From positions 1 to 41,977 of the forward strand of contig JAGVOD010000061.1 in assembly GCA_020052935.1 (NCBI GenBank): 41,977 nucleotides of DNA, in the 5' to 3' direction. The number at the start of each line of letters is the position of its first letter. Position 1 is the stretch's first letter. Shown here piece by piece: positions 1-41,977 of this stretch. The notes below the pieces were generated by a model. That model was not told the DNA's origin and made no database searches. It saw nothing but the letters and a program-made list of their open reading frames with translations. This DNA is from an archaeon. GTDB lineage: Archaea; Nanobdellota; Nanobdellia; Woesearchaeales; UBA11576. Both the position numbers and the translations under genes were made by a program.

Positions 1-1
1 G

Positions 2-1210
2 CAAGAGATTCCGGAGATAGACGCGACAGACGCGGATACGACCGACGTAAAAAACACAGAAACACCGCAGCCTGAAGAGAATCTACCAGAACCAGAGACA
101 TACAAACCGCTCACAACCGCACTGAGGAGCGTGGTGGTCATCGACGTGATCAAAGACGGAGAGATAGCCAGCTACGGAAGCGGATTCTTCATAGACGAGG
201 AAGGATACATCCTGACGAACACACACGTCGTGGACGAATACGACCCGACAGAAGTCAGCTATGTGATTGAGACATACTCAGGCAAGGAATACAACGCATC
301 GCTGATAGACTGGAGCTGGGACTATGACATAGCCCTGCTGAAGATAAAAGAAAGGCCAGACTACGGGATACAGCACCTCGAGTTCGGCAGCGTAGAAGAC
401 GCGAGGATCGGCGACGAGATATATGTCCTGGGATCGCCGATGGGACTCGACTTCAGCATAGCGAAAGGCATACTCAGCGCAAAAGACAGGGAAGGCATGA
501 GGAACGAGGAGATAACAGACTACATACAGATAGACGCTGCGCTGAACCCCGGCAACTCGGGCGGGCCAGTGCTCAACAAGGAAGGCAATGTCATAGGCAT
601 AGCGACATTCGGCTACCTGTTCCTCGAAGGACTGAACTTCGCGCTCGAGTCAGACACCACAAAGAAGCTATACATGGTGATGAAGACAGAAAGGGCCGCG
701 ATACCCGACGCATCGATACCCGAATGCTGGATAAACACCCAACTATACAGGCCTGTACGCTCCAGCTACGGATTCAAGAACGCAGGCAAGGAGATAGAAG
801 GCAAAAAACCGTCAGACCTCGCGATATTCTACAAGGAATCAGAAGGCAAGATAAACTTCAACAGCATAACCTCAACATTCCTGAACAAGGACGACGTGAC
901 ACGAAAGCTCTGCTTCCACATGAAGATAATAAACAACGCACAGGTCATATTCAACCAGGATGTCGGAGATGAGCTCGCGATAGAGAGCAAGACAATGGTC
1001 ACGAACTACCCTGTCGAGATAGGCTTCACGACAGACTACGACGCAGACTGGTACTATTACGAGCTCAACGCATACGACTGCGACACAAGGCAGGGCTTAT
1101 ACTCATTCTACAGGAAAGACCGCTATGACACAGAAAACAGGAAAGGGGACGTGGAGATATTCGAGGACTGCAAGTCCTACTTCACCCTGACATCCTCAGC
1201 AAATATATAG
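2..1210 (+). CDS. HtrA/DegP-like trypsin-fold serine protease (5' partial)
   Basis: The reading frame is open from base 2, so the gene starts before the window and the GTG at 131 is probably internal. The first ~43 residues are Pro/Glu/Thr-rich, like an exported linker. Counting from the GTG, the trypsin-fold triad is clear: His32 in LTNTHVV, Asp66 in DYDIALL and Ser143 in NPGNSGGPV. This is the HtrA pattern of periplasmic or extracytoplasmic quality-control proteases. No PDZ domain follows. Instead there are about 190 residues of unrecognised sequence with paired Cys (ECW, KLC, YDC, EDC), which may be a substrate-binding or disulfide-stabilised domain. The 3' end overlaps the convergent lipoprotein gene by 34 bases. 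The protease fold is certain; the substrate is unknown. Confidence 0.9.
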   Translation, partial: QEIPEIDATDADTTDVKNTETPQPEENLPEPETYKPLTTALRSVVVIDVIKDGEIASYGSGFFIDEEGYILTNTHVVDEYDPTEVSYVIETYSGKEYNASLIDWSWDYDIALLKIKERPDYGIQHLEFGSVEDARIGDEIYVLGSPMGLDFSIAKGILSAKDREGMRNEEITDYIQIDAALNPGNSGGPVLNKEGNVIGIATFGYLFLEGLNFALESDTTKKLYMVMKTERAAIPDASIPECWINTQLYRPVRSSYGFKNAGKEIEGKKPSDLAIFYKESEGKINFNSITSTFLNKDDVTRKLCFHMKIINNAQVIFNQDVGDELAIESKTMVTNYPVEIGFTTDYDADWYYYELNAYDCDTRQGLYSFYRKDRYDTENRKGDVEIFEDCKSYFTLTSSANI

Positions 1211-1491
1211 TGCTGCGTGAACAACCCCTTCACGACAGTGCCCTTCACAACGACTTCTGAATCCGCCTTCGGCACCATGTCGCTCGACACCAGTATAGAA
1301 CTGCTATCAGCCTTCAGCGTAAAACCAGAAAGCTGGCCCATCTGCATAGGAGCCAGGACCTTGCCAGAGACAGATACCTTCTTGCCCATGTACTTGGCAG
1401 GATCAGCATTGATGTCCTTGACAGCGACAGAGGCGCAGCCGGCAATTAGGATAGAAAGGATCAATAGAACAGCAAAAACAAGCCTTTTCAT
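1177..1491 (-). CDS. Small lipoprotein, predicted OB-like beta domain
   Basis: This is a 104-residue protein. Starting at the ATG at 1491 gives a classic lipoprotein signal: MKR, a hydrophobic stretch, then the lipobox LIAGC at residues ~15-19. The mature part reads VKDINADPAKYMGKKVSVSGKVLAP...GFTLKADSSS...VVVKGTVVKG...FAEDVRVK. This alternation of short beta strands around a 'GKKVSVSGKV' core resembles small OB-fold exported proteins (CcmE/BOF-like); that assignment is an inference. It is probably membrane-anchored on the outer face. A longer frame to 1752 exists but would run through the divergent genes and lacks a better signal, so it was rejected. The TATA-like sequence near 1527-1535 (+ strand atttataaat) fits a promoter for this gene. 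Confidence 0.75.
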   Translation of the reverse strand: MKRLVFAVLLILSILIAGCASVAVKDINADPAKYMGKKVSVSGKVLAPMQMGQLSGFTLKADSSSILVSSDMVPKADSEVVVKGTVVKGLFTQHYIFAEDVRVK

Positions 1492-1569
1492 GATGAATAC
1501 CTCCTGACAGCCCACAAGCGCCAAACATTTATAAATATTGTCCTGCAAAGCCACGGCAGAGGTGCGAAT

Positions 1570-1692
1570 ATGGCAAAGAAAACAAAAAAAGGAATATTCG
1601 GCAACATCATGGACAAGCTCGACAAGAAGCTCGAGGCGAAAGCCAAGACAAAGAAATGCTGCTGCAGTGAATGCGGATGCTCCAAAAAATAA
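1570..1692 (+). CDS. 40-residue Lys-rich, Cys-rich microprotein upstream of permease
   Basis: ATG at 1570 follows a purine-rich ribosome site (gcagaggtgcgaat, GAGGTG). The peptide has a very basic N-terminal half, a short amphipathic helix (NIMDKLDKKLEAKAKTKK), and ends with CCCSECGCSKK, which has five cysteines in seven positions. A cluster this dense suggests metal or metalloid binding, or thiol exchange. The stop overlaps the beginning of the permease frame (start 1671 or 1677), so the two are likely translationally coupled. The permease carries its own CSCSS motif, so a joint role in metal or arsenical handling is plausible but inferred. The gene is too short to score well in routine gene calling. 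Confidence 0.65.
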   Translation: MAKKTKKGIFGNIMDKLDKKLEAKAKTKKCCCSECGCSKK

Positions 1693-2639
1693 CTGAGTGG
1701 ATAGCGTACACAGCACTGGGACTAGACCCTGCCTCAAGGCTCGGACAGTCAACGCAGTTCTTCATATATGACTCCACAAAGATAATCATACTGCTGTTCT
1801 TCATGATAGCCCTAGCAGGTTTCCTGAGGACATACCTGCCGCAGGAAAAGGTCAAGAAGTGGCTCGGCGGAAAAGGCAGGCTGACGGCGCACACAGCAGC
1901 ATCGATGTTCGGCGCGATAACTCCCTTCTGCTCATGCTCATCCATACCCATATTCATAAGCTTCCTGGAGACAGGAGTCCCGCTGGGAGTCGCATTCTCA
2001 TTCCTCATCACATCGCCCCTGATAAACGAATACCTCGTAGTGCTGATGCTGGGCTTCTTCGGATGGAAGATAACAGCAGCATACGTCGTGAGCGGCCTGC
2101 TGCTAGGAATAATCTCAGGACTCATACTAGGGAAGATGAAGCTCGAGAAGCACCTTGCAAAAGACCTCATATCAGCCAGCGAAAAGATAAAGAAAGAAGT
2201 CAAGCACGACGGACTGAAGTCCAGACTGATGTTCGGCGTAAAAGAGGCAGGCAAGATACTGAAGAAGCTCTGGATATGGGTGCTTGTCGGAGTAGGCCTT
2301 GCAGCAGCGATACACAACTACATACCTGAGCAGGCAGTGCATGACATAATAAGCAAGGGCGGGATGTTCACTGTTCCGATAGCGACGCTGCTGGGCGTGC
2401 CGATGTACGGCAGCTGCGCAGCAATCGTGCCGATCGCAGTCGTGCTATTCCAGAAAGGGATACCAATCGGGACTGCACTGGCGTTCATGATGGCGACAGC
2501 AGCGCTGAGCCTGCCTGAAGCAGTGATACTCAGAAGGGCGATGAAGCTCAAACTGATAGCGATATTCTTCGGGATTGTGACAGCAGGGATAATACTGACC
2601 GGCTATGTGATGAACATCATGCAGCCGGCGCTGACATAG
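1671..2639 (+). CDS. CSCSS-motif permease (DUF318/ArsP-type)
   Basis: The 322-residue membrane protein has about eight hydrophobic segments in two inverted halves. The first half contains 'TPFCSCSSIPIFISFLETGVPLGVAFSFLITSPLINE' (residues ~83-120) and the second the matching 'LGVPMYGSCAAIVPIAVVLFQKGIPIGTALAFMMATAALSLPE' (~240-283). This duplicated CxC/SS...P...P layout is the signature of the COG0701 (DUF318) permease family, whose characterised members export organoarsenicals (ArsP). Substrate specificity cannot be read from the sequence. The start could be ATG 1671 or 1677; both overlap the upstream Cys-rich microprotein. A central charged loop (~155-185) separates the halves. Confident family call, uncertain substrate. 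Confidence 0.88.
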   Translation: MRMLQKITEWIAYTALGLDPASRLGQSTQFFIYDSTKIIILLFFMIALAGFLRTYLPQEKVKKWLGGKGRLTAHTAASMFGAITPFCSCSSIPIFISFLETGVPLGVAFSFLITSPLINEYLVVLMLGFFGWKITAAYVVSGLLLGIISGLILGKMKLEKHLAKDLISASEKIKKEVKHDGLKSRLMFGVKEAGKILKKLWIWVLVGVGLAAAIHNYIPEQAVHDIISKGGMFTVPIATLLGVPMYGSCAAIVPIAVVLFQKGIPIGTALAFMMATAALSLPEAVILRRAMKLKLIAIFFGIVTAGIILTGYVMNIMQPALT

Positions 2640-2651
2640 AACTCTTTGATC

Positions 2652-2971
2652 GCAGTGCCGCGCCAAGCTTCGCTCTTAACAGCAGTGGCACGCGAGGCTC
2701 GGCAGAAACTACTGGCAGCTCCACGCCCTGCTACGCTTATCGATTCTCTGAGTTTATTCTGACATTCCCCGTAGGGGTACTCAGAAACCTTCGGTTTCTG
2801 GTATGCTAAAAACATCAGAGATGTTTTGGCACACCCAAACTGCTATGCAGTTTGAGTGTCTCGCTCGCTACGCTCGGAGGCATCCCCCTGTCGAGACTGT
2901 TAGAATTGGCAAAAATCGCTACGCAATATTGGCGGTGGAGCTGCCTAAGAAGTTAATTGCTGCGGCGCTGC
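2652..2971. repeat. Palindromic element, copy A, outer inverted repeat
   Basis: The outer arms are 2652-2664 (GCAGTGCCGCGCC) and 2959-2971 (GCTGCGGCGCTGC), which pair over about 10 of 13 positions. They enclose a complete second element (2714-2945), so this copy is nested. The interval fills the whole gap between the permease and the convergent surface-protein gene and has no supportable coding sequence. The left side also contains a second GCAGTGGCACGCGAGGCTCG block at 2681-2700, related to the terminal repeat in inverted sense. Confidence 0.6.
2714..2945. repeat. Palindromic element, copy A, inner element
   Basis: Terminal inverted repeats GGCAGCTCCACGCC (2714-2727) and GGCGGTGGAGCTGCC (2931-2945) pair over 11 contiguous bases plus a flanking GCC. 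The core starts with TTCTGAC, then CCCCGTAGGGG (2767-2777), and returns with CATCCCCCTGTCGAGA near 2881-2896. Three extra hairpins are inserted: 2782-2800 (8-bp stem, loop TTC), 2809-2827 (8-bp stem, loop AGA) and one around CAAACTG/CAGTTTG at 2835-2853. The block 'aatcgctacgcaatattggcggtgg' before the right end recurs in copies B and F. Probably a structured RNA or a non-autonomous mobile element. Confidence 0.75.
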
Positions 2972-2983
2972 TAAACAAAGAAC

Positions 2984-5203
2984 CTATTTCTGCTTTATCT
3001 CGTCCTGGTCGCGGTTGACATGGCGGAAGACATCCTCATACTCAGGGATCTCCTCAGGCATCTCTTCCTTGACGTTCCCCTCGACATGCTCCTTTATCTC
3101 GCGGACATGCACGTCCTTGGGATCGACACGGGAGTGATGAACCTGGCGAAGATGCTTAGGCTCGGAAGCGTGCTCATGCTTGTGCTCGGGCACGTGCTTC
3201 TTCTCCTCGTGCCTGTGAGCCTTCTTCTCATCATGCTTAGCTTCAACCTTCTTCTTAGGCTTAGCATGCCTGGTCTTTGGCCTGGCAGAAGGTATCACAT
3301 CCTCCCAGCCGCCCTCACTCTCCTCGAGCTCCTCCTCTTTCTTCCCGCCGCGCTTCCTGAAAAACCAGCGCAGGAAGACGACGAGCACGACCAGCAACGC
3401 AAGTATCAGCAGCACCCATCCGATGCCAATCCTATTCCCAGACAAAGGCGCGGAAACAATAATCTCAGCAAGGCCTAGTGCAGCATCAGCGCTGCCACGC
3501 TGGGCCAGCAGCACCAGCACAGCATCAGACTGCTGAAGCACGTAGCCTTCAGACTTATCAGCCACGAAACGATAGGCATCATTGCCAGACACAGACGCTG
3601 GAGAGACCTCGAGCAGCTTGAACAGCGCGCCGGCATTCACAGCCTCAAGCGCCTTGGAAGCAGCGACAGCGTCAGAATAGCTGAACCTCCAGACATAGAC
3701 ATTCTCCCCTTTGTATGAATAAGATGATTTCTTCACATCTACAATGCCCGCAGTCACGCCTTCATTGAACCTCGACGGAGAAACAACCTCCTCTTTGAGA
3801 AGCACATAACCTTCATCTCCCTTGAGCTCAGCAGACTTCTGCGACTGCTCTATGCCCTCGTCCAGCACGCGCTCGCCCTCGACATATACCAGGTCACGCA
3901 TGCCGAAAGTGCCGTAGCCAGCAGACCTTGTGGAATCGTAGACCACCATCTGGGCGACAACAGGCTCAGACGAAGATAGCTTGATGCCGAAAGGAACATT
4001 AGCGACGGCCTTGCTGTTCAGGTCTATGGTGCTGCGGGACATCTTTGAAGCAGTAGACTCGAGAGTCTTGACAGTGCCGTCGGCATAGAAGAACTCCAGC
4101 TTCAGGACAGCGTCCTTGTCAGACGGGTTGAACAATGCAAGATAGCCCTTGACCTTATCAGCGACAAGACCGCTGCTGAAATAAGCGACAGAGGACGGCG
4201 AAGTCGAGCCGAGCCCGCCATGGCCCGCAGAGTAAGACGCGTCATAATGAGTGAGCTCTGCAGCGACATCGACATCGCTCTCGACCACAGTGCTGTACCA
4301 CTCCATCTGCTCGACATAATTATTCAGCATGAACATCTTCTTGGAATTCGCAGGGACAGTCTCGTCAAAACCGCTGGCCTTGCCCTCAGAGTCATAGAAA
4401 GTGACTTTAACAATGGCATTGCCCATGCCTGGATTCAGTATGTTGAGGAACTCGCTCGCATCAGCGCTCGTGTAGCCCTCTGCGAAATACCACTTCTTGG
4501 CTACGGCCTGGGAGCCCATGCCTCCAGAGCCTGCGCTGAACTTCTTGTTGAAATCACCAGCCTCGACGACAACCGGAGCTGTACTGGTGACCTTCATCCC
4601 GAAGCGCTTCTCAGGCATGGTCTTCTCCTTGAGGTCGATGACCTCGCTCTTGAAGGAAGGCACCTCGAGGTTGAACGTCTTCTTCTCGCCGTTCTCATAA
4701 TACAGCGTGACACCCATGTTGGCCACGCGGTCAGAAGGATTGAGTATGTAGAGATATGTCTTCACCATGCCACTGCTGTAACCCTCGCCGAAATACCACA
4801 CAAAGCCAGGCTTTGTGGATGCGGTGCCGATGAAACCGCCAGAGTAAGTGCCGTCAAACTGGACATGCTCCACGACGATGGACTGATCAGAAGATACGAC
4901 TGCGCCGAATACCACGCCAGAAGCGGCATACTCGGCAAGGTCTATGCTGGCTGCGCTGTGAGAGCCTATCTTGTAGCTGAACTTACCAGAATCATTCTTC
5001 TCATAATACATCTTGACTTCTATGTTAGCGGGAGCGTCGCCCGGATTAAGGACCTTCAGCAATGCCTTCGAGTCCTGGTTCACGTATGCGCCTACAAAAT
5101 AATACTTGTAAGGCTTATCATCCTTCTCGACAGCCATGACAGATGCCGAAGACAGGACGACCAACAACAATGCAAGAATGCACAATACCCTTTTTCCGCT
5201 CAC
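2984..5203 (-). CDS. Surface protein with four ~100-residue DUF5719-like repeats and a C-terminal membrane anchor
   Basis: Starting at GTG 5203, which has GAGGTG seven bases upstream, gives 739 residues with a signal peptide (KRVLCILALLLVVLSSASVMA). Four repeats of about 100 residues follow, each opening with an aromatic-rich 'WYFGEGY/WYFAEGY/AYFSSG' segment and 'LxILNPSD', then a '(T/K)(L/F)YYENG' strand and an 'SAGxGGxG' close. This matches the bacterial DUF5719 type of extracellular beta repeat. A mixed alpha/beta region comes next, then one transmembrane helix (IGIGWVLLILALLVVLVVFL) followed by a basic stop. The last ~115 residues are a cytoplasmic tail very rich in Lys, Glu and His (KHEHASEPKH-type). 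It is probably an S-layer-associated or adhesion protein with a metal-binding or partner-binding tail; that function is an inference. Confidence 0.82.
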   Translation of the reverse strand: MSGKRVLCILALLLVVLSSASVMAVEKDDKPYKYYFVGAYVNQDSKALLKVLNPGDAPANIEVKMYYEKNDSGKFSYKIGSHSAASIDLAEYAASGVVFGAVVSSDQSIVVEHVQFDGTYSGGFIGTASTKPGFVWYFGEGYSSGMVKTYLYILNPSDRVANMGVTLYYENGEKKTFNLEVPSFKSEVIDLKEKTMPEKRFGMKVTSTAPVVVEAGDFNKKFSAGSGGMGSQAVAKKWYFAEGYTSADASEFLNILNPGMGNAIVKVTFYDSEGKASGFDETVPANSKKMFMLNNYVEQMEWYSTVVESDVDVAAELTHYDASYSAGHGGLGSTSPSSVAYFSSGLVADKVKGYLALFNPSDKDAVLKLEFFYADGTVKTLESTASKMSRSTIDLNSKAVANVPFGIKLSSSEPVVAQMVVYDSTRSAGYGTFGMRDLVYVEGERVLDEGIEQSQKSAELKGDEGYVLLKEEVVSPSRFNEGVTAGIVDVKKSSYSYKGENVYVWRFSYSDAVAASKALEAVNAGALFKLLEVSPASVSGNDAYRFVADKSEGYVLQQSDAVLVLLAQRGSADAALGLAEIIVSAPLSGNRIGIGWVLLILALLVVLVVFLRWFFRKRGGKKEEELEESEGGWEDVIPSARPKTRHAKPKKKVEAKHDEKKAHRHEEKKHVPEHKHEHASEPKHLRQVHHSRVDPKDVHVREIKEHVEGNVKEEMPEEIPEYEDVFRHVNRDQDEIKQK

Positions 5204-5375
5204 AACAACCCACCTCAAATAGTCTTAAAAGCTCAGCAACCCCTTTTCCAAGCTTTGGCTTAACAGCCAGGATATTTAAATTTAACTGAGATAGACCACT
5301 CCCAAATGGTGCCATATTTAAAGGGTTAAAAAAGAAACGAAACGCATTTATACAGACACGGACGGCGAGAGAAGC

Positions 5376-5948
5376 ATGGGTGCAGAGTTCCTCAGACACG
5401 CAATCAATTCCTTTGACACTACCGGAGCAATATCCCCGTCGTCAAGAAAGCTGTCTCGCGAGGTAGCGAGGGCAGTCGACCTGAAGAGAGCCAAGGTCGT
5501 GGTCGAGCTCGGACCAGGAACAGGAGCAGTGACAGAGAAGATACTACGACGAATCAGCCCATCAACATTATTCTTCGCACTAGAGGTGAATAAGAGCTTC
5601 ATCAGGAGCACAAAAAGACGCTGCCCAGGCACGATAGTGTATCATGACTCTGCAGCAAACATCAGGAAATACCTCGACATGCACGGAGCGCCAGGATGCG
5701 ACTGCATCATATCAGGACTGCCGTGGGCGTGCTTCACGACCAAAATGCAGCTGCAGATATTACGGGCGGTGAGGGACTGCCTCAACCCCGGAGGAGAATT
5801 CGTGATGTCATCCTACATCCACGGCCAGATACTGCCCAAGGGACTGAGGTTCAAGAGGAACTTCAGGAGAGTCTTCCCTAAATTCAAGACGACAAAAGCA
5901 GTGTGGTGGAACATGCCGCCAGCATTCGTGTTCTACGCGAGAAAGTGA
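5376..5948 (+). CDS. Phospholipid N-methyltransferase-like class I SAM enzyme
   Basis: The 190-residue protein begins 'FLRHAINSFDTTGAISPSSRKLSREVARAVD', the N-terminal pattern shared by phospholipid N-methyltransferases (PmtA type) and rRNA dimethylase relatives. It continues with the SAM-binding motif I 'VVELGPGTGAVTEKI' (residues ~47-61), the acidic strand-2 end 'FALEVNKSFI', and 'DCIISGLPWACF' where rRNA dimethylases carry NLPY. The tail 'FRRVFPKFKTTKAVWWNMPPAFVFYARK' also fits the PmtA group ('NIPPAFVY'). Action at the membrane on amino-lipid headgroups is likely, but archaeal ether lipids make the actual substrate uncertain. A TATA-like gcatttatac lies 30 bases upstream. It converges with the next gene, ending six bases from its stop. 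Confidence 0.8.
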   Translation: MGAEFLRHAINSFDTTGAISPSSRKLSREVARAVDLKRAKVVVELGPGTGAVTEKILRRISPSTLFFALEVNKSFIRSTKRRCPGTIVYHDSAANIRKYLDMHGAPGCDCIISGLPWACFTTKMQLQILRAVRDCLNPGGEFVMSSYIHGQILPKGLRFKRNFRRVFPKFKTTKAVWWNMPPAFVFYARK

Positions 5949-5953
5949 TTGTT

Positions 5954-8095
5954 TTATTTTTTCAGATTCAGAACTGAAGCAACAAAAGCCACAGCAGCAA
6001 TCACCGCACATGTCCAGAATATGCCGAGCAGAGGTATTAGAAGCACTGTGACAAGCACTGCCCCGATGCAGGCGCCAGCATAGTCATAGAAATAGAACCG
6101 CCCAGACGTGGCTCCAGCCTCCTTGAAGCGCAGCTTGCTGGCTGCAGGGAACAACGCACCGACGAGGATGCCGATGATGACAGTGATGGCTGGGAAGATG
6201 AGACTTGCCATGACACCGAGCACAGCATCATTCTCAACAGCATGGACCAAGTAGAAGAACAACGGAAGCAGGAGAGAATACGCTGCGATGGAGATGCTGA
6301 GCAGAGAGACTGTCCTCTTCGAAACCTTTTCGAGGCGCTTTGTCACGTAAAACGCGCCGAGAGCAAGGCCAAGCATGAAAGCAGTGATTATGACACCCAT
6401 CTTACCGTACACATAGCCGTACAGCACCTGGAAACCGACCAGGATGACCAGCTCGAGAGAGATGCCTGCGAAACCGGAGCTGAAAACCGCAAACCCCACA
6501 GAATCGATGCGCCACATCACCAGCACCAACAACAGGACAAGAGCTGCGATGAATACGAAATAGTCTGCCTCGAACTGGCGCAGCCAGTAGAGGAGATGAT
6601 AATAATAGGCAACAGGACGGAAATCGCTGTTAGTCACATCGTATTGCGAAACCGCTGAGTTGAAGTAATCTATGCGCGACTTCTCGAGCTTGTCCTTCAA
6701 GTATTCCTTCCTGACAAAGACATTATCTATCCCCCTAACATCAAGGTAATCATAATAACCATAATCCAACTTTGCGTCCGAGGCTATGAGATACGCAGTG
6801 TCGCCAGGTATAACCAGGATGTTCTTGAAGCTCTTCTTCAGGGAGTTGTACACAGCAGCGTCGAGCATGCGCGTCTCCTCATTCATGTATTCCTCGCCAG
6901 AAGGTATATGCAAGCCCAGTATCCCTCTTGGGGACATCACACTTTTCAGCTCTGCGAAAAACTCCTCTGTATAATAACGGTTGGACTGGGCGGTGCTGGG
7001 CTCAGGAGAATCTATGATGACAACATCGTAGCGGACAGTGGATTGCCTCACGAAAAGCCTCGCATCAATGTTCCGCACGCGCACGCGCGGGTCGTCCAGG
7101 CTGGAGGTATACTCGCGGCCGACCTTTATCAGCACAGGGTCGAGCTCGACGTAATCTATGGAAGTGAGGTTGTACTTGAGCAGCTCATCTGTAGTGCCGG
7201 ATATTCCGCCTGATATGAGCAAGACCGTCTTCGGGTCGGGGTGCTGCAGCATAGCATAATGAACCTTCTCCTCGTTGACCTGCGGAGAATCCGTCGAGAA
7301 CATCGGCATGCCGTCCTTGAAGAAGTTGAGCTGCGCCCAGTCAGCAGTCACAACAAGCCTGCCATACACAGAATCCTCCATCAAGACGATGTTCTGCCCA
7401 GGATACTGCTGCCTGACAGAGATAGACTCGAGGTTGACAAAAAGGGATGAGATGAAAGCAGCGACGAGCAGGACAGCCGCCAGCGCCGCGAAGACGTAGC
7501 GCCTGCACTTGATGGAGAGCACTGCTGCGAAAGCGAGATTTATGATGAGGACTATGATCGCGACCTGGAAAGAAGTCAGGAAATATATCAGCACGAAACT
7601 AAAGACAGCGCCGCCTATGATGTTGGAGAGGGAATCGAAGAAATAAACACTGCCCACCTGGCTCGCATGCTGCTTCCTCGAGTACAAGACTGAAAAAAGA
7701 GGGAGAGAGAAGCCTGTGATGAGGCATATCGGAAGGAGTATAAGGAACGCTGCGATGAAGACCTGCGTCACGCCGACCAGCTCTCCTCTTATGAATGCGA
7801 AATTGTAAAGGTTCCTTATTATGAGTATCGACGCAGGGAGGATGAACGCGATGAGGACGTGGAACAGTATGAGGATGCGCTGCTTGTCCAAGATCTTCAC
7901 GACTCTTGTGCCGAGATAGCTGCCAATGCCTCCTATCAAAAGCCAATTCGCCAGCAGGATGCCGATGACAAGCTCATTGCCATAGAACGCAGAAAGGAAT
8001 TCGCGCATGACGACCAGCTGGGTAAGGATCTCGGCGATACCGAGCGCAATTATAGAAGCGATGATCCAGTTCGTGGGGAGAGGTTTCTCAATCAT
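5954..8095 (-). CDS. Membrane-embedded spermidine synthase-like protein
   Basis: The 713-residue protein has three parts. Residues ~10-225 carry about seven transmembrane helices. Residues ~235-465 form a cytosolic spermidine-synthase fold: 'VLLISGGISGTTDELLKY' is the SAM-type glycine loop, 'IDYVELDPVLIKVG' is strand 2 with its acidic residue, and 'YDVVIIDSPEP' lies at the putrescine-site position. Residues ~480-713 carry about seven further helices. The usual GGGDG loop is degenerate here (GGISG), so an aminopropyl donor is not assured. Such spermidine-synthase/transporter fusions are known in bacteria and archaea but lack a firm biochemical role. Start ATG 8095 is chosen over TTG 8101 because a TATA box (CTTTAAATAATCG on the minus strand, 8115-8126) lies ~25 bases upstream, giving a leaderless mRNA. 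Confidence 0.8.
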   Translation of the reverse strand: MIEKPLPTNWIIASIIALGIAEILTQLVVMREFLSAFYGNELVIGILLANWLLIGGIGSYLGTRVVKILDKQRILILFHVLIAFILPASILIIRNLYNFAFIRGELVGVTQVFIAAFLILLPICLITGFSLPLFSVLYSRKQHASQVGSVYFFDSLSNIIGGAVFSFVLIYFLTSFQVAIIVLIINLAFAAVLSIKCRRYVFAALAAVLLVAAFISSLFVNLESISVRQQYPGQNIVLMEDSVYGRLVVTADWAQLNFFKDGMPMFSTDSPQVNEEKVHYAMLQHPDPKTVLLISGGISGTTDELLKYNLTSIDYVELDPVLIKVGREYTSSLDDPRVRVRNIDARLFVRQSTVRYDVVIIDSPEPSTAQSNRYYTEEFFAELKSVMSPRGILGLHIPSGEEYMNEETRMLDAAVYNSLKKSFKNILVIPGDTAYLIASDAKLDYGYYDYLDVRGIDNVFVRKEYLKDKLEKSRIDYFNSAVSQYDVTNSDFRPVAYYYHLLYWLRQFEADYFVFIAALVLLLVLVMWRIDSVGFAVFSSGFAGISLELVILVGFQVLYGYVYGKMGVIITAFMLGLALGAFYVTKRLEKVSKRTVSLLSISIAAYSLLLPLFFYLVHAVENDAVLGVMASLIFPAITVIIGILVGALFPAASKLRFKEAGATSGRFYFYDYAGACIGAVLVTVLLIPLLGIFWTCAVIAAVAFVASVLNLKK

Positions 8096-8114
8096 CAACA
8101 AGCGATTATCAGAC

Positions 8115-8156
8115 GATTATTTAAAGGTTTATAATCCACACAATAAGCTTAAATAA
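8115..8156. promoter_or_regulatory. Divergent TATA-box promoters
   Basis: Two archaeal TATA boxes sit back to back. CTTTAAATAAT, read on the minus strand at 8116-8126, serves the membrane spermidine-synthase-like gene; AGCTTAAATAAC at 8146-8157 serves the plus-strand gene at 8203. The first places transcription start close to the ATG (leaderless). The second leaves a ~25-base leader containing GGGGTGA. Confidence 0.55.
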
Positions 8157-8202
8157 CACGTATCAAACATACGACCCACAAAAAAATACATCACGGGGTG
8201 AC

Positions 8203-9321
8203 ATGATGGAAGTAGAATGCTCAAAAGACGCGCTGAAACTGCTACACACAGCAGGACTCGAGAAGACACTTGACACAACAAGACAGACATGGCACAGAGC
8301 TGCCACGAGCCTCTATCCGCACACAGAAGACGGCTTCACAGACGCAGTCGAGAAAGCTGAAGGTTTCTTCAACAGCGGCGGACCGCTGACAGCACCAACA
8401 GAACAGACGACGCTGTACAGACAGATACTGGCTTTCTTCGACGAATGCGATGACGAAGCGATGCCGAGCAGCGAAAGGCAGGAACTCTGGCTGAAATACC
8501 CCCTCGTGATGCCATACATAGCATTAGGTGACAGAGTATTAAGATACAAAGAGCTGGGCTTCCAGTCGCTAGGACACCTCGCAGAGAGCGTGACAGGATT
8601 CTGCCTCGGAGACCAACCATTCTGCGCACGCGAAGGGACGTACAGGTGGGTGCACGGCAGCTACAAGAACAGCATATCTAATGAGTGGCACGGAGACCTG
8701 CACGTGATACAGACAGACATCTCCATCCCAGACACACAACAGTACCTGTTCAACGCAGCAGAGTTCACAGGACTGGTCAGACTGGACCCTGGCAAGATAA
8801 GGACGATGTTCGCGCCGGACACGTACTGGGACATGTTCCTCATGAGCCTGCTGAGATACGCAGAAGCGACAGGAAGGAAAGAGATGCCAGAGATAAAAGA
8901 CTGGCAAGATGTATTGCGCGAGACAGGATATGTCCCCACACACAAAGCAGAGGCCGAGCTCGGCACAGACTTCGCGCTCTGGCACGTACAAGGAGAGCTG
9001 CTCATCGAAGGAAGGAAGATGCAAGAACACCCCATATTCATAGCGGATGACTCGCATAACTTCCATTACCCTTACCTGAAAGACGGAAAACTGCTCTTCA
9101 TGAAACCCGATGAACAAGGAGGAATAGAGTCCATACAACCAGAATGGGGAATGTTCAAGGACATGAAATTCAGGGCGAACCTCATATACGAACCAGAAGA
9201 GCTGCCACAACTGTTGAGGGCGACGTACAAACTCTTCGCAAGGGACAGGAGAAGGCTGCCCGCCATAATGGATGTATTCGTCAATGACAGGTTCAGGAGA
9301 GATGGCGCTGCAGGGGAATGA
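8203..9321 (+). CDS. Hypothetical protein, 372 residues, no recognised family
   Basis: I do not recognise this protein. It is soluble, without signal peptide or membrane helix, rich in Trp, Tyr and Asp. It has a helical N-terminal third (residues 1-110) and a more mixed remainder with 'CLGDQPFCAREGTYRWVHGSYKNS', 'EWHGDLHVIQTDIS', 'HPIFIADDSHNFHYPYLKDGKLLFMKPDE'. The HGD, HNFH and paired acidic residues could form a metal site, but no known order of motifs was seen. Two start codons (ATG 8203, ATG 8206) follow GGGGTGA. It is transcribed alone from its own TATA box, 41 bases before the DUF4145-like gene, and could be co-transcribed with it. GC content and codon use match the neighbours. Confidence 0.7.
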   Translation: MMEVECSKDALKLLHTAGLEKTLDTTRQTWHRAATSLYPHTEDGFTDAVEKAEGFFNSGGPLTAPTEQTTLYRQILAFFDECDDEAMPSSERQELWLKYPLVMPYIALGDRVLRYKELGFQSLGHLAESVTGFCLGDQPFCAREGTYRWVHGSYKNSISNEWHGDLHVIQTDISIPDTQQYLFNAAEFTGLVRLDPGKIRTMFAPDTYWDMFLMSLLRYAEATGRKEMPEIKDWQDVLRETGYVPTHKAEAELGTDFALWHVQGELLIEGRKMQEHPIFIADDSHNFHYPYLKDGKLLFMKPDEQGGIESIQPEWGMFKDMKFRANLIYEPEELPQLLRATYKLFARDRRRLPAIMDVFVNDRFRRDGAAGE

Positions 9322-9362
9322 CCGACAAAACTTATTTAAACTACCAAGACTAATAGACAGTC

Positions 9363-10205
9363 ATGGCCACCACCCAACCCAACACACAGCAGTTTAGACT
9401 CCTTCTGAATGAGATAAAAGAAAACGTACTCGTAGCATCGCACCAGAAGATAAACCTCAAGCAGGTCGTGTCGTCCGGGAGCTACATCTATGACTACAAG
9501 TTCAACAAGGCAAAGTATCTCGCGGACAAGGTCAAGAGGAGCAGCACGGAGCTAGTGACAGTCATAGAGAAGCTGCACAAGGCCAACAAGAACCCGAGAC
9601 TCGGAGACACGCTCACGAAGATAATGGTCAATTCCAAATTCGTGAAGGAACTATACCTCGAGCCCGCCAAGGTGCTGCCGATAATCGAGCAGATCGAACG
9701 CGACCTGAAAGAGGTCGAGAAGACAGAGCAGCTGGAGAACGAGATAAATGAATTCGAGCATGAAGCTGCAGCCGCCCCGATGCAGAGGCCCAAATCCGGG
9801 GAAACGAAAATGAACTTCGAGCTGCCCCCGCTGCCAGAGGAGATATCAGACAACATAAAGGCAGACGTGGAAGAGCTCGAGAAATGCTTCTATTCAGGAT
9901 GCTACCGCAGCAGCATAGTGCTGTGCGGAAGGATAATGGAGACAGCGCTGCACCGCAAGTACTTCGAGATAACAGGCAATGACGCGCTCGAGAAAGAGCC
10001 AGGCATCGGACTCGGCAAGCTCATCGCGCGCATGAGCGAGCAGAACATCAAACTCGACCCTGCGCTGCCGCAGCAGATACACTTCATAAACCAGGCAAGG
10101 ATATTCTCAGTCCATACAAAACAAGATGCTTTCGTCCCATCCAAGAACCAGGCCCAGGCCACCATACTATATACTCTGGATGTGATGGGGAAGCTGTTCA
10201 CATAG
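9363..10205 (+). CDS. DUF4145/HEPN-like protein with N-terminal helical region
   Basis: The 280-residue protein has a helical N-terminal half (charged, partly coiled coil at ~95-135, 'EQIERDLKEVEKTEQLENEINEFE'), a Pro-rich linker (~137-160), and a C-terminal domain 'ELEKCFYSGCYRSSIVLCGRIMETALHRKYFEI...LGKLIARMSEQN...INQARIFSVHTKQDAF...AILYTLDVMGKLF'. The C-terminal domain follows the DUF4145 layout (small HEPN-superfamily helical bundle). 'RIFSVH' matches the Rx4H arrangement of HEPN nucleases. DUF4145 proteins are often found with defence or conflict systems; a nuclease role here is only inferred. A TATA-like 'cttatttaaac' lies just upstream, at 9330-9340. Confidence 0.7.
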   Translation: MATTQPNTQQFRLLLNEIKENVLVASHQKINLKQVVSSGSYIYDYKFNKAKYLADKVKRSSTELVTVIEKLHKANKNPRLGDTLTKIMVNSKFVKELYLEPAKVLPIIEQIERDLKEVEKTEQLENEINEFEHEAAAAPMQRPKSGETKMNFELPPLPEEISDNIKADVEELEKCFYSGCYRSSIVLCGRIMETALHRKYFEITGNDALEKEPGIGLGKLIARMSEQNIKLDPALPQQIHFINQARIFSVHTKQDAFVPSKNQAQATILYTLDVMGKLFT

Positions 10206-10210
10206 TCAAT

Positions 10211-10330
10211 TCCGGAAAGTCTGCGGGAAATATTACGGATTTCTTAGAGGATTTTCGGCCAAAAACGAAATTCTCGCAAAAACCGCTCTGAATCCTGAAA
10301 AATCTCCGCCATCATCGGAAGGTTTCCGGA
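10211..10330. repeat. Intergenic inverted-repeat element
   Basis: The arms TCCGGAAA (10211-10218) and TTTCCGGA (10323-10330) are perfectly inverted and enclose further complementary blocks (AGGATT near 10247 with AATCCT near 10290; CGGATTTC-type motifs repeated). The interval is noncoding and lies between the DUF4145-like gene and the toxin-antitoxin promoter. It differs in sequence from the GCAGTGCCAC family. It may be a terminator-like or remnant element. Confidence 0.35.
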
Positions 10331-10394
10331 TTTTCGTGCGAAGGGTTCTTTAAGACTGAAAACAATAATCACATCACAGAAAGGTTTAAATAAT

Positions 10395-10697
10395 ATGACA
10401 TACTCCAATAACATACGTTTTGAGGATATGCTCTCAGTCAGGTATGCAGGACTCAGGATAGCACCAACGCGGGCCGCACAAAGGGAGCTGTTCAAGCTTG
10501 GTCTTGACCTCCAGGACTGCGTAGAGATACTAGATGATGGGTATTCCCCCCGAAAACGGGCCAAAGACACCATCGAAAGATGGCTGGACAAGGGAAACAA
10601 GACACTCAACGCAGTCATCGCGAAAGATTATGATGATACCAGAAATGAGGAATGCTGGGTGCTGATACACATCGGAAAGTTCACGAAGAGGAAATAA
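10395..10697 (+). CDS. DUF4258-type putative toxin of a toxin-antitoxin pair
   Basis: The 100-residue protein has a core 'LFKLGLDLQDCVEILDDGY...RKRAKDTIERWLDKGNKTLNAVIAKDYDDTRNEECWVLIHIGKF'. This corresponds to the DUF4258 pattern (helix with 'xxlsxedvxevLxxG', basic strand, 'ERW', then hydrophobic strands). The fold is related to RelE/MqsR-like RNases, and members sit beside zinc-finger antitoxins. Here the next gene starts two bases after the stop and encodes exactly such a protein, which supports the pairing. A TATA box (ggtttaaataa, 10383-10393) is so close to ATG 10395 that the in-frame ATG at 10428 (preceded by TGAGGAT) is an alternative start. RNase activity is inferred. Confidence 0.7.
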   Translation: MTYSNNIRFEDMLSVRYAGLRIAPTRAAQRELFKLGLDLQDCVEILDDGYSPRKRAKDTIERWLDKGNKTLNAVIAKDYDDTRNEECWVLIHIGKFTKRK

Positions 10698-10698
10698 G

Positions 10699-11007
10699 AT
10701 GAGATGCCACAAGTGCGGAAAGGCCATGAAGTATGCCAAGGGGATGACATTCAACAAGCACAAAGTAGATGGCTGGAGATGCATCTGCGGAGAAGAATAC
10801 TTCAACCCGGAACAGGCACAGCTCATATTACTGCTCAACAAGCTGAAGCGGCAGCGATTCAAGCTCAAGCTGAGCCAAGTGCGCAGCAACCTGATACTGA
10901 GGATACCAAAAGAGGTCGGCGAGGCGCTGAACCTCCACAAGGGAGAAGAGGTCTATTTCTCGCTTGATGACAGCGGCAAGATGAAGATAGAGACCTGCGG
11001 CCGCTGA
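10699..11007 (+). CDS. MqsA-like zinc finger fused to AbrB/SpoVT domain, putative antitoxin
   Basis: The 102-residue protein has two parts. Residues 1-45 are a zinc ribbon (MRCHKCGKAMKYAKG...WRCICGEEYFNPEQAQLI) of the YgiT/MqsA N-terminal kind, with CxxC and CxC ligand pairs. Residues ~58-100 are a swapped-hairpin AbrB domain ('VRSNLILRIPKEVGEALNLHKGEEVYFSLDDSGKMKIE'). A zinc ribbon linked to AbrB after a DUF4258 gene is a recurring archaeal toxin-antitoxin layout. The AbrB part should bind the operon promoter and the zinc ribbon the toxin; both roles are inferred from family knowledge. The coding region abuts the upstream gene with a GAGGAAAT ribosome site. Confidence 0.8.
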   Translation: MRCHKCGKAMKYAKGMTFNKHKVDGWRCICGEEYFNPEQAQLILLLNKLKRQRFKLKLSQVRSNLILRIPKEVGEALNLHKGEEVYFSLDDSGKMKIETCGR

Positions 11008-11060
11008 CAGGAAGCACCAGACCAAAAAACCCACATTTGGTACTTGTTCAGCTGATGGCC

Positions 11061-11192
11061 GCAGCAGTGCCACGCCATGCTACGCTTGTTGATTATTCTA
11101 GCAACTGCTTGACACCCCGGAGGGGGCATCCCCCGTCAAGCAGCGACCCTCTTCTCGAAAAACGCTACGCAAAATGGCGGTGGCACTGCTGC
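11061..11192. repeat. Palindromic element, copy B (compact form)
   Basis: This 132-base copy shows the family in its simplest form. Ends 11061-11076 and 11176-11192 pair over 13 contiguous bases (GCAGCAGTGCCAC/GTGGCACTGCTGC). The inner stem CTGCTTGAC (11105-11113)/GTCAAGCAG (11135-11143) is a perfect 9-bp helix enclosing ACCCCGGAGGGGGCATCCCCC. The G run can pair with either C run, so the core could switch between two hairpins. The 3' block 'aacgctacgcaaaatggcggtgg' is shared with copies A and F. It lies between the toxin-antitoxin pair and the sigma-factor promoter (TATA at 11239-11249). There is no coding capacity. Confidence 0.78.
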
Positions 11193-11317
11193 CAAACAAA
11201 AATCATATTCGTTTAAACTGGCTATAAAGCCCAGAAAAAGTATTTAAACCAGTTCTGCATATTTCTTTGAGTATCTATATCTGGGGGCAAGGAGACTATT
11301 CCTCAAAGGATGAAACA

Positions 11318-12658
11318 ATGGAATCTATCGATAACTATGCAGAGCAGGCACAAGACCGAGGCACACGAGATAGCAGAAGCAACCTAGAAAAATACATGCA
11401 CGAGATAGCGCGCTGGCCATTGCTCACGGCTGAAGAAGAGAACTCCCTGGCATGCAGCATAGCAGAAGCAAGAGATAATCTCGAGAACCAGCTCTACGCA
11501 ACAGGATACGGAAGAAGGCTGCTGCTGGGGCTGGGGGAAGAAGTAAATCTGGGAAAGACCCGCGCAAGCAGTGTGCTTGTAATAAGAAGGATGAAGAGAG
11601 AAGACAACAATGAAGAGCTGCGCCATAGCGATCTCGACAGGCTGATGAAAGGGCTGGCGCAAGAACTCCCCCTCAAAAGCATAAGAGCGGCCCTGAAGAG
11701 CACCATGCTGCAAGAACAGACAAGAAGAGAACTACTACACGAATTCTACAAAAGGCTGGAGGAATACGTGAAGCTGGCAGGATACGTGCGAGAACACCCA
11801 GAAAGAAAAAGGAAGGCACTTCTCCACAGACAGCTCGCGGCATACCGACAAGAATTCGGAGTCAATCCATCAGAAGCAGAGGGACACTACAACGAACTGG
11901 TCGGGATCGACAAGAGGCTCAAGCGCGACACAGACAAGCTGACATGCAGCAACCTCAGATTGGTCGTGAGCATAGCGAAGAGGAGCGTGTGGAGAGTCAT
12001 GCCGCTGGAAGAGCTGATCCAGGAAGGCAACATCGGACTGATGAAGGCCGTCGAGAGGTACGACCGAAAAGTAGGAAGGTTCTCGACATACGCGACATGG
12101 TGGATAAGACAGGCAATACAGAGATCAATAGCAGACAAGCTCAACCTGATACAGCTGCCGGTACACGTGGTGGAGAAGATGCAACGGATATCCCGGAAGA
12201 GAGCAGTATACTACAACCAGTACGGCTACCCGACAGACACAGGATACGCAGACCCTGAGAGGATGGCGCGGATGACCCGACTGAAGCTCAAGGAAGTGCT
12301 CAAATGCAACAAGATAGACCTGCTAAGATACCCCATATCCCTGGACGCCCCGGTGGTCAAGGATGAAGAAGGCGCAAACGACCTGTTCACATTCATACCT
12401 GACGAGAAATCGCCGGCACCGCTAGAATGGGCAGAAAGACAACAGCTGACAGATAGAGTCGACGCTGCACTCGGCGCCGGCTGCGACTCCCGGGACAAGA
12501 GAGTCATAATCCTGAGACATTTTGAAGACAGGACCCTCGAAGAAGGCGGCAAAGAACTCAACGTGACCAGGGAGAGGGTGAGGCAGATACAGGCAAAGAT
12601 ACAGAAAAGACTAAGGAAGAAAGAGTACAGGCTCGACGGGCTGAGAGACAGCACTTGA
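11318..12658 (+). CDS. Bacterial-type sigma-70 family RNA polymerase sigma factor
   Basis: The 446-residue protein contains every conserved sigma-70 region. Region 1.2 is at ~22-50 ('[16 protein letters not shown]'), followed by a non-conserved insert. Region 2 is at ~209-276: '[12 protein letters not shown]', '[20 protein letters not shown]' and the -10-recognition/melting helix '[18 protein letters not shown]'. Region 3 is at ~283-350 ('LPVHVVEKM'). Region 4.2 is at ~404-436 ('[22 protein letters not shown]'), the helix-turn-helix for the -35 element. In bacteria this would act as a core-polymerase promoter factor. Archaea normally use TBP/TFB, although complete sigma factors have been reported in some archaeal single-cell genomes. 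Start ATG 11318 follows AAGGATG. The frame is also open from TTG 11267, which sits ~25 bases after a TATA box. Codon use is like its neighbours. Confidence 0.93.
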
Positions 12659-12704
12659 TCCTAGACGCAAGATAGAAAAAAGAAAGAAGAAAAAATAAAA
12701 AAAT

Positions 12705-13532
12705 CTAACCGCACGCCGCCAAACAAGCAGCCTTTGCTGCAGGAGGCATGCCATTGCAGGCATCACAGCCGATAGTCGCCCTCTCGTCGGTGTTCCACTT
12801 CGTGGCTTCTGCTTCGTAGTCCGGAGCTTCTGAAGGCTCTTCAGCAGCAGGCTCAGCAGCCTCTTCCTCGGCAGGAGCTTCCCTGACAGGAGCGCTGTAC
12901 GTGCTCGCCAACTTGGACATGTCTGTGCAGCCCGCAATCTCCTCATCAGAGATCTTGCTCTGAGCGCCGATAGTCCCGTAGTCGTTGAGCGACAAGACGG
13001 TCTTTCCGCCCTGCACGACCTTCACCATGCCAAAAGGAACCTGTGAAGAGACCCAGTACTCGCCAGCAGCCTGAGAGAACTTAGCGACAACAAGCGTCTT
13101 GCCTGACGGAGTCGTGTAAGTGCCAGGCGCCCAGCCAGGCATGTCTGCATTGTAAGAATCTCCCTTGGTAGGCACTGTACTGCCCTGCACATCCTTGATG
13201 TTCATGCACAGGACCTGGTCACCGGTCTTCATGACATACTTCGATGCCTTCTGGGTGCTGGGATTCATCCAGACCTGCATGACAGACTCCTGCCCGCCAG
13301 TCTCTGTACTCATCTGGAACTTCGCCAGGGTAGGTGAGTTCTCAATCAGCTCAGTGCGCATAGTCACTGTCTGGCTACCTTGCTTCGAGACAGTCTCAGA
13401 CCACATCCCGGCCTTCCATTCCATGAAGCCAGCATACTTCGATGTCTTGGCTGGCTTTTCAGCGGTCTCGCCGCCAGAACAGCCTACTATCAACACAGAC
13501 AGAATCAACAGAACAAACAATGCTTTTTTCAT
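12705..13532 (-). CDS. Exported lipoprotein of unknown function
   Basis: The 275-residue protein has a lipoprotein signal (MKKALFVLLILSVLIVGCSG, lipobox Cys18). The body (~30-205) is beta-rich with repeated 'GSQTVTMRTELIENSPTLAKFQM', 'VMQVWMNP', 'YWVSSQVPFGMVKVVQGGKTVL'. This layout is like LolA/LppX-type or DUF4412-like outer-surface beta sheets, but I cannot assign a family. An Ala/Glu/Pro-rich linker (~208-240) leads to a C-terminal module 'TIGCDACNGMPPAAKAACLAACG' with four cysteines, which could bind metal or form two disulfides. A ribosome site GGGGGTG precedes the ATG. It ends 46 bases past the sigma-factor stop, convergent with it. Confidence 0.72.
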   Translation of the reverse strand: MKKALFVLLILSVLIVGCSGGETAEKPAKTSKYAGFMEWKAGMWSETVSKQGSQTVTMRTELIENSPTLAKFQMSTETGGQESVMQVWMNPSTQKASKYVMKTGDQVLCMNIKDVQGSTVPTKGDSYNADMPGWAPGTYTTPSGKTLVVAKFSQAAGEYWVSSQVPFGMVKVVQGGKTVLSLNDYGTIGAQSKISDEEIAGCTDMSKLASTYSAPVREAPAEEEAAEPAAEEPSEAPDYEAEATKWNTDERATIGCDACNGMPPAAKAACLAACG

Positions 13533-13613
13533 CTAAACACCCCCGATTGTGATATAAGAGAAACAGCGCATAATGGGTATTTAAAATTATCTCGGCCTTT
13601 TTATACGTTTGAA

Positions 13614-13867
13614 GCAGTGCCACGCCCTACTCGCCTCGCTGAAACCGCTAGTTGCTCGCTTCGCTCGCAACATAAACCCGCTCGGCTCGTTCGTTGCCGG
13701 CTCGCGCCCTGCAGGATATGACGAAGCGTGACCAGCCCCCGGATGGGTACTCAGAAACCTTCGGTTTCTGGTATCTCGCTCCCTGCGGTCGGAGACAACC
13801 CCCGTCACGCACCGACGGCGCTTGTGATTGGCGCTCGCAATATTGGCAACGACGGGCGTGGCACTGC
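13614..13867. repeat. Palindromic element, copy C
   Basis: It has perfect 13-bp terminal inverted repeats GCAGTGCCACGCC (13614-13626) and GGCGTGGCACTGC (13855-13867). The inner stem GCGTGAC (13726-13732)/GTCACGC (13804-13810) surrounds CCCCCGGATGGG, an inserted hairpin (13752-13770) and ACAACCCCC. A 30-base stretch at 13746-13775 covering that hairpin is identical to 2776-2805 of copy A. Additional palindromic blocks rich in GCTCG occupy 13640-13710. It fills the gap between two minus-strand genes, the permease terminating just inside 13882. No coding sequence is credible. Confidence 0.75.
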
Positions 13868-13881
13868 CTCTTAGACTAGAA

Positions 13882-15249
13882 CTACTTTCTCTTCTTGGGC
13901 TTTGCTTTAAGCATCTTAGTTCGCTTAGGCTGCTCTGGCTCCTTCAGACTCAGCTTCTCCTTCATGTGCGCGTGGAACTTCCTCTCGCCGAATATAGAAT
14001 AGATCAGCATGCCTGACAAGAACAGCATCATGCCAACAAAGAACAGCTTCTTGCTGAAGCTGAACAGCAAGGCAGCGCAGGAGAGAAGGCCTAACGCGGG
14101 AATGACAGGGAACTTGCCTATGTTACCCCAAACCCTGAAGCCCCTCGGGACATGATGATGAGAATAACGCAGGACAATCACGCAAAGGTTGACGACCAGG
14201 AAGATGAACAACGCACCGAAGTCAGTCAGGAAAGCAATAGAAGCAATATCGCCCCAGATGATGAACACAGAACATATAGCTGTAATGATGAGCACAGACA
14301 CATAAGGCACGCGGCGGGTCTTGCTGACTTTCAGCAGCCACTGCGGCATAGAGTGCTGCTCAGCCATGCCATAGATCATCCTGGACGTGGCGATGAGCAG
14401 GCCTATCACTGTAGAACCAGTAGCGGCAAGGGCCATCACAGCCATCATTATGCCTGCCTTGGTACCCAGCAACGACGTCATTATGTCTGACAAAGGAGAG
14501 TTGGAAGCTGCCAGCTGAGACCAGGGCAGCACACTGACAGCTATTATCGCGACAGCGACGTAAAGCACTGTAGAGATGATGACAGACAGGATAAGCGCCA
14601 GAGGAAGGGTGCGCTTAGGATCCTTCACCTCCTCACCTATGTTGCCTATGTTCTCAAAGCCCAGGAAAGCGAAAAAGATAAGCGCAGCGCCAGTGAAGAT
14701 GCCAGGAAGGCCAGATGGCGACTCGAAGTAGAACTCGACAGGCTTGATGTGAGGCGCGCCGACAACGATGACCAATACCAAGCCAACCACTGCAAGTATG
14801 ACCATCACGGAATCGAACCACAAAGCCTGCTTGACACCCACAAGATTGAACACGGTCAGGACAAACATAAGCAGCAATGCACAGAATACTATATTCCAGC
14901 CAGTGAGGAAAGAGAGGTAGCCGCCGAAGCCCAAAGCGACAGCAGCAGTAGCGATCAACGTCGTGACAAGCTTAAGCCACGCTATTCCGAAAGAGAACCT
15001 CCTATCACGGAAAGCACGCTCTGTATATACATACTCAGCAGCATCATAAGGAAAAGTCGAGGCGAGCTCTGCATAGCTCAGGCCAGTGCACGCGGCGATG
15101 AAGGCAGCGACGAGAAAAGACAACCACAGCTCATTGCCAGCTATGCCTGCAGCCTTGCCTATTATCACGTAGATGCCGGCGCCGATTATGACGCCAAGAA
15201 CATAAGATATAGTGCCGAAAAGCCCGATCTCACGCTTAAGCCTGAACAA
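13882..15249 (-). CDS. APC-family amino acid permease
   Basis: The 455-residue protein has about twelve transmembrane segments. The first contains 'VLGVIIGAGIYVIIG', the Gly-rich unwound helix that binds the amino acid carboxylate in APC transporters. 'GLSYAELASTFPYDAAEYVY' (residues ~56-76) is the conserved TM2/loop motif, and 'ALIFFAFLGFENIGNIGEEVKDPKRTLP' (~188-216) is the TM6 signature. The last ~35 residues are a basic tail (KPKKRK end). It probably imports amino acids by proton or sodium coupling, fitting a lineage with reduced biosynthesis; the substrate is not deducible. The start at 15249 follows TTAAAGAGGTGATTGC, a full ribosome site. It is transcribed alone, upstream of the intergenic leader at 15398. 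Confidence 0.9.
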   Translation of the reverse strand: MFRLKREIGLFGTISYVLGVIIGAGIYVIIGKAAGIAGNELWLSFLVAAFIAACTGLSYAELASTFPYDAAEYVYTERAFRDRRFSFGIAWLKLVTTLIATAAVALGFGGYLSFLTGWNIVFCALLLMFVLTVFNLVGVKQALWFDSVMVILAVVGLVLVIVVGAPHIKPVEFYFESPSGLPGIFTGAALIFFAFLGFENIGNIGEEVKDPKRTLPLALILSVIISTVLYVAVAIIAVSVLPWSQLAASNSPLSDIMTSLLGTKAGIMMAVMALAATGSTVIGLLIATSRMIYGMAEQHSMPQWLLKVSKTRRVPYVSVLIITAICSVFIIWGDIASIAFLTDFGALFIFLVVNLCVIVLRYSHHHVPRGFRVWGNIGKFPVIPALGLLSCAALLFSFSKKLFFVGMMLFLSGMLIYSIFGERKFHAHMKEKLSLKEPEQPKRTKMLKAKPKKRK

Positions 15250-15397
15250 GCAATCACCTCTTTAATGTCGGGCAATAATGCAAAAGGGTTTTAAAATGTT
15301 TCTACTGAAAAAAGCCTCTCGACGAGGCCAAAAAATATCAGCCGCCACTAATACACCAGATGCATCATGCTTCCGACGAGAAAACCCAAAAAACATT

Positions 15398-15526
15398 AAG
15401 TATATAAACAAGTTTCACCTAGCTATAGGATACTGAGGTGAGGAGAGAACTCTCTTAAATAGCAAGGAGTCATCACAACCGATGAAAAACGTATTTCTCG
15501 TATGTCGAGAGAGAGGTCTTTGAAAA
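15398..15526 (+). promoter_or_regulatory. TATA box and structured leader with 13-codon upstream ORF
   Basis: AAGTATATAAACAAG (TATA at 15401-15408) is followed by a ~100-base leader. The leader contains TCACCT/AGGTGA arms (15415-15420 and 15436-15441), a GGAGAGAACTCTCT palindrome (15442-15455) and a small ORF at 15482-15523 (MKNVFLVCRERGL, then TGA) ending three bases before the real ATG. Its AAGGAG ribosome site is at 15464-15469, and GAGAGAGG inside the small ORF serves the main gene. This looks like leader-peptide or RNA-structure control; that is an inference. Confidence 0.4.
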
Positions 15527-16111
15527 ATGAAAAATCTTGGCAGATTAATCGCCAAAACAAACATAGGCAACAACAAACGCGGATTCAAGCCGCCCATGAA
15601 GAGCGAATCCTTCCTGAACAAGATGTTCCAGGAAGGAGGTAAGAAGGCATCATACAACCTTCGCGCAGACGACACAACACTAGCCGCAAATTCTGGCAGC
15701 ACTGACTCAGAAGACGACCCGCCTCCAGGTAGTGGCGATTCTATAGATTGGGTCGTAGAGCCATCGCTCTACACATCTGATGAGAAAGACGATGAGACCA
15801 GATACCTCCCTGAAGAGACTGAAGATGCTCCAGGAACAGAGGATTCTGAGCTGGACTATATGGCATCGGTGCCGTACGGCCTAGGGCAAGATACAACAGC
15901 CATGTCTGCAGAAGGATACGACTCTACAGACGAGGCAGTCCTGCTATACGACAGCATGCAGCGAGCCATGAAGGATATCCACTTCAGGAGGATAGTCTTC
16001 GAGACGGCACCATCTGACTACGACCTGTTCAGGCCGAGGAACGCGGCATTGACGATGTCCCAGGACGTGGACATCCTCGCCAAGAAGATAACAGATGTAG
16101 AAGGGCTCTAA
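15527..16111 (+). CDS. Acidic hypothetical protein, 194 residues
   Basis: No family was recognised. The first ~45 residues are basic (NLGRLIAKTNIGNNKRGFKPPMK), the middle (~58-110) is very acidic and low in complexity (DSEDDPPPGSGD, DEKDDETRYLPEETEDAPGTEDSE), and the C-terminal ~70 residues are more ordered ('DEAVLLYDSMQRAMKDIHFRRIVFETAPSDYDLFRPRNAALTMSQDVDILAKKITDVE'). There is no signal peptide or membrane segment. The charge pattern suggests a largely disordered protein that binds nucleic acid or a basic partner at its ends. Its unusual leader (15398-15526) is the most informative feature. It ends 28 bases before the convergent ZIP transporter, with T runs between the two serving as terminators. 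Confidence 0.65.
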   Translation: MKNLGRLIAKTNIGNNKRGFKPPMKSESFLNKMFQEGGKKASYNLRADDTTLAANSGSTDSEDDPPPGSGDSIDWVVEPSLYTSDEKDDETRYLPEETEDAPGTEDSELDYMASVPYGLGQDTTAMSAEGYDSTDEAVLLYDSMQRAMKDIHFRRIVFETAPSDYDLFRPRNAALTMSQDVDILAKKITDVEGL

Positions 16112-16138
16112 GCCAAAATCTTTTTGATTTTCTATTTT

Positions 16139-16888
16139 TTATTCTAACAGCGTAAGCGCCATCATCAGGACCATGCCTGCTACGATGGCAAGCAGCTGCA
16201 GCAGGGAACGCGAGGGAGCCACTTCCTTGTGCATCTCAGGGATGAGGTCAGAGCCAGCTATGTAGATGAAGCCGCCAGCAGTAAAAGGGATGAGGAACTC
16301 TGAAAAGCCCTGTATCTTAGAACCGATGACCAGCGCGATGACAGTGCCGAGGACAGCGGCCAGTGCAGAGATGAAGTTCATCAGGATAGCCTTCTTCTTC
16401 TTGAAGCCGGCATGCAGCAATACGCCGAAGTCGCCGATCTCCTGAGGGATCTCGTGGAACACCACTGCAAGGGTGGTAGCGAATCCGAGCGGGACAGAAA
16501 CAAGGTAAGCGCCGCCGATGACCAACCCATCGATGAAGTTATGGAAACCATCACCTACCAGGTTCATCATGCCAACAGGGTGAGGATGGGACTTCGAGGT
16601 CGGGACATGGCAATGGCGCCAGTGTATGAACTTCTCAAGTATGAAGAACAGGACAAGGCCTGTGAGCAGGTACACAGGTATCGTGATCTTAAACCCATCT
16701 TCAGCAGCCTCGGGTATAAGGTGGAAGAAAGCATCGCCGAAAAGGCTGCCTGCAGAGAAGCTCACCATCAACAAAAGGAACCTTGACAGAAGCCTATCGC
16801 TGATGCTTAAAGTGAACACGCCGACAAGGGACATAAGGCTCACTACCAAGACGCTGAGCAATGAATAGAGCCATACTTCCGCAGCCAT
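16139..16888 (-). CDS. ZIP-family metal transporter
   Basis: The 249-residue protein has about eight transmembrane helices. The metal path is visible as 'NLVGDGFHNFIDGLVIGG' in TM4 (residues ~122-139) and 'VVFHEIPQEIGDFGVLL' in TM5 (~151-167), the paired HNxxDG and HExPxExGDF motifs of ZIP zinc/iron/manganese importers. A His-rich cytosolic loop 'HWRHCHVPTSKSHPHP' precedes TM4, as in many family members. The start ATG 16888 is preferred over the upstream frame to 16903 because a TATA box (GCTTAAATAAC, minus strand at ~16910-16920) puts transcription start at or near it, giving a leaderless mRNA. Zinc is the most likely cargo. Confidence 0.9.
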   Translation of the reverse strand: MAAEVWLYSLLSVLVVSLMSLVGVFTLSISDRLLSRFLLLMVSFSAGSLFGDAFFHLIPEAAEDGFKITIPVYLLTGLVLFFILEKFIHWRHCHVPTSKSHPHPVGMMNLVGDGFHNFIDGLVIGGAYLVSVPLGFATTLAVVFHEIPQEIGDFGVLLHAGFKKKKAILMNFISALAAVLGTVIALVIGSKIQGFSEFLIPFTAGGFIYIAGSDLIPEMHKEVAPSRSLLQLLAIVAGMVLMMALTLLE

Positions 16889-16977
16889 GACGTAGAAGAG
16901 CAAAGGGCGGTTATTTAAGCATTTCGTTAAAAAATCCCAGATAACATTTATTAATCCCCATCGCCCTATATAATATA

Positions 16978-17436
16978 ATGATACGCATCATCTTTGTAGG
17001 CAGGGTCAAGGAAGAGTGGCTGAGAGAGCAGATAGAGGAATACGTAACAAGGATAGGCCGCTTCATAAGGATAGACATAGACGAAGTCAAGGACGAGAAG
17101 ATACTAGGACGCGACTACGAGAAGATAAAGAAGGCAGAAGGAGAGAGGATACTCAACATACTCGGGGATGACTATGCCATAGCACTCGATGCCAACGGCA
17201 AGTCGCTGGACTCGCCTGAGTTCGCCAAGGCGCTGAAGAAAGCAGGCGACGACAACAAGAGGCTCACATTCGTGATTGGCGGGGCGCTGGGACTCCACGA
17301 CGACGTGCTCAAGCGATGCAACCTCAAGCTATCACTCTCAAGGATGACCTTCACAAACCAGATGGTGAGACTGCTGCTCGTAGAGCAGATATACCGCGCA
17401 TTCACGATACTCGCAGGGATGGAATACCACAAATGA
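16978..17436 (+). CDS. rlmH: RlmH-type SPOUT 23S rRNA pseudouridine methyltransferase
   Basis: The 152-residue protein is full length for the family (about 155). The N-terminus 'MIRIIFVGRVKEEWLREQIEEYVTRIGRF', the middle 'YAIALDANGKSLDSPEFAKAL', the glycine motif 'LTFVIGGALGLHDDVL' and the C-terminal knot 'LSLSRMTFTNQMVRLLLVEQIYRAFTILAGMEYHK' match RlmH throughout. In bacteria RlmH methylates pseudouridine in helix 69 of 23S rRNA at assembled ribosomes; the same target is assumed here. A TATA-like tatataata touches the ATG. Its last codon overlaps the next gene (ATGA, 17433-17436), so rRNA modification and diphthamide synthesis are coupled in a translation-maintenance unit. Confidence 0.93.
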   Translation: MIRIIFVGRVKEEWLREQIEEYVTRIGRFIRIDIDEVKDEKILGRDYEKIKKAEGERILNILGDDYAIALDANGKSLDSPEFAKALKKAGDDNKRLTFVIGGALGLHDDVLKRCNLKLSLSRMTFTNQMVRLLLVEQIYRAFTILAGMEYHK

Positions 17437-18062
17437 AACGGATATTCATCGAAGCAAAGGCCAGCATAGGCAAAGTAGAGTTCGACACTTCTTCCCTGCC
17501 AAAGAAGATAGGCATAGTCACGACGATACAATACCTCTCTGAGATGAAGAAGATAGTCGACTTCCTGTGGAAGAAAGACGTGAAGGCAGTCGTAGCAGGG
17601 CAGGTGCTGGGATGCAATTCATCCTCCGCAGACAAGCTGAAAGACGAGGTGGATGCGTTCCTGTATGTCGGCAGCGGGGAGTTCCACCCGATCGGGGTCG
17701 CGCTTCGGACCGGAAAGCAAGTCTTTGTGCTACATCCTGAATCGATGAAGATGAGCAAGGTCGAGCAAGCCGACGTCGACAGGATAAAAAAGAAGAAGAG
17801 AGGCATGCTGGCGAAATTCCATTCATCGAAAATAATAGGCGTCTTACTCACCACTAAAGAAGGCCAGAGCATGGTGCAAGGCGGACTCAAGAAAGTGTCT
17901 GAGCTAGAGAAGAAGTTCCCAGACAAGAAGTTCTACCACTTCATATGCGACACGCTGGACTACAACCAACTTCTTAACTTCCCTTTTGTCGAATGCTGGC
18001 TAAACACGATGTGCCCGAGAGTGATGGAAGATGTCAATGTGCTGAATGTAGAAGATATCTGA
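17433..18062 (+). CDS. Short Dph2-like diphthamide-synthesis protein lacking domain 1
   Basis: The 209-residue protein begins at the ATG overlapping the rlmH stop. It carries domains 2 and 3 of the archaeal Dph2 radical enzyme: 'IGIVTTIQYLSEMKK', 'GQVLGCNSSSA' with Cys61, 'VDAFLYVGSGEFHPIGVAL', and 'PFVECWLNTMCPRV' with Cys188 and Cys194. Archaeal Dph2 is normally ~340 residues, and its [4Fe-4S] cluster uses one cysteine from each of three domains. The first domain (about 100 residues with the first ligand) is missing, and the upstream frame is occupied by rlmH. It may work with a separate N-terminal protein, use Cys188 as a replacement ligand, or have changed function. The expected substrate would be elongation factor 2 histidine. 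Confidence 0.82.
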   Translation: MKRIFIEAKASIGKVEFDTSSLPKKIGIVTTIQYLSEMKKIVDFLWKKDVKAVVAGQVLGCNSSSADKLKDEVDAFLYVGSGEFHPIGVALRTGKQVFVLHPESMKMSKVEQADVDRIKKKKRGMLAKFHSSKIIGVLLTTKEGQSMVQGGLKKVSELEKKFPDKKFYHFICDTLDYNQLLNFPFVECWLNTMCPRVMEDVNVLNVEDI

Positions 18063-18072
18063 GAATCATCTC

Positions 18073-18981
18073 TTATAACTTCAGGTGGAGCGACGTCATC
18101 TCCTTATGTATGTATTCCATGTTCTTCCTGACAACCATCCTCTGATTTGACTTTGTGACTGGAAGGACTCCTTTTATCGCGCCTTCTATGGAGATTATGC
18201 CTGAATAGTTCTTGATCACTGAACCTATGACCCTGTCGAAATACCTGTGGTGGATGCGGGTCATGAAGAAAGGGACATGAGTCTTCTGGCTCGTGTGGCC
18301 GCTGATATGCACGTGGAATATCTTGCTCTTATGCATCTTATCGATGAACTCCAACGGCGCGTGCTCGCCATGAGTATAAGTATGGACGAGGTCGAAGGTC
18401 ACGCCCAGATTACTCATGCTGACGGCGTCAAGTATCTTATAGACGTGCTTCGACTCTGTGATGAACTCCCTTGGCTTGTTCTCCATCGGCTCCATGCCAA
18501 TCCTCACACCGCACCTCTTCGCGTACCTTGCTATTTTCCTGAAGGCAGCTATCTGGAGATACCAATATGCCTTGTCAGCACGCTCACCAGCATCGTCTGT
18601 GTGGCCAGGATGCACGGTCATCACCTTGAAGCCGAACCTCTTCGCGAGGTCAAGAGCATGAAGATGAGCATCTATTGAACGTGCGCGGACTGCCTCGTCC
18701 TTGGAACAGAGGTTATACTTGTCATGCGATGGAGAGCCGGGGTCATAAAGCGGCGCGTGGACCACACCTACCATCCTGTTCCGCTTCAACGCGGAGCGTA
18801 CTTTCTGCAAAGAGGTCTTCTTATGCTTCAGCTGCAGGTCAAGCTCCTCTGCCCACATCTCTATCGCGTCATAGCCGGCCTTACCAAGGATGTCTATCGC
18901 CTCGTGGATATCGTATAAAGAAAGTATATGACTAGAAGTCGCTATCTTGTTCTTCAGCTTAACTGCTCTCTTTTTGAACAT
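18073..18981 (-). CDS. AP-endonuclease-2/xylose-isomerase-like TIM-barrel protein
   Basis: From ATG 18981 the protein has 302 residues. The barrel pattern is visible: 'IDILGKAGYDAIEMWAEEL', 'VGVVHAPLYDPGSPS', 'VMTVHPGHTDDAGERADKAY' (metal-type His), 'VRIGMEPMENKP' (Glu ligand), 'GVTFDLVHTYTHG' (Asp/His ligands), 'IFHVHISGHTSQKTHVPF' (HxH region) and 'GIISIEGAIKG' (Glu). These are the conserved strand-end metal ligands of the endonuclease IV/sugar-isomerase superfamily. Repair endonuclease or sugar epimerase cannot be separated by eye. The upstream in-frame ATG at 19014 is rejected, because it lies within the TATA box (TTTAAATATGTATTTATA on the minus strand). Confidence 0.8.
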   Translation of the reverse strand: MFKKRAVKLKNKIATSSHILSLYDIHEAIDILGKAGYDAIEMWAEELDLQLKHKKTSLQKVRSALKRNRMVGVVHAPLYDPGSPSHDKYNLCSKDEAVRARSIDAHLHALDLAKRFGFKVMTVHPGHTDDAGERADKAYWYLQIAAFRKIARYAKRCGVRIGMEPMENKPREFITESKHVYKILDAVSMSNLGVTFDLVHTYTHGEHAPLEFIDKMHKSKIFHVHISGHTSQKTHVPFFMTRIHHRYFDRVIGSVIKNYSGIISIEGAIKGVLPVTKSNQRMVVRKNMEYIHKEMTSLHLKL

Positions 18982-19028
18982 AGATGAGAAAGATATAAAT
19001 ACATATTTAAACATATCTCACCAATAAA

Positions 19029-19192
19029 GGCACCGTCCTAAATCTCGCCAAAGGCTCGGCCAGCGCCAGGTTCGGCGAGCAAGTCTATTGCCGAGTGGGC
19101 TGTCCCCCCGGATGGGGCGTCCCCCGACAACGCCCGCGAATAATAAGCGAAGTCGCCTCACAAAAGGCGCTGGCTCCATTTAGTACGGTGCC
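19029..19192. repeat. Palindromic element, copy D (divergent ends)
   Basis: Ends GGCACCGTCCTAAAT (19029-19043) and ATTTAGTACGGTGCC (19178-19192) pair at 14 of 15 positions. A second perfect 9-bp pair, GCCAGCGCC (19059-19067)/GGCGCTGGC (19166-19174), lies inside. The core GGGCTGTCCCCCCGGATGGGG...CGTCCCCCGACAACGCCC keeps the C-G-C run order of copies A-C, E and F, but its stem reads GTC...GAC instead of GAC...GTC. The right end is 16 bases before the deacetylase ATG, so if transcribed this would form a structured 5' leader for that gene. Confidence 0.65.
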
Positions 19193-19208
19193 ACCAAGAG
19201 GGGTGAAG

Positions 19209-20258
19209 ATGCAGCTTATATCACATCCAATATTCTTGAGACATGACATGCCAGGGCATCCTGAAAATGCTGCCAGGATAGCCAAAGCGATGAAGACATT
19301 CAAGCACGAGCTTGCGAAGAACGGAGAACAATACCTCACCAAGATCCACACACAGAGATACATAGACAGAGTCAAGAAAGCGTCAGCTGAAGCAGGCAGA
19401 GGATTCAAGTTCCTGGATGCTGGTGAAACATATGCCTGCGCTGAGACATACAAGGCAGCGTGCTATGCTGTCGGGGCAGCAGTGGCTGCGGCAGAATACG
19501 CGCGCAAGAAGAAGAACGCATTCGCGCTGGTCAGGCCGCCAGGACACCACGCGCACCCAGACTGGACAAACGGATTCTGCGTGTTCAACAACATAGCCAT
19601 CGCCTCTGCCTACCTCGCAGAGAAAGACGAACGCGTACTGATACTTGACATAGACCTCCACAGGGGAGACGGGACATCAGACTGCGTCACTAGACTTAAC
19701 CAAGAGATGGAGAACAGGCTATATTACTTCTCGATAAACCAGCACGGCATATTCCCAGGAGCCAGCATAGACGAAGGCAACGTGCACAACATCTACCTTG
19801 ACTTCGGCACGAGCGAAGATGAGTACATCACAGTGCTGAAGAAAGAAGTGCCGGCGCTGATGTCTCGCTTCAAGCCCACCATCGTAGCGATATCTGCCGG
19901 GTTCGACTCATTCGCCAAAGACAAAGAGACACACTCAGCGACACTGGGATGCGGACTCTCCCTGACAAAGAAGACTGTAATCGAGCTAAAGAAGATGCTG
20001 GAAAAAATACCTTACTTCGCAGTGCTGGAAGGAGGATACAACCCAGACAGCGTCGTCGAGGGAGTTGGGGCATTCTTGGGGATAAATGTGCCGGAACCGA
20101 AGAAGAAAGAAGCGAAGGCGATAAAGAAGATCGCAGTCAAGAAGAAATCAGTACAAAAAATAATAACCAAGAAGCCTTCGGCAAAAACAAGACACAAGAA
20201 GATTCCTTTGACCAAGGCGAATATGAAAGCGGCAAAGAAGACAAAGAGAAAAAAGTGA
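19209..20258 (+). CDS. Histone deacetylase-family protein with basic C-terminal tail
   Basis: From ATG 19209 (after GAGGGGTGAAG) the protein has 349 residues. The HDAC/AcuC/acetylpolyamine-amidohydrolase core is complete: 'LVRPPGHHAHPDWTNGFCVFNN' with the His113-His114 dyad, 'ILDIDLHRGDGTSD' with zinc ligands Asp149 and His151, 'ISAGFDSFAKD' with Asp233, and 'VLEGGYNPD'. After residue ~297 comes a 50-residue Lys-rich tail (KKKEAKAIKKIAVKKKS...KAAKKTKRKK) resembling a histone-tail or DNA-binding extension. The natural substrate may be acetylated histones, Alba-like proteins or acetylpolyamines; the sequence does not decide. The ORF is open back to 19095, inside the palindromic element, which is not credible coding. 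Confidence 0.9.
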   Translation: MQLISHPIFLRHDMPGHPENAARIAKAMKTFKHELAKNGEQYLTKIHTQRYIDRVKKASAEAGRGFKFLDAGETYACAETYKAACYAVGAAVAAAEYARKKKNAFALVRPPGHHAHPDWTNGFCVFNNIAIASAYLAEKDERVLILDIDLHRGDGTSDCVTRLNQEMENRLYYFSINQHGIFPGASIDEGNVHNIYLDFGTSEDEYITVLKKEVPALMSRFKPTIVAISAGFDSFAKDKETHSATLGCGLSLTKKTVIELKKMLEKIPYFAVLEGGYNPDSVVEGVGAFLGINVPEPKKKEAKAIKKIAVKKKSVQKIITKKPSAKTRHKKIPLTKANMKAAKKTKRKK

Positions 20259-20351
20259 AAAGAAAAGCAGCGTAGATCCACCGACTCATATTCTCTATTT
20301 CATCACGTTCCTTATCACTGCTTCACCTATCAAAGATTTCAGCACTGGCGC

Positions 20352-20705
20352 CTATGGATTACCTACCAGGTCCTTTATCAAAGCAGCAAGCACTTTCTCA
20401 GTGTCCTTGCCCTGCAGCAGATAGGCTTCTGTTAGCAGCCAAAGAGCCTGAGGGTGGCCCTCAAGATCCCGCGGAACACGCTCGCCCAAAGCGCCCACTA
20501 GCTTCGCGGCAGCCTCTATGTCCGAGTGGGTAGGGTAAGGAGCACTATCCTTCTGGGCAGCCAACGTAAGCCTTGCGAAAGCAAGAGAGTATGATGCCTG
20601 AGAATAGTCGTGCTTGCGCACAGAGACAAACTCTTCCTGAGTCAACTCACCGTAACGTTCCGTGTAGACACCAAAGGTAACCGAATCAACAGAATCTTCA
20701 GCCAT
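20352..20705 (-). CDS. Small hypothetical protein, helical repeat-like
   Basis: The 117-residue protein starts at ATG 20705 after GGTGATTGC. It has no signal peptide. Residues ~20-110 read as a series of amphipathic helices ('SQASYSLAFARLTLAAQKD', 'HSDIEAAAKLVGALGERVP', 'HPQALWLLTEAYLLQGKDTEKVLAALIKDLV'), consistent with a TPR-like scaffold of about three helix pairs. No family was identified. The neighbouring genes on both sides are plus-strand. A TATA-like stretch (minus strand TTATATAATCC, ~20735) sits upstream of the start. Confidence 0.6.
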   Translation of the reverse strand: MAEDSVDSVTFGVYTERYGELTQEEFVSVRKHDYSQASYSLAFARLTLAAQKDSAPYPTHSDIEAAAKLVGALGERVPRDLEGHPQALWLLTEAYLLQGKDTEKVLAALIKDLVGNP

Positions 20706-20843
20706 GCAATCACCTTCATCCATTCTCTAAACAGGATTATATAAAACTTTCGTTTTGTAATCACTCGTTGGTAGTCATTTTCGATATATTTAAATAACTG
20801 CTTCATCTACCTGTAAAAAACCGTTCAGGGGCTTATTGAGACC

Positions 20844-21383
20844 ATGGCATTTTTCGCAAGCGACAATCCTATAGCACTTTTCTTAGCCCTAGTAGTCGTC
20901 ATATCAGTACTAAAGATATGGCTCAGCAAGCGCAAGTGGTTCGCAGGCAAGAAAGAGGCATACATGCTGCCAATACTGATCGTCTTGGTCATATTCCTCA
21001 TAGCATATCGGCCTCTGCTCAGCATGATAAGCTACGGCCTCCCTTACTTCATAATGGTCGTCGTGTTCCTGTTCGCGCTGGGCGCCATCATGTTCGTGCT
21101 CGGCATGCGCAAGGACAAGATCTGGCCAGAGCTTAAGGACGTCGGCCCCTTGAGGATCGCAGTGTACATATTCATATTCTGCATAATCGCGCTCTCGATA
21201 AGCCATGTCTACGGCGATAAGCTGCTCCAAGACAAGTCAGTGTCCCTTACAGACGCCACGACCTCATCGCAGGAACCTGTAGAGATAGACTTCTCGCCCA
21301 TATTCACAAAGCAAGTCCTGGGAACGATATTCGTCTTCATAGTGCTGGGATTCGTGTTCGTCTGCGTCAATTTCTCGCAGTGA
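20844..21383 (+). CDS. Integral membrane protein, 179 residues, unknown function
   Basis: Five hydrophobic helices can be counted at residues ~8-24, 37-55, 58-88 (long, probably two), 107-127 and 159-176. Basic loops follow the first helix (SKRKWFAGKKE) and the third (GMRKDKIWPELKD). A periplasmic-side loop (~128-155, 'YGDKLLQDKSVSLTDATTSSQEPVEIDFSP') contains the only polar domain. No known transporter motif was recognised. The promoter is clear: gatatatttaaataact at ~20782-20798. It ends two bases from the convergent 506-residue gene. Confidence 0.7.
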   Translation: MAFFASDNPIALFLALVVVISVLKIWLSKRKWFAGKKEAYMLPILIVLVIFLIAYRPLLSMISYGLPYFIMVVVFLFALGAIMFVLGMRKDKIWPELKDVGPLRIAVYIFIFCIIALSISHVYGDKLLQDKSVSLTDATTSSQEPVEIDFSPIFTKQVLGTIFVFIVLGFVFVCVNFSQ

Positions 21384-21385
21384 GA

Positions 21386-22906
21386 TCAAGAAAGCAACAT
21401 CTTCTTCATACAATCCCTAGCGACAGCGAAGTCAGTAGTGTAAGTCCGAGCATAACCACGCTCTGACGCATTCGCCATGTTGAGCCACTCCCTCTCGCCG
21501 CGGTTAGCCACTTTTATGTCACCGCCATCCTTCCTGACGAACAATGACCTTGAGGTGCGCTGCTCGAAATCCAGCTGCTCATCGAGCGGGAACAGGAAAG
21601 GACTCAAGACAGTATCACCCTGATGTACAGCCCGGTCCATGTAAGTGCAGGCCAGGGCGACGACATGCATGCAGAAATACACAAAGTCATATTCCTTGCG
21701 CTGATGCAGCCTTCCGATATACTTCAAGTCCTTGCAGTGGCACAGACCACTTATGTCAGCCCACAAGGAATACGCCTTCGGAGGCAGAGGCCTGCGGAAA
21801 TCAGATATGTAATTGACCAAAGGATCATACTTTGTCCTCGCGCCTGAGCGCGACATTGTCTCGCCCTCTGCGCCGTGCGCATAAAGCTTGCTTATGGAAG
21901 TGACGTCAGAGACGCGCACATCCTGGCCATGCGCCAGCAGATCCTCCAAGAAAGAAGAATAAAGATGCATCCGCATGCCGACAGAGTTGTTCGTCGTGAG
22001 GAAAGTCTTCTGATGAAAGACGTCGAAGCCGCGGAAGATCATGGTAAGGTAATTCACGTCAGGCCTGAGCTGCGAAAAAGCGTGCCTGAATGTAGCCTCA
22101 GGAGTCCTCTTGGCTTCCTCAAACTCCTCCTTGGTCTTCTTGCTCTCCAGCAGATAGACCGGCTGGAACTGCATAAGATCAGAAGCCACATCATAAGCCC
22201 TGTGCCTGAACTCAGGGCTGCGGAACAAATCCCTGGCGTGACGACGGGCTTTCGCATGACGAGAATCATTCCTGTCGTGGTAGATAGTATCGAGATCGAC
22301 ATCATAGACCTTCTTTATCTCCTCATCGACAAGATAATTGATGTATACCCTGAACGCTTCTTCCTTGCCCATCATCGGGTCCTTCAACAGCTTCTGCGAG
22401 AATGGAGCAGGAAGCTCGAACTGTCTGTGCAGGAGAGGGACTTGGAAATCAGCAGCATCACGGACTGTCTTTGCGACATCGGCGCGGTCAGTAACATCGA
22501 TGACAATGCCTCTCTGCCTCAGGTAATCCATCGCCTTCTTGTAGCTGCTCACCCTGGAAGGCTCTGGCAAAGCAGCAAGAGCATCTACGACAGGAACTCC
22601 ACGGTCTGTCTGGGCGACAATGCATTCCAGCACTGCCTTGTTAGAACGCTGCTCGTCAAGCTTTTTCCTGGCAGCGAGATTTGAAGGAGCATGGTCGACT
22701 ATGCGAGACGTATCAGCGACACGCATCTCTAATTCAGATATGCCTTTCTGTATGGTCTGGAGCTCATTGCCTGCGTATCTTTTCAGACGGTCCCGCATGA
22801 CAGCGAGACGCGCATTATACTTGTGTATAGCACCGAGGACTACATCCTGCTTCTCAGGCTGCGCAAGCAGCTTATCCCTGACTTTGTCTGGATTGATGTC
22901 TGTCAT
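21386..22906 (-). CDS. Large hypothetical protein, 506 residues
   Basis: I do not recognise this protein. The N-terminal ~90 residues are a coiled coil ('VLGAIHKYNARLAVMRDRLKRYAGNELQTIQKGISELEMRV'). A helical middle follows with 'YINYLVDEEIKKVYDVDLDTIYHDRND' and a basic block 'SRHAKARRHARDLFRSPEFRHRAYD'. The C-terminal region contains 'ISGLCHCKDLKYIGRLHQRKEYDFVYFCMHVVALACTYMDRAVHQGD', with a C-x-C and two further Cys/His positions that could bind metal. There are no transmembrane segments. It is longer than most neighbours and has typical host codon use, so it is probably a lineage-specific ancestral gene rather than recent cargo. Confidence 0.68.
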   Translation of the reverse strand: MTDINPDKVRDKLLAQPEKQDVVLGAIHKYNARLAVMRDRLKRYAGNELQTIQKGISELEMRVADTSRIVDHAPSNLAARKKLDEQRSNKAVLECIVAQTDRGVPVVDALAALPEPSRVSSYKKAMDYLRQRGIVIDVTDRADVAKTVRDAADFQVPLLHRQFELPAPFSQKLLKDPMMGKEEAFRVYINYLVDEEIKKVYDVDLDTIYHDRNDSRHAKARRHARDLFRSPEFRHRAYDVASDLMQFQPVYLLESKKTKEEFEEAKRTPEATFRHAFSQLRPDVNYLTMIFRGFDVFHQKTFLTTNNSVGMRMHLYSSFLEDLLAHGQDVRVSDVTSISKLYAHGAEGETMSRSGARTKYDPLVNYISDFRRPLPPKAYSLWADISGLCHCKDLKYIGRLHQRKEYDFVYFCMHVVALACTYMDRAVHQGDTVLSPFLFPLDEQLDFEQRTSRSLFVRKDGGDIKVANRGEREWLNMANASERGYARTYTTDFAVARDCMKKMLLS

Positions 22907-23111
22907 AACGTACCTGTAAGCAAAGGTGTTATTTAAAATAGTGTGGTGATATTAGTTACCATCAAAAACTGAGCGAAAGAAAACAAAAAAGGGTGAGTCT
23001 GAAGGGGTTCGAGAGGATATTACCTAATTGCCTGTAAAGTACCTAATTTCCGAATTTTTACACAGTTTATTTATAAATAAATAGTAATCTTTATATAGTA
23101 GTATGCCATAG

Positions 23112-23129
23112 TACTAGGTATACTTAGTA
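23112..23129. promoter_or_regulatory. Palindromic operator before the AT-rich two-gene island
   Basis: TACTAGGTATACTTAGTA is an 18-base near-palindrome (16 of 18 positions symmetric, centre GTATAC). It sits ~40 bases downstream of a TATA region (ttatttataaataaat, 23066-23081) and seven bases before the GTG start, overlapping the expected transcript start/leader. The first gene encodes a ribbon-helix-helix-like segment, so autoregulation is a reasonable inference. Confidence 0.5.
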
Positions 23130-23135
23130 TCTAAG

Positions 23136-23981
23136 GTGTTTCAATTGTTGCAAAAACAAGCGAATTCAAACAATAATGTAAAAAATAGAAACAGAGAGTT
23201 TTTTGAACAGTTAGTTGAAAACATGGAGGATTCAAGGAAGAAAGACCTCGAGCTATTTCTTAAAGGCTTAAGTTCAGATTTCAAAAATGTATCTGACACT
23301 GCTGCCCTGCCAAAAAGAACAAAAAACATCAAAGTCGATGTAGATGTTTGGGAAACCCTGAATGTTCTGAAAGAGAGGGATCAGACATTCAACGATGTAA
23401 TTGCAAAAATGCTAGGGTCAACAACACAAACAAAAGGTAATAAGAACCTTTTGGCGATCAAGTATAAAAGAAAAAGGGCATTCTTTACGACAACTTTTGC
23501 AGGTCAACAATTAGGTTGTGAATTTGAATATAATGATTCGAAGGGTGTAAAGAATGATTTCACGCTCGATGTACAGATAAAAAAAGTTTTCATCGGGAAA
23601 AAGACCATGTCTGCTTCTGAATTTTTCGGGGTTGACAACACACATAAACACTACTCTAAGGATTATCTAATATTATACTTGAAGTCAATAACTGTTGCTC
23701 TGCGTAAAGAGTTCAGGATATCCTTTAAGGAGAATGCACTCAGAAATGATTATGAGAATCTGGTTCTATGGCGCAAATTATACTATGAACATGGACTCAG
23801 TGAAGATTCTTTCACCTCTGACGTGGAAGATCCTTTAAGATTAAGTGAGGAAGAACCGGTTACTGACGAGTGGAAGCGCAGTATTCAGTCATCTCTTGCA
23901 AACAAGATGAGTTCGGAATGGAATCGCTTAACTTATGAACAACAGCTAATGATGCAGTTTAATATCCAGAGGAGAGAGTAA
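23136..23981 (+). CDS. Hypothetical protein with ribbon-helix-helix/VapB-like segment
   Basis: The 281-residue protein begins at GTG 23136 after CTAAGGTG. Residues ~60-92, 'KRTKNIKVDVDVWETLNVLKERDQTFNDVIAKML', match the archaeal antitoxin-type ribbon-helix-helix (beta strand then 'V.e.L..lk...eTF.dVI..ml'), a DNA-binding dimer fold. The rest is unrecognised: a beta-rich middle (~100-150) and a Glu/Asp-rich C-terminal helical portion. Base composition is clearly lower in GC than the flanks, and codons such as AAA, AAT and TTT are common, in contrast to the AAG/AAC/TTC of neighbours. This suggests recent acquisition. The next gene begins on the base after its stop codon. Confidence 0.65.
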   Translation: MFQLLQKQANSNNNVKNRNREFFEQLVENMEDSRKKDLELFLKGLSSDFKNVSDTAALPKRTKNIKVDVDVWETLNVLKERDQTFNDVIAKMLGSTTQTKGNKNLLAIKYKRKRAFFTTTFAGQQLGCEFEYNDSKGVKNDFTLDVQIKKVFIGKKTMSASEFFGVDNTHKHYSKDYLILYLKSITVALRKEFRISFKENALRNDYENLVLWRKLYYEHGLSEDSFTSDVEDPLRLSEEEPVTDEWKRSIQSSLANKMSSEWNRLTYEQQLMMQFNIQRRE

Positions 23982-24584
23982 ATGGAGTGGGGGAAATACT
24001 CAAACAAATACTTCCACACGACAACATACGAAGATTCCAAGTCGGGGGTCCGTGTGGAAGTTTCAGAAGGGGGAAATGTCAACATAACTGAGGAGGGGTT
24101 TTCTCTTAGAGTGAAGACCAGATCGGAAAGATACATGCCCAAACACAGAAACTATGCGATTGAACATCATCCAGACCCACCGCACGATTTCCCGCACATA
24201 CAGTTCAAGTTCATAACAGAAGAAATAGGCACAATAAGGATAAGAATAGACCTTAAAGACTCTGAAGAGTATGACCGGGCAGTGCTGGGCTTCATCTACA
24301 ACATCAAGAACGTGCTTGAAGAGCTTGAAACCCATAAGAAAGGCATCACTGCCGAGGTGATGGTGCTAGAACTGGTTAACAAACTCGAGAAAGAGTCCAA
24401 CTTCCTGTCACAGAAACTCATACAGGGGGTTGCAAAATACTCTCTCGACTTCGAGGACAGGAAGCTTCATCCAGGTGGTATTAACAAGCTAAAGGAAAAC
24501 CGACTGCTAATTGATTTCTTAGGAGAACCCATAATTAAGTCTATTGAAGATCAGTATAATAAGCATAATGAAACCAAGAAATAG
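23982..24584 (+). CDS. Hypothetical protein, partner of the preceding gene
   Basis: The 200-residue protein starts one base after the upstream stop with GAGGAGAG as ribosome site. It has no recognised family. Features are a basic beta-rich N-terminus, then 'NYAIEHHPDPPHDFPHIQFKF' (residues ~53-73) with His/Pro/Asp spacing suggestive of a metal or active site, 'IRIDLKDSEEYDRAVLGFIYNIKNVLEELE' and a helical C-terminus ending in a hydrophilic tail. Tight coupling to a DNA-binding-like gene, low GC and adjacency to two tRNAs make a toxin-antitoxin or integrated-element cargo role plausible. This is an inference from context only. Confidence 0.62.
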   Translation: MEWGKYSNKYFHTTTYEDSKSGVRVEVSEGGNVNITEEGFSLRVKTRSERYMPKHRNYAIEHHPDPPHDFPHIQFKFITEEIGTIRIRIDLKDSEEYDRAVLGFIYNIKNVLEELETHKKGITAEVMVLELVNKLEKESNFLSQKLIQGVAKYSLDFEDRKLHPGGINKLKENRLLIDFLGEPIIKSIEDQYNKHNETKK

Positions 24585-24628
24585 TCCCAGAGCACAACCT
24601 TCTTTCTGGTGTCGAAAGTAAATAAAAA

Positions 24629-24701
24629 TGGGGCTGCGAGGATTTGAACCCCGGCTGAGCGGCCCCGAACCGCTAGTCCTACCAAGCTAGACTACAGCCC
24701 C
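24629..24701 (-). tRNA. tRNA-Pro (anticodon CGG)
   Basis: A complete 73-base cloverleaf can be folded. The acceptor GGGGCTG pairs with CAGCCCC, the D arm is GTCT/GGAC with GG in its loop, the anticodon stem is AGCGG/CCGCT with loop TTCGGGG (anticodon at 24665-24667), there is a 4-base variable region, and the T arm is CGGGG-TTCAAAT-CCTCG. The discriminator is A and CCA is not encoded. No intron. It reads codon CCG. Confidence 0.95.
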
Positions 24702-24712
24702 ACAAGGGTCTT

Positions 24713-24820
24713 GTTCCTTGATCCCGCAATCCAGTGCCACACTCACTTCGTTCGGTGGCACGTCATACTGATGTACTGAGACTCTCGGGACGGGACCTCT
24801 TGCATAGTGAATCAAGGAAC
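24713..24820. repeat. Inverted-repeat element between two tRNA genes
   Basis: GTTCCTTGAT (24713-24722) and ATCAAGGAAC (24811-24820) are perfect inverted repeats. They enclose a GTGCCAC/GTGGCAC hairpin (24734-24740 and 24755-24761), reminiscent of the ends of the GCAGTGCCAC element family, and CCCG/CGGG blocks. The region lies just upstream of tRNA-Pro and is noncoding. Confidence 0.5.
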
Positions 24821-24838
24821 TAAAAAATTTACTGCAAA

Positions 24839-24873
24839 AACAATCCCGACTCGCAAGCTCGTCTGGGATTGTT
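24839..24873. other. Stable hairpin in the tRNA spacer
   Basis: AACAATCCC (24839-24847) and GGGATTGTT (24865-24873) form a perfect 9-bp stem, extended by GAC/GTC after a one-base bulge, with a 10-base loop TCGCAAGCTC. Read on the minus strand it would lie in a shared tRNA-Ala/tRNA-Pro transcript. A processing signal or a small repeat unit is possible. Confidence 0.45.
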
Positions 24874-24876
24874 GAG

Positions 24877-24928
24877 CATTCAAAAGCCAATTTTGTCGAC
24901 TTCATCGGCAAAATTGTCTTATTGAATG
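24877..24928. other. Hairpin downstream of tRNA-Ala
   Basis: CATTCAA (24877-24883) pairs with TTGAATG (24922-24928), and inside it CAATTTTG (24888-24895) pairs with CAAAATTG (24909-24916). The outer right arm overlaps the last two bases of tRNA-Ala, so the structure competes with the mature 3' end or forms after processing. It may act as a 3'-trailer or terminator element. Confidence 0.4.
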
Positions 24929-25028
24929 GACGCTACGGGAGTCGCACCCGTGGCCTTTCCCGCACTCGACATCACGCTTCAGCGTAACCGTCTGCGAGGG
25001 GAACGCTCTACTACTGAGCTAAGCGCCC
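24927..25028 (-). tRNA. tRNA-Ala (anticodon CGC) with 30-base intron
   Basis: The acceptor GGGCGCT/AGCGTCC keeps the G3-U70 pair that identifies alanine tRNA, with discriminator A. The anticodon stem TTCCC/GGGAA is interrupted after A37. The intron is 24963-24992. The junction folds as a standard bulge-helix-bulge: central helix CTCG/CGAG, bulges CAG and TGC, cut after CA and TG. After splicing the loop is CTCGCAC (anticodon 24994-24996). The D loop AGTAGTA lacks the usual GG, and the T loop is TGCGACT with G instead of U at position 55, so the normal G18-pseudouridine55 contact is absent. Confidence 0.93.
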
Positions 25029-25064
25029 GTATTGACTGAAAAATCAAGCGGCACTATTTAAAGC

Positions 25065-25286
25065 TTATTTCGCTTTGTGACGTATTGGCTTCTTTTTCTC
25101 TTCTTTCACAGCCAGCGTGAAGAACACCGCGAATATGGCAGCGACAAGGACAATCAAGGCGAAAAGCACTATCGCAGCAATGGTGAAGACACGCCTGCCA
25201 GTCAGCATCGCGAGCACGCCTATTATTATGAGGAAGAACCCGAGGATCTCTGCAGTTATGAGCGTGTGCCTGGCCTTGTCCTTCAT
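25065..25286 (-). CDS. Two-helix small membrane protein
   Basis: The 73-residue protein has hydrophobic segments at ~10-27 (ITAEILGFFLIIIGVLAML) and ~32-55 (VFTIAAIVLFALIVLVAAIFAVFFTLAV), then a Lys-rich tail (KEEKKKPIRHKAK). A hairpin with both ends in the cytosol is the likely topology. Its start overlaps the stop of the upstream Fis-like regulator gene (ATGA, 25283-25286), so the two are co-translated, which links the peptide to the regulator. Function unknown. Confidence 0.7.
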   Translation of the reverse strand: MKDKARHTLITAEILGFFLIIIGVLAMLTGRRVFTIAAIVLFALIVLVAAIFAVFFTLAVKEEKKKPIRHKAK

Positions 25287-25915
25287 TTCAATCCCAGCGA
25301 CTTCAGCTTCCTGAGCAGAGTCTCGTATCTCAGGCCTATCTTCTTGGACGCGGCAGAGACATTGCCCTTGCTGTCTGCCAATGCTTTTGTGAGGTATTCC
25401 TTCTCGAACTCCTCCTCTGCCTGCTTGAGAGTGATGCGCTTCTCTGGCAGCTCATCGAGTATCTCTTTCGAGACAGTATCTACCTTCTTGTAGACCTCTG
25501 CGATGCGCTCAGGATGTATCACAGTGCGGTAATGCTCCAGCACATCCCCGATTATGCCCTCGACAGCCTTCTGCCTTATCTGGTAAGGCTTGATCATCTC
25601 TTCCCTTATCTTGGAGACATCGATGCCCGCGTCCTTGACGATGCGGTGGATGCTGCGCCTATCGACTCCTGCTTTCTTGGCGACATCAGAGATGTTGCCA
25701 TAGCTGATCCTCAACAGCCTGCCGAGGAACTGCTGCTTGAACCTCTTCTTGGCCTGCTTGAACTTGACGCCGGTGTCTATCTCGAAAGATACTAGCGGAC
25801 TCTTCTCCAGCTTTGCAGAGATGTCGCGATTCAGCTCATCTATATTGATGCCTAAGACAGGCTTCATGGCATCGCCGACAATATCCTCGACATCCTTCTT
25901 CTGTTGCTCTGGCAT
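25283..25915 (-). CDS. Regulator with two Fis-type helix-turn-helix segments
   Basis: From ATG 25915 the protein has 210 residues. Two copies of the same module occur. 'FKQQFLGRLLRISYGNISDVAKKAGVDRRSIHRIVKDAGID' is at ~58-98 and 'FEKEYLTKALADSKGNVSAASKKIGLRYETLLRKLKSLGL' is at the C-terminus (~169-208). The 'GN(I/V)S.(A/V)(A/S)KK.G..R..(L/I)..(L/I)(V/L)K..G' pattern is the Fis/NtrC C-terminal DNA-binding helix-turn-helix (HTH_8), usually bacterial. No receiver or AAA+ domain is present. A TATA box (CTTTATAAATC, 25936-25946) sits ~25 bases before the ATG, so the mRNA is probably leaderless; the longer frame to 26068 would cross it. Confidence 0.8.
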   Translation of the reverse strand: MPEQQKKDVEDIVGDAMKPVLGINIDELNRDISAKLEKSPLVSFEIDTGVKFKQAKKRFKQQFLGRLLRISYGNISDVAKKAGVDRRSIHRIVKDAGIDVSKIREEMIKPYQIRQKAVEGIIGDVLEHYRTVIHPERIAEVYKKVDTVSKEILDELPEKRITLKQAEEEFEKEYLTKALADSKGNVSAASKKIGLRYETLLRKLKSLGLK

Positions 25916-26036
25916 GAGACTGCCTTGGATTTGGTGATTTATAAAGGTTGTGCGGTCAGATTGCATAAAATGTCCCAGTAACCTATCCTGCGGCTTGATT
26001 TTCTTTATAAATTCCTGAGTATTATCTGACTGCAAT

Positions 26037-26237
26037 ATGACATATTCGTCTTGCAGCGGAAAGTGCAATTATACCAGCATGAGCGAGGCAAAGGAGCTCG
26101 CCACAGGAAAAGACACTGCTATGTACCAGCCAGCACGCGGCAGCTACGACTCCTCATGTGGCCTGAACAGCAGCGCAGCAGCTTATGCTCAAATGCCTGC
26201 GCCAGGCAGGTTCCCGTCCATGAGCTATCTAGGATAA
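26037..26237 (+). CDS. Small hypothetical protein preceding the HExxH gene
   Basis: The peptide is 66 residues from ATG 26037, which lies ~28 bases after the TATA box TTTATAAAT (26004-26012), so a leaderless start fits; ATG 26079 would give 52 residues. The composition is rich in Ser, Ala, Tyr and Gly with low complexity (SSAAAYAQMPAPGRFPSMSYLG). An N-terminal CSGKC appears only in the longer form. It ends one base before the next gene, whose N-terminus (MSYAPCNSCYSAASS) is similar in style, so the two may derive from one another or act together. No family was recognised. Confidence 0.55.
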   Translation: MTYSSCSGKCNYTSMSEAKELATGKDTAMYQPARGSYDSSCGLNSSAAAYAQMPAPGRFPSMSYLG

Positions 26238-26238
26238 G

Positions 26239-27171
26239 ATGAGCTACGCACCATGCAACAGCTGCTACAGCGCAGCCTCATCGAGGCGGCTTGAGCAGGT
26301 AGTGAACAAGTTCTACATAAACGGCGACATAAACATAAACAACGGCAGCATAAACCACGGTATACAACACTCTATCGCAGCAGAAAGGACCGGCGACATA
26401 TTCGTACAGAACAACATAGAGAGCAGGATAGGGATAACAAACAACTACGTCGTGAATCTCGACAACAGGAAAGTCGAGTTCATCTCGCCGTACATGGGTG
26501 ACGGTGCTAAAGGCAAAATAGGTTATAATCATCGGAATGATAGTTATCTTCTTACTGGCCCTACGGGCAAATACGACAATAGCCAAGAGTACCAGAGCAG
26601 CATAACACTAGGCCTGCTCAGCCCTCGACGTCCTGCGACCCAGTTCGTGGAGAAAGCAGAAGAGATAAAGAACATCGTCTGCGAGGCTTTCGAAGCAGTG
26701 ACAGGACAGGCATTCCCTGATGACATAGTCGTAAGAGTCTGTGATGAGTCTGAGCTGAGGAAGGCGCACTCTGCCAACGGCGGGAAATGGAACCCAGGAA
26801 TACTGGGATTCGCGCTGAACAGGCATCCTTACCCAAGCACAATATTTGTGCGGAAGAACCATCTTGACGCACTGATGCTGACTGTCGGCCACGAGCTCGG
26901 ACACGTCATAGCGCCACGGCTCGACCATGATGTAGATGAAGAGGCCAAGGCATTCGCCTTCGAGCTAGCATGGGCAAGGACCATCGTCGAAAACAACATC
27001 GGCGGCCTTGCATCCAACTTCAACCCAGACTTCATGCCTGCAGCGAACGGCCTGCACGACAAGGCATTCGCGTTCGTGCAGAACATCGTCAGGAAAGGGA
27101 AAGAGGCGTTGAGATTATTCTTGGAGCTGGCAAAAGGAGATATCAGGGTAGAGGAAAAACTTTTATACTGA
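26239..27171 (+). CDS. HExxH zinc metallopeptidase-like protein
   Basis: The 310-residue protein has a Cys/Tyr-rich start, then an Asn-rich region of short repeated strands ('KFYINGDININNGSINHGIQHS', residues ~25-46), and a C-terminal catalytic-type domain. 'LMLTVGHELGHVIAPRLDHDVDEEAKAFAFELAW' (~212-246) contains HELGH followed by a conserved acidic helix, the gluzincin pattern (two His, downstream Glu). 'IFVRKNHLD' just before it is the edge strand typical of such folds. There is no signal peptide, so it appears cytosolic. Codons between about 26500 and 26575 are more AT-rich than the rest (GGT, AAT, TAT, CTT), hinting at a patch of different origin. The peptide substrate is unknown. Confidence 0.75.
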   Translation: MSYAPCNSCYSAASSRRLEQVVNKFYINGDININNGSINHGIQHSIAAERTGDIFVQNNIESRIGITNNYVVNLDNRKVEFISPYMGDGAKGKIGYNHRNDSYLLTGPTGKYDNSQEYQSSITLGLLSPRRPATQFVEKAEEIKNIVCEAFEAVTGQAFPDDIVVRVCDESELRKAHSANGGKWNPGILGFALNRHPYPSTIFVRKNHLDALMLTVGHELGHVIAPRLDHDVDEEAKAFAFELAWARTIVENNIGGLASNFNPDFMPAANGLHDKAFAFVQNIVRKGKEALRLFLELAKGDIRVEEKLLY

Positions 27172-27190
27172 ACAAGGTTCTCTTTCTAGC

Positions 27191-27544
27191 ATGGAGACAA
27201 AGAAGCAGGTAACGACAAAGTTCGTCATCGGCGCTGCGCTCATAGCAGCATCACTCGCGCTAGGCAAGCTGGTGCTCATACCAATAGTGATCTTCCCAGG
27301 CAACAAGACCTGGCAGGTATCGATGTTCTGGACATATCTCTTCTCATGGGCGATGTTCCTACCAGGACTCTACCTCGCAGGAAAAGAAGGATGGCTCCTC
27401 GTGACGCACAAGTACAAGGAGTACGGCGACAAGACGATGTGCAAAGTAAGAGAGCATGGAAGAAACGTGACTGAACACACCGCACGCGTACTAGAGCACC
27501 CAGTCAAGGTCTCAAAGGCATTGACAAGGCTTGGAAGGAAGTGA
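27191..27544 (+). CDS. Small membrane protein, unknown function
   Basis: The 117-residue protein has two hydrophobic segments (residues ~9-34, 'FVIGAALIAASLALGKLVLIPIVIF', and ~43-63, 'VSMFWTYLFSWAMFLPGLYLAG'). A basic cytosolic C-terminal half follows, with amphipathic helical character ('EYGDKTMCKVREHGRNVTEHTARVLEHPVKVSKALTRLGRK'). No motif of a known family is visible. It sits 20 bases after the HExxH gene and may share its transcript. It ends two bases before the convergent gene at 27547. Confidence 0.65.
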   Translation: METKKQVTTKFVIGAALIAASLALGKLVLIPIVIFPGNKTWQVSMFWTYLFSWAMFLPGLYLAGKEGWLLVTHKYKEYGDKTMCKVREHGRNVTEHTARVLEHPVKVSKALTRLGRK

Positions 27545-27546
27545 CT

Positions 27547-28251
27547 TCACTCAGCCTTCTCTTCTTTGCGCAAGAACTTATTCTCAAGATACCTCGCAGC
27601 GTAATCGATGTAAGACTTGACAACCGGTATTTCTGGGTCTTTAGTTATGCCCGCAGGCCCGAAACAAGTGCCTTTCCAGCACTCTACCAAATTCTCGAGA
27701 GGAAGCCCGTGCTTCAGGCCTTCTGAAGCAACAGCGGTTATGCAGGACGTAACCTCCTGAGGAAAGCCTCCATCAGCACCAACCACCAGGCTGACACTAG
27801 CAACGTTCGATGCGCCATCCTGAAGAACATTCAAGTAGGCCATGTTATCATCACCGGCGAAGCCCAACCTGAAAGTAATACCATTACCAGCATCATATTC
27901 CAGACGAGGCCTGGGCGGGACATCTGACCTAGCTACAGGCAGGCCTCCTGCAAAATGAAAAACCTCACGCAAGATAGGCTCACGGGATCTCCCGAAATTA
28001 ATCATTGCCCGCCCCCAAGGAGTGCCTGCCTTCAAGACAAGCGAAGCTGTAGTAGATATGCAGCTTAGCATCCCTGCCTCATACTCTTCACGAGGCTTGT
28101 CAAAAGAAACCATGAGTTCTGTCGGAATGCCATCGACGAATCCGCCCAGCACAAGCTTGCAAGGCCTTTTATCGCCGATTATATCCGGAACATCAAAACG
28201 GTAAAGCATCGCGTTCTTATCGTAAGAACCTGGTTGATCATTTTCTCCCAT
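27547..28251 (-). CDS. Hypothetical protein, 234 residues, duplicated beta layout
   Basis: Start ATG 28251 is preferred; the frame is open to 28326 but a TATA-like AAGTATTTATTCC lies there. The protein shows two related halves: 'PCKLVLGGFVDGIPTELMVSFD...EEYEAGMLSCISTTASLVLKAGTPWGRAMINFG' and 'GITFRLGFAGDDNMAYLNVLQD...FPQEVTSCITAVASEGLKHGLPLENLVECWKG'. Each has strands followed by an 'SCI(S/T)..AS..LK.G.P' helix. It ends in 'GTCFGPAGITKDPEIPVVKSYIDYAARYLENKFL', which resembles the vitamin-B12-dependent ribonucleotide reductase C-terminal (TSCPD-type) region 'tS..v...lq.Glpl...v....g..f.p.G'. That similarity covers only the accessory TSCPD domain, so the call is TSCPD-domain-like protein. Confidence 0.65.
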   Translation of the reverse strand: MGENDQPGSYDKNAMLYRFDVPDIIGDKRPCKLVLGGFVDGIPTELMVSFDKPREEYEAGMLSCISTTASLVLKAGTPWGRAMINFGRSREPILREVFHFAGGLPVARSDVPPRPRLEYDAGNGITFRLGFAGDDNMAYLNVLQDGASNVASVSLVVGADGGFPQEVTSCITAVASEGLKHGLPLENLVECWKGTCFGPAGITKDPEIPVVKSYIDYAARYLENKFLRKEEKAE

Positions 28252-28419
28252 ATTTGTCAAACCCCCGAAAACAAGCATAAACTGCCGGAATAAATACTTT
28301 GCTATGGACTGACTTTTCTGTCCCACAATGTTAGGCAGTTCTCCCTAAGTATTTATAAATGAAAGGCGCTTAATGGGCTAAAGAAGAGATTATTATCATA
28401 ATCAATGGAGGACGGTATC

Positions 28420-28689
28420 ATGGCACTTAAGGAAGTAAAACCAGCAGAGAAAAAGGCTGCTGCACCAGCACAATCAACAGCCAGCAGGGAAGAACAGGTA
28501 GGTTTCCACAAAGGCGCGTTATCGACACTCGCCAAGGAACGCGAGGAGATGCTCAAGATCCTGAACATTGTAGAACAGCTCATGCAGATGCATGTCGCAG
28601 CGCTGAAAGACCTCGGAGTCGACCTGGAAAGGATAGCCAAGCAGGCACAGGCAGCCAAGACAGCACCGCTGGAGAAGAAGCTCAAGTAG
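28420..28689 (+). CDS. Small helical protein, 89 residues
   Basis: ATG 28420 is eight bases after GGAGG, which fixes the start (an upstream ATG at 28405 overlaps that ribosome site). The N-terminal ~30 residues are Lys/Ala/Pro-rich and probably disordered. The rest is one long amphipathic helix pair ('GALSTLAKEREEMLKILNIVEQLMQMHVAALKDLGVDLERIAKQAQ') with coiled-coil spacing. It might be a small DNA- or protein-binding factor. Codon use and GC match the host. No family was recognised. Confidence 0.62.
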   Translation: MALKEVKPAEKKAAAPAQSTASREEQVGFHKGALSTLAKEREEMLKILNIVEQLMQMHVAALKDLGVDLERIAKQAQAAKTAPLEKKLK

Positions 28690-28748
28690 GCTTCAAATCT
28701 TTTCAATCTTAATCTTTACCAAAGAGGATTTCTAGACAGCAGGGTCAC

Positions 28749-28835
28749 AGATGTCACACTATTCGATTGTCGAGCCGAACAATCATTAAAAGCCGCCGTG
28801 ACATATGATGACACGGGTGGTGTAGATGTCACACC
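28749..28835 (+). promoter_or_regulatory. Candidate operator pair upstream of 28861 gene
   Basis: AGATGTCACAC occurs twice, at 28749-28759 and 28824-28834, flanking a TATA-like attaaaag (28784-28791). The second copy is inside the palindrome GGTGT-AGATGT-CACACC-type sequence at 28819-28835. A further CGTG...CACG pair (28797-28815) lies between. The arrangement suggests a repressor or activator site around the transcript start. Confidence 0.35.
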
Positions 28836-28860
28836 ACACTAACACTTAGAGGAAATCAAA

Positions 28861-29529
28861 ATGACACAGACACAGGATATGAAACAAGAAGAGAAACTAT
28901 ACAAGAGCGGAGTCAAAGAGGCAGGCAAGCTCGATGCAGAATACGGCAAGAAGGCCAACATCGTGCAGAAAGCATACGAGGCAGCGGTAGCTGAACTCGG
29001 ACTGTCTGACAAGGAGCTGCTCGACTCAGGAAAAGCCAAGAAAGTAGCAAAACTGATGTTCAGCAGCAAGTATCTCGGAAACTCGCAGTTCAACCCACTG
29101 ATGAAGGACTCGATGTACAAAGGATTCAGCGAGAAGAGCTCAACAGAACAGCAACAGCTGTACGAGCACATGCTCGGCATGAACCTCGACAGCTTCGTCA
29201 GGACCAACGGAATCATAGACTCGCACGGAGGCCTGCAAAGGACGACAATAGCCACGGCAGTAGAGAGAAACTACAGCGGCATGGAAGCACGGCAATTGAT
29301 GGCGCTGGCATGGCAGAAGGCATACGACCCTGAGAAAAGCTTCGGCGACAACATGAAGAACTATATCGCAGCACTGCAGCAGGACCCGATCCTAGCAGGC
29401 ACAGGCGCGAAAGTCGACGCAGGCAAGTTCGAGAGCATAGACGACGTAGCACAAACGCTAGCCAATTCATTCATGGGAAGATCGACAAGAGAAGGATACC
29501 AGTACAAGCACGGAGCAAATTTCAACTAA
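28861..29529 (+). CDS. Hypothetical helical protein, 222 residues
   Basis: Preceded by TTAGAGGAAATCAAA, a good ribosome site. The sequence is almost wholly helical and soluble, rich in Ala, Lys, Gln and Met. Residues 1-60 are charged helices, ~60-110 contain 'KLMFSSKYLGNSQFNPLMKDSMYKGFSEKSSTEQQQLYEHMLGMNLDSF', and the C-terminus has 'DDVAQTLANSFMGRSTREGYQYKHGANFN'. I do not recognise a family. The Fis-like regulator gene starts two bases after its stop, so the two form an operon behind the operator-like repeats at 28749-28835. Confidence 0.65.
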   Translation: MTQTQDMKQEEKLYKSGVKEAGKLDAEYGKKANIVQKAYEAAVAELGLSDKELLDSGKAKKVAKLMFSSKYLGNSQFNPLMKDSMYKGFSEKSSTEQQQLYEHMLGMNLDSFVRTNGIIDSHGGLQRTTIATAVERNYSGMEARQLMALAWQKAYDPEKSFGDNMKNYIAALQQDPILAGTGAKVDAGKFESIDDVAQTLANSFMGRSTREGYQYKHGANFN

Positions 29530-29530
29530 G

Positions 29531-30514
29531 ATGCAACAGGCAATAGCTTACCGGACGGAGAACCCTGAAGACAGGAGGCAGGAACTCGCCTACAGGATAG
29601 AGCGGGAGATTGCCTCCACGATACAGCCTCCGTTCGGCGACATGTCCCGCGGGCTCGCGCAAGGACTATTGTCGACGGTATACGACGTCGCAGCAGAAGA
29701 GCCGCACCCAACAAGAAGGGAGGCGATGGAATGGTTCGACAAGAACTACCTGCAGCGCGAGATAAGACACGCCAAAGGCAACATCACCCAGGTCGTGAGG
29801 AACGCTTTCTCTGTCGACGACGAGAACGAGGTGAATAACCTCAGAAGGAACGTCTACAGGAAGATAGAACGATACGGTCTTGGCGAAGAGGTAGACCTGG
29901 CAAGGCCATGGAAGCCAAAGCCGCTGGAACAATGCGTAGACGAGAACATCTACATACCAGCAGACAGGGTAGAACAGACTCTCTCCAAATCTCTTGCTGG
30001 CTACAAAGACGTGATAAATCCCGTGCTGTACGACGGACTGAGCGAAAGGATAAGGGACAAATCTCCAGCGCTGGCAGAGAAGATATCAGCATACGCGCCC
30101 ACGCCAGCCAACAGGCTCAAGGAGATAGTACAAAGCACAGAAGGCATAAGGAACTACAACCAGGCGAGCCAGGCATTCGAGCGACAGGTCATCTACGACA
30201 CACTATCAGCCACAGGATGGGACAAGAAGAAGACAGCAGAATACCTCGGAGACTCACTCAGGACGCTCAACAGACGCATAGCAGAGCTGGGAATAGAAGA
30301 ACAGGCAAGGACAGGCGAGCAGAAGCAGGACAACATCGCAAGGATAGATGAGTTCGTGCAGAAGAAGCTCGAACCAGACAAGCCAGCAATCGCAGTCAAC
30401 GAGATCGAGAGGTTCCAGCAGCTCGTAAGAGAATACAACGCCAAGAGAGAAGTCGAGCGGGAGAAGAAAGAGACAAAGAAAAAGAAACAGGTGCAGTGGA
30501 AAGGGATAGAGTAA
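29531..30514 (+). CDS. Regulator with two Fis-like helix-turn-helix segments (second copy)
   Basis: The 327-residue protein contains 'FDKNYLQREIRHAKGNITQVVRNAFSVDDENEVNNLRRNVYRKIERYGL' (~68-116) and 'FERQVIYDTLSATGWDKKKTAEYLGDSLRTLNRRIAELGI' (~217-256). Both follow the Fis/HTH_8 layout, with a leading 'FE...(L/I)' helix and a recognition helix ending '(L/Y)RR(K/I)..(L/Y)G(L/I)'. The first carries an insertion in the turn. The C-terminal ~65 residues are a highly charged coiled coil (EYNAKREVEREKKETKKKKQ). The architecture parallels the 25283-25915 gene, so the two are probably paralogues. No sensor or ATPase domain. Confidence 0.72.
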   Translation: MQQAIAYRTENPEDRRQELAYRIEREIASTIQPPFGDMSRGLAQGLLSTVYDVAAEEPHPTRREAMEWFDKNYLQREIRHAKGNITQVVRNAFSVDDENEVNNLRRNVYRKIERYGLGEEVDLARPWKPKPLEQCVDENIYIPADRVEQTLSKSLAGYKDVINPVLYDGLSERIRDKSPALAEKISAYAPTPANRLKEIVQSTEGIRNYNQASQAFERQVIYDTLSATGWDKKKTAEYLGDSLRTLNRRIAELGIEEQARTGEQKQDNIARIDEFVQKKLEPDKPAIAVNEIERFQQLVREYNAKREVEREKKETKKKKQVQWKGIE

Positions 30515-30563
30515 GCAAAATGTTTAAATAAACACACCCATAAGCACCTTTAAGAGGTGATTT

Positions 30564-31127
30564 GTGGCTGCAAAAAAGAAAAAGACGGTGAAGAAGAGTT
30601 CTAAAGACGACAAATCAGATATACTCAAGTATATACACCTCGCGATAGAGGTCGAGAAGAGAGGCATCGCTTTCTACACTGAAGCCAAAAAGACGGTCGA
30701 TGACTACAACATGACAAGGCTCATGGACGTGCTGCTGGAGCAGGAACACATACACCTTAAGTTCTTCACAGAGATATACGAAGCAGAGAATAGACGCGGC
30801 ATACTCGATGCTGCGAAAAAGGCTGGAGAGTACCATGGCCAGAAATCCGTCAAGAACCCGCTGTTCGGCATGGACCAGCTCAACAAGATCGTGAAGCAAA
30901 AATCCACGATATACCACCTCTTCAACCAGGCGATAGAGTTCGAGCAGCGAGGACACGACCTGTACATGGAACTCGCACGCAAGATAAAGAACAAGAAGAT
31001 TGCGGATTTCCTCAAGATGGTCGCGCACGAAGAGCTGCGACACCGCGATTTCATAAGGATGCACCAGGACGCGATATACGACACAGGATACTGGCTCGGA
31101 ATGGAGCATGTGAGACTGCAGACATAA
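30564..31127 (+). CDS. Ferritin-like (rubrerythrin-type) diiron protein
   Basis: The 187-residue protein starts at GTG 30564 after GAGGTGA. After a Lys-rich tail (residues 1-20), two helix pairs carry the diiron ligands: 'AIEVEKRGIAFYTEA' and 'LLEQEHIHLKFFTEIYE' in the first half, 'AIEFEQRGHDLYMEL' and 'VAHEELRHRDFIRMH' in the second. This E...ExxH...E...ExxH pattern is the rubrerythrin/ferritin-like four-helix bundle, used for peroxide reduction or iron handling. No rubredoxin domain (CxxC pairs) is fused. It has its own TATA box (aatgtttaaataa, ~30520-30532). Confidence 0.85.
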   Translation: MAAKKKKTVKKSSKDDKSDILKYIHLAIEVEKRGIAFYTEAKKTVDDYNMTRLMDVLLEQEHIHLKFFTEIYEAENRRGILDAAKKAGEYHGQKSVKNPLFGMDQLNKIVKQKSTIYHLFNQAIEFEQRGHDLYMELARKIKNKKIADFLKMVAHEELRHRDFIRMHQDAIYDTGYWLGMEHVRLQT

Positions 31128-31153
31128 AATTTCTAGATCTCTTAATAGATACA

Positions 31154-31383
31154 GCAAAACCGAGGCCGGTGACGCCTGTTTAGCCAGCCACAACAGAAAC
31201 TTAATTTACAGAAATAATAGTTATCTTACAGACTAACTTCGTAAAAAAGAATCATGCGGGCGCGGCGTCACGAGGCTCACTAGGTGAGCTGAGTCAGGCC
31301 TCGGTTTTGCGGCCTGGGCGGATCAAAACGAAGTGGAGCGTGACTTTGCGACCCCGGCCAGAAATGTCACGTTTTCTTCCACT
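31154..31383. ncRNA. Candidate structured noncoding RNA or element with three-way junction
   Basis: GCAAAACCGAGGCC (31154-31167) pairs perfectly over 14 bases with 31297-31310. Inside it GTGACGCC (31169-31176) pairs with GGCGTCAC (31264-31271), and GCTCAC-TAG-GTGAGC (31275-31289) forms a third hairpin, giving a three-way junction. Downstream, AGTGGA/TCCACT (31332-31337 and 31378-31383) and CGTGAC/GTCACG (31339-31344 and 31366-31371) stack. GGCCTGGG (31311-31318) can pair 7 of 8 with CCCCGGCC (31352-31359), crossing that helix as a pseudoknot. No matching known RNA (RNase P, SRP, tRNA) was seen. The next gene's TATA lies just after, at ~31398. Confidence 0.45.
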
Positions 31384-31466
31384 CCCGTCGATAAATGGCT
31401 ATAAACCCTGCTGACATCATATGCTACAGGCAGAGAAACATCTGCACTAATGTCACAGGTGAGAAT

Positions 31467-32048
31467 ATGAGCTATGAACACCAATCAAGAGGATACTCAG
31501 AACAGAAGAACACGTCAGCACCGCTGAAACTGGCTGATGAAGAGCAGAAGAACATGCTCTACGCACTCGGACTGCTGCAGAACAAGGAGGAAGAGAGGAA
31601 GAAGCTATACACTCCGTTCCCCAGCACGCCTTTCGGCATGCCACTCACACCAAGCCTCGACTCGCGAGTAGGCTATGGAAGGCCGATGCTCGGCGGAAGA
31701 GGAGCGTACATGCCAGCAATGCCTCCAGCATCACAGATGCAGAGAGCACAATACGGCCCGGCGATGATGCCGCAAGGGATGCCTGGCCAGCAGGGCGAAG
31801 GAGTGTCGCAGATAAACATACAATACACAGCACCCGACGGGACACAGTACCAGATGGGCGTGACCACACCGCAAGAAGGCAGGAACTACGCGCTAGGCAA
31901 CATGCTGTTCGGACTCTACGCGCTCATGACTGCTGAAGGAAAAGGCTATGCGCAAGGCGGCGGAAAAGCAGGCAAGGCATATGGCGGCGGAGGCAACTAC
32001 GCAGCAGCTGCTGGAGGGAAAGGAGGCGGAAGCGGAGGAGGGAAGTAA
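31467..32048 (+). CDS. Glycine- and methionine-rich hypothetical protein
   Basis: ATG 31467 follows AGGTGAGAAT. The 193-residue protein opens with a charged helical part (LADEEQKNMLYALGLLQNKEEERKKLY). A Met/Pro/Gly/Gln-rich low-complexity middle (~60-115, 'MPAMPPASQMQRAQYGPAMMPQGMPGQQG') leads to a small conserved-looking unit 'QINIQYTAPDGTQYQMGVTTPQEGRNYALGNMLFGLYALMTAEGKGYA'. The tail is almost pure Gly/Ala/Lys (GGGNYAAAAGGKGGGSGGGK). The look is of a structural, phase-forming or secretion-linked protein. No signal peptide is seen. It is not assignable to a family. Confidence 0.62.
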   Translation: MSYEHQSRGYSEQKNTSAPLKLADEEQKNMLYALGLLQNKEEERKKLYTPFPSTPFGMPLTPSLDSRVGYGRPMLGGRGAYMPAMPPASQMQRAQYGPAMMPQGMPGQQGEGVSQINIQYTAPDGTQYQMGVTTPQEGRNYALGNMLFGLYALMTAEGKGYAQGGGKAGKAYGGGGNYAAAAGGKGGGSGGGK

Positions 32049-32052
32049 TCTT

Positions 32053-32577
32053 TTATTTTATATTATAGACGCTGAATATTATTCCCTTCACCGACACATC
32101 CTTCGCCGGCTTCAATGTAAGCGGCCTGAAGATGTTATCTGTGAGGACGAGGGTGCCTTTGAAAGTCTCGACTAGACTCTTCTCCAGCTTGTAGAAATAG
32201 TTATCAGGATTTATGAAGATGAAATCATACGCTGATAAGTCTTCTTCAAGATAGTCTGAACACTTCAAAGAGTAATCCAGACCGAGCTTCTTCCTGATAT
32301 CCAACGCATCCTTGTGCAGCTTCGCGTCTATCTCTATACCTGCAGCGCTGGTGAACAATGATGCTACAGCCACGACAATGCCGTCGCCAGAGCCGAGGTC
32401 GAGGAAATTCTTGTACTTCTCGAGATGCAGCTGCTGGAACAGCTCGAACAATTGCTGAGGATCAGACGCAGCCCAGTAGCCGAGCGAAGTAGGGCGCTGG
32501 AACTTGCCGTCAATAAGCAGAGAGCCACGCCGCTTGTTGTAGAACTGCTTGATGATCTGGAATCTGTCTGCATCCAT
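32053..32577 (-). CDS. Class I SAM-dependent methyltransferase-like protein
   Basis: The 174-residue protein has 'NFLDLGSGDGIVVAVASLF' (motif I, residues ~56-74), 'AAGIEIDAKLHKDALDIRKKLG' (strand 2 with acidic end), and 'YDFIFINPDNYFYKLEKSLVETFKGTLVLTD' (motif IV and following strand). The order and spacing are those of a compact class I methyltransferase. The N-terminus ('QIIKQFYNKRRGSLLIDGKFQRPTSLGYWAASDPQQLFELFQQL') provides a substrate cap. The motif-IV 'NPD' sits where N- or lysine methyltransferases carry (D/N)PP(Y). The acceptor is unknown. It converges with the Gly-rich gene. Confidence 0.78.
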   Translation of the reverse strand: MDADRFQIIKQFYNKRRGSLLIDGKFQRPTSLGYWAASDPQQLFELFQQLHLEKYKNFLDLGSGDGIVVAVASLFTSAAGIEIDAKLHKDALDIRKKLGLDYSLKCSDYLEEDLSAYDFIFINPDNYFYKLEKSLVETFKGTLVLTDNIFRPLTLKPAKDVSVKGIIFSVYNIK

Positions 32578-32627
32578 GGAAATAAAAATAGAACTGATTG
32601 TTTATTAATATTATCATTTCACAATCC

Positions 32628-32813
32628 GCAGCAGCGCCACGCCAAGCTACGCTTCTTTAGTCTTTTTGTGCTACGTGACATCCCCGTAGGGGTCAACCCC
32701 CTGTCACGTTTGATTATCTTACTGAGAGACGCTTCGCATGTCAGAAATGCCTGGCATTTCTGAGCACGCTCAGAAACCAAAGGTTTCTGACGAAGTGGCG
32801 GTGGCGCTGCTGC
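32628..32813. repeat. Palindromic element, copy E
   Basis: Ends 32628-32643 and 32797-32813 pair over GCAGCAGCGCCAC/GTGGCGCTGCTGC (13 bp). Inner stem ACGTGAC (32673-32679)/GTCACGT (32703-32709) surrounds ATCCCCGTAGGGGTCAACCCCCT. Two more perfect hairpins are inserted on the right side: TCAGAAATGC/GCATTTCTGA (32741-32763, loop CTG) and TCAGAAACC/GGTTTCTGA (32770-32790, loop AAA). The left block 'cacgccaagctacgcttctt' is shared with copies B and F. It is intergenic between two minus-strand genes. Confidence 0.78.
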
Positions 32814-32824
32814 ATAGAATTATA

Positions 32825-33655
32825 TCATTTCGTCGCTATCAATTCCTTGACTACGTGGATGAACTCCTCTGCCTCTTTCCTGTACCTGTCGTAGTGATCA
32901 CCAGATATCTTATGCACCTCGCCAGTCATCAGCATCTTGCCTATGTTCATGAACTCACCGACGACAGAAAGATACTTCTTGTCGATGATGCCTTTCAGCA
33001 CCAACTGCTGCTTCACCAGAGGCACGAGCTGTTCGGGAGACTCAGGCACGACATCGTAGTGCAGCAGAGCGGCGTGGGCAGCGTCGAAGACACCCCAATA
33101 TAGGTCAAGGACAGCCTCTTTCATGTTCCAGTTCGCATTAGCGATGGACATCGGGCCGCGGGCCATGTATATCCAGACAATATCCCTCGAAGGAGCAATG
33201 CGCCTAGAGCCAAGCATCCTCTGCGCCATGCCGAAACAGCCAGAGTCATACACTGCCTTGCCGTCGCGCAGCATGTTGATCAGTATAGGGTCGCCTTTCA
33301 GCGAGTAATCCCAGAACTTTGTCACAGGCATGGTGGTGATGTGCAGCCTCGTAGATATGTTTGCAGCAGTCTTCTCAGTCACGACGCGGTACGCAGTGAC
33401 GACTTCAGGCGTAAGGACATTTATCGTGTCATCAAGGACTATCAGCACGTCAATGTCGCTGCCGAACATTATCTCGTCGCGCAAGGACTTCTTACCAGCA
33501 GCGAAACCGCCCCTGACAGCAGAGCCGAACCACACGACAGACTTTACAAGTATGTCCAGCTCCTTCACCAGAGCGTCTGAGAAGCGCTTGACAATGCCCT
33601 CTATCTCTGCCGGATCAGCGATGTAATCCTTCGACGTTGTTGTCCTGAACTGCAT
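32825..33655 (-). CDS. Nucleotidyltransferase (pol beta fold) fused to HEPN-like domain
   Basis: From ATG 33655 the protein has 276 residues. The N-terminal half is a minimal nucleotidyltransferase: 'VKSVVWFGSAVRGG...GSDIDVLIVLDD' (residues ~37-75) contains the GS and DxD motifs that bind nucleotide and metal, and 'STRLHITTMPVTKFWDY' supplies the third-acid strand. The C-terminal half, 'AVLDLYWGVFDAAHAALLHYDVVPESPEQLVPLVKQQLVLKGI...EFMNIGKMLMTGEVHKISGDHYDRYRKEAEEFIHVVKELI', is helical and HEPN-like. MNT-HEPN pairs usually act as toxin-antitoxins; here they are one chain. A paralogue with a degenerate first half lies at 35893-36684. The frame upstream of 33655 runs into a palindromic element and is not coding. 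Confidence 0.8.
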   Translation of the reverse strand: MQFRTTTSKDYIADPAEIEGIVKRFSDALVKELDILVKSVVWFGSAVRGGFAAGKKSLRDEIMFGSDIDVLIVLDDTINVLTPEVVTAYRVVTEKTAANISTRLHITTMPVTKFWDYSLKGDPILINMLRDGKAVYDSGCFGMAQRMLGSRRIAPSRDIVWIYMARGPMSIANANWNMKEAVLDLYWGVFDAAHAALLHYDVVPESPEQLVPLVKQQLVLKGIIDKKYLSVVGEFMNIGKMLMTGEVHKISGDHYDRYRKEAEEFIHVVKELIATK

Positions 33656-33679
33656 TTTGAACCTCTTTTCCACTGCTTG

Positions 33680-33860
33680 GCAGCGCCGCCGTGATATCAT
33701 AACACAGGCAGTGCCACGCCAGGCTCCGCTTCTAGCTTCTCTGACGGGAATCTGACGTTCCCCGTAGGGGGCGTCCCCCTTGTCAGAGCAAAATATTAGT
33801 CCGTGCAACGCTCCGCAAAATTGGCGGTGGCACTGCCCCACCGACTCACGGCGGCGCTGC
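33680..33860. repeat. Palindromic element, copy F, outer inverted repeat
   Basis: GCAGCGCCGCCGTGA (33680-33694) and TCACGGCGGCGCTGC (33846-33860) are perfectly inverted over 15 bases and bracket a complete inner element (33707-33837). The outer sequence resembles the family ends (GCAGCGCC) but differs in its inner portion, so one element appears inserted in, or grown within, another. Confidence 0.75.
33707..33837. repeat. Palindromic element, copy F, inner element
   Basis: Ends GGCAGTGCCACGCC (33707-33720) and GGCGGTGGCACTGCC (33823-33837) pair over 11 contiguous bases plus GCC. Inner stem TCTGAC (33751-33756)/GTCAGA (33782-33787) surrounds GTTCCCCGTAGGGGGCGTCCCCCTT. At 131 bases it matches copy B in length and layout, including the right-hand 'caacgctccgcaaaattggcggtgg' block. 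Confidence 0.78.
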
Positions 33861-33879
33861 TGCTAAACTAAAAACATCA

Positions 33880-35892
33880 TCACTCCAAAGGCACTCCGCT
33901 CCAAAACACCCAATCATCTGTCGGCCTGTAGTCTCCCACGACATAAGGCGGGGGATTGACGTGGCCAAAGTAAGAGTCAGCGACATCAGACCACTTCGCC
34001 CTCCCTGCCGGAGCTGCAAAGTAGCTGTCTGATATGTCAGCACCGAAAGCGCGCCAGGTCTGAAGCAATATGCGGCCTCGGCCGAACTGCTCCTCCTCGT
34101 GGCCTTCTGAAACTACAAAGCCAGTGAAACCATGCGACTTCAGATAATCAACAGCCTCGACGACAGGCATTATTCCCTGCCCGGCAGGCAGGTGGCCGTG
34201 CGCGCCAGTCGCTGAATCGACAGCCTGAACGCTGCCGATCACACCTTCCTTCTGCATCTTCGCGACCATCTCCATATACCAGCCCTTGAACCTCACAAGA
34301 CGCTGCTCCTCGCTCTCTTGAGGACTGTCCTTCTTGAAATGCTGGAGCCACATACCAAGATGGGACGTGTCGAAACAGCCCTGGAGATGATCCTGCGCAA
34401 ACTTCGTCGCCTCATCCTTAGACAGGCCACGCTCCTTATGGAGACGCTCGACCATCTCCTTCCTGGACTCCTTGATAAGCTCGATGAACTCCTCAGGATG
34501 GCCGCCATAGCCAGTAGGCCAGCCTATCTCAGGCCCGACGTGGATAGGACGCTCGACACGCTTGTTCTGCCGCGTCTCGTCGAAAGCAACTATTCCAGCT
34601 TCTGCATAAGACTTGACAGCCATCTCCTTGGCATACACCTTCAGAGGCACTGCAGCCTCCATCATCTTAATGACCTCCTCAGCCTGGGCGTCAGCAGCAG
34701 ACGAAGCCTCGTGGACGTGCTTCAGGTGGTGGCGCATCTGGTCTATGTTGTGCTCGATTATCTCAGTAGGCTTCTTGTATTCAGGAGGGATGAACATGCC
34801 ATGGAGCGCAGGGTCCTCATGCATCATCTTCCACTGCTCTTCTGGAGGGATTGTCGACTCCACTTTCTTGTAATACTCCAGCGACTTCTTCAATGCCTCG
34901 AGACGCCGCATCTCATCAGTATAAGTGTTCGTATAGAACAATGAACTGCCGCGCGCCTGCACCCACTTGTTCGAGAGATTCAGCTGCAGCGCGTACTCTG
35001 CAGGGTCCAGGCCTGCGTTGAAACGATCGTTGAACTCGCTCGTCCTCTTCACGACATCATCCCACCTGAGCGTATTGACCTTGAACTTCTTATTCTCATT
35101 ATCCCACTCGGGAACACGGTGAAGCAGCTGCTCCTTCTTGAGCGGATTGACCCACCTGCCGTCGACATCTATCCAGTCACCCTTCTGTATCTCAGCAGGC
35201 TTACCATCCACATCTATACCTTGATAGGCCTTATCAGCGACCCTGAACTCGGGCTCGAACATCTCTGTAGAATGCCTGATCTCCTGCATCACGTGGCCTG
35301 TGCGCCTGTCGACGAGATACTCAGTGGCGAACTTGTCCTCCTCCTTATAGGCCTCGAACTTTCCAGCCCACTTTCCTTTGATGTTCCATGGCGCATCGAC
35401 GATGTTGCGGTAGAACTCCTGAGAGTACACGTCTACTCCGCCACCGCCAGAGACATCTGCTATGAACTTTATCGCATCCTTGACTTCCTGCAGGTCCTGC
35501 TGCCTCTTCTGCTCATTTATGGTGAAATGCTGCGGGTCAAAGCCAGAGAGGTTACTCATCGACGAGGCGGGCATCTCGACGCCCTCTATCTTCACGTCGT
35601 TGGCACGCGCCAACTCACGCAAGTTCTCCCTCACCTCAGCACCATATGCCTTGGCCCTGCCGCCGATAGGGTTCTGATGCGACACGTTGAAGACAAGCTG
35701 GACCTTGCTCGCGCCCATCCTTATCGCAGCCTCGGTGTTCTGGATTATGTTCCCGCCAGTGGCTGGATCCTTCTCGAGGACAGTTATGCCCAGCTCATTC
35801 ACAGCCATGATAGGCTTCTCTAGCTTCGGCTCCTCCTTCTCGGAATAATATTCACGGTCCATCGGCGAGTAGCCGCCTGAGCTGAACTGCAT
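33880..35892 (-). CDS. Large TIM-barrel (AP endonuclease 2-like) protein with internal insertion
   Basis: The 670-residue protein is about twice the usual size. The N-terminal part has 'NTEAAIRMGASKVQLVF', 'LRELARANDVKIEGVEMPASSMSNLSGFDP' and 'QQDLQEVKDAIKFIADVSGG', the first strands of a xylose-isomerase-like barrel. A ~300-residue insertion with coiled-coil content ('EMRRLEALKKSLEYYKKVEST') follows. The C-terminal part resumes the barrel with metal-type motifs 'DHLQGCFDTSHLGMWLQHF', 'VDSATGAHGHLPAGQG' and 'GFVVSEGHEEEQ'. Hydrolase, lyase or isomerase cannot be told. It starts immediately after the upstream stop (TAG-ATG) as the last gene of the four-gene operon. Confidence 0.72.
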   Translation of the reverse strand: MQFSSGGYSPMDREYYSEKEEPKLEKPIMAVNELGITVLEKDPATGGNIIQNTEAAIRMGASKVQLVFNVSHQNPIGGRAKAYGAEVRENLRELARANDVKIEGVEMPASSMSNLSGFDPQHFTINEQKRQQDLQEVKDAIKFIADVSGGGGVDVYSQEFYRNIVDAPWNIKGKWAGKFEAYKEEDKFATEYLVDRRTGHVMQEIRHSTEMFEPEFRVADKAYQGIDVDGKPAEIQKGDWIDVDGRWVNPLKKEQLLHRVPEWDNENKKFKVNTLRWDDVVKRTSEFNDRFNAGLDPAEYALQLNLSNKWVQARGSSLFYTNTYTDEMRRLEALKKSLEYYKKVESTIPPEEQWKMMHEDPALHGMFIPPEYKKPTEIIEHNIDQMRHHLKHVHEASSAADAQAEEVIKMMEAAVPLKVYAKEMAVKSYAEAGIVAFDETRQNKRVERPIHVGPEIGWPTGYGGHPEEFIELIKESRKEMVERLHKERGLSKDEATKFAQDHLQGCFDTSHLGMWLQHFKKDSPQESEEQRLVRFKGWYMEMVAKMQKEGVIGSVQAVDSATGAHGHLPAGQGIMPVVEAVDYLKSHGFTGFVVSEGHEEEQFGRGRILLQTWRAFGADISDSYFAAPAGRAKWSDVADSYFGHVNPPPYVVGDYRPTDDWVFWSGVPLE

Positions 35893-36684
35893 CTACTTCA
35901 GCCTCCCCTGGATGAACTCATCCATCTCCTTGACGAAAAAATCAGCATCAGCAAGATAGGAATCAAATTCCCTGCCTGCTATTTCGAACACTTCCTTGTG
36001 CATTATCTTCTTCGCGATGTCGTATGACCTCGCAATTATCTCTGCGCATCTTGCGTGGACGAGATTGCCGGCGACAAGCCTGTCCTTGACAAGGCCTACA
36101 AGCTCCTTCGGCGAAGGAGGGGTAATGCCTGCAATCATGACAGCTGCGTGAGCAGAATCAGTCACAGCCCAGTAAAGGTCCAGGACAGCGCGCGAGACAT
36201 GCTGGCCAGACGAGCGCATCGACTGCTCTGCCTTGACAAAATAGACCCCCACACTCTCCTTGGACGGGCGTATCTTGCCTGTGACAAGAAGATCCTGCAT
36301 CGGCAGGAAGAAACCATTGTCATGCACGACGACAGACCCGCGGGCAAGCTGCATGACAGGCTCGTCGCGCGTCTTCATCCCGTCCCAGAACACAGAAGAC
36401 AGCATCGCCTCGAACTTCAACGGCAGCTTCTGCTCGTAAGCCAGCTGCGACGCAGAAATCTTGGCCTCTGAGACCTGAGGATCAGTCACAACATTGTTGA
36501 AATCATCTACCAAGAGAAGGACTTCAGCCAGCCCATCAGGCGAATGCCCGCTTATCAGTATGGACGCGAACAGGTTGCGGTGCTTCTTCATCAGCTTCTC
36601 CGCCACGACCCGTATCTCACCGTACCTCTGGCTGCCTATACGATGGACATTGTGCAAAGGTTTCCGTTCCATATCCAATTCCAT
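35893..36684 (-). CDS. HEPN-like protein with degenerate nucleotidyltransferase half
   Basis: The 263-residue protein parallels the 32825-33655 gene. Its C-terminal half 'AVLDLYWAVTDSAHAAVMIAGITPPSPKELVGLVKDRLV...SYDIAKKIMHKEVFEIAGREFDSYLADADFFVKEMDEFI' aligns by eye across its whole length with that gene's HEPN-like half. The N-terminal half keeps the fold ('RNLFASILISGHSPDGLAEVLLLVDDFNN') but has lost the GS...DxD catalytic motif, reading 'SGHSPDGLAEVLLLVDD'. It is probably a non-catalytic, structural or regulatory partner. Start ATG 36684 has GAGGTAATGTC upstream. Its stop is directly followed by the TIM-barrel gene. Confidence 0.7.
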   Translation of the reverse strand: MELDMERKPLHNVHRIGSQRYGEIRVVAEKLMKKHRNLFASILISGHSPDGLAEVLLLVDDFNNVVTDPQVSEAKISASQLAYEQKLPLKFEAMLSSVFWDGMKTRDEPVMQLARGSVVVHDNGFFLPMQDLLVTGKIRPSKESVGVYFVKAEQSMRSSGQHVSRAVLDLYWAVTDSAHAAVMIAGITPPSPKELVGLVKDRLVAGNLVHARCAEIIARSYDIAKKIMHKEVFEIAGREFDSYLADADFFVKEMDEFIQGRLK

Positions 36685-36722
36685 GACATTACCTCAATAA
36701 CATCCTCGACACAGCATCCAAA

Positions 36723-37280
36723 TCACGGACTGTGCTCGAACCATTTCATCTTGTATCCCATCGACCTGAGCATCTTCATGGAGCTGACGACATTATCGAC
36801 CAGCCTGTCAGAGAGGTTCACGTACATCTCCTGGTCCGGCCTCGCCTCCATGCTCTGCCGCAGCGTATCATACGCCTCACGCGCATGCTCATACACCTCG
36901 AGGAACTCCTCCCTCGACGGCGCTCGGTTGCCCTGGGCATACCATCCCTGGATCTCCTGTATGGTGTTGCTCGGCAAGAGCTGCTGTATCCTCCTGCCGT
37001 AATCAGTGCCTCCGCCAGACACAGACCTCTTGGCCTGCGCCACCTGCTCCTCGATGTCAGCAGACTTGGCGAACAGCTTGTTGATATCGACCTTCTCCTG
37101 CTTCGGGACCTCTATCTCCTGGAGCATCTCGTCGAGCTTTATCTCCTTCAAGGACTGCTCGATCATCTTCTTCGCTTCTTCTTCCTGCCTCTTCCTCTTC
37201 GTCTCCATATCCTGGAGTCGCTTCAGGCGCTCTTTCGGCGGAAGCTTCTTGATGTCCTCAATCTCTTTCTCATCCACCAT
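36723..37280 (-). CDS. Coiled-coil protein of the four-gene operon
   Basis: The 185-residue protein starts one base after the upstream stop (TAA-G-ATG). Residues 1-60 form a strongly charged coiled coil ('KKLPPKERLKRLQDMETKRKRQEEEAKKMIEQSLKEI'). Residues ~75-185 are a helical domain with 'GGGTDYGRRIQQLLPSNTIQEIQGWYAQGNRAPSREEFLEVYEHAREAYDTLRQSM' and 'MKMLRSMGYKMKWFEHSP'. No family was recognised. The layout (coiled coil plus adaptor-like domain) suits a scaffold linking the large first protein to the HEPN-like and TIM-barrel proteins, but this is an inference from position only. Confidence 0.68.
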   Translation of the reverse strand: MVDEKEIEDIKKLPPKERLKRLQDMETKRKRQEEEAKKMIEQSLKEIKLDEMLQEIEVPKQEKVDINKLFAKSADIEEQVAQAKRSVSGGGTDYGRRIQQLLPSNTIQEIQGWYAQGNRAPSREEFLEVYEHAREAYDTLRQSMEARPDQEMYVNLSDRLVDNVVSSMKMLRSMGYKMKWFEHSP

Positions 37281-37281
37281 C

Positions 37282-38754
37282 TTACCACGTGATCATCTTA
37301 TGCGCTTTCTTGAAGTTCTTGTAGGTGTTCCACATCGGGTTAGCCATGACCCCGGCAGCGTTCTTCTCGTCCTTGCCCTTCTGCCAGTCACTCGGCGCTG
37401 TCTTGTCCTTCTTCTCGCGGGCAGGTATGAATGCGGTGAATATGTCCTTGAAGCCGCCGAACAATGCCATGAAAGGCTCGACAGCGCCCTTCATCTCAGA
37501 CATCCTCTTCTTGGAAGCGGCCTTATCGTCCTCGTCCTTCTTGACATCCTCGGGGAATTTCTCGCCAGCCTCCTTCAGGTACTTGCGGAGGTCATCACCG
37601 AGGGCCTCTATCGCCGCTTTCAGCGACGAGTCGATGTCACCCAGCATGTCGAAGGTCTCCTGCTGCCTCATCCGGACATAATTATCAATGTCCTTGTCAG
37701 ACCAGCCGTAGCCGCGCATTATTATCTCGCTCCTGCCGACGTGGACAGGGCCTTTGTGCTGGTAGCCGTCCTGGTGGAACTCCATGTGCGGCTGCGTCCT
37801 GAACAGGATGTTCAGCACCACGACACCATGATAGTCCTCCTTATCGCGATTCGTCACCTTCCTGCTGAACACCACCTCGATCTCTGTGAGGCTGCCCTCA
37901 AACGCCCCGATGAGCTCCTCGCTGTCGCTCCTCGCCATGTTCTGAGACAGGCGCTTGACATTCTTCAGGTACGGCTTGACCCACTCGATGTACATCTGGA
38001 TTGCATTGTAATGCTGGCGCAAAAACTTTATCGTGAAGTTGCGGCGCTCGCTTATCTCCTTGAACGTGAATTCCTTCCAGACGATGTATGCCTGAAGCTT
38101 CCTCTTCAGCACATCGCTCAGCTTCCTGTTGAACTTCAGCCTCTCGACGTAAGAATCCACCTCCTCCTTCTTCATCGGAGGCGCGGCGAAGAAAAGGTCC
38201 GGCAAGGCAGTATAGCCTAGCGTGCTCGCGAGACCATAGACGGAGCCAGGAGACTTCACGCCGCCATCCTTCAGGTCGACCCAGTACCCCCTGAGAACTA
38301 TCTCAGCAGACTGGCTCATCTTCCTTGCATGTACATCTCCCACCGACGCTATGGCCTTGTTGCTCTGGGTATACATCTCAATCCTCTCGTCGAGGATGCG
38401 CATCTCGCGGACTATCTGGAAAAGCTCCTTCACCAGCTTGCCTATCGTGGCGAGGTAATTCGAGACCTGGCCCTGCTGGATAGACATCCTCTGCTGCGCC
38501 TGGCCCCAGAACGCAGACTGCTCCGAGGCTGTGAAGACATCTGTTATCTTCTTCACATCATAGAGCCCCCAGTCATCCCTCAGGCTTGAGAGAAGCCAGA
38601 AGTACACTTCCTCGATGGACTGGTTGAAGGACTGATATACCAGCTTGTACTTCTGGGCAGGCTTGGGAAAGTTCTCTATCTTGGCAGGCCTCTCGCCCCT
38701 AGCCCTCTCTTCAAAATCACATTCCTTGAAGCCGAACTTGGTACAGTCAACCAT
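37282..38754 (-). CDS. First gene of a four-gene operon, 490-residue protein of unknown function
   Basis: No family was recognised. The N-terminus has a Cys-containing segment (MVDCTKFGFKECDFEE), then long helices ('YKLVYQSFNQSIEEVYFWLLSSLRDDWGLYDVKKITDVFTASEQSAFWGQAQQRM', ~35-90) and a central region 'LKRKLQAYIVWKEFTFKEISERRNFTIKFLRQHYNAIQMYIEWVKPYLKNVKRL'. A more beta-rich part 'EIEVVFSRKV...YHGVVVLNILFRTQPHMEFHQDGYQHKGPVHVGRSEIIMRGYGWS' precedes a Lys/Asp/Glu-rich helical tail. There are no transmembrane helices. GAGGTAAAAATCGT precedes the ATG, and the TATA box and palindrome at 38778-38805 control it. Confidence 0.72.
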   Translation of the reverse strand: MVDCTKFGFKECDFEERARGERPAKIENFPKPAQKYKLVYQSFNQSIEEVYFWLLSSLRDDWGLYDVKKITDVFTASEQSAFWGQAQQRMSIQQGQVSNYLATIGKLVKELFQIVREMRILDERIEMYTQSNKAIASVGDVHARKMSQSAEIVLRGYWVDLKDGGVKSPGSVYGLASTLGYTALPDLFFAAPPMKKEEVDSYVERLKFNRKLSDVLKRKLQAYIVWKEFTFKEISERRNFTIKFLRQHYNAIQMYIEWVKPYLKNVKRLSQNMARSDSEELIGAFEGSLTEIEVVFSRKVTNRDKEDYHGVVVLNILFRTQPHMEFHQDGYQHKGPVHVGRSEIIMRGYGWSDKDIDNYVRMRQQETFDMLGDIDSSLKAAIEALGDDLRKYLKEAGEKFPEDVKKDEDDKAASKKRMSEMKGAVEPFMALFGGFKDIFTAFIPAREKKDKTAPSDWQKGKDEKNAAGVMANPMWNTYKNFKKAHKMITW

Positions 38755-38777
38755 ACGATTTTTACCTCTTTTTCAAG

Positions 38778-38805
38778 CACACATCATGCATGTGTGTTTA
38801 TAAAC
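38778..38805 (-). promoter_or_regulatory. TATA box with perfect 19-base interrupted palindrome, operon promoter
   Basis: GTTTATAAAC (38796-38805, itself a palindrome) is the TATA box for the minus-strand operon. It abuts CACACAT-CATGC-ATGTGTG (38778-38796), perfectly symmetric 7-base arms that would cover the transcript start ~25 bases downstream of the TATA. A dimeric regulator bound there could block initiation, which is unusual detail for this otherwise unknown operon. Confidence 0.5.
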
Positions 38806-38860
38806 ATTATTGTCGATTTGTCATATATTACGTGACATTCCTGGCCATGCCATCTCAATC

Positions 38861-39127
38861 TCATCTCTTGTACAGCACCACGACAAAGCCGACCTGGTCC
38901 AGCAGATCTGACTCGGTCGCTTTCGCGAGCTTCGATGCAGCCTCCTTCCGATCGTTATCCTCTAAAAATGACCTCAAAAACTTCACCTTCACGAGGTGCC
39001 TCTTCACCAGCATCTTGCAGATGTGCTCTACGACAGGGTCAGTCAGGCCGTTCTTGCCTATCCTAACTATCGGCTCGAGCAGCCTCGCCTTGTCCTTCAA
39101 TTCCCTAGCTTCAGCAGGAGTCATCAT
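38861..39127 (-). CDS. YhbY/CRM-domain RNA-binding protein
   Basis: The 88-residue protein reads 'MTPAEARELKDKARLLEPIVRIGKNGLTDPVVEHICKMLVKRHLVKVKFLRSF...ASKLAKATESDLLDQVGFVVVLYKR'. It is complete for the CRS1/YhbY domain, including the GxxG-type loop 'IGKNGLT' and the final 'G..VVLYK' strand. Family members bind 23S rRNA or pre-ribosomal RNA. It directly follows the Kef-like gene's stop; ATG 39127 follows GGTGAAG, with a GTG at 39133 and a second ATG at 39124 as alternatives. It ends the abrB-nnrD-kef-yhbY operon, which mixes metabolite repair, ion transport and ribosome assembly. Confidence 0.88.
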   Translation of the reverse strand: MMTPAEARELKDKARLLEPIVRIGKNGLTDPVVEHICKMLVKRHLVKVKFLRSFLEDNDRKEAASKLAKATESDLLDQVGFVVVLYKR

Positions 39128-39133
39128 CTTCAC

Positions 39134-40825
39134 CTAACCAGTCACGTGGGTCGGATGATCATGGCCGATGCCCTTCCGTTCCATAAGATCATTGATATGA
39201 CGATACTTCATCATCAGCATCCTCAGCTGGTTCGACTCGAAGTCAGGCAGCATATCTGCCACCATGTCACCGCCGAGGAAATGCGGCAGTATCACATACT
39301 CTGCACCCTTCTTGTATAGCTCGAGAGCCTGGTCTATCTTGTGAGCAGTGACTATCGTCGGGACATAGCTGTTCTTGGCCTTGACCTTGTGCAGCAGCAG
39401 CAGGTTGTCCTCGTACGAATTTGCAGTCGAGATGACCATCCTGGCGCGAGACATGTCCAGCCGGTCCATCACCTCGGGGTCGCATATGTCCCCATAGATG
39501 CAATTGACATCCAGGTTCTGGAGCTTCTTTATCACGTCGGGATTGAAATCCACGACAACGACGCTCCTCTTCTGGGCCTTGAGGGACTTGAGTATGCTGT
39601 AGCCTATGCGGTCATAGCCACAGAGCACGACATCATACGCAGCCTTCGGGGAATCCGGATGCTTCTCGCCCCGCGGGTCTATCCTGAAATCCTTGAGCAC
39701 AGCGACAAATCTCCGGTAGACCCAATCCTCATAGCTCATGAAATAGGACGTGAAGGCCATGGTAAGCAGCGCCAGCATCACCGTCATGGTAAGCACGCCC
39801 TGCTGAACGACACCCATGACGACGCCCTGCATCACGAGTATGAGCGAAAACTCAGATATCTGCCCAAGCGATGAAGCTGTGATGAAAGAGGTCCTGGCCT
39901 TATGGCGCAAGACGCGCAGCGCAAGATAGATGACAACAGGCTTCGCTATCACGACCAGCAACAGCAGCACGATGAGAGGCGCCAACAAGGCAGACATGCC
40001 GTCGAAAACCAGCTGCAGGCCCAGGGAGGTGAAGAACAGTATGGAGAAGAAGTCCCTCAGGGGCTTCATCCTGCCCACTATCTCTATGTTGTAAGGGAGG
40101 TTCGCGAGCAGGACGCCAGCGACGAAAGCGCCGATAGTGAGCGAGAGGCCTATGGACTGGAACAGCATCGCGAACAGGAAGCAGACGCTCAACGACACGC
40201 TGAGCAATAACTCGCGTGACGTCGCTGCGAACTCAAAGACGCGCGGGAATATGAACTTGCTGGCAAGAGCCGCGACAATGAGCACGGCAGCGATCTTTGC
40301 ATAGAACATGCCGCCTAACGTGTTGGATGCCGAGGCAAGATAAGACAATGCGACTATGGCCAAGATATCCTGCACGACCAGTATTCCTATTATCAGCCTG
40401 CCATGCAGGGTGTTGGACTCGAGCTTATCAGAGAGGATCTTCACGACGAGCATGGTGCTGCTGAACGCAATGACCAGGCCGAGATATATCGACTCGAACC
40501 TCGTGAAGCCGAAAAGCGCCATGGCCACGTAGCCAGCGATGAATACCGCTGCCATCTGCACTGCACCGACTATCGACGACACCAGGCCTATATCCTTCAG
40601 CTTCTTGAACTCAAGCTCCAGGCCGACCATGAACAGGAGGAAGGCTATGCCTATCTCGCTCAGCTTGCCGATGATCTCCTGGTCTGTCGCGACACCGAAG
40701 ACCTTGCCTATCAGCACGCCGGCAATTATGTACGCGGGGATGAGAGGCTGCTTTGTGAGCTTAGCGATATAAGTTCCCAGGCCAGCGAATATCACAAGCA
40801 GCCCTATCTCGAAGAAGACGTCCAT
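39134..40825 (-). CDS. CPA2 cation:proton antiporter with RCK/TrkA-N domain (Kef-type)
   Basis: The 563-residue protein has an N-terminal antiporter with ~12 transmembrane helices ('LTKQPLIPAYIIAGVLIG', 'AFLLFMVGLELEF', 'AFSSTMLVVKIL', 'LTIGAFVAGVLLA', 'FFTSLGLQ', 'SLGQISEFSLILVM'). Residues ~400-530 are an NAD-binding RCK domain ('YDVVLCGYDRIGYSILKSLK', 'VVVVDFNPDVIKKL', 'CIYGDICDPEVMDRLDM'). This is the architecture of Kef/CPA2 potassium or sodium/proton antiporters gated by cytosolic nucleotides. Its ATG overlaps the nnrD stop by one base (TGATG). The NAD(P)-type RCK domain makes its pairing with a nicotinamide-hydrate repair enzyme notable. Confidence 0.9.
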   Translation of the reverse strand: MDVFFEIGLLVIFAGLGTYIAKLTKQPLIPAYIIAGVLIGKVFGVATDQEIIGKLSEIGIAFLLFMVGLELEFKKLKDIGLVSSIVGAVQMAAVFIAGYVAMALFGFTRFESIYLGLVIAFSSTMLVVKILSDKLESNTLHGRLIIGILVVQDILAIVALSYLASASNTLGGMFYAKIAAVLIVAALASKFIFPRVFEFAATSRELLLSVSLSVCFLFAMLFQSIGLSLTIGAFVAGVLLANLPYNIEIVGRMKPLRDFFSILFFTSLGLQLVFDGMSALLAPLIVLLLLVVIAKPVVIYLALRVLRHKARTSFITASSLGQISEFSLILVMQGVVMGVVQQGVLTMTVMLALLTMAFTSYFMSYEDWVYRRFVAVLKDFRIDPRGEKHPDSPKAAYDVVLCGYDRIGYSILKSLKAQKRSVVVVDFNPDVIKKLQNLDVNCIYGDICDPEVMDRLDMSRARMVISTANSYEDNLLLLHKVKAKNSYVPTIVTAHKIDQALELYKKGAEYVILPHFLGGDMVADMLPDFESNQLRMLMMKYRHINDLMERKGIGHDHPTHVTG

Positions 40826-41691
40826 CAGCCAGACCTCCTCAATCTCTTTATCTCCCTCAGGAAATCACTTGCGATGAAACCGAAACCGAAATTCGACCTC
40901 TTCAGCAACGAGTCTCCTATCTTCTTGCAGTTATGCGAAGCCATCGCAGCTGATTCGAAGAGATGCCTCGTCTGGGCGAGGTAGCCTGCGCAGAGGCCAG
41001 CAAGTATGTCGCCGGTACCGCCGACAGTCATGCCTGCATTACCTCCCTTGCTGATGAATGCCCTCTCCTTAGAGACTATGATATCGCTCGCGCCTTTCAG
41101 AAGGATGACATTGCCTCTTGAGACGAATCCGGACAGGGACTTCCTTATCCAGAACACCTTCCCGGCATCCGGAAGCGTCCAGAAATCACGGGGGAGGCAC
41201 TTCCTGTTCGCTGCGAGGAAAAGCTCGAACTCCTTGTGATGCGGGGTTATGATCGCTTGTTTCAGAGATGATATCTTCGCGACCTTCAACGCGTCTGCAT
41301 CGACGACGATAGGGACTTTTGATCTTGATATGCCTACAAGGAGTTGATTGACTATCTTATGGTCAAGGAGAGTCATGCCTGGCCCTATGACAACCGCGTC
41401 AAACTTCCTGCTCAACGCCACCAGCTGCTTCAGGTGCTTTCGCGCCACGTAATCCCCGTCGAGCTTTATCGTAATCAGGTCTGGCGATAATCTGTTTATC
41501 GCCCATGCAGCCTTTTCTGGAGCTGCGACCTTGACTATGTCACAGCCGGCCCTCAACGCAGATAGCGCTGCAAGAGCCGGCGCACCAACATAGTCCTTAC
41601 TGCCTCCTATAACCAGGACAGTCCCGTTCTGCCCTTTATGCGAATCCTTCCGTCTTTCCGGATTCCAGACTGGTCTACCTTGCTTTCTCAT
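40825..41691 (-). CDS. nnrD: ADP/ATP-dependent NAD(P)H-hydrate dehydratase (CARKD/NnrD)
   Basis: The 288-residue protein starts at the ATG overlapping the abrB-like stop (ATGA). The CARKD fold is evident: 'HKGQNGTVLVIGGSKDYVGAPALAALSALRAG', 'VVIGPGM', 'PIVVDADALKV', 'AIITPHHKEFELF', 'NVILLKGASDIIVSKE', and the nucleotide-binding 'NAGMTVGGTGDILAGLCAGYLAQ'. In NnrD enzymes the GTGD aspartate acts in the dehydration of damaged NAD(P)H hydrate using ADP or ATP. The YjeF-N epimerase half found fused in many prokaryotes is absent here, so NnrE must be separate or missing. Confidence 0.92.
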   Translation of the reverse strand: MRKQGRPVWNPERRKDSHKGQNGTVLVIGGSKDYVGAPALAALSALRAGCDIVKVAAPEKAAWAINRLSPDLITIKLDGDYVARKHLKQLVALSRKFDAVVIGPGMTLLDHKIVNQLLVGISRSKVPIVVDADALKVAKISSLKQAIITPHHKEFELFLAANRKCLPRDFWTLPDAGKVFWIRKSLSGFVSRGNVILLKGASDIIVSKERAFISKGGNAGMTVGGTGDILAGLCAGYLAQTRHLFESAAMASHNCKKIGDSLLKRSNFGFGFIASDFLREIKRLRRSG

Positions 41692-41837
41692 TTTTCCACA
41701 AGCTTCAGAATTATGCTGCCTTGAGAATCGAGCTCTATCTTTATCTCCGCGCCTTTCTTCCAACCTTTGGCGTCGATCAGCGCTTTAGGGAGCGTGATCT
41801 TGTACTGCTTGTTGTTGTCGAACTGCAGCTTTACCAA
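41688..41837 (-). CDS. AbrB/SpoVT-type small DNA-binding protein
   Basis: A 49-residue chain from TTG 41837, preceded by GAGTGATTTGA. The sequence 'VKLQFDNNKQYKITLPKALIDAKGWKKGAEIKIELDSQGSIILKLVEK' is a minimal swapped-hairpin AbrB domain ('ITLPKALIDAKGWKKGxEI'). Such short proteins are archaeal transcription regulators or antitoxins. The stop overlaps the nnrD start by ATGA, so it heads the operon and may regulate it. It is too short for most gene lists. Confidence 0.72.
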   Translation of the reverse strand: MVKLQFDNNKQYKITLPKALIDAKGWKKGAEIKIELDSQGSIILKLVEK

Positions 41838-41910
41838 TCAAATCACTCGTTTCAATCACTGTTGTCTGCGAAAATGACAGGGAAGCGGCGCGAAAGTCGG
41901 TGTTGACAAA

Positions 41911-41963
41911 AATAATGCCGACGAAGTCGGCATTATTGAGCTTGCAAACCAGAGGTTTGCAAG
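41911..41963. repeat. Two perfect 3-nt-loop hairpins at the window edge
   Basis: AATAATGCCGAC/GTCGGCATTATT (41911-41922 and 41926-41937, loop GAA, 12 bp) and CTTGCAAACC/GGTTTGCAAG (41941-41950 and 41954-41963, loop AGA, 10 bp) stand in tandem. Hairpins of this design are inserted in element copies A, C and E, so this is likely the edge of another copy continuing past the window. Confidence 0.6.
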
Positions 41964-41977
41964 AGACAAGTTGTGAC

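Follow-up and report, generated by a model that had tools for sequence, protein, structure and literature searches.

A nearly phylum-wide core operon of DPANN archaea, remodelled in one genus by loss of barrel metal ligands and gain of a degenerate nucleotidyltransferase

The window, by which we mean the whole 41,977-nucleotide stretch of archaeal DNA analysed here, is best read as carrying one genus's remodelled version of a core operon, A-B-D-E. Its products would form one cytosolic complex with a housekeeping role, with D hydrolysing or isomerising a phosphate or sugar-phosphate substrate and E adding a nucleotide, a reading to which we assign a probability of about 0.4. The conservation and the anatomy of the genes are solid; confidence in the mechanism is low. 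A sequence-only reading of the locus had described four tightly packed minus-strand genes, A490, B185, C263 and D670, behind a TATA box and a palindrome. We recovered these open reading frames at the same coordinates, with gaps of 1, 38 and 0 bases between A490 and B185, B185 and C263, and C263 and D670, and the TATA box and the palindrome are both present in the sequence (Table 1). The operon itself had to be redrawn, since the conserved set is A490-B185-D670-E276. E276 lies directly downstream, outside the segment described earlier, and had been overlooked despite being part of the same conserved gene string, whereas C263 is a genus-only degenerate duplicate of E276.

Table 1. Positions in the window of the genes, gene parts and non-coding elements of the locus.
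Feature	Position	Strand	Basis or remark
A490	37282-38754	-	ORF list
B185	36723-37280	-	ORF list
C263	35893-36684	-	ORF list
D670	33880-35892	-	ORF list
E276	32825-33655	-	MNT-type nucleotidyltransferase, HEPN/KNTase_C-like helical domain; FGS...SDID intact
A490 helical hairpin including tip (residues 81-276)	37927-38514	-	AF2 and family conservation
D670 insertion (residues ~161-445) after strand 4	34558-35412	-	AF2 secondary structure
D670 putative docking tail (residues 646-670, ...WSGVPLE)	33883-33957	-	conservation and pLDDT
TATA element TGTTTATAAACA	38795-38806	-	conserved in nearest relative
7+7 palindrome CACACATGCATGATGTGTG	38778-38796	.	not conserved
Structured dispersed repeat, D670-E276 gap	33656-33879	-	in this genome only

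The system had been suggested as possibly peculiar to its lineage, but the A490 family turned out to be near-universal in the phylum. A first search found A490 in 53 of 59 genomes of the order, and a profile search across the phylum recovered it from 264 of 279 sampled genomes (212 of the 219 good ones), nearly always as a single copy. The family ranges from Woesearchaeota to Nanopusillus, whose genome belongs to the same class as that of the window, and its named relatives are Woesearchaeota, Nanoarchaeota and DPANN MAGs. D is also missing from most of the 15 genomes that lack A490; in genome G113, B and D are kept and A was not detected. We rejected a viral origin of A490 because no relative was found in viral contigs. 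Two contigs titled Methanosarcinales and Aminicenantes (L097 and L109) carry the operon as well, and these record titles are probably wrong.

The linkage of A and D is similarly widespread. Among the 63 unique Woesearchaeota loci with enough downstream sequence, 52 have D downstream of A, in the same orientation and no more than 3.5 kb away, and the median A-B and B-D gaps are about 10 nt at loci where B was detected between them. The upstream neighbours, serving as an internal control, were kept in 37/78 (exchanger) and 32/78 (YhbY). The usual order in about 100 Woesearchaeota loci is (Na/H exchanger, YhbY)-A-B-D, often followed by a DOT1-like methyltransferase and E, and one subgroup has B after D. 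E is not always the neighbour of D, lying within 1.5 kb of it at 14 of 52 loci. The A-D arrangement recurs in 17 of 20 distant genomes from other orders of the class, counting 16 with D just downstream of A by profile and one (G162) by direct search; an ORF of 150-220 aa usually separates A from D in these genomes, and in most an E-type gene comes next. Because the linkage holds both in Woesearchaeota and in distant genomes, the orthologues are not scattered, and the earlier proposal of one complex or pathway gains support from the comparison. In Nanopusillus, A and D are adjacent and precede SecY, an EMC3-like protein, L34e and an L14e-like KOW protein. These neighbours, together with YhbY in Woesearchaeales, are of housekeeping type and count toward what we regard as the best explanation, namely a core operon passed down vertically within one phylum of tiny, mostly symbiotic archaea, to which Woesearchaeota, Pacearchaeota and Nanopusillus belong. 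The operon spans genomes from 1-2 Mb Woesearchaeota to the 0.6 Mb obligate ectosymbiont Nanopusillus, and it presumably fills a role that the cells can neither drop nor obtain from a host. Few genes are both near-universal in a DPANN group and unknown elsewhere.

The window itself holds YhbY, a Na/H exchanger-TrkA gene and an NnrD-like kinase at 38861-41763, a string that recurs upstream of A in many Woesearchaeota. An NFACT-R-like gene, recognised by eye, stands upstream of A at 17 of 40 loci.

Neither A490 nor B185 has a confident Pfam or NCBIfam match, and A490 has no match by sequence in Pfam or PDB. The AF2 model of A490 (pLDDT 82.7, pTM 0.65) predicts a beta domain, a long helical hairpin formed by residues 81-136 and 210-276, and C-terminal helices. 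Foldseek returned no credible PDB or viral match for this fold, the best viral hit having an E-value of 7e-4 at a TM-score of only 0.12. Conservation in the protein peaks in the hairpin, whose first helix reaches a mean top-residue frequency of 0.78, with 0.92 in the best 15-residue window; the C-terminal tail is also conserved. It is from this predicted shape that we infer a scaffold-like protein. B185 is an acidic coiled-coil protein of variable sequence, with conservation mostly confined to the N-terminal ~100 residues. The median family pI values are 9.3 for A and 9.0 for E, both basic, and 4.9 for the acidic B. As far as the search tools reach, A490 and the gene combination are undescribed, and D and E come from known superfamilies.

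D670 bears out the earlier assignment of a barrel fold, with a match to PF01261, the xylose-isomerase-like TIM barrel, at an E-value of 5.9e-10 and 39.7 bits against a gathering cut-off of 31.1; the same family was found in 54 of 54 D members (E <= 0.01). In the AF2 model (pLDDT 86.4, pTM 0.83) the TIM barrel is interrupted after strand 4 by an insert of about 285 residues, predicted to consist of a beta subdomain and long helices. D670 is a barrel of the xylose-isomerase/endonuclease-IV superfamily split by this insert. The nearest solved relative by profile is MJ1311 (PDB 3wqo, E 1.9e-10), and the nearest folds by Foldseek are UlaE and epimerases, with no E-value below 0.001. With MJ1311 and the D-tagatose 3-epimerase/UlaE-like barrels, D shares PF01261 and the motif HxxDN...DEHL..G.GN; unlike them, it has the insertion, a conserved C-terminal tail and the fixed operon partner A.

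Across the phylum, 66-71 of 71 D proteins keep each of the residues H106, H156, E455, D508, H511, H556, D559, H567 and E594; at position 565, 52 of the 71 have D and 18 have H. By order and strand, H106, H156, E455, D508, H511, H556, D565, H567 and E594 would correspond to H69, H109, E145, D179, H182, H216, D229, H231 and E261 of endonuclease IV (Endo IV), an equivalence argued by hand against checked E. coli Nfo residues. The direct alignment is not significant (hhalign of the D profile with Nfo, E 0.64 for the whole and 0.071 for the barrel only). D shares the barrel superfamily with Endo IV, and most D members have putative counterparts of its nine trinuclear-site ligands, matched by order and strand position, but D lacks a significant alignment to it and has partly lost the ligands in the genus of the window. 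We rejected D as a canonical Endo IV on account of the missing Nfo alignment and of a separate Endo IV-like protein of 259-356 aa that exists in these genomes. The abundant 293-aa "Endonuclease IV" of N. equitans, NEQ368 (PMC3149612), was likewise set aside as a D orthologue, because its length is closer to that of the separate Endo IV-like protein.

A small-molecule sugar reaction by D is equally compatible with its nearest solved relatives, MJ1311 and the sugar epimerases. A carbohydrate or sugar-nucleotide complex, with D as a sugar(-phosphate) epimerase or isomerase, E acting on its product and A and B as scaffolds, is a serious rival, though we consider it somewhat unlikely. It agrees with the best PDB profile and fold matches of D, which are MJ1311, D-tagatose 3-epimerase and UlaE, and epimerases of this type share the E-D-H-E metal ligands. 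However, D retains two additional His residues, on strands 3 and 4, which mononuclear epimerases do not need, and E is of the MNT/Pol-beta type and not a sugar-nucleotidyl transferase. A nucleic-acid or nucleotide processing role, as the sequence-only reading had suggested, is plausible but unproven, and we favour it for three reasons: the Endo IV-type ligand set of D, the MNT type of E, and the basic character of both the A and the E family.

At the nine ligand positions, D670 of the window reads E, Y, E, D, H, Q, H, H, E, as opposed to H, H, E, D, H, H, D, H, E in Endo IV. H106, H156 and H556 have been replaced by E, by Y, W or V, and by Q, respectively, in the genus of the window and in one further Woesearchaeota MAG (L122, JACPIF010000003.1, D at 12950-15172), which has E, V, Q and H at 106, 156, 556 and 565. 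In that MAG, E is intact and a second copy between B and D was not detected, so the ligand changes in D may predate the duplication that gave rise to C. The last 25 residues of D are its most conserved segment, with a mean top-residue frequency of 0.76 compared with 0.54 overall, and a recognisable tail is still present in Nanopusillus. As the tail is the most conserved part and yet predicted to be disordered (pLDDT <50 in D670), it suggests a partner-docking tail.

These features also suit a mainly structural housekeeping assembly, associated for instance with the ribosome, the translocon or the chromosome, in which D would serve as a scaffold barrel and could do without catalysis, as it would in this genus. 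Such an assembly would account for the richness of A and B in coiled coil, a D tail conserved more than the barrel, the loss of metal ligands in the genus of the window, and the translation and translocation genes next to the operon in some orders. But almost all other lineages, minimal genomes included, retain the metal ligands, which argues that catalysis by D is normally under selection. We regard this second serious rival as unlikely.

E276 carries the MNT-type GS...DxD motif in the form FGSA...SDID, and the Pfam family NTP_transf_2 was found in 21 of the 27 members of the E/C alignment. Both nucleotidyltransferase (NTase) motifs are kept in 63 of 75 E-type rows; the exceptions are C263, a masked sequence and proteins with isolated substitutions. 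C263 aligns with E276 over its length and has neither GS nor DxD, so that its description as catalytically degenerate was correct. It occurs only in the three genomes of the genus that hold the locus, and the tree places it as sister to the E clade of that genus, with a support of 0.82 and a long stem. C263 is, judging by sequence, a catalytically dead duplicate of E276, restricted to the genus and inserted between B and D.

The GS...DxD motif and the C-terminal HEPN/KNTase_C-like helical domain are common to E276 and the MNT-HEPN or kanamycin nucleotidyltransferase-like proteins. Pfam HEPN was found in only 2 of the 27 E/C members, and the HEPN RNase motif R-x4-6-H was not seen by eye in the conserved DLYWAVIDAAHAAL region. 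The resemblance of E to MNT-HEPN proteins, together with weak matches of E to PADLOC models of candidate defence NTases, could point to a toxin-antitoxin or defence module centred on an MNT-HEPN protein. We consider such a module highly improbable. Toxin-antitoxin pairs of this type are patchy and mobile, whereas A is near-universal and mostly single-copy, the A-D linkage is fixed, and E was found in 12 of 12 genomes searched, as expected of a fixed housekeeping gene in a conserved operon. A is also absent from viral contigs, and defence models match neither B nor D, and A only marginally. The authors who first listed such a family remark on its unusual conservation (PMC6393860).

In a longer E paralogue of 575-650 aa, a single polypeptide holds two NTase units, one degenerate and one intact, along with a HEPN-like region. 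It lies at a separate locus in 11 of 12 genomes searched, Nanopusillus among them, and is also found in the genome of the window (G000:C91:2036-3178, L243; other loci, L233-L240). Because this paralogue carries both NTase types, the pairing of an active with a dead NTase appears to have arisen more than once.

Under the leading reading, complex formation, the substrate and the division of labour would be as follows. A, basic and bearing the long helical hairpin, would form a scaffold with the acidic coiled coil of B. D, a putative metal-dependent TIM barrel with Endo IV-type ligands, would be tethered to this scaffold through its insert and C-terminal tail, and would hydrolyse or isomerise a substrate containing phosphate or sugar-phosphate, probably in nucleic acid or nucleotides. 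E, as an MNT-type nucleotidyltransferase, would add a nucleotide onto the substrate of D or onto a partner. In the genus of the window, where D lost metal ligands and a dead NTase copy was added, the result would probably be a pseudoenzyme-containing complex. In its strongest form, A-B-D-E would be an undescribed core machine of the phylum, in which a new-fold scaffold would bring a trinuclear metallo-barrel and a nucleotidyltransferase together along a single substrate path, with a pseudoenzyme version and its dead NTase partner in this genus; we hold this form only tentatively, at less than even odds. The gene string puts a metallo-barrel and an MNT nucleotidyltransferase together with a protein whose fold matches nothing known, turning separate dark-matter entries into a single testable hypothesis, and the genus of the window offers a natural experiment in which the barrel lost some ligands and gained a dead NTase partner.

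The palindrome in front of A490 had been taken for a dedicated operator. Its arms, CACACAT and ATGTGTG, form a perfect 7+7 match around the 5-nt loop GCATG and overlap the TATA element by 2 nt. When the 80-nt upstream stretch was shuffled, palindromes with arms of at least 7 and loops of at most 10 arose in 5.6% of cases, and the window contains 27 of them; the palindrome is therefore only mildly unusual and does not strongly exceed chance. The nearest relative with the locus (G001) conserves the 12-bp TATA element and its flanks but lacks the palindrome. The exact pattern occurs once in the genome of the window. We rejected the operator on the loss in the nearest relative and the single copy in the genome, and the palindrome is best treated as unconserved sequence beside a conserved promoter.

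Two DPANN-specific families listed by Makarova et al. 2019 (PMC6393860), both in a housekeeping context, come close to members of the operon. The entry for cls.004259 (NEQ050), an MNT fused to HEPN, is described in terms that suit E276 or the longer paralogue, as do its restriction to DPANN and its housekeeping context, and it is probably one of the two, as compared by description only; cls.004340 (NEQ484), alpha-helical, may be A490 on the same kind of comparison. The table of that paper describes neither the A-B-D-E linkage nor D. Castelle et al. 2021 (PMC8204110) reported a module of 51 families, mostly of unknown function, common to Woesearchaeota and Pacearchaeota. We found no description of the A-B-D-E operon as a unit in the accessible literature.

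The gap between D670 and E276 is occupied by a repeat with a core of ~130 nt and terminal inverted repeats GCAGTGCCAC...GTGGCACTGC. An Rfam gathering scan of the window returned tRNAs only. The 1.64 Mb genome contains 42 matches to the repeat, some full and some fragmentary (for example L215-L223, and a fragment at window positions 2711-2777). It is predicted to fold strongly (MFE -105.7 kcal/mol, z -5.7). The repeat looks MITE-like, given that genomes G001 and G003 have no such gap at the locus, and it is not part of the ancestral operon. Far from the operon, the window also encodes a second PF01261 TIM-barrel protein of 313 aa, at 18073-19014 on the minus strand (E 8.7e-38).
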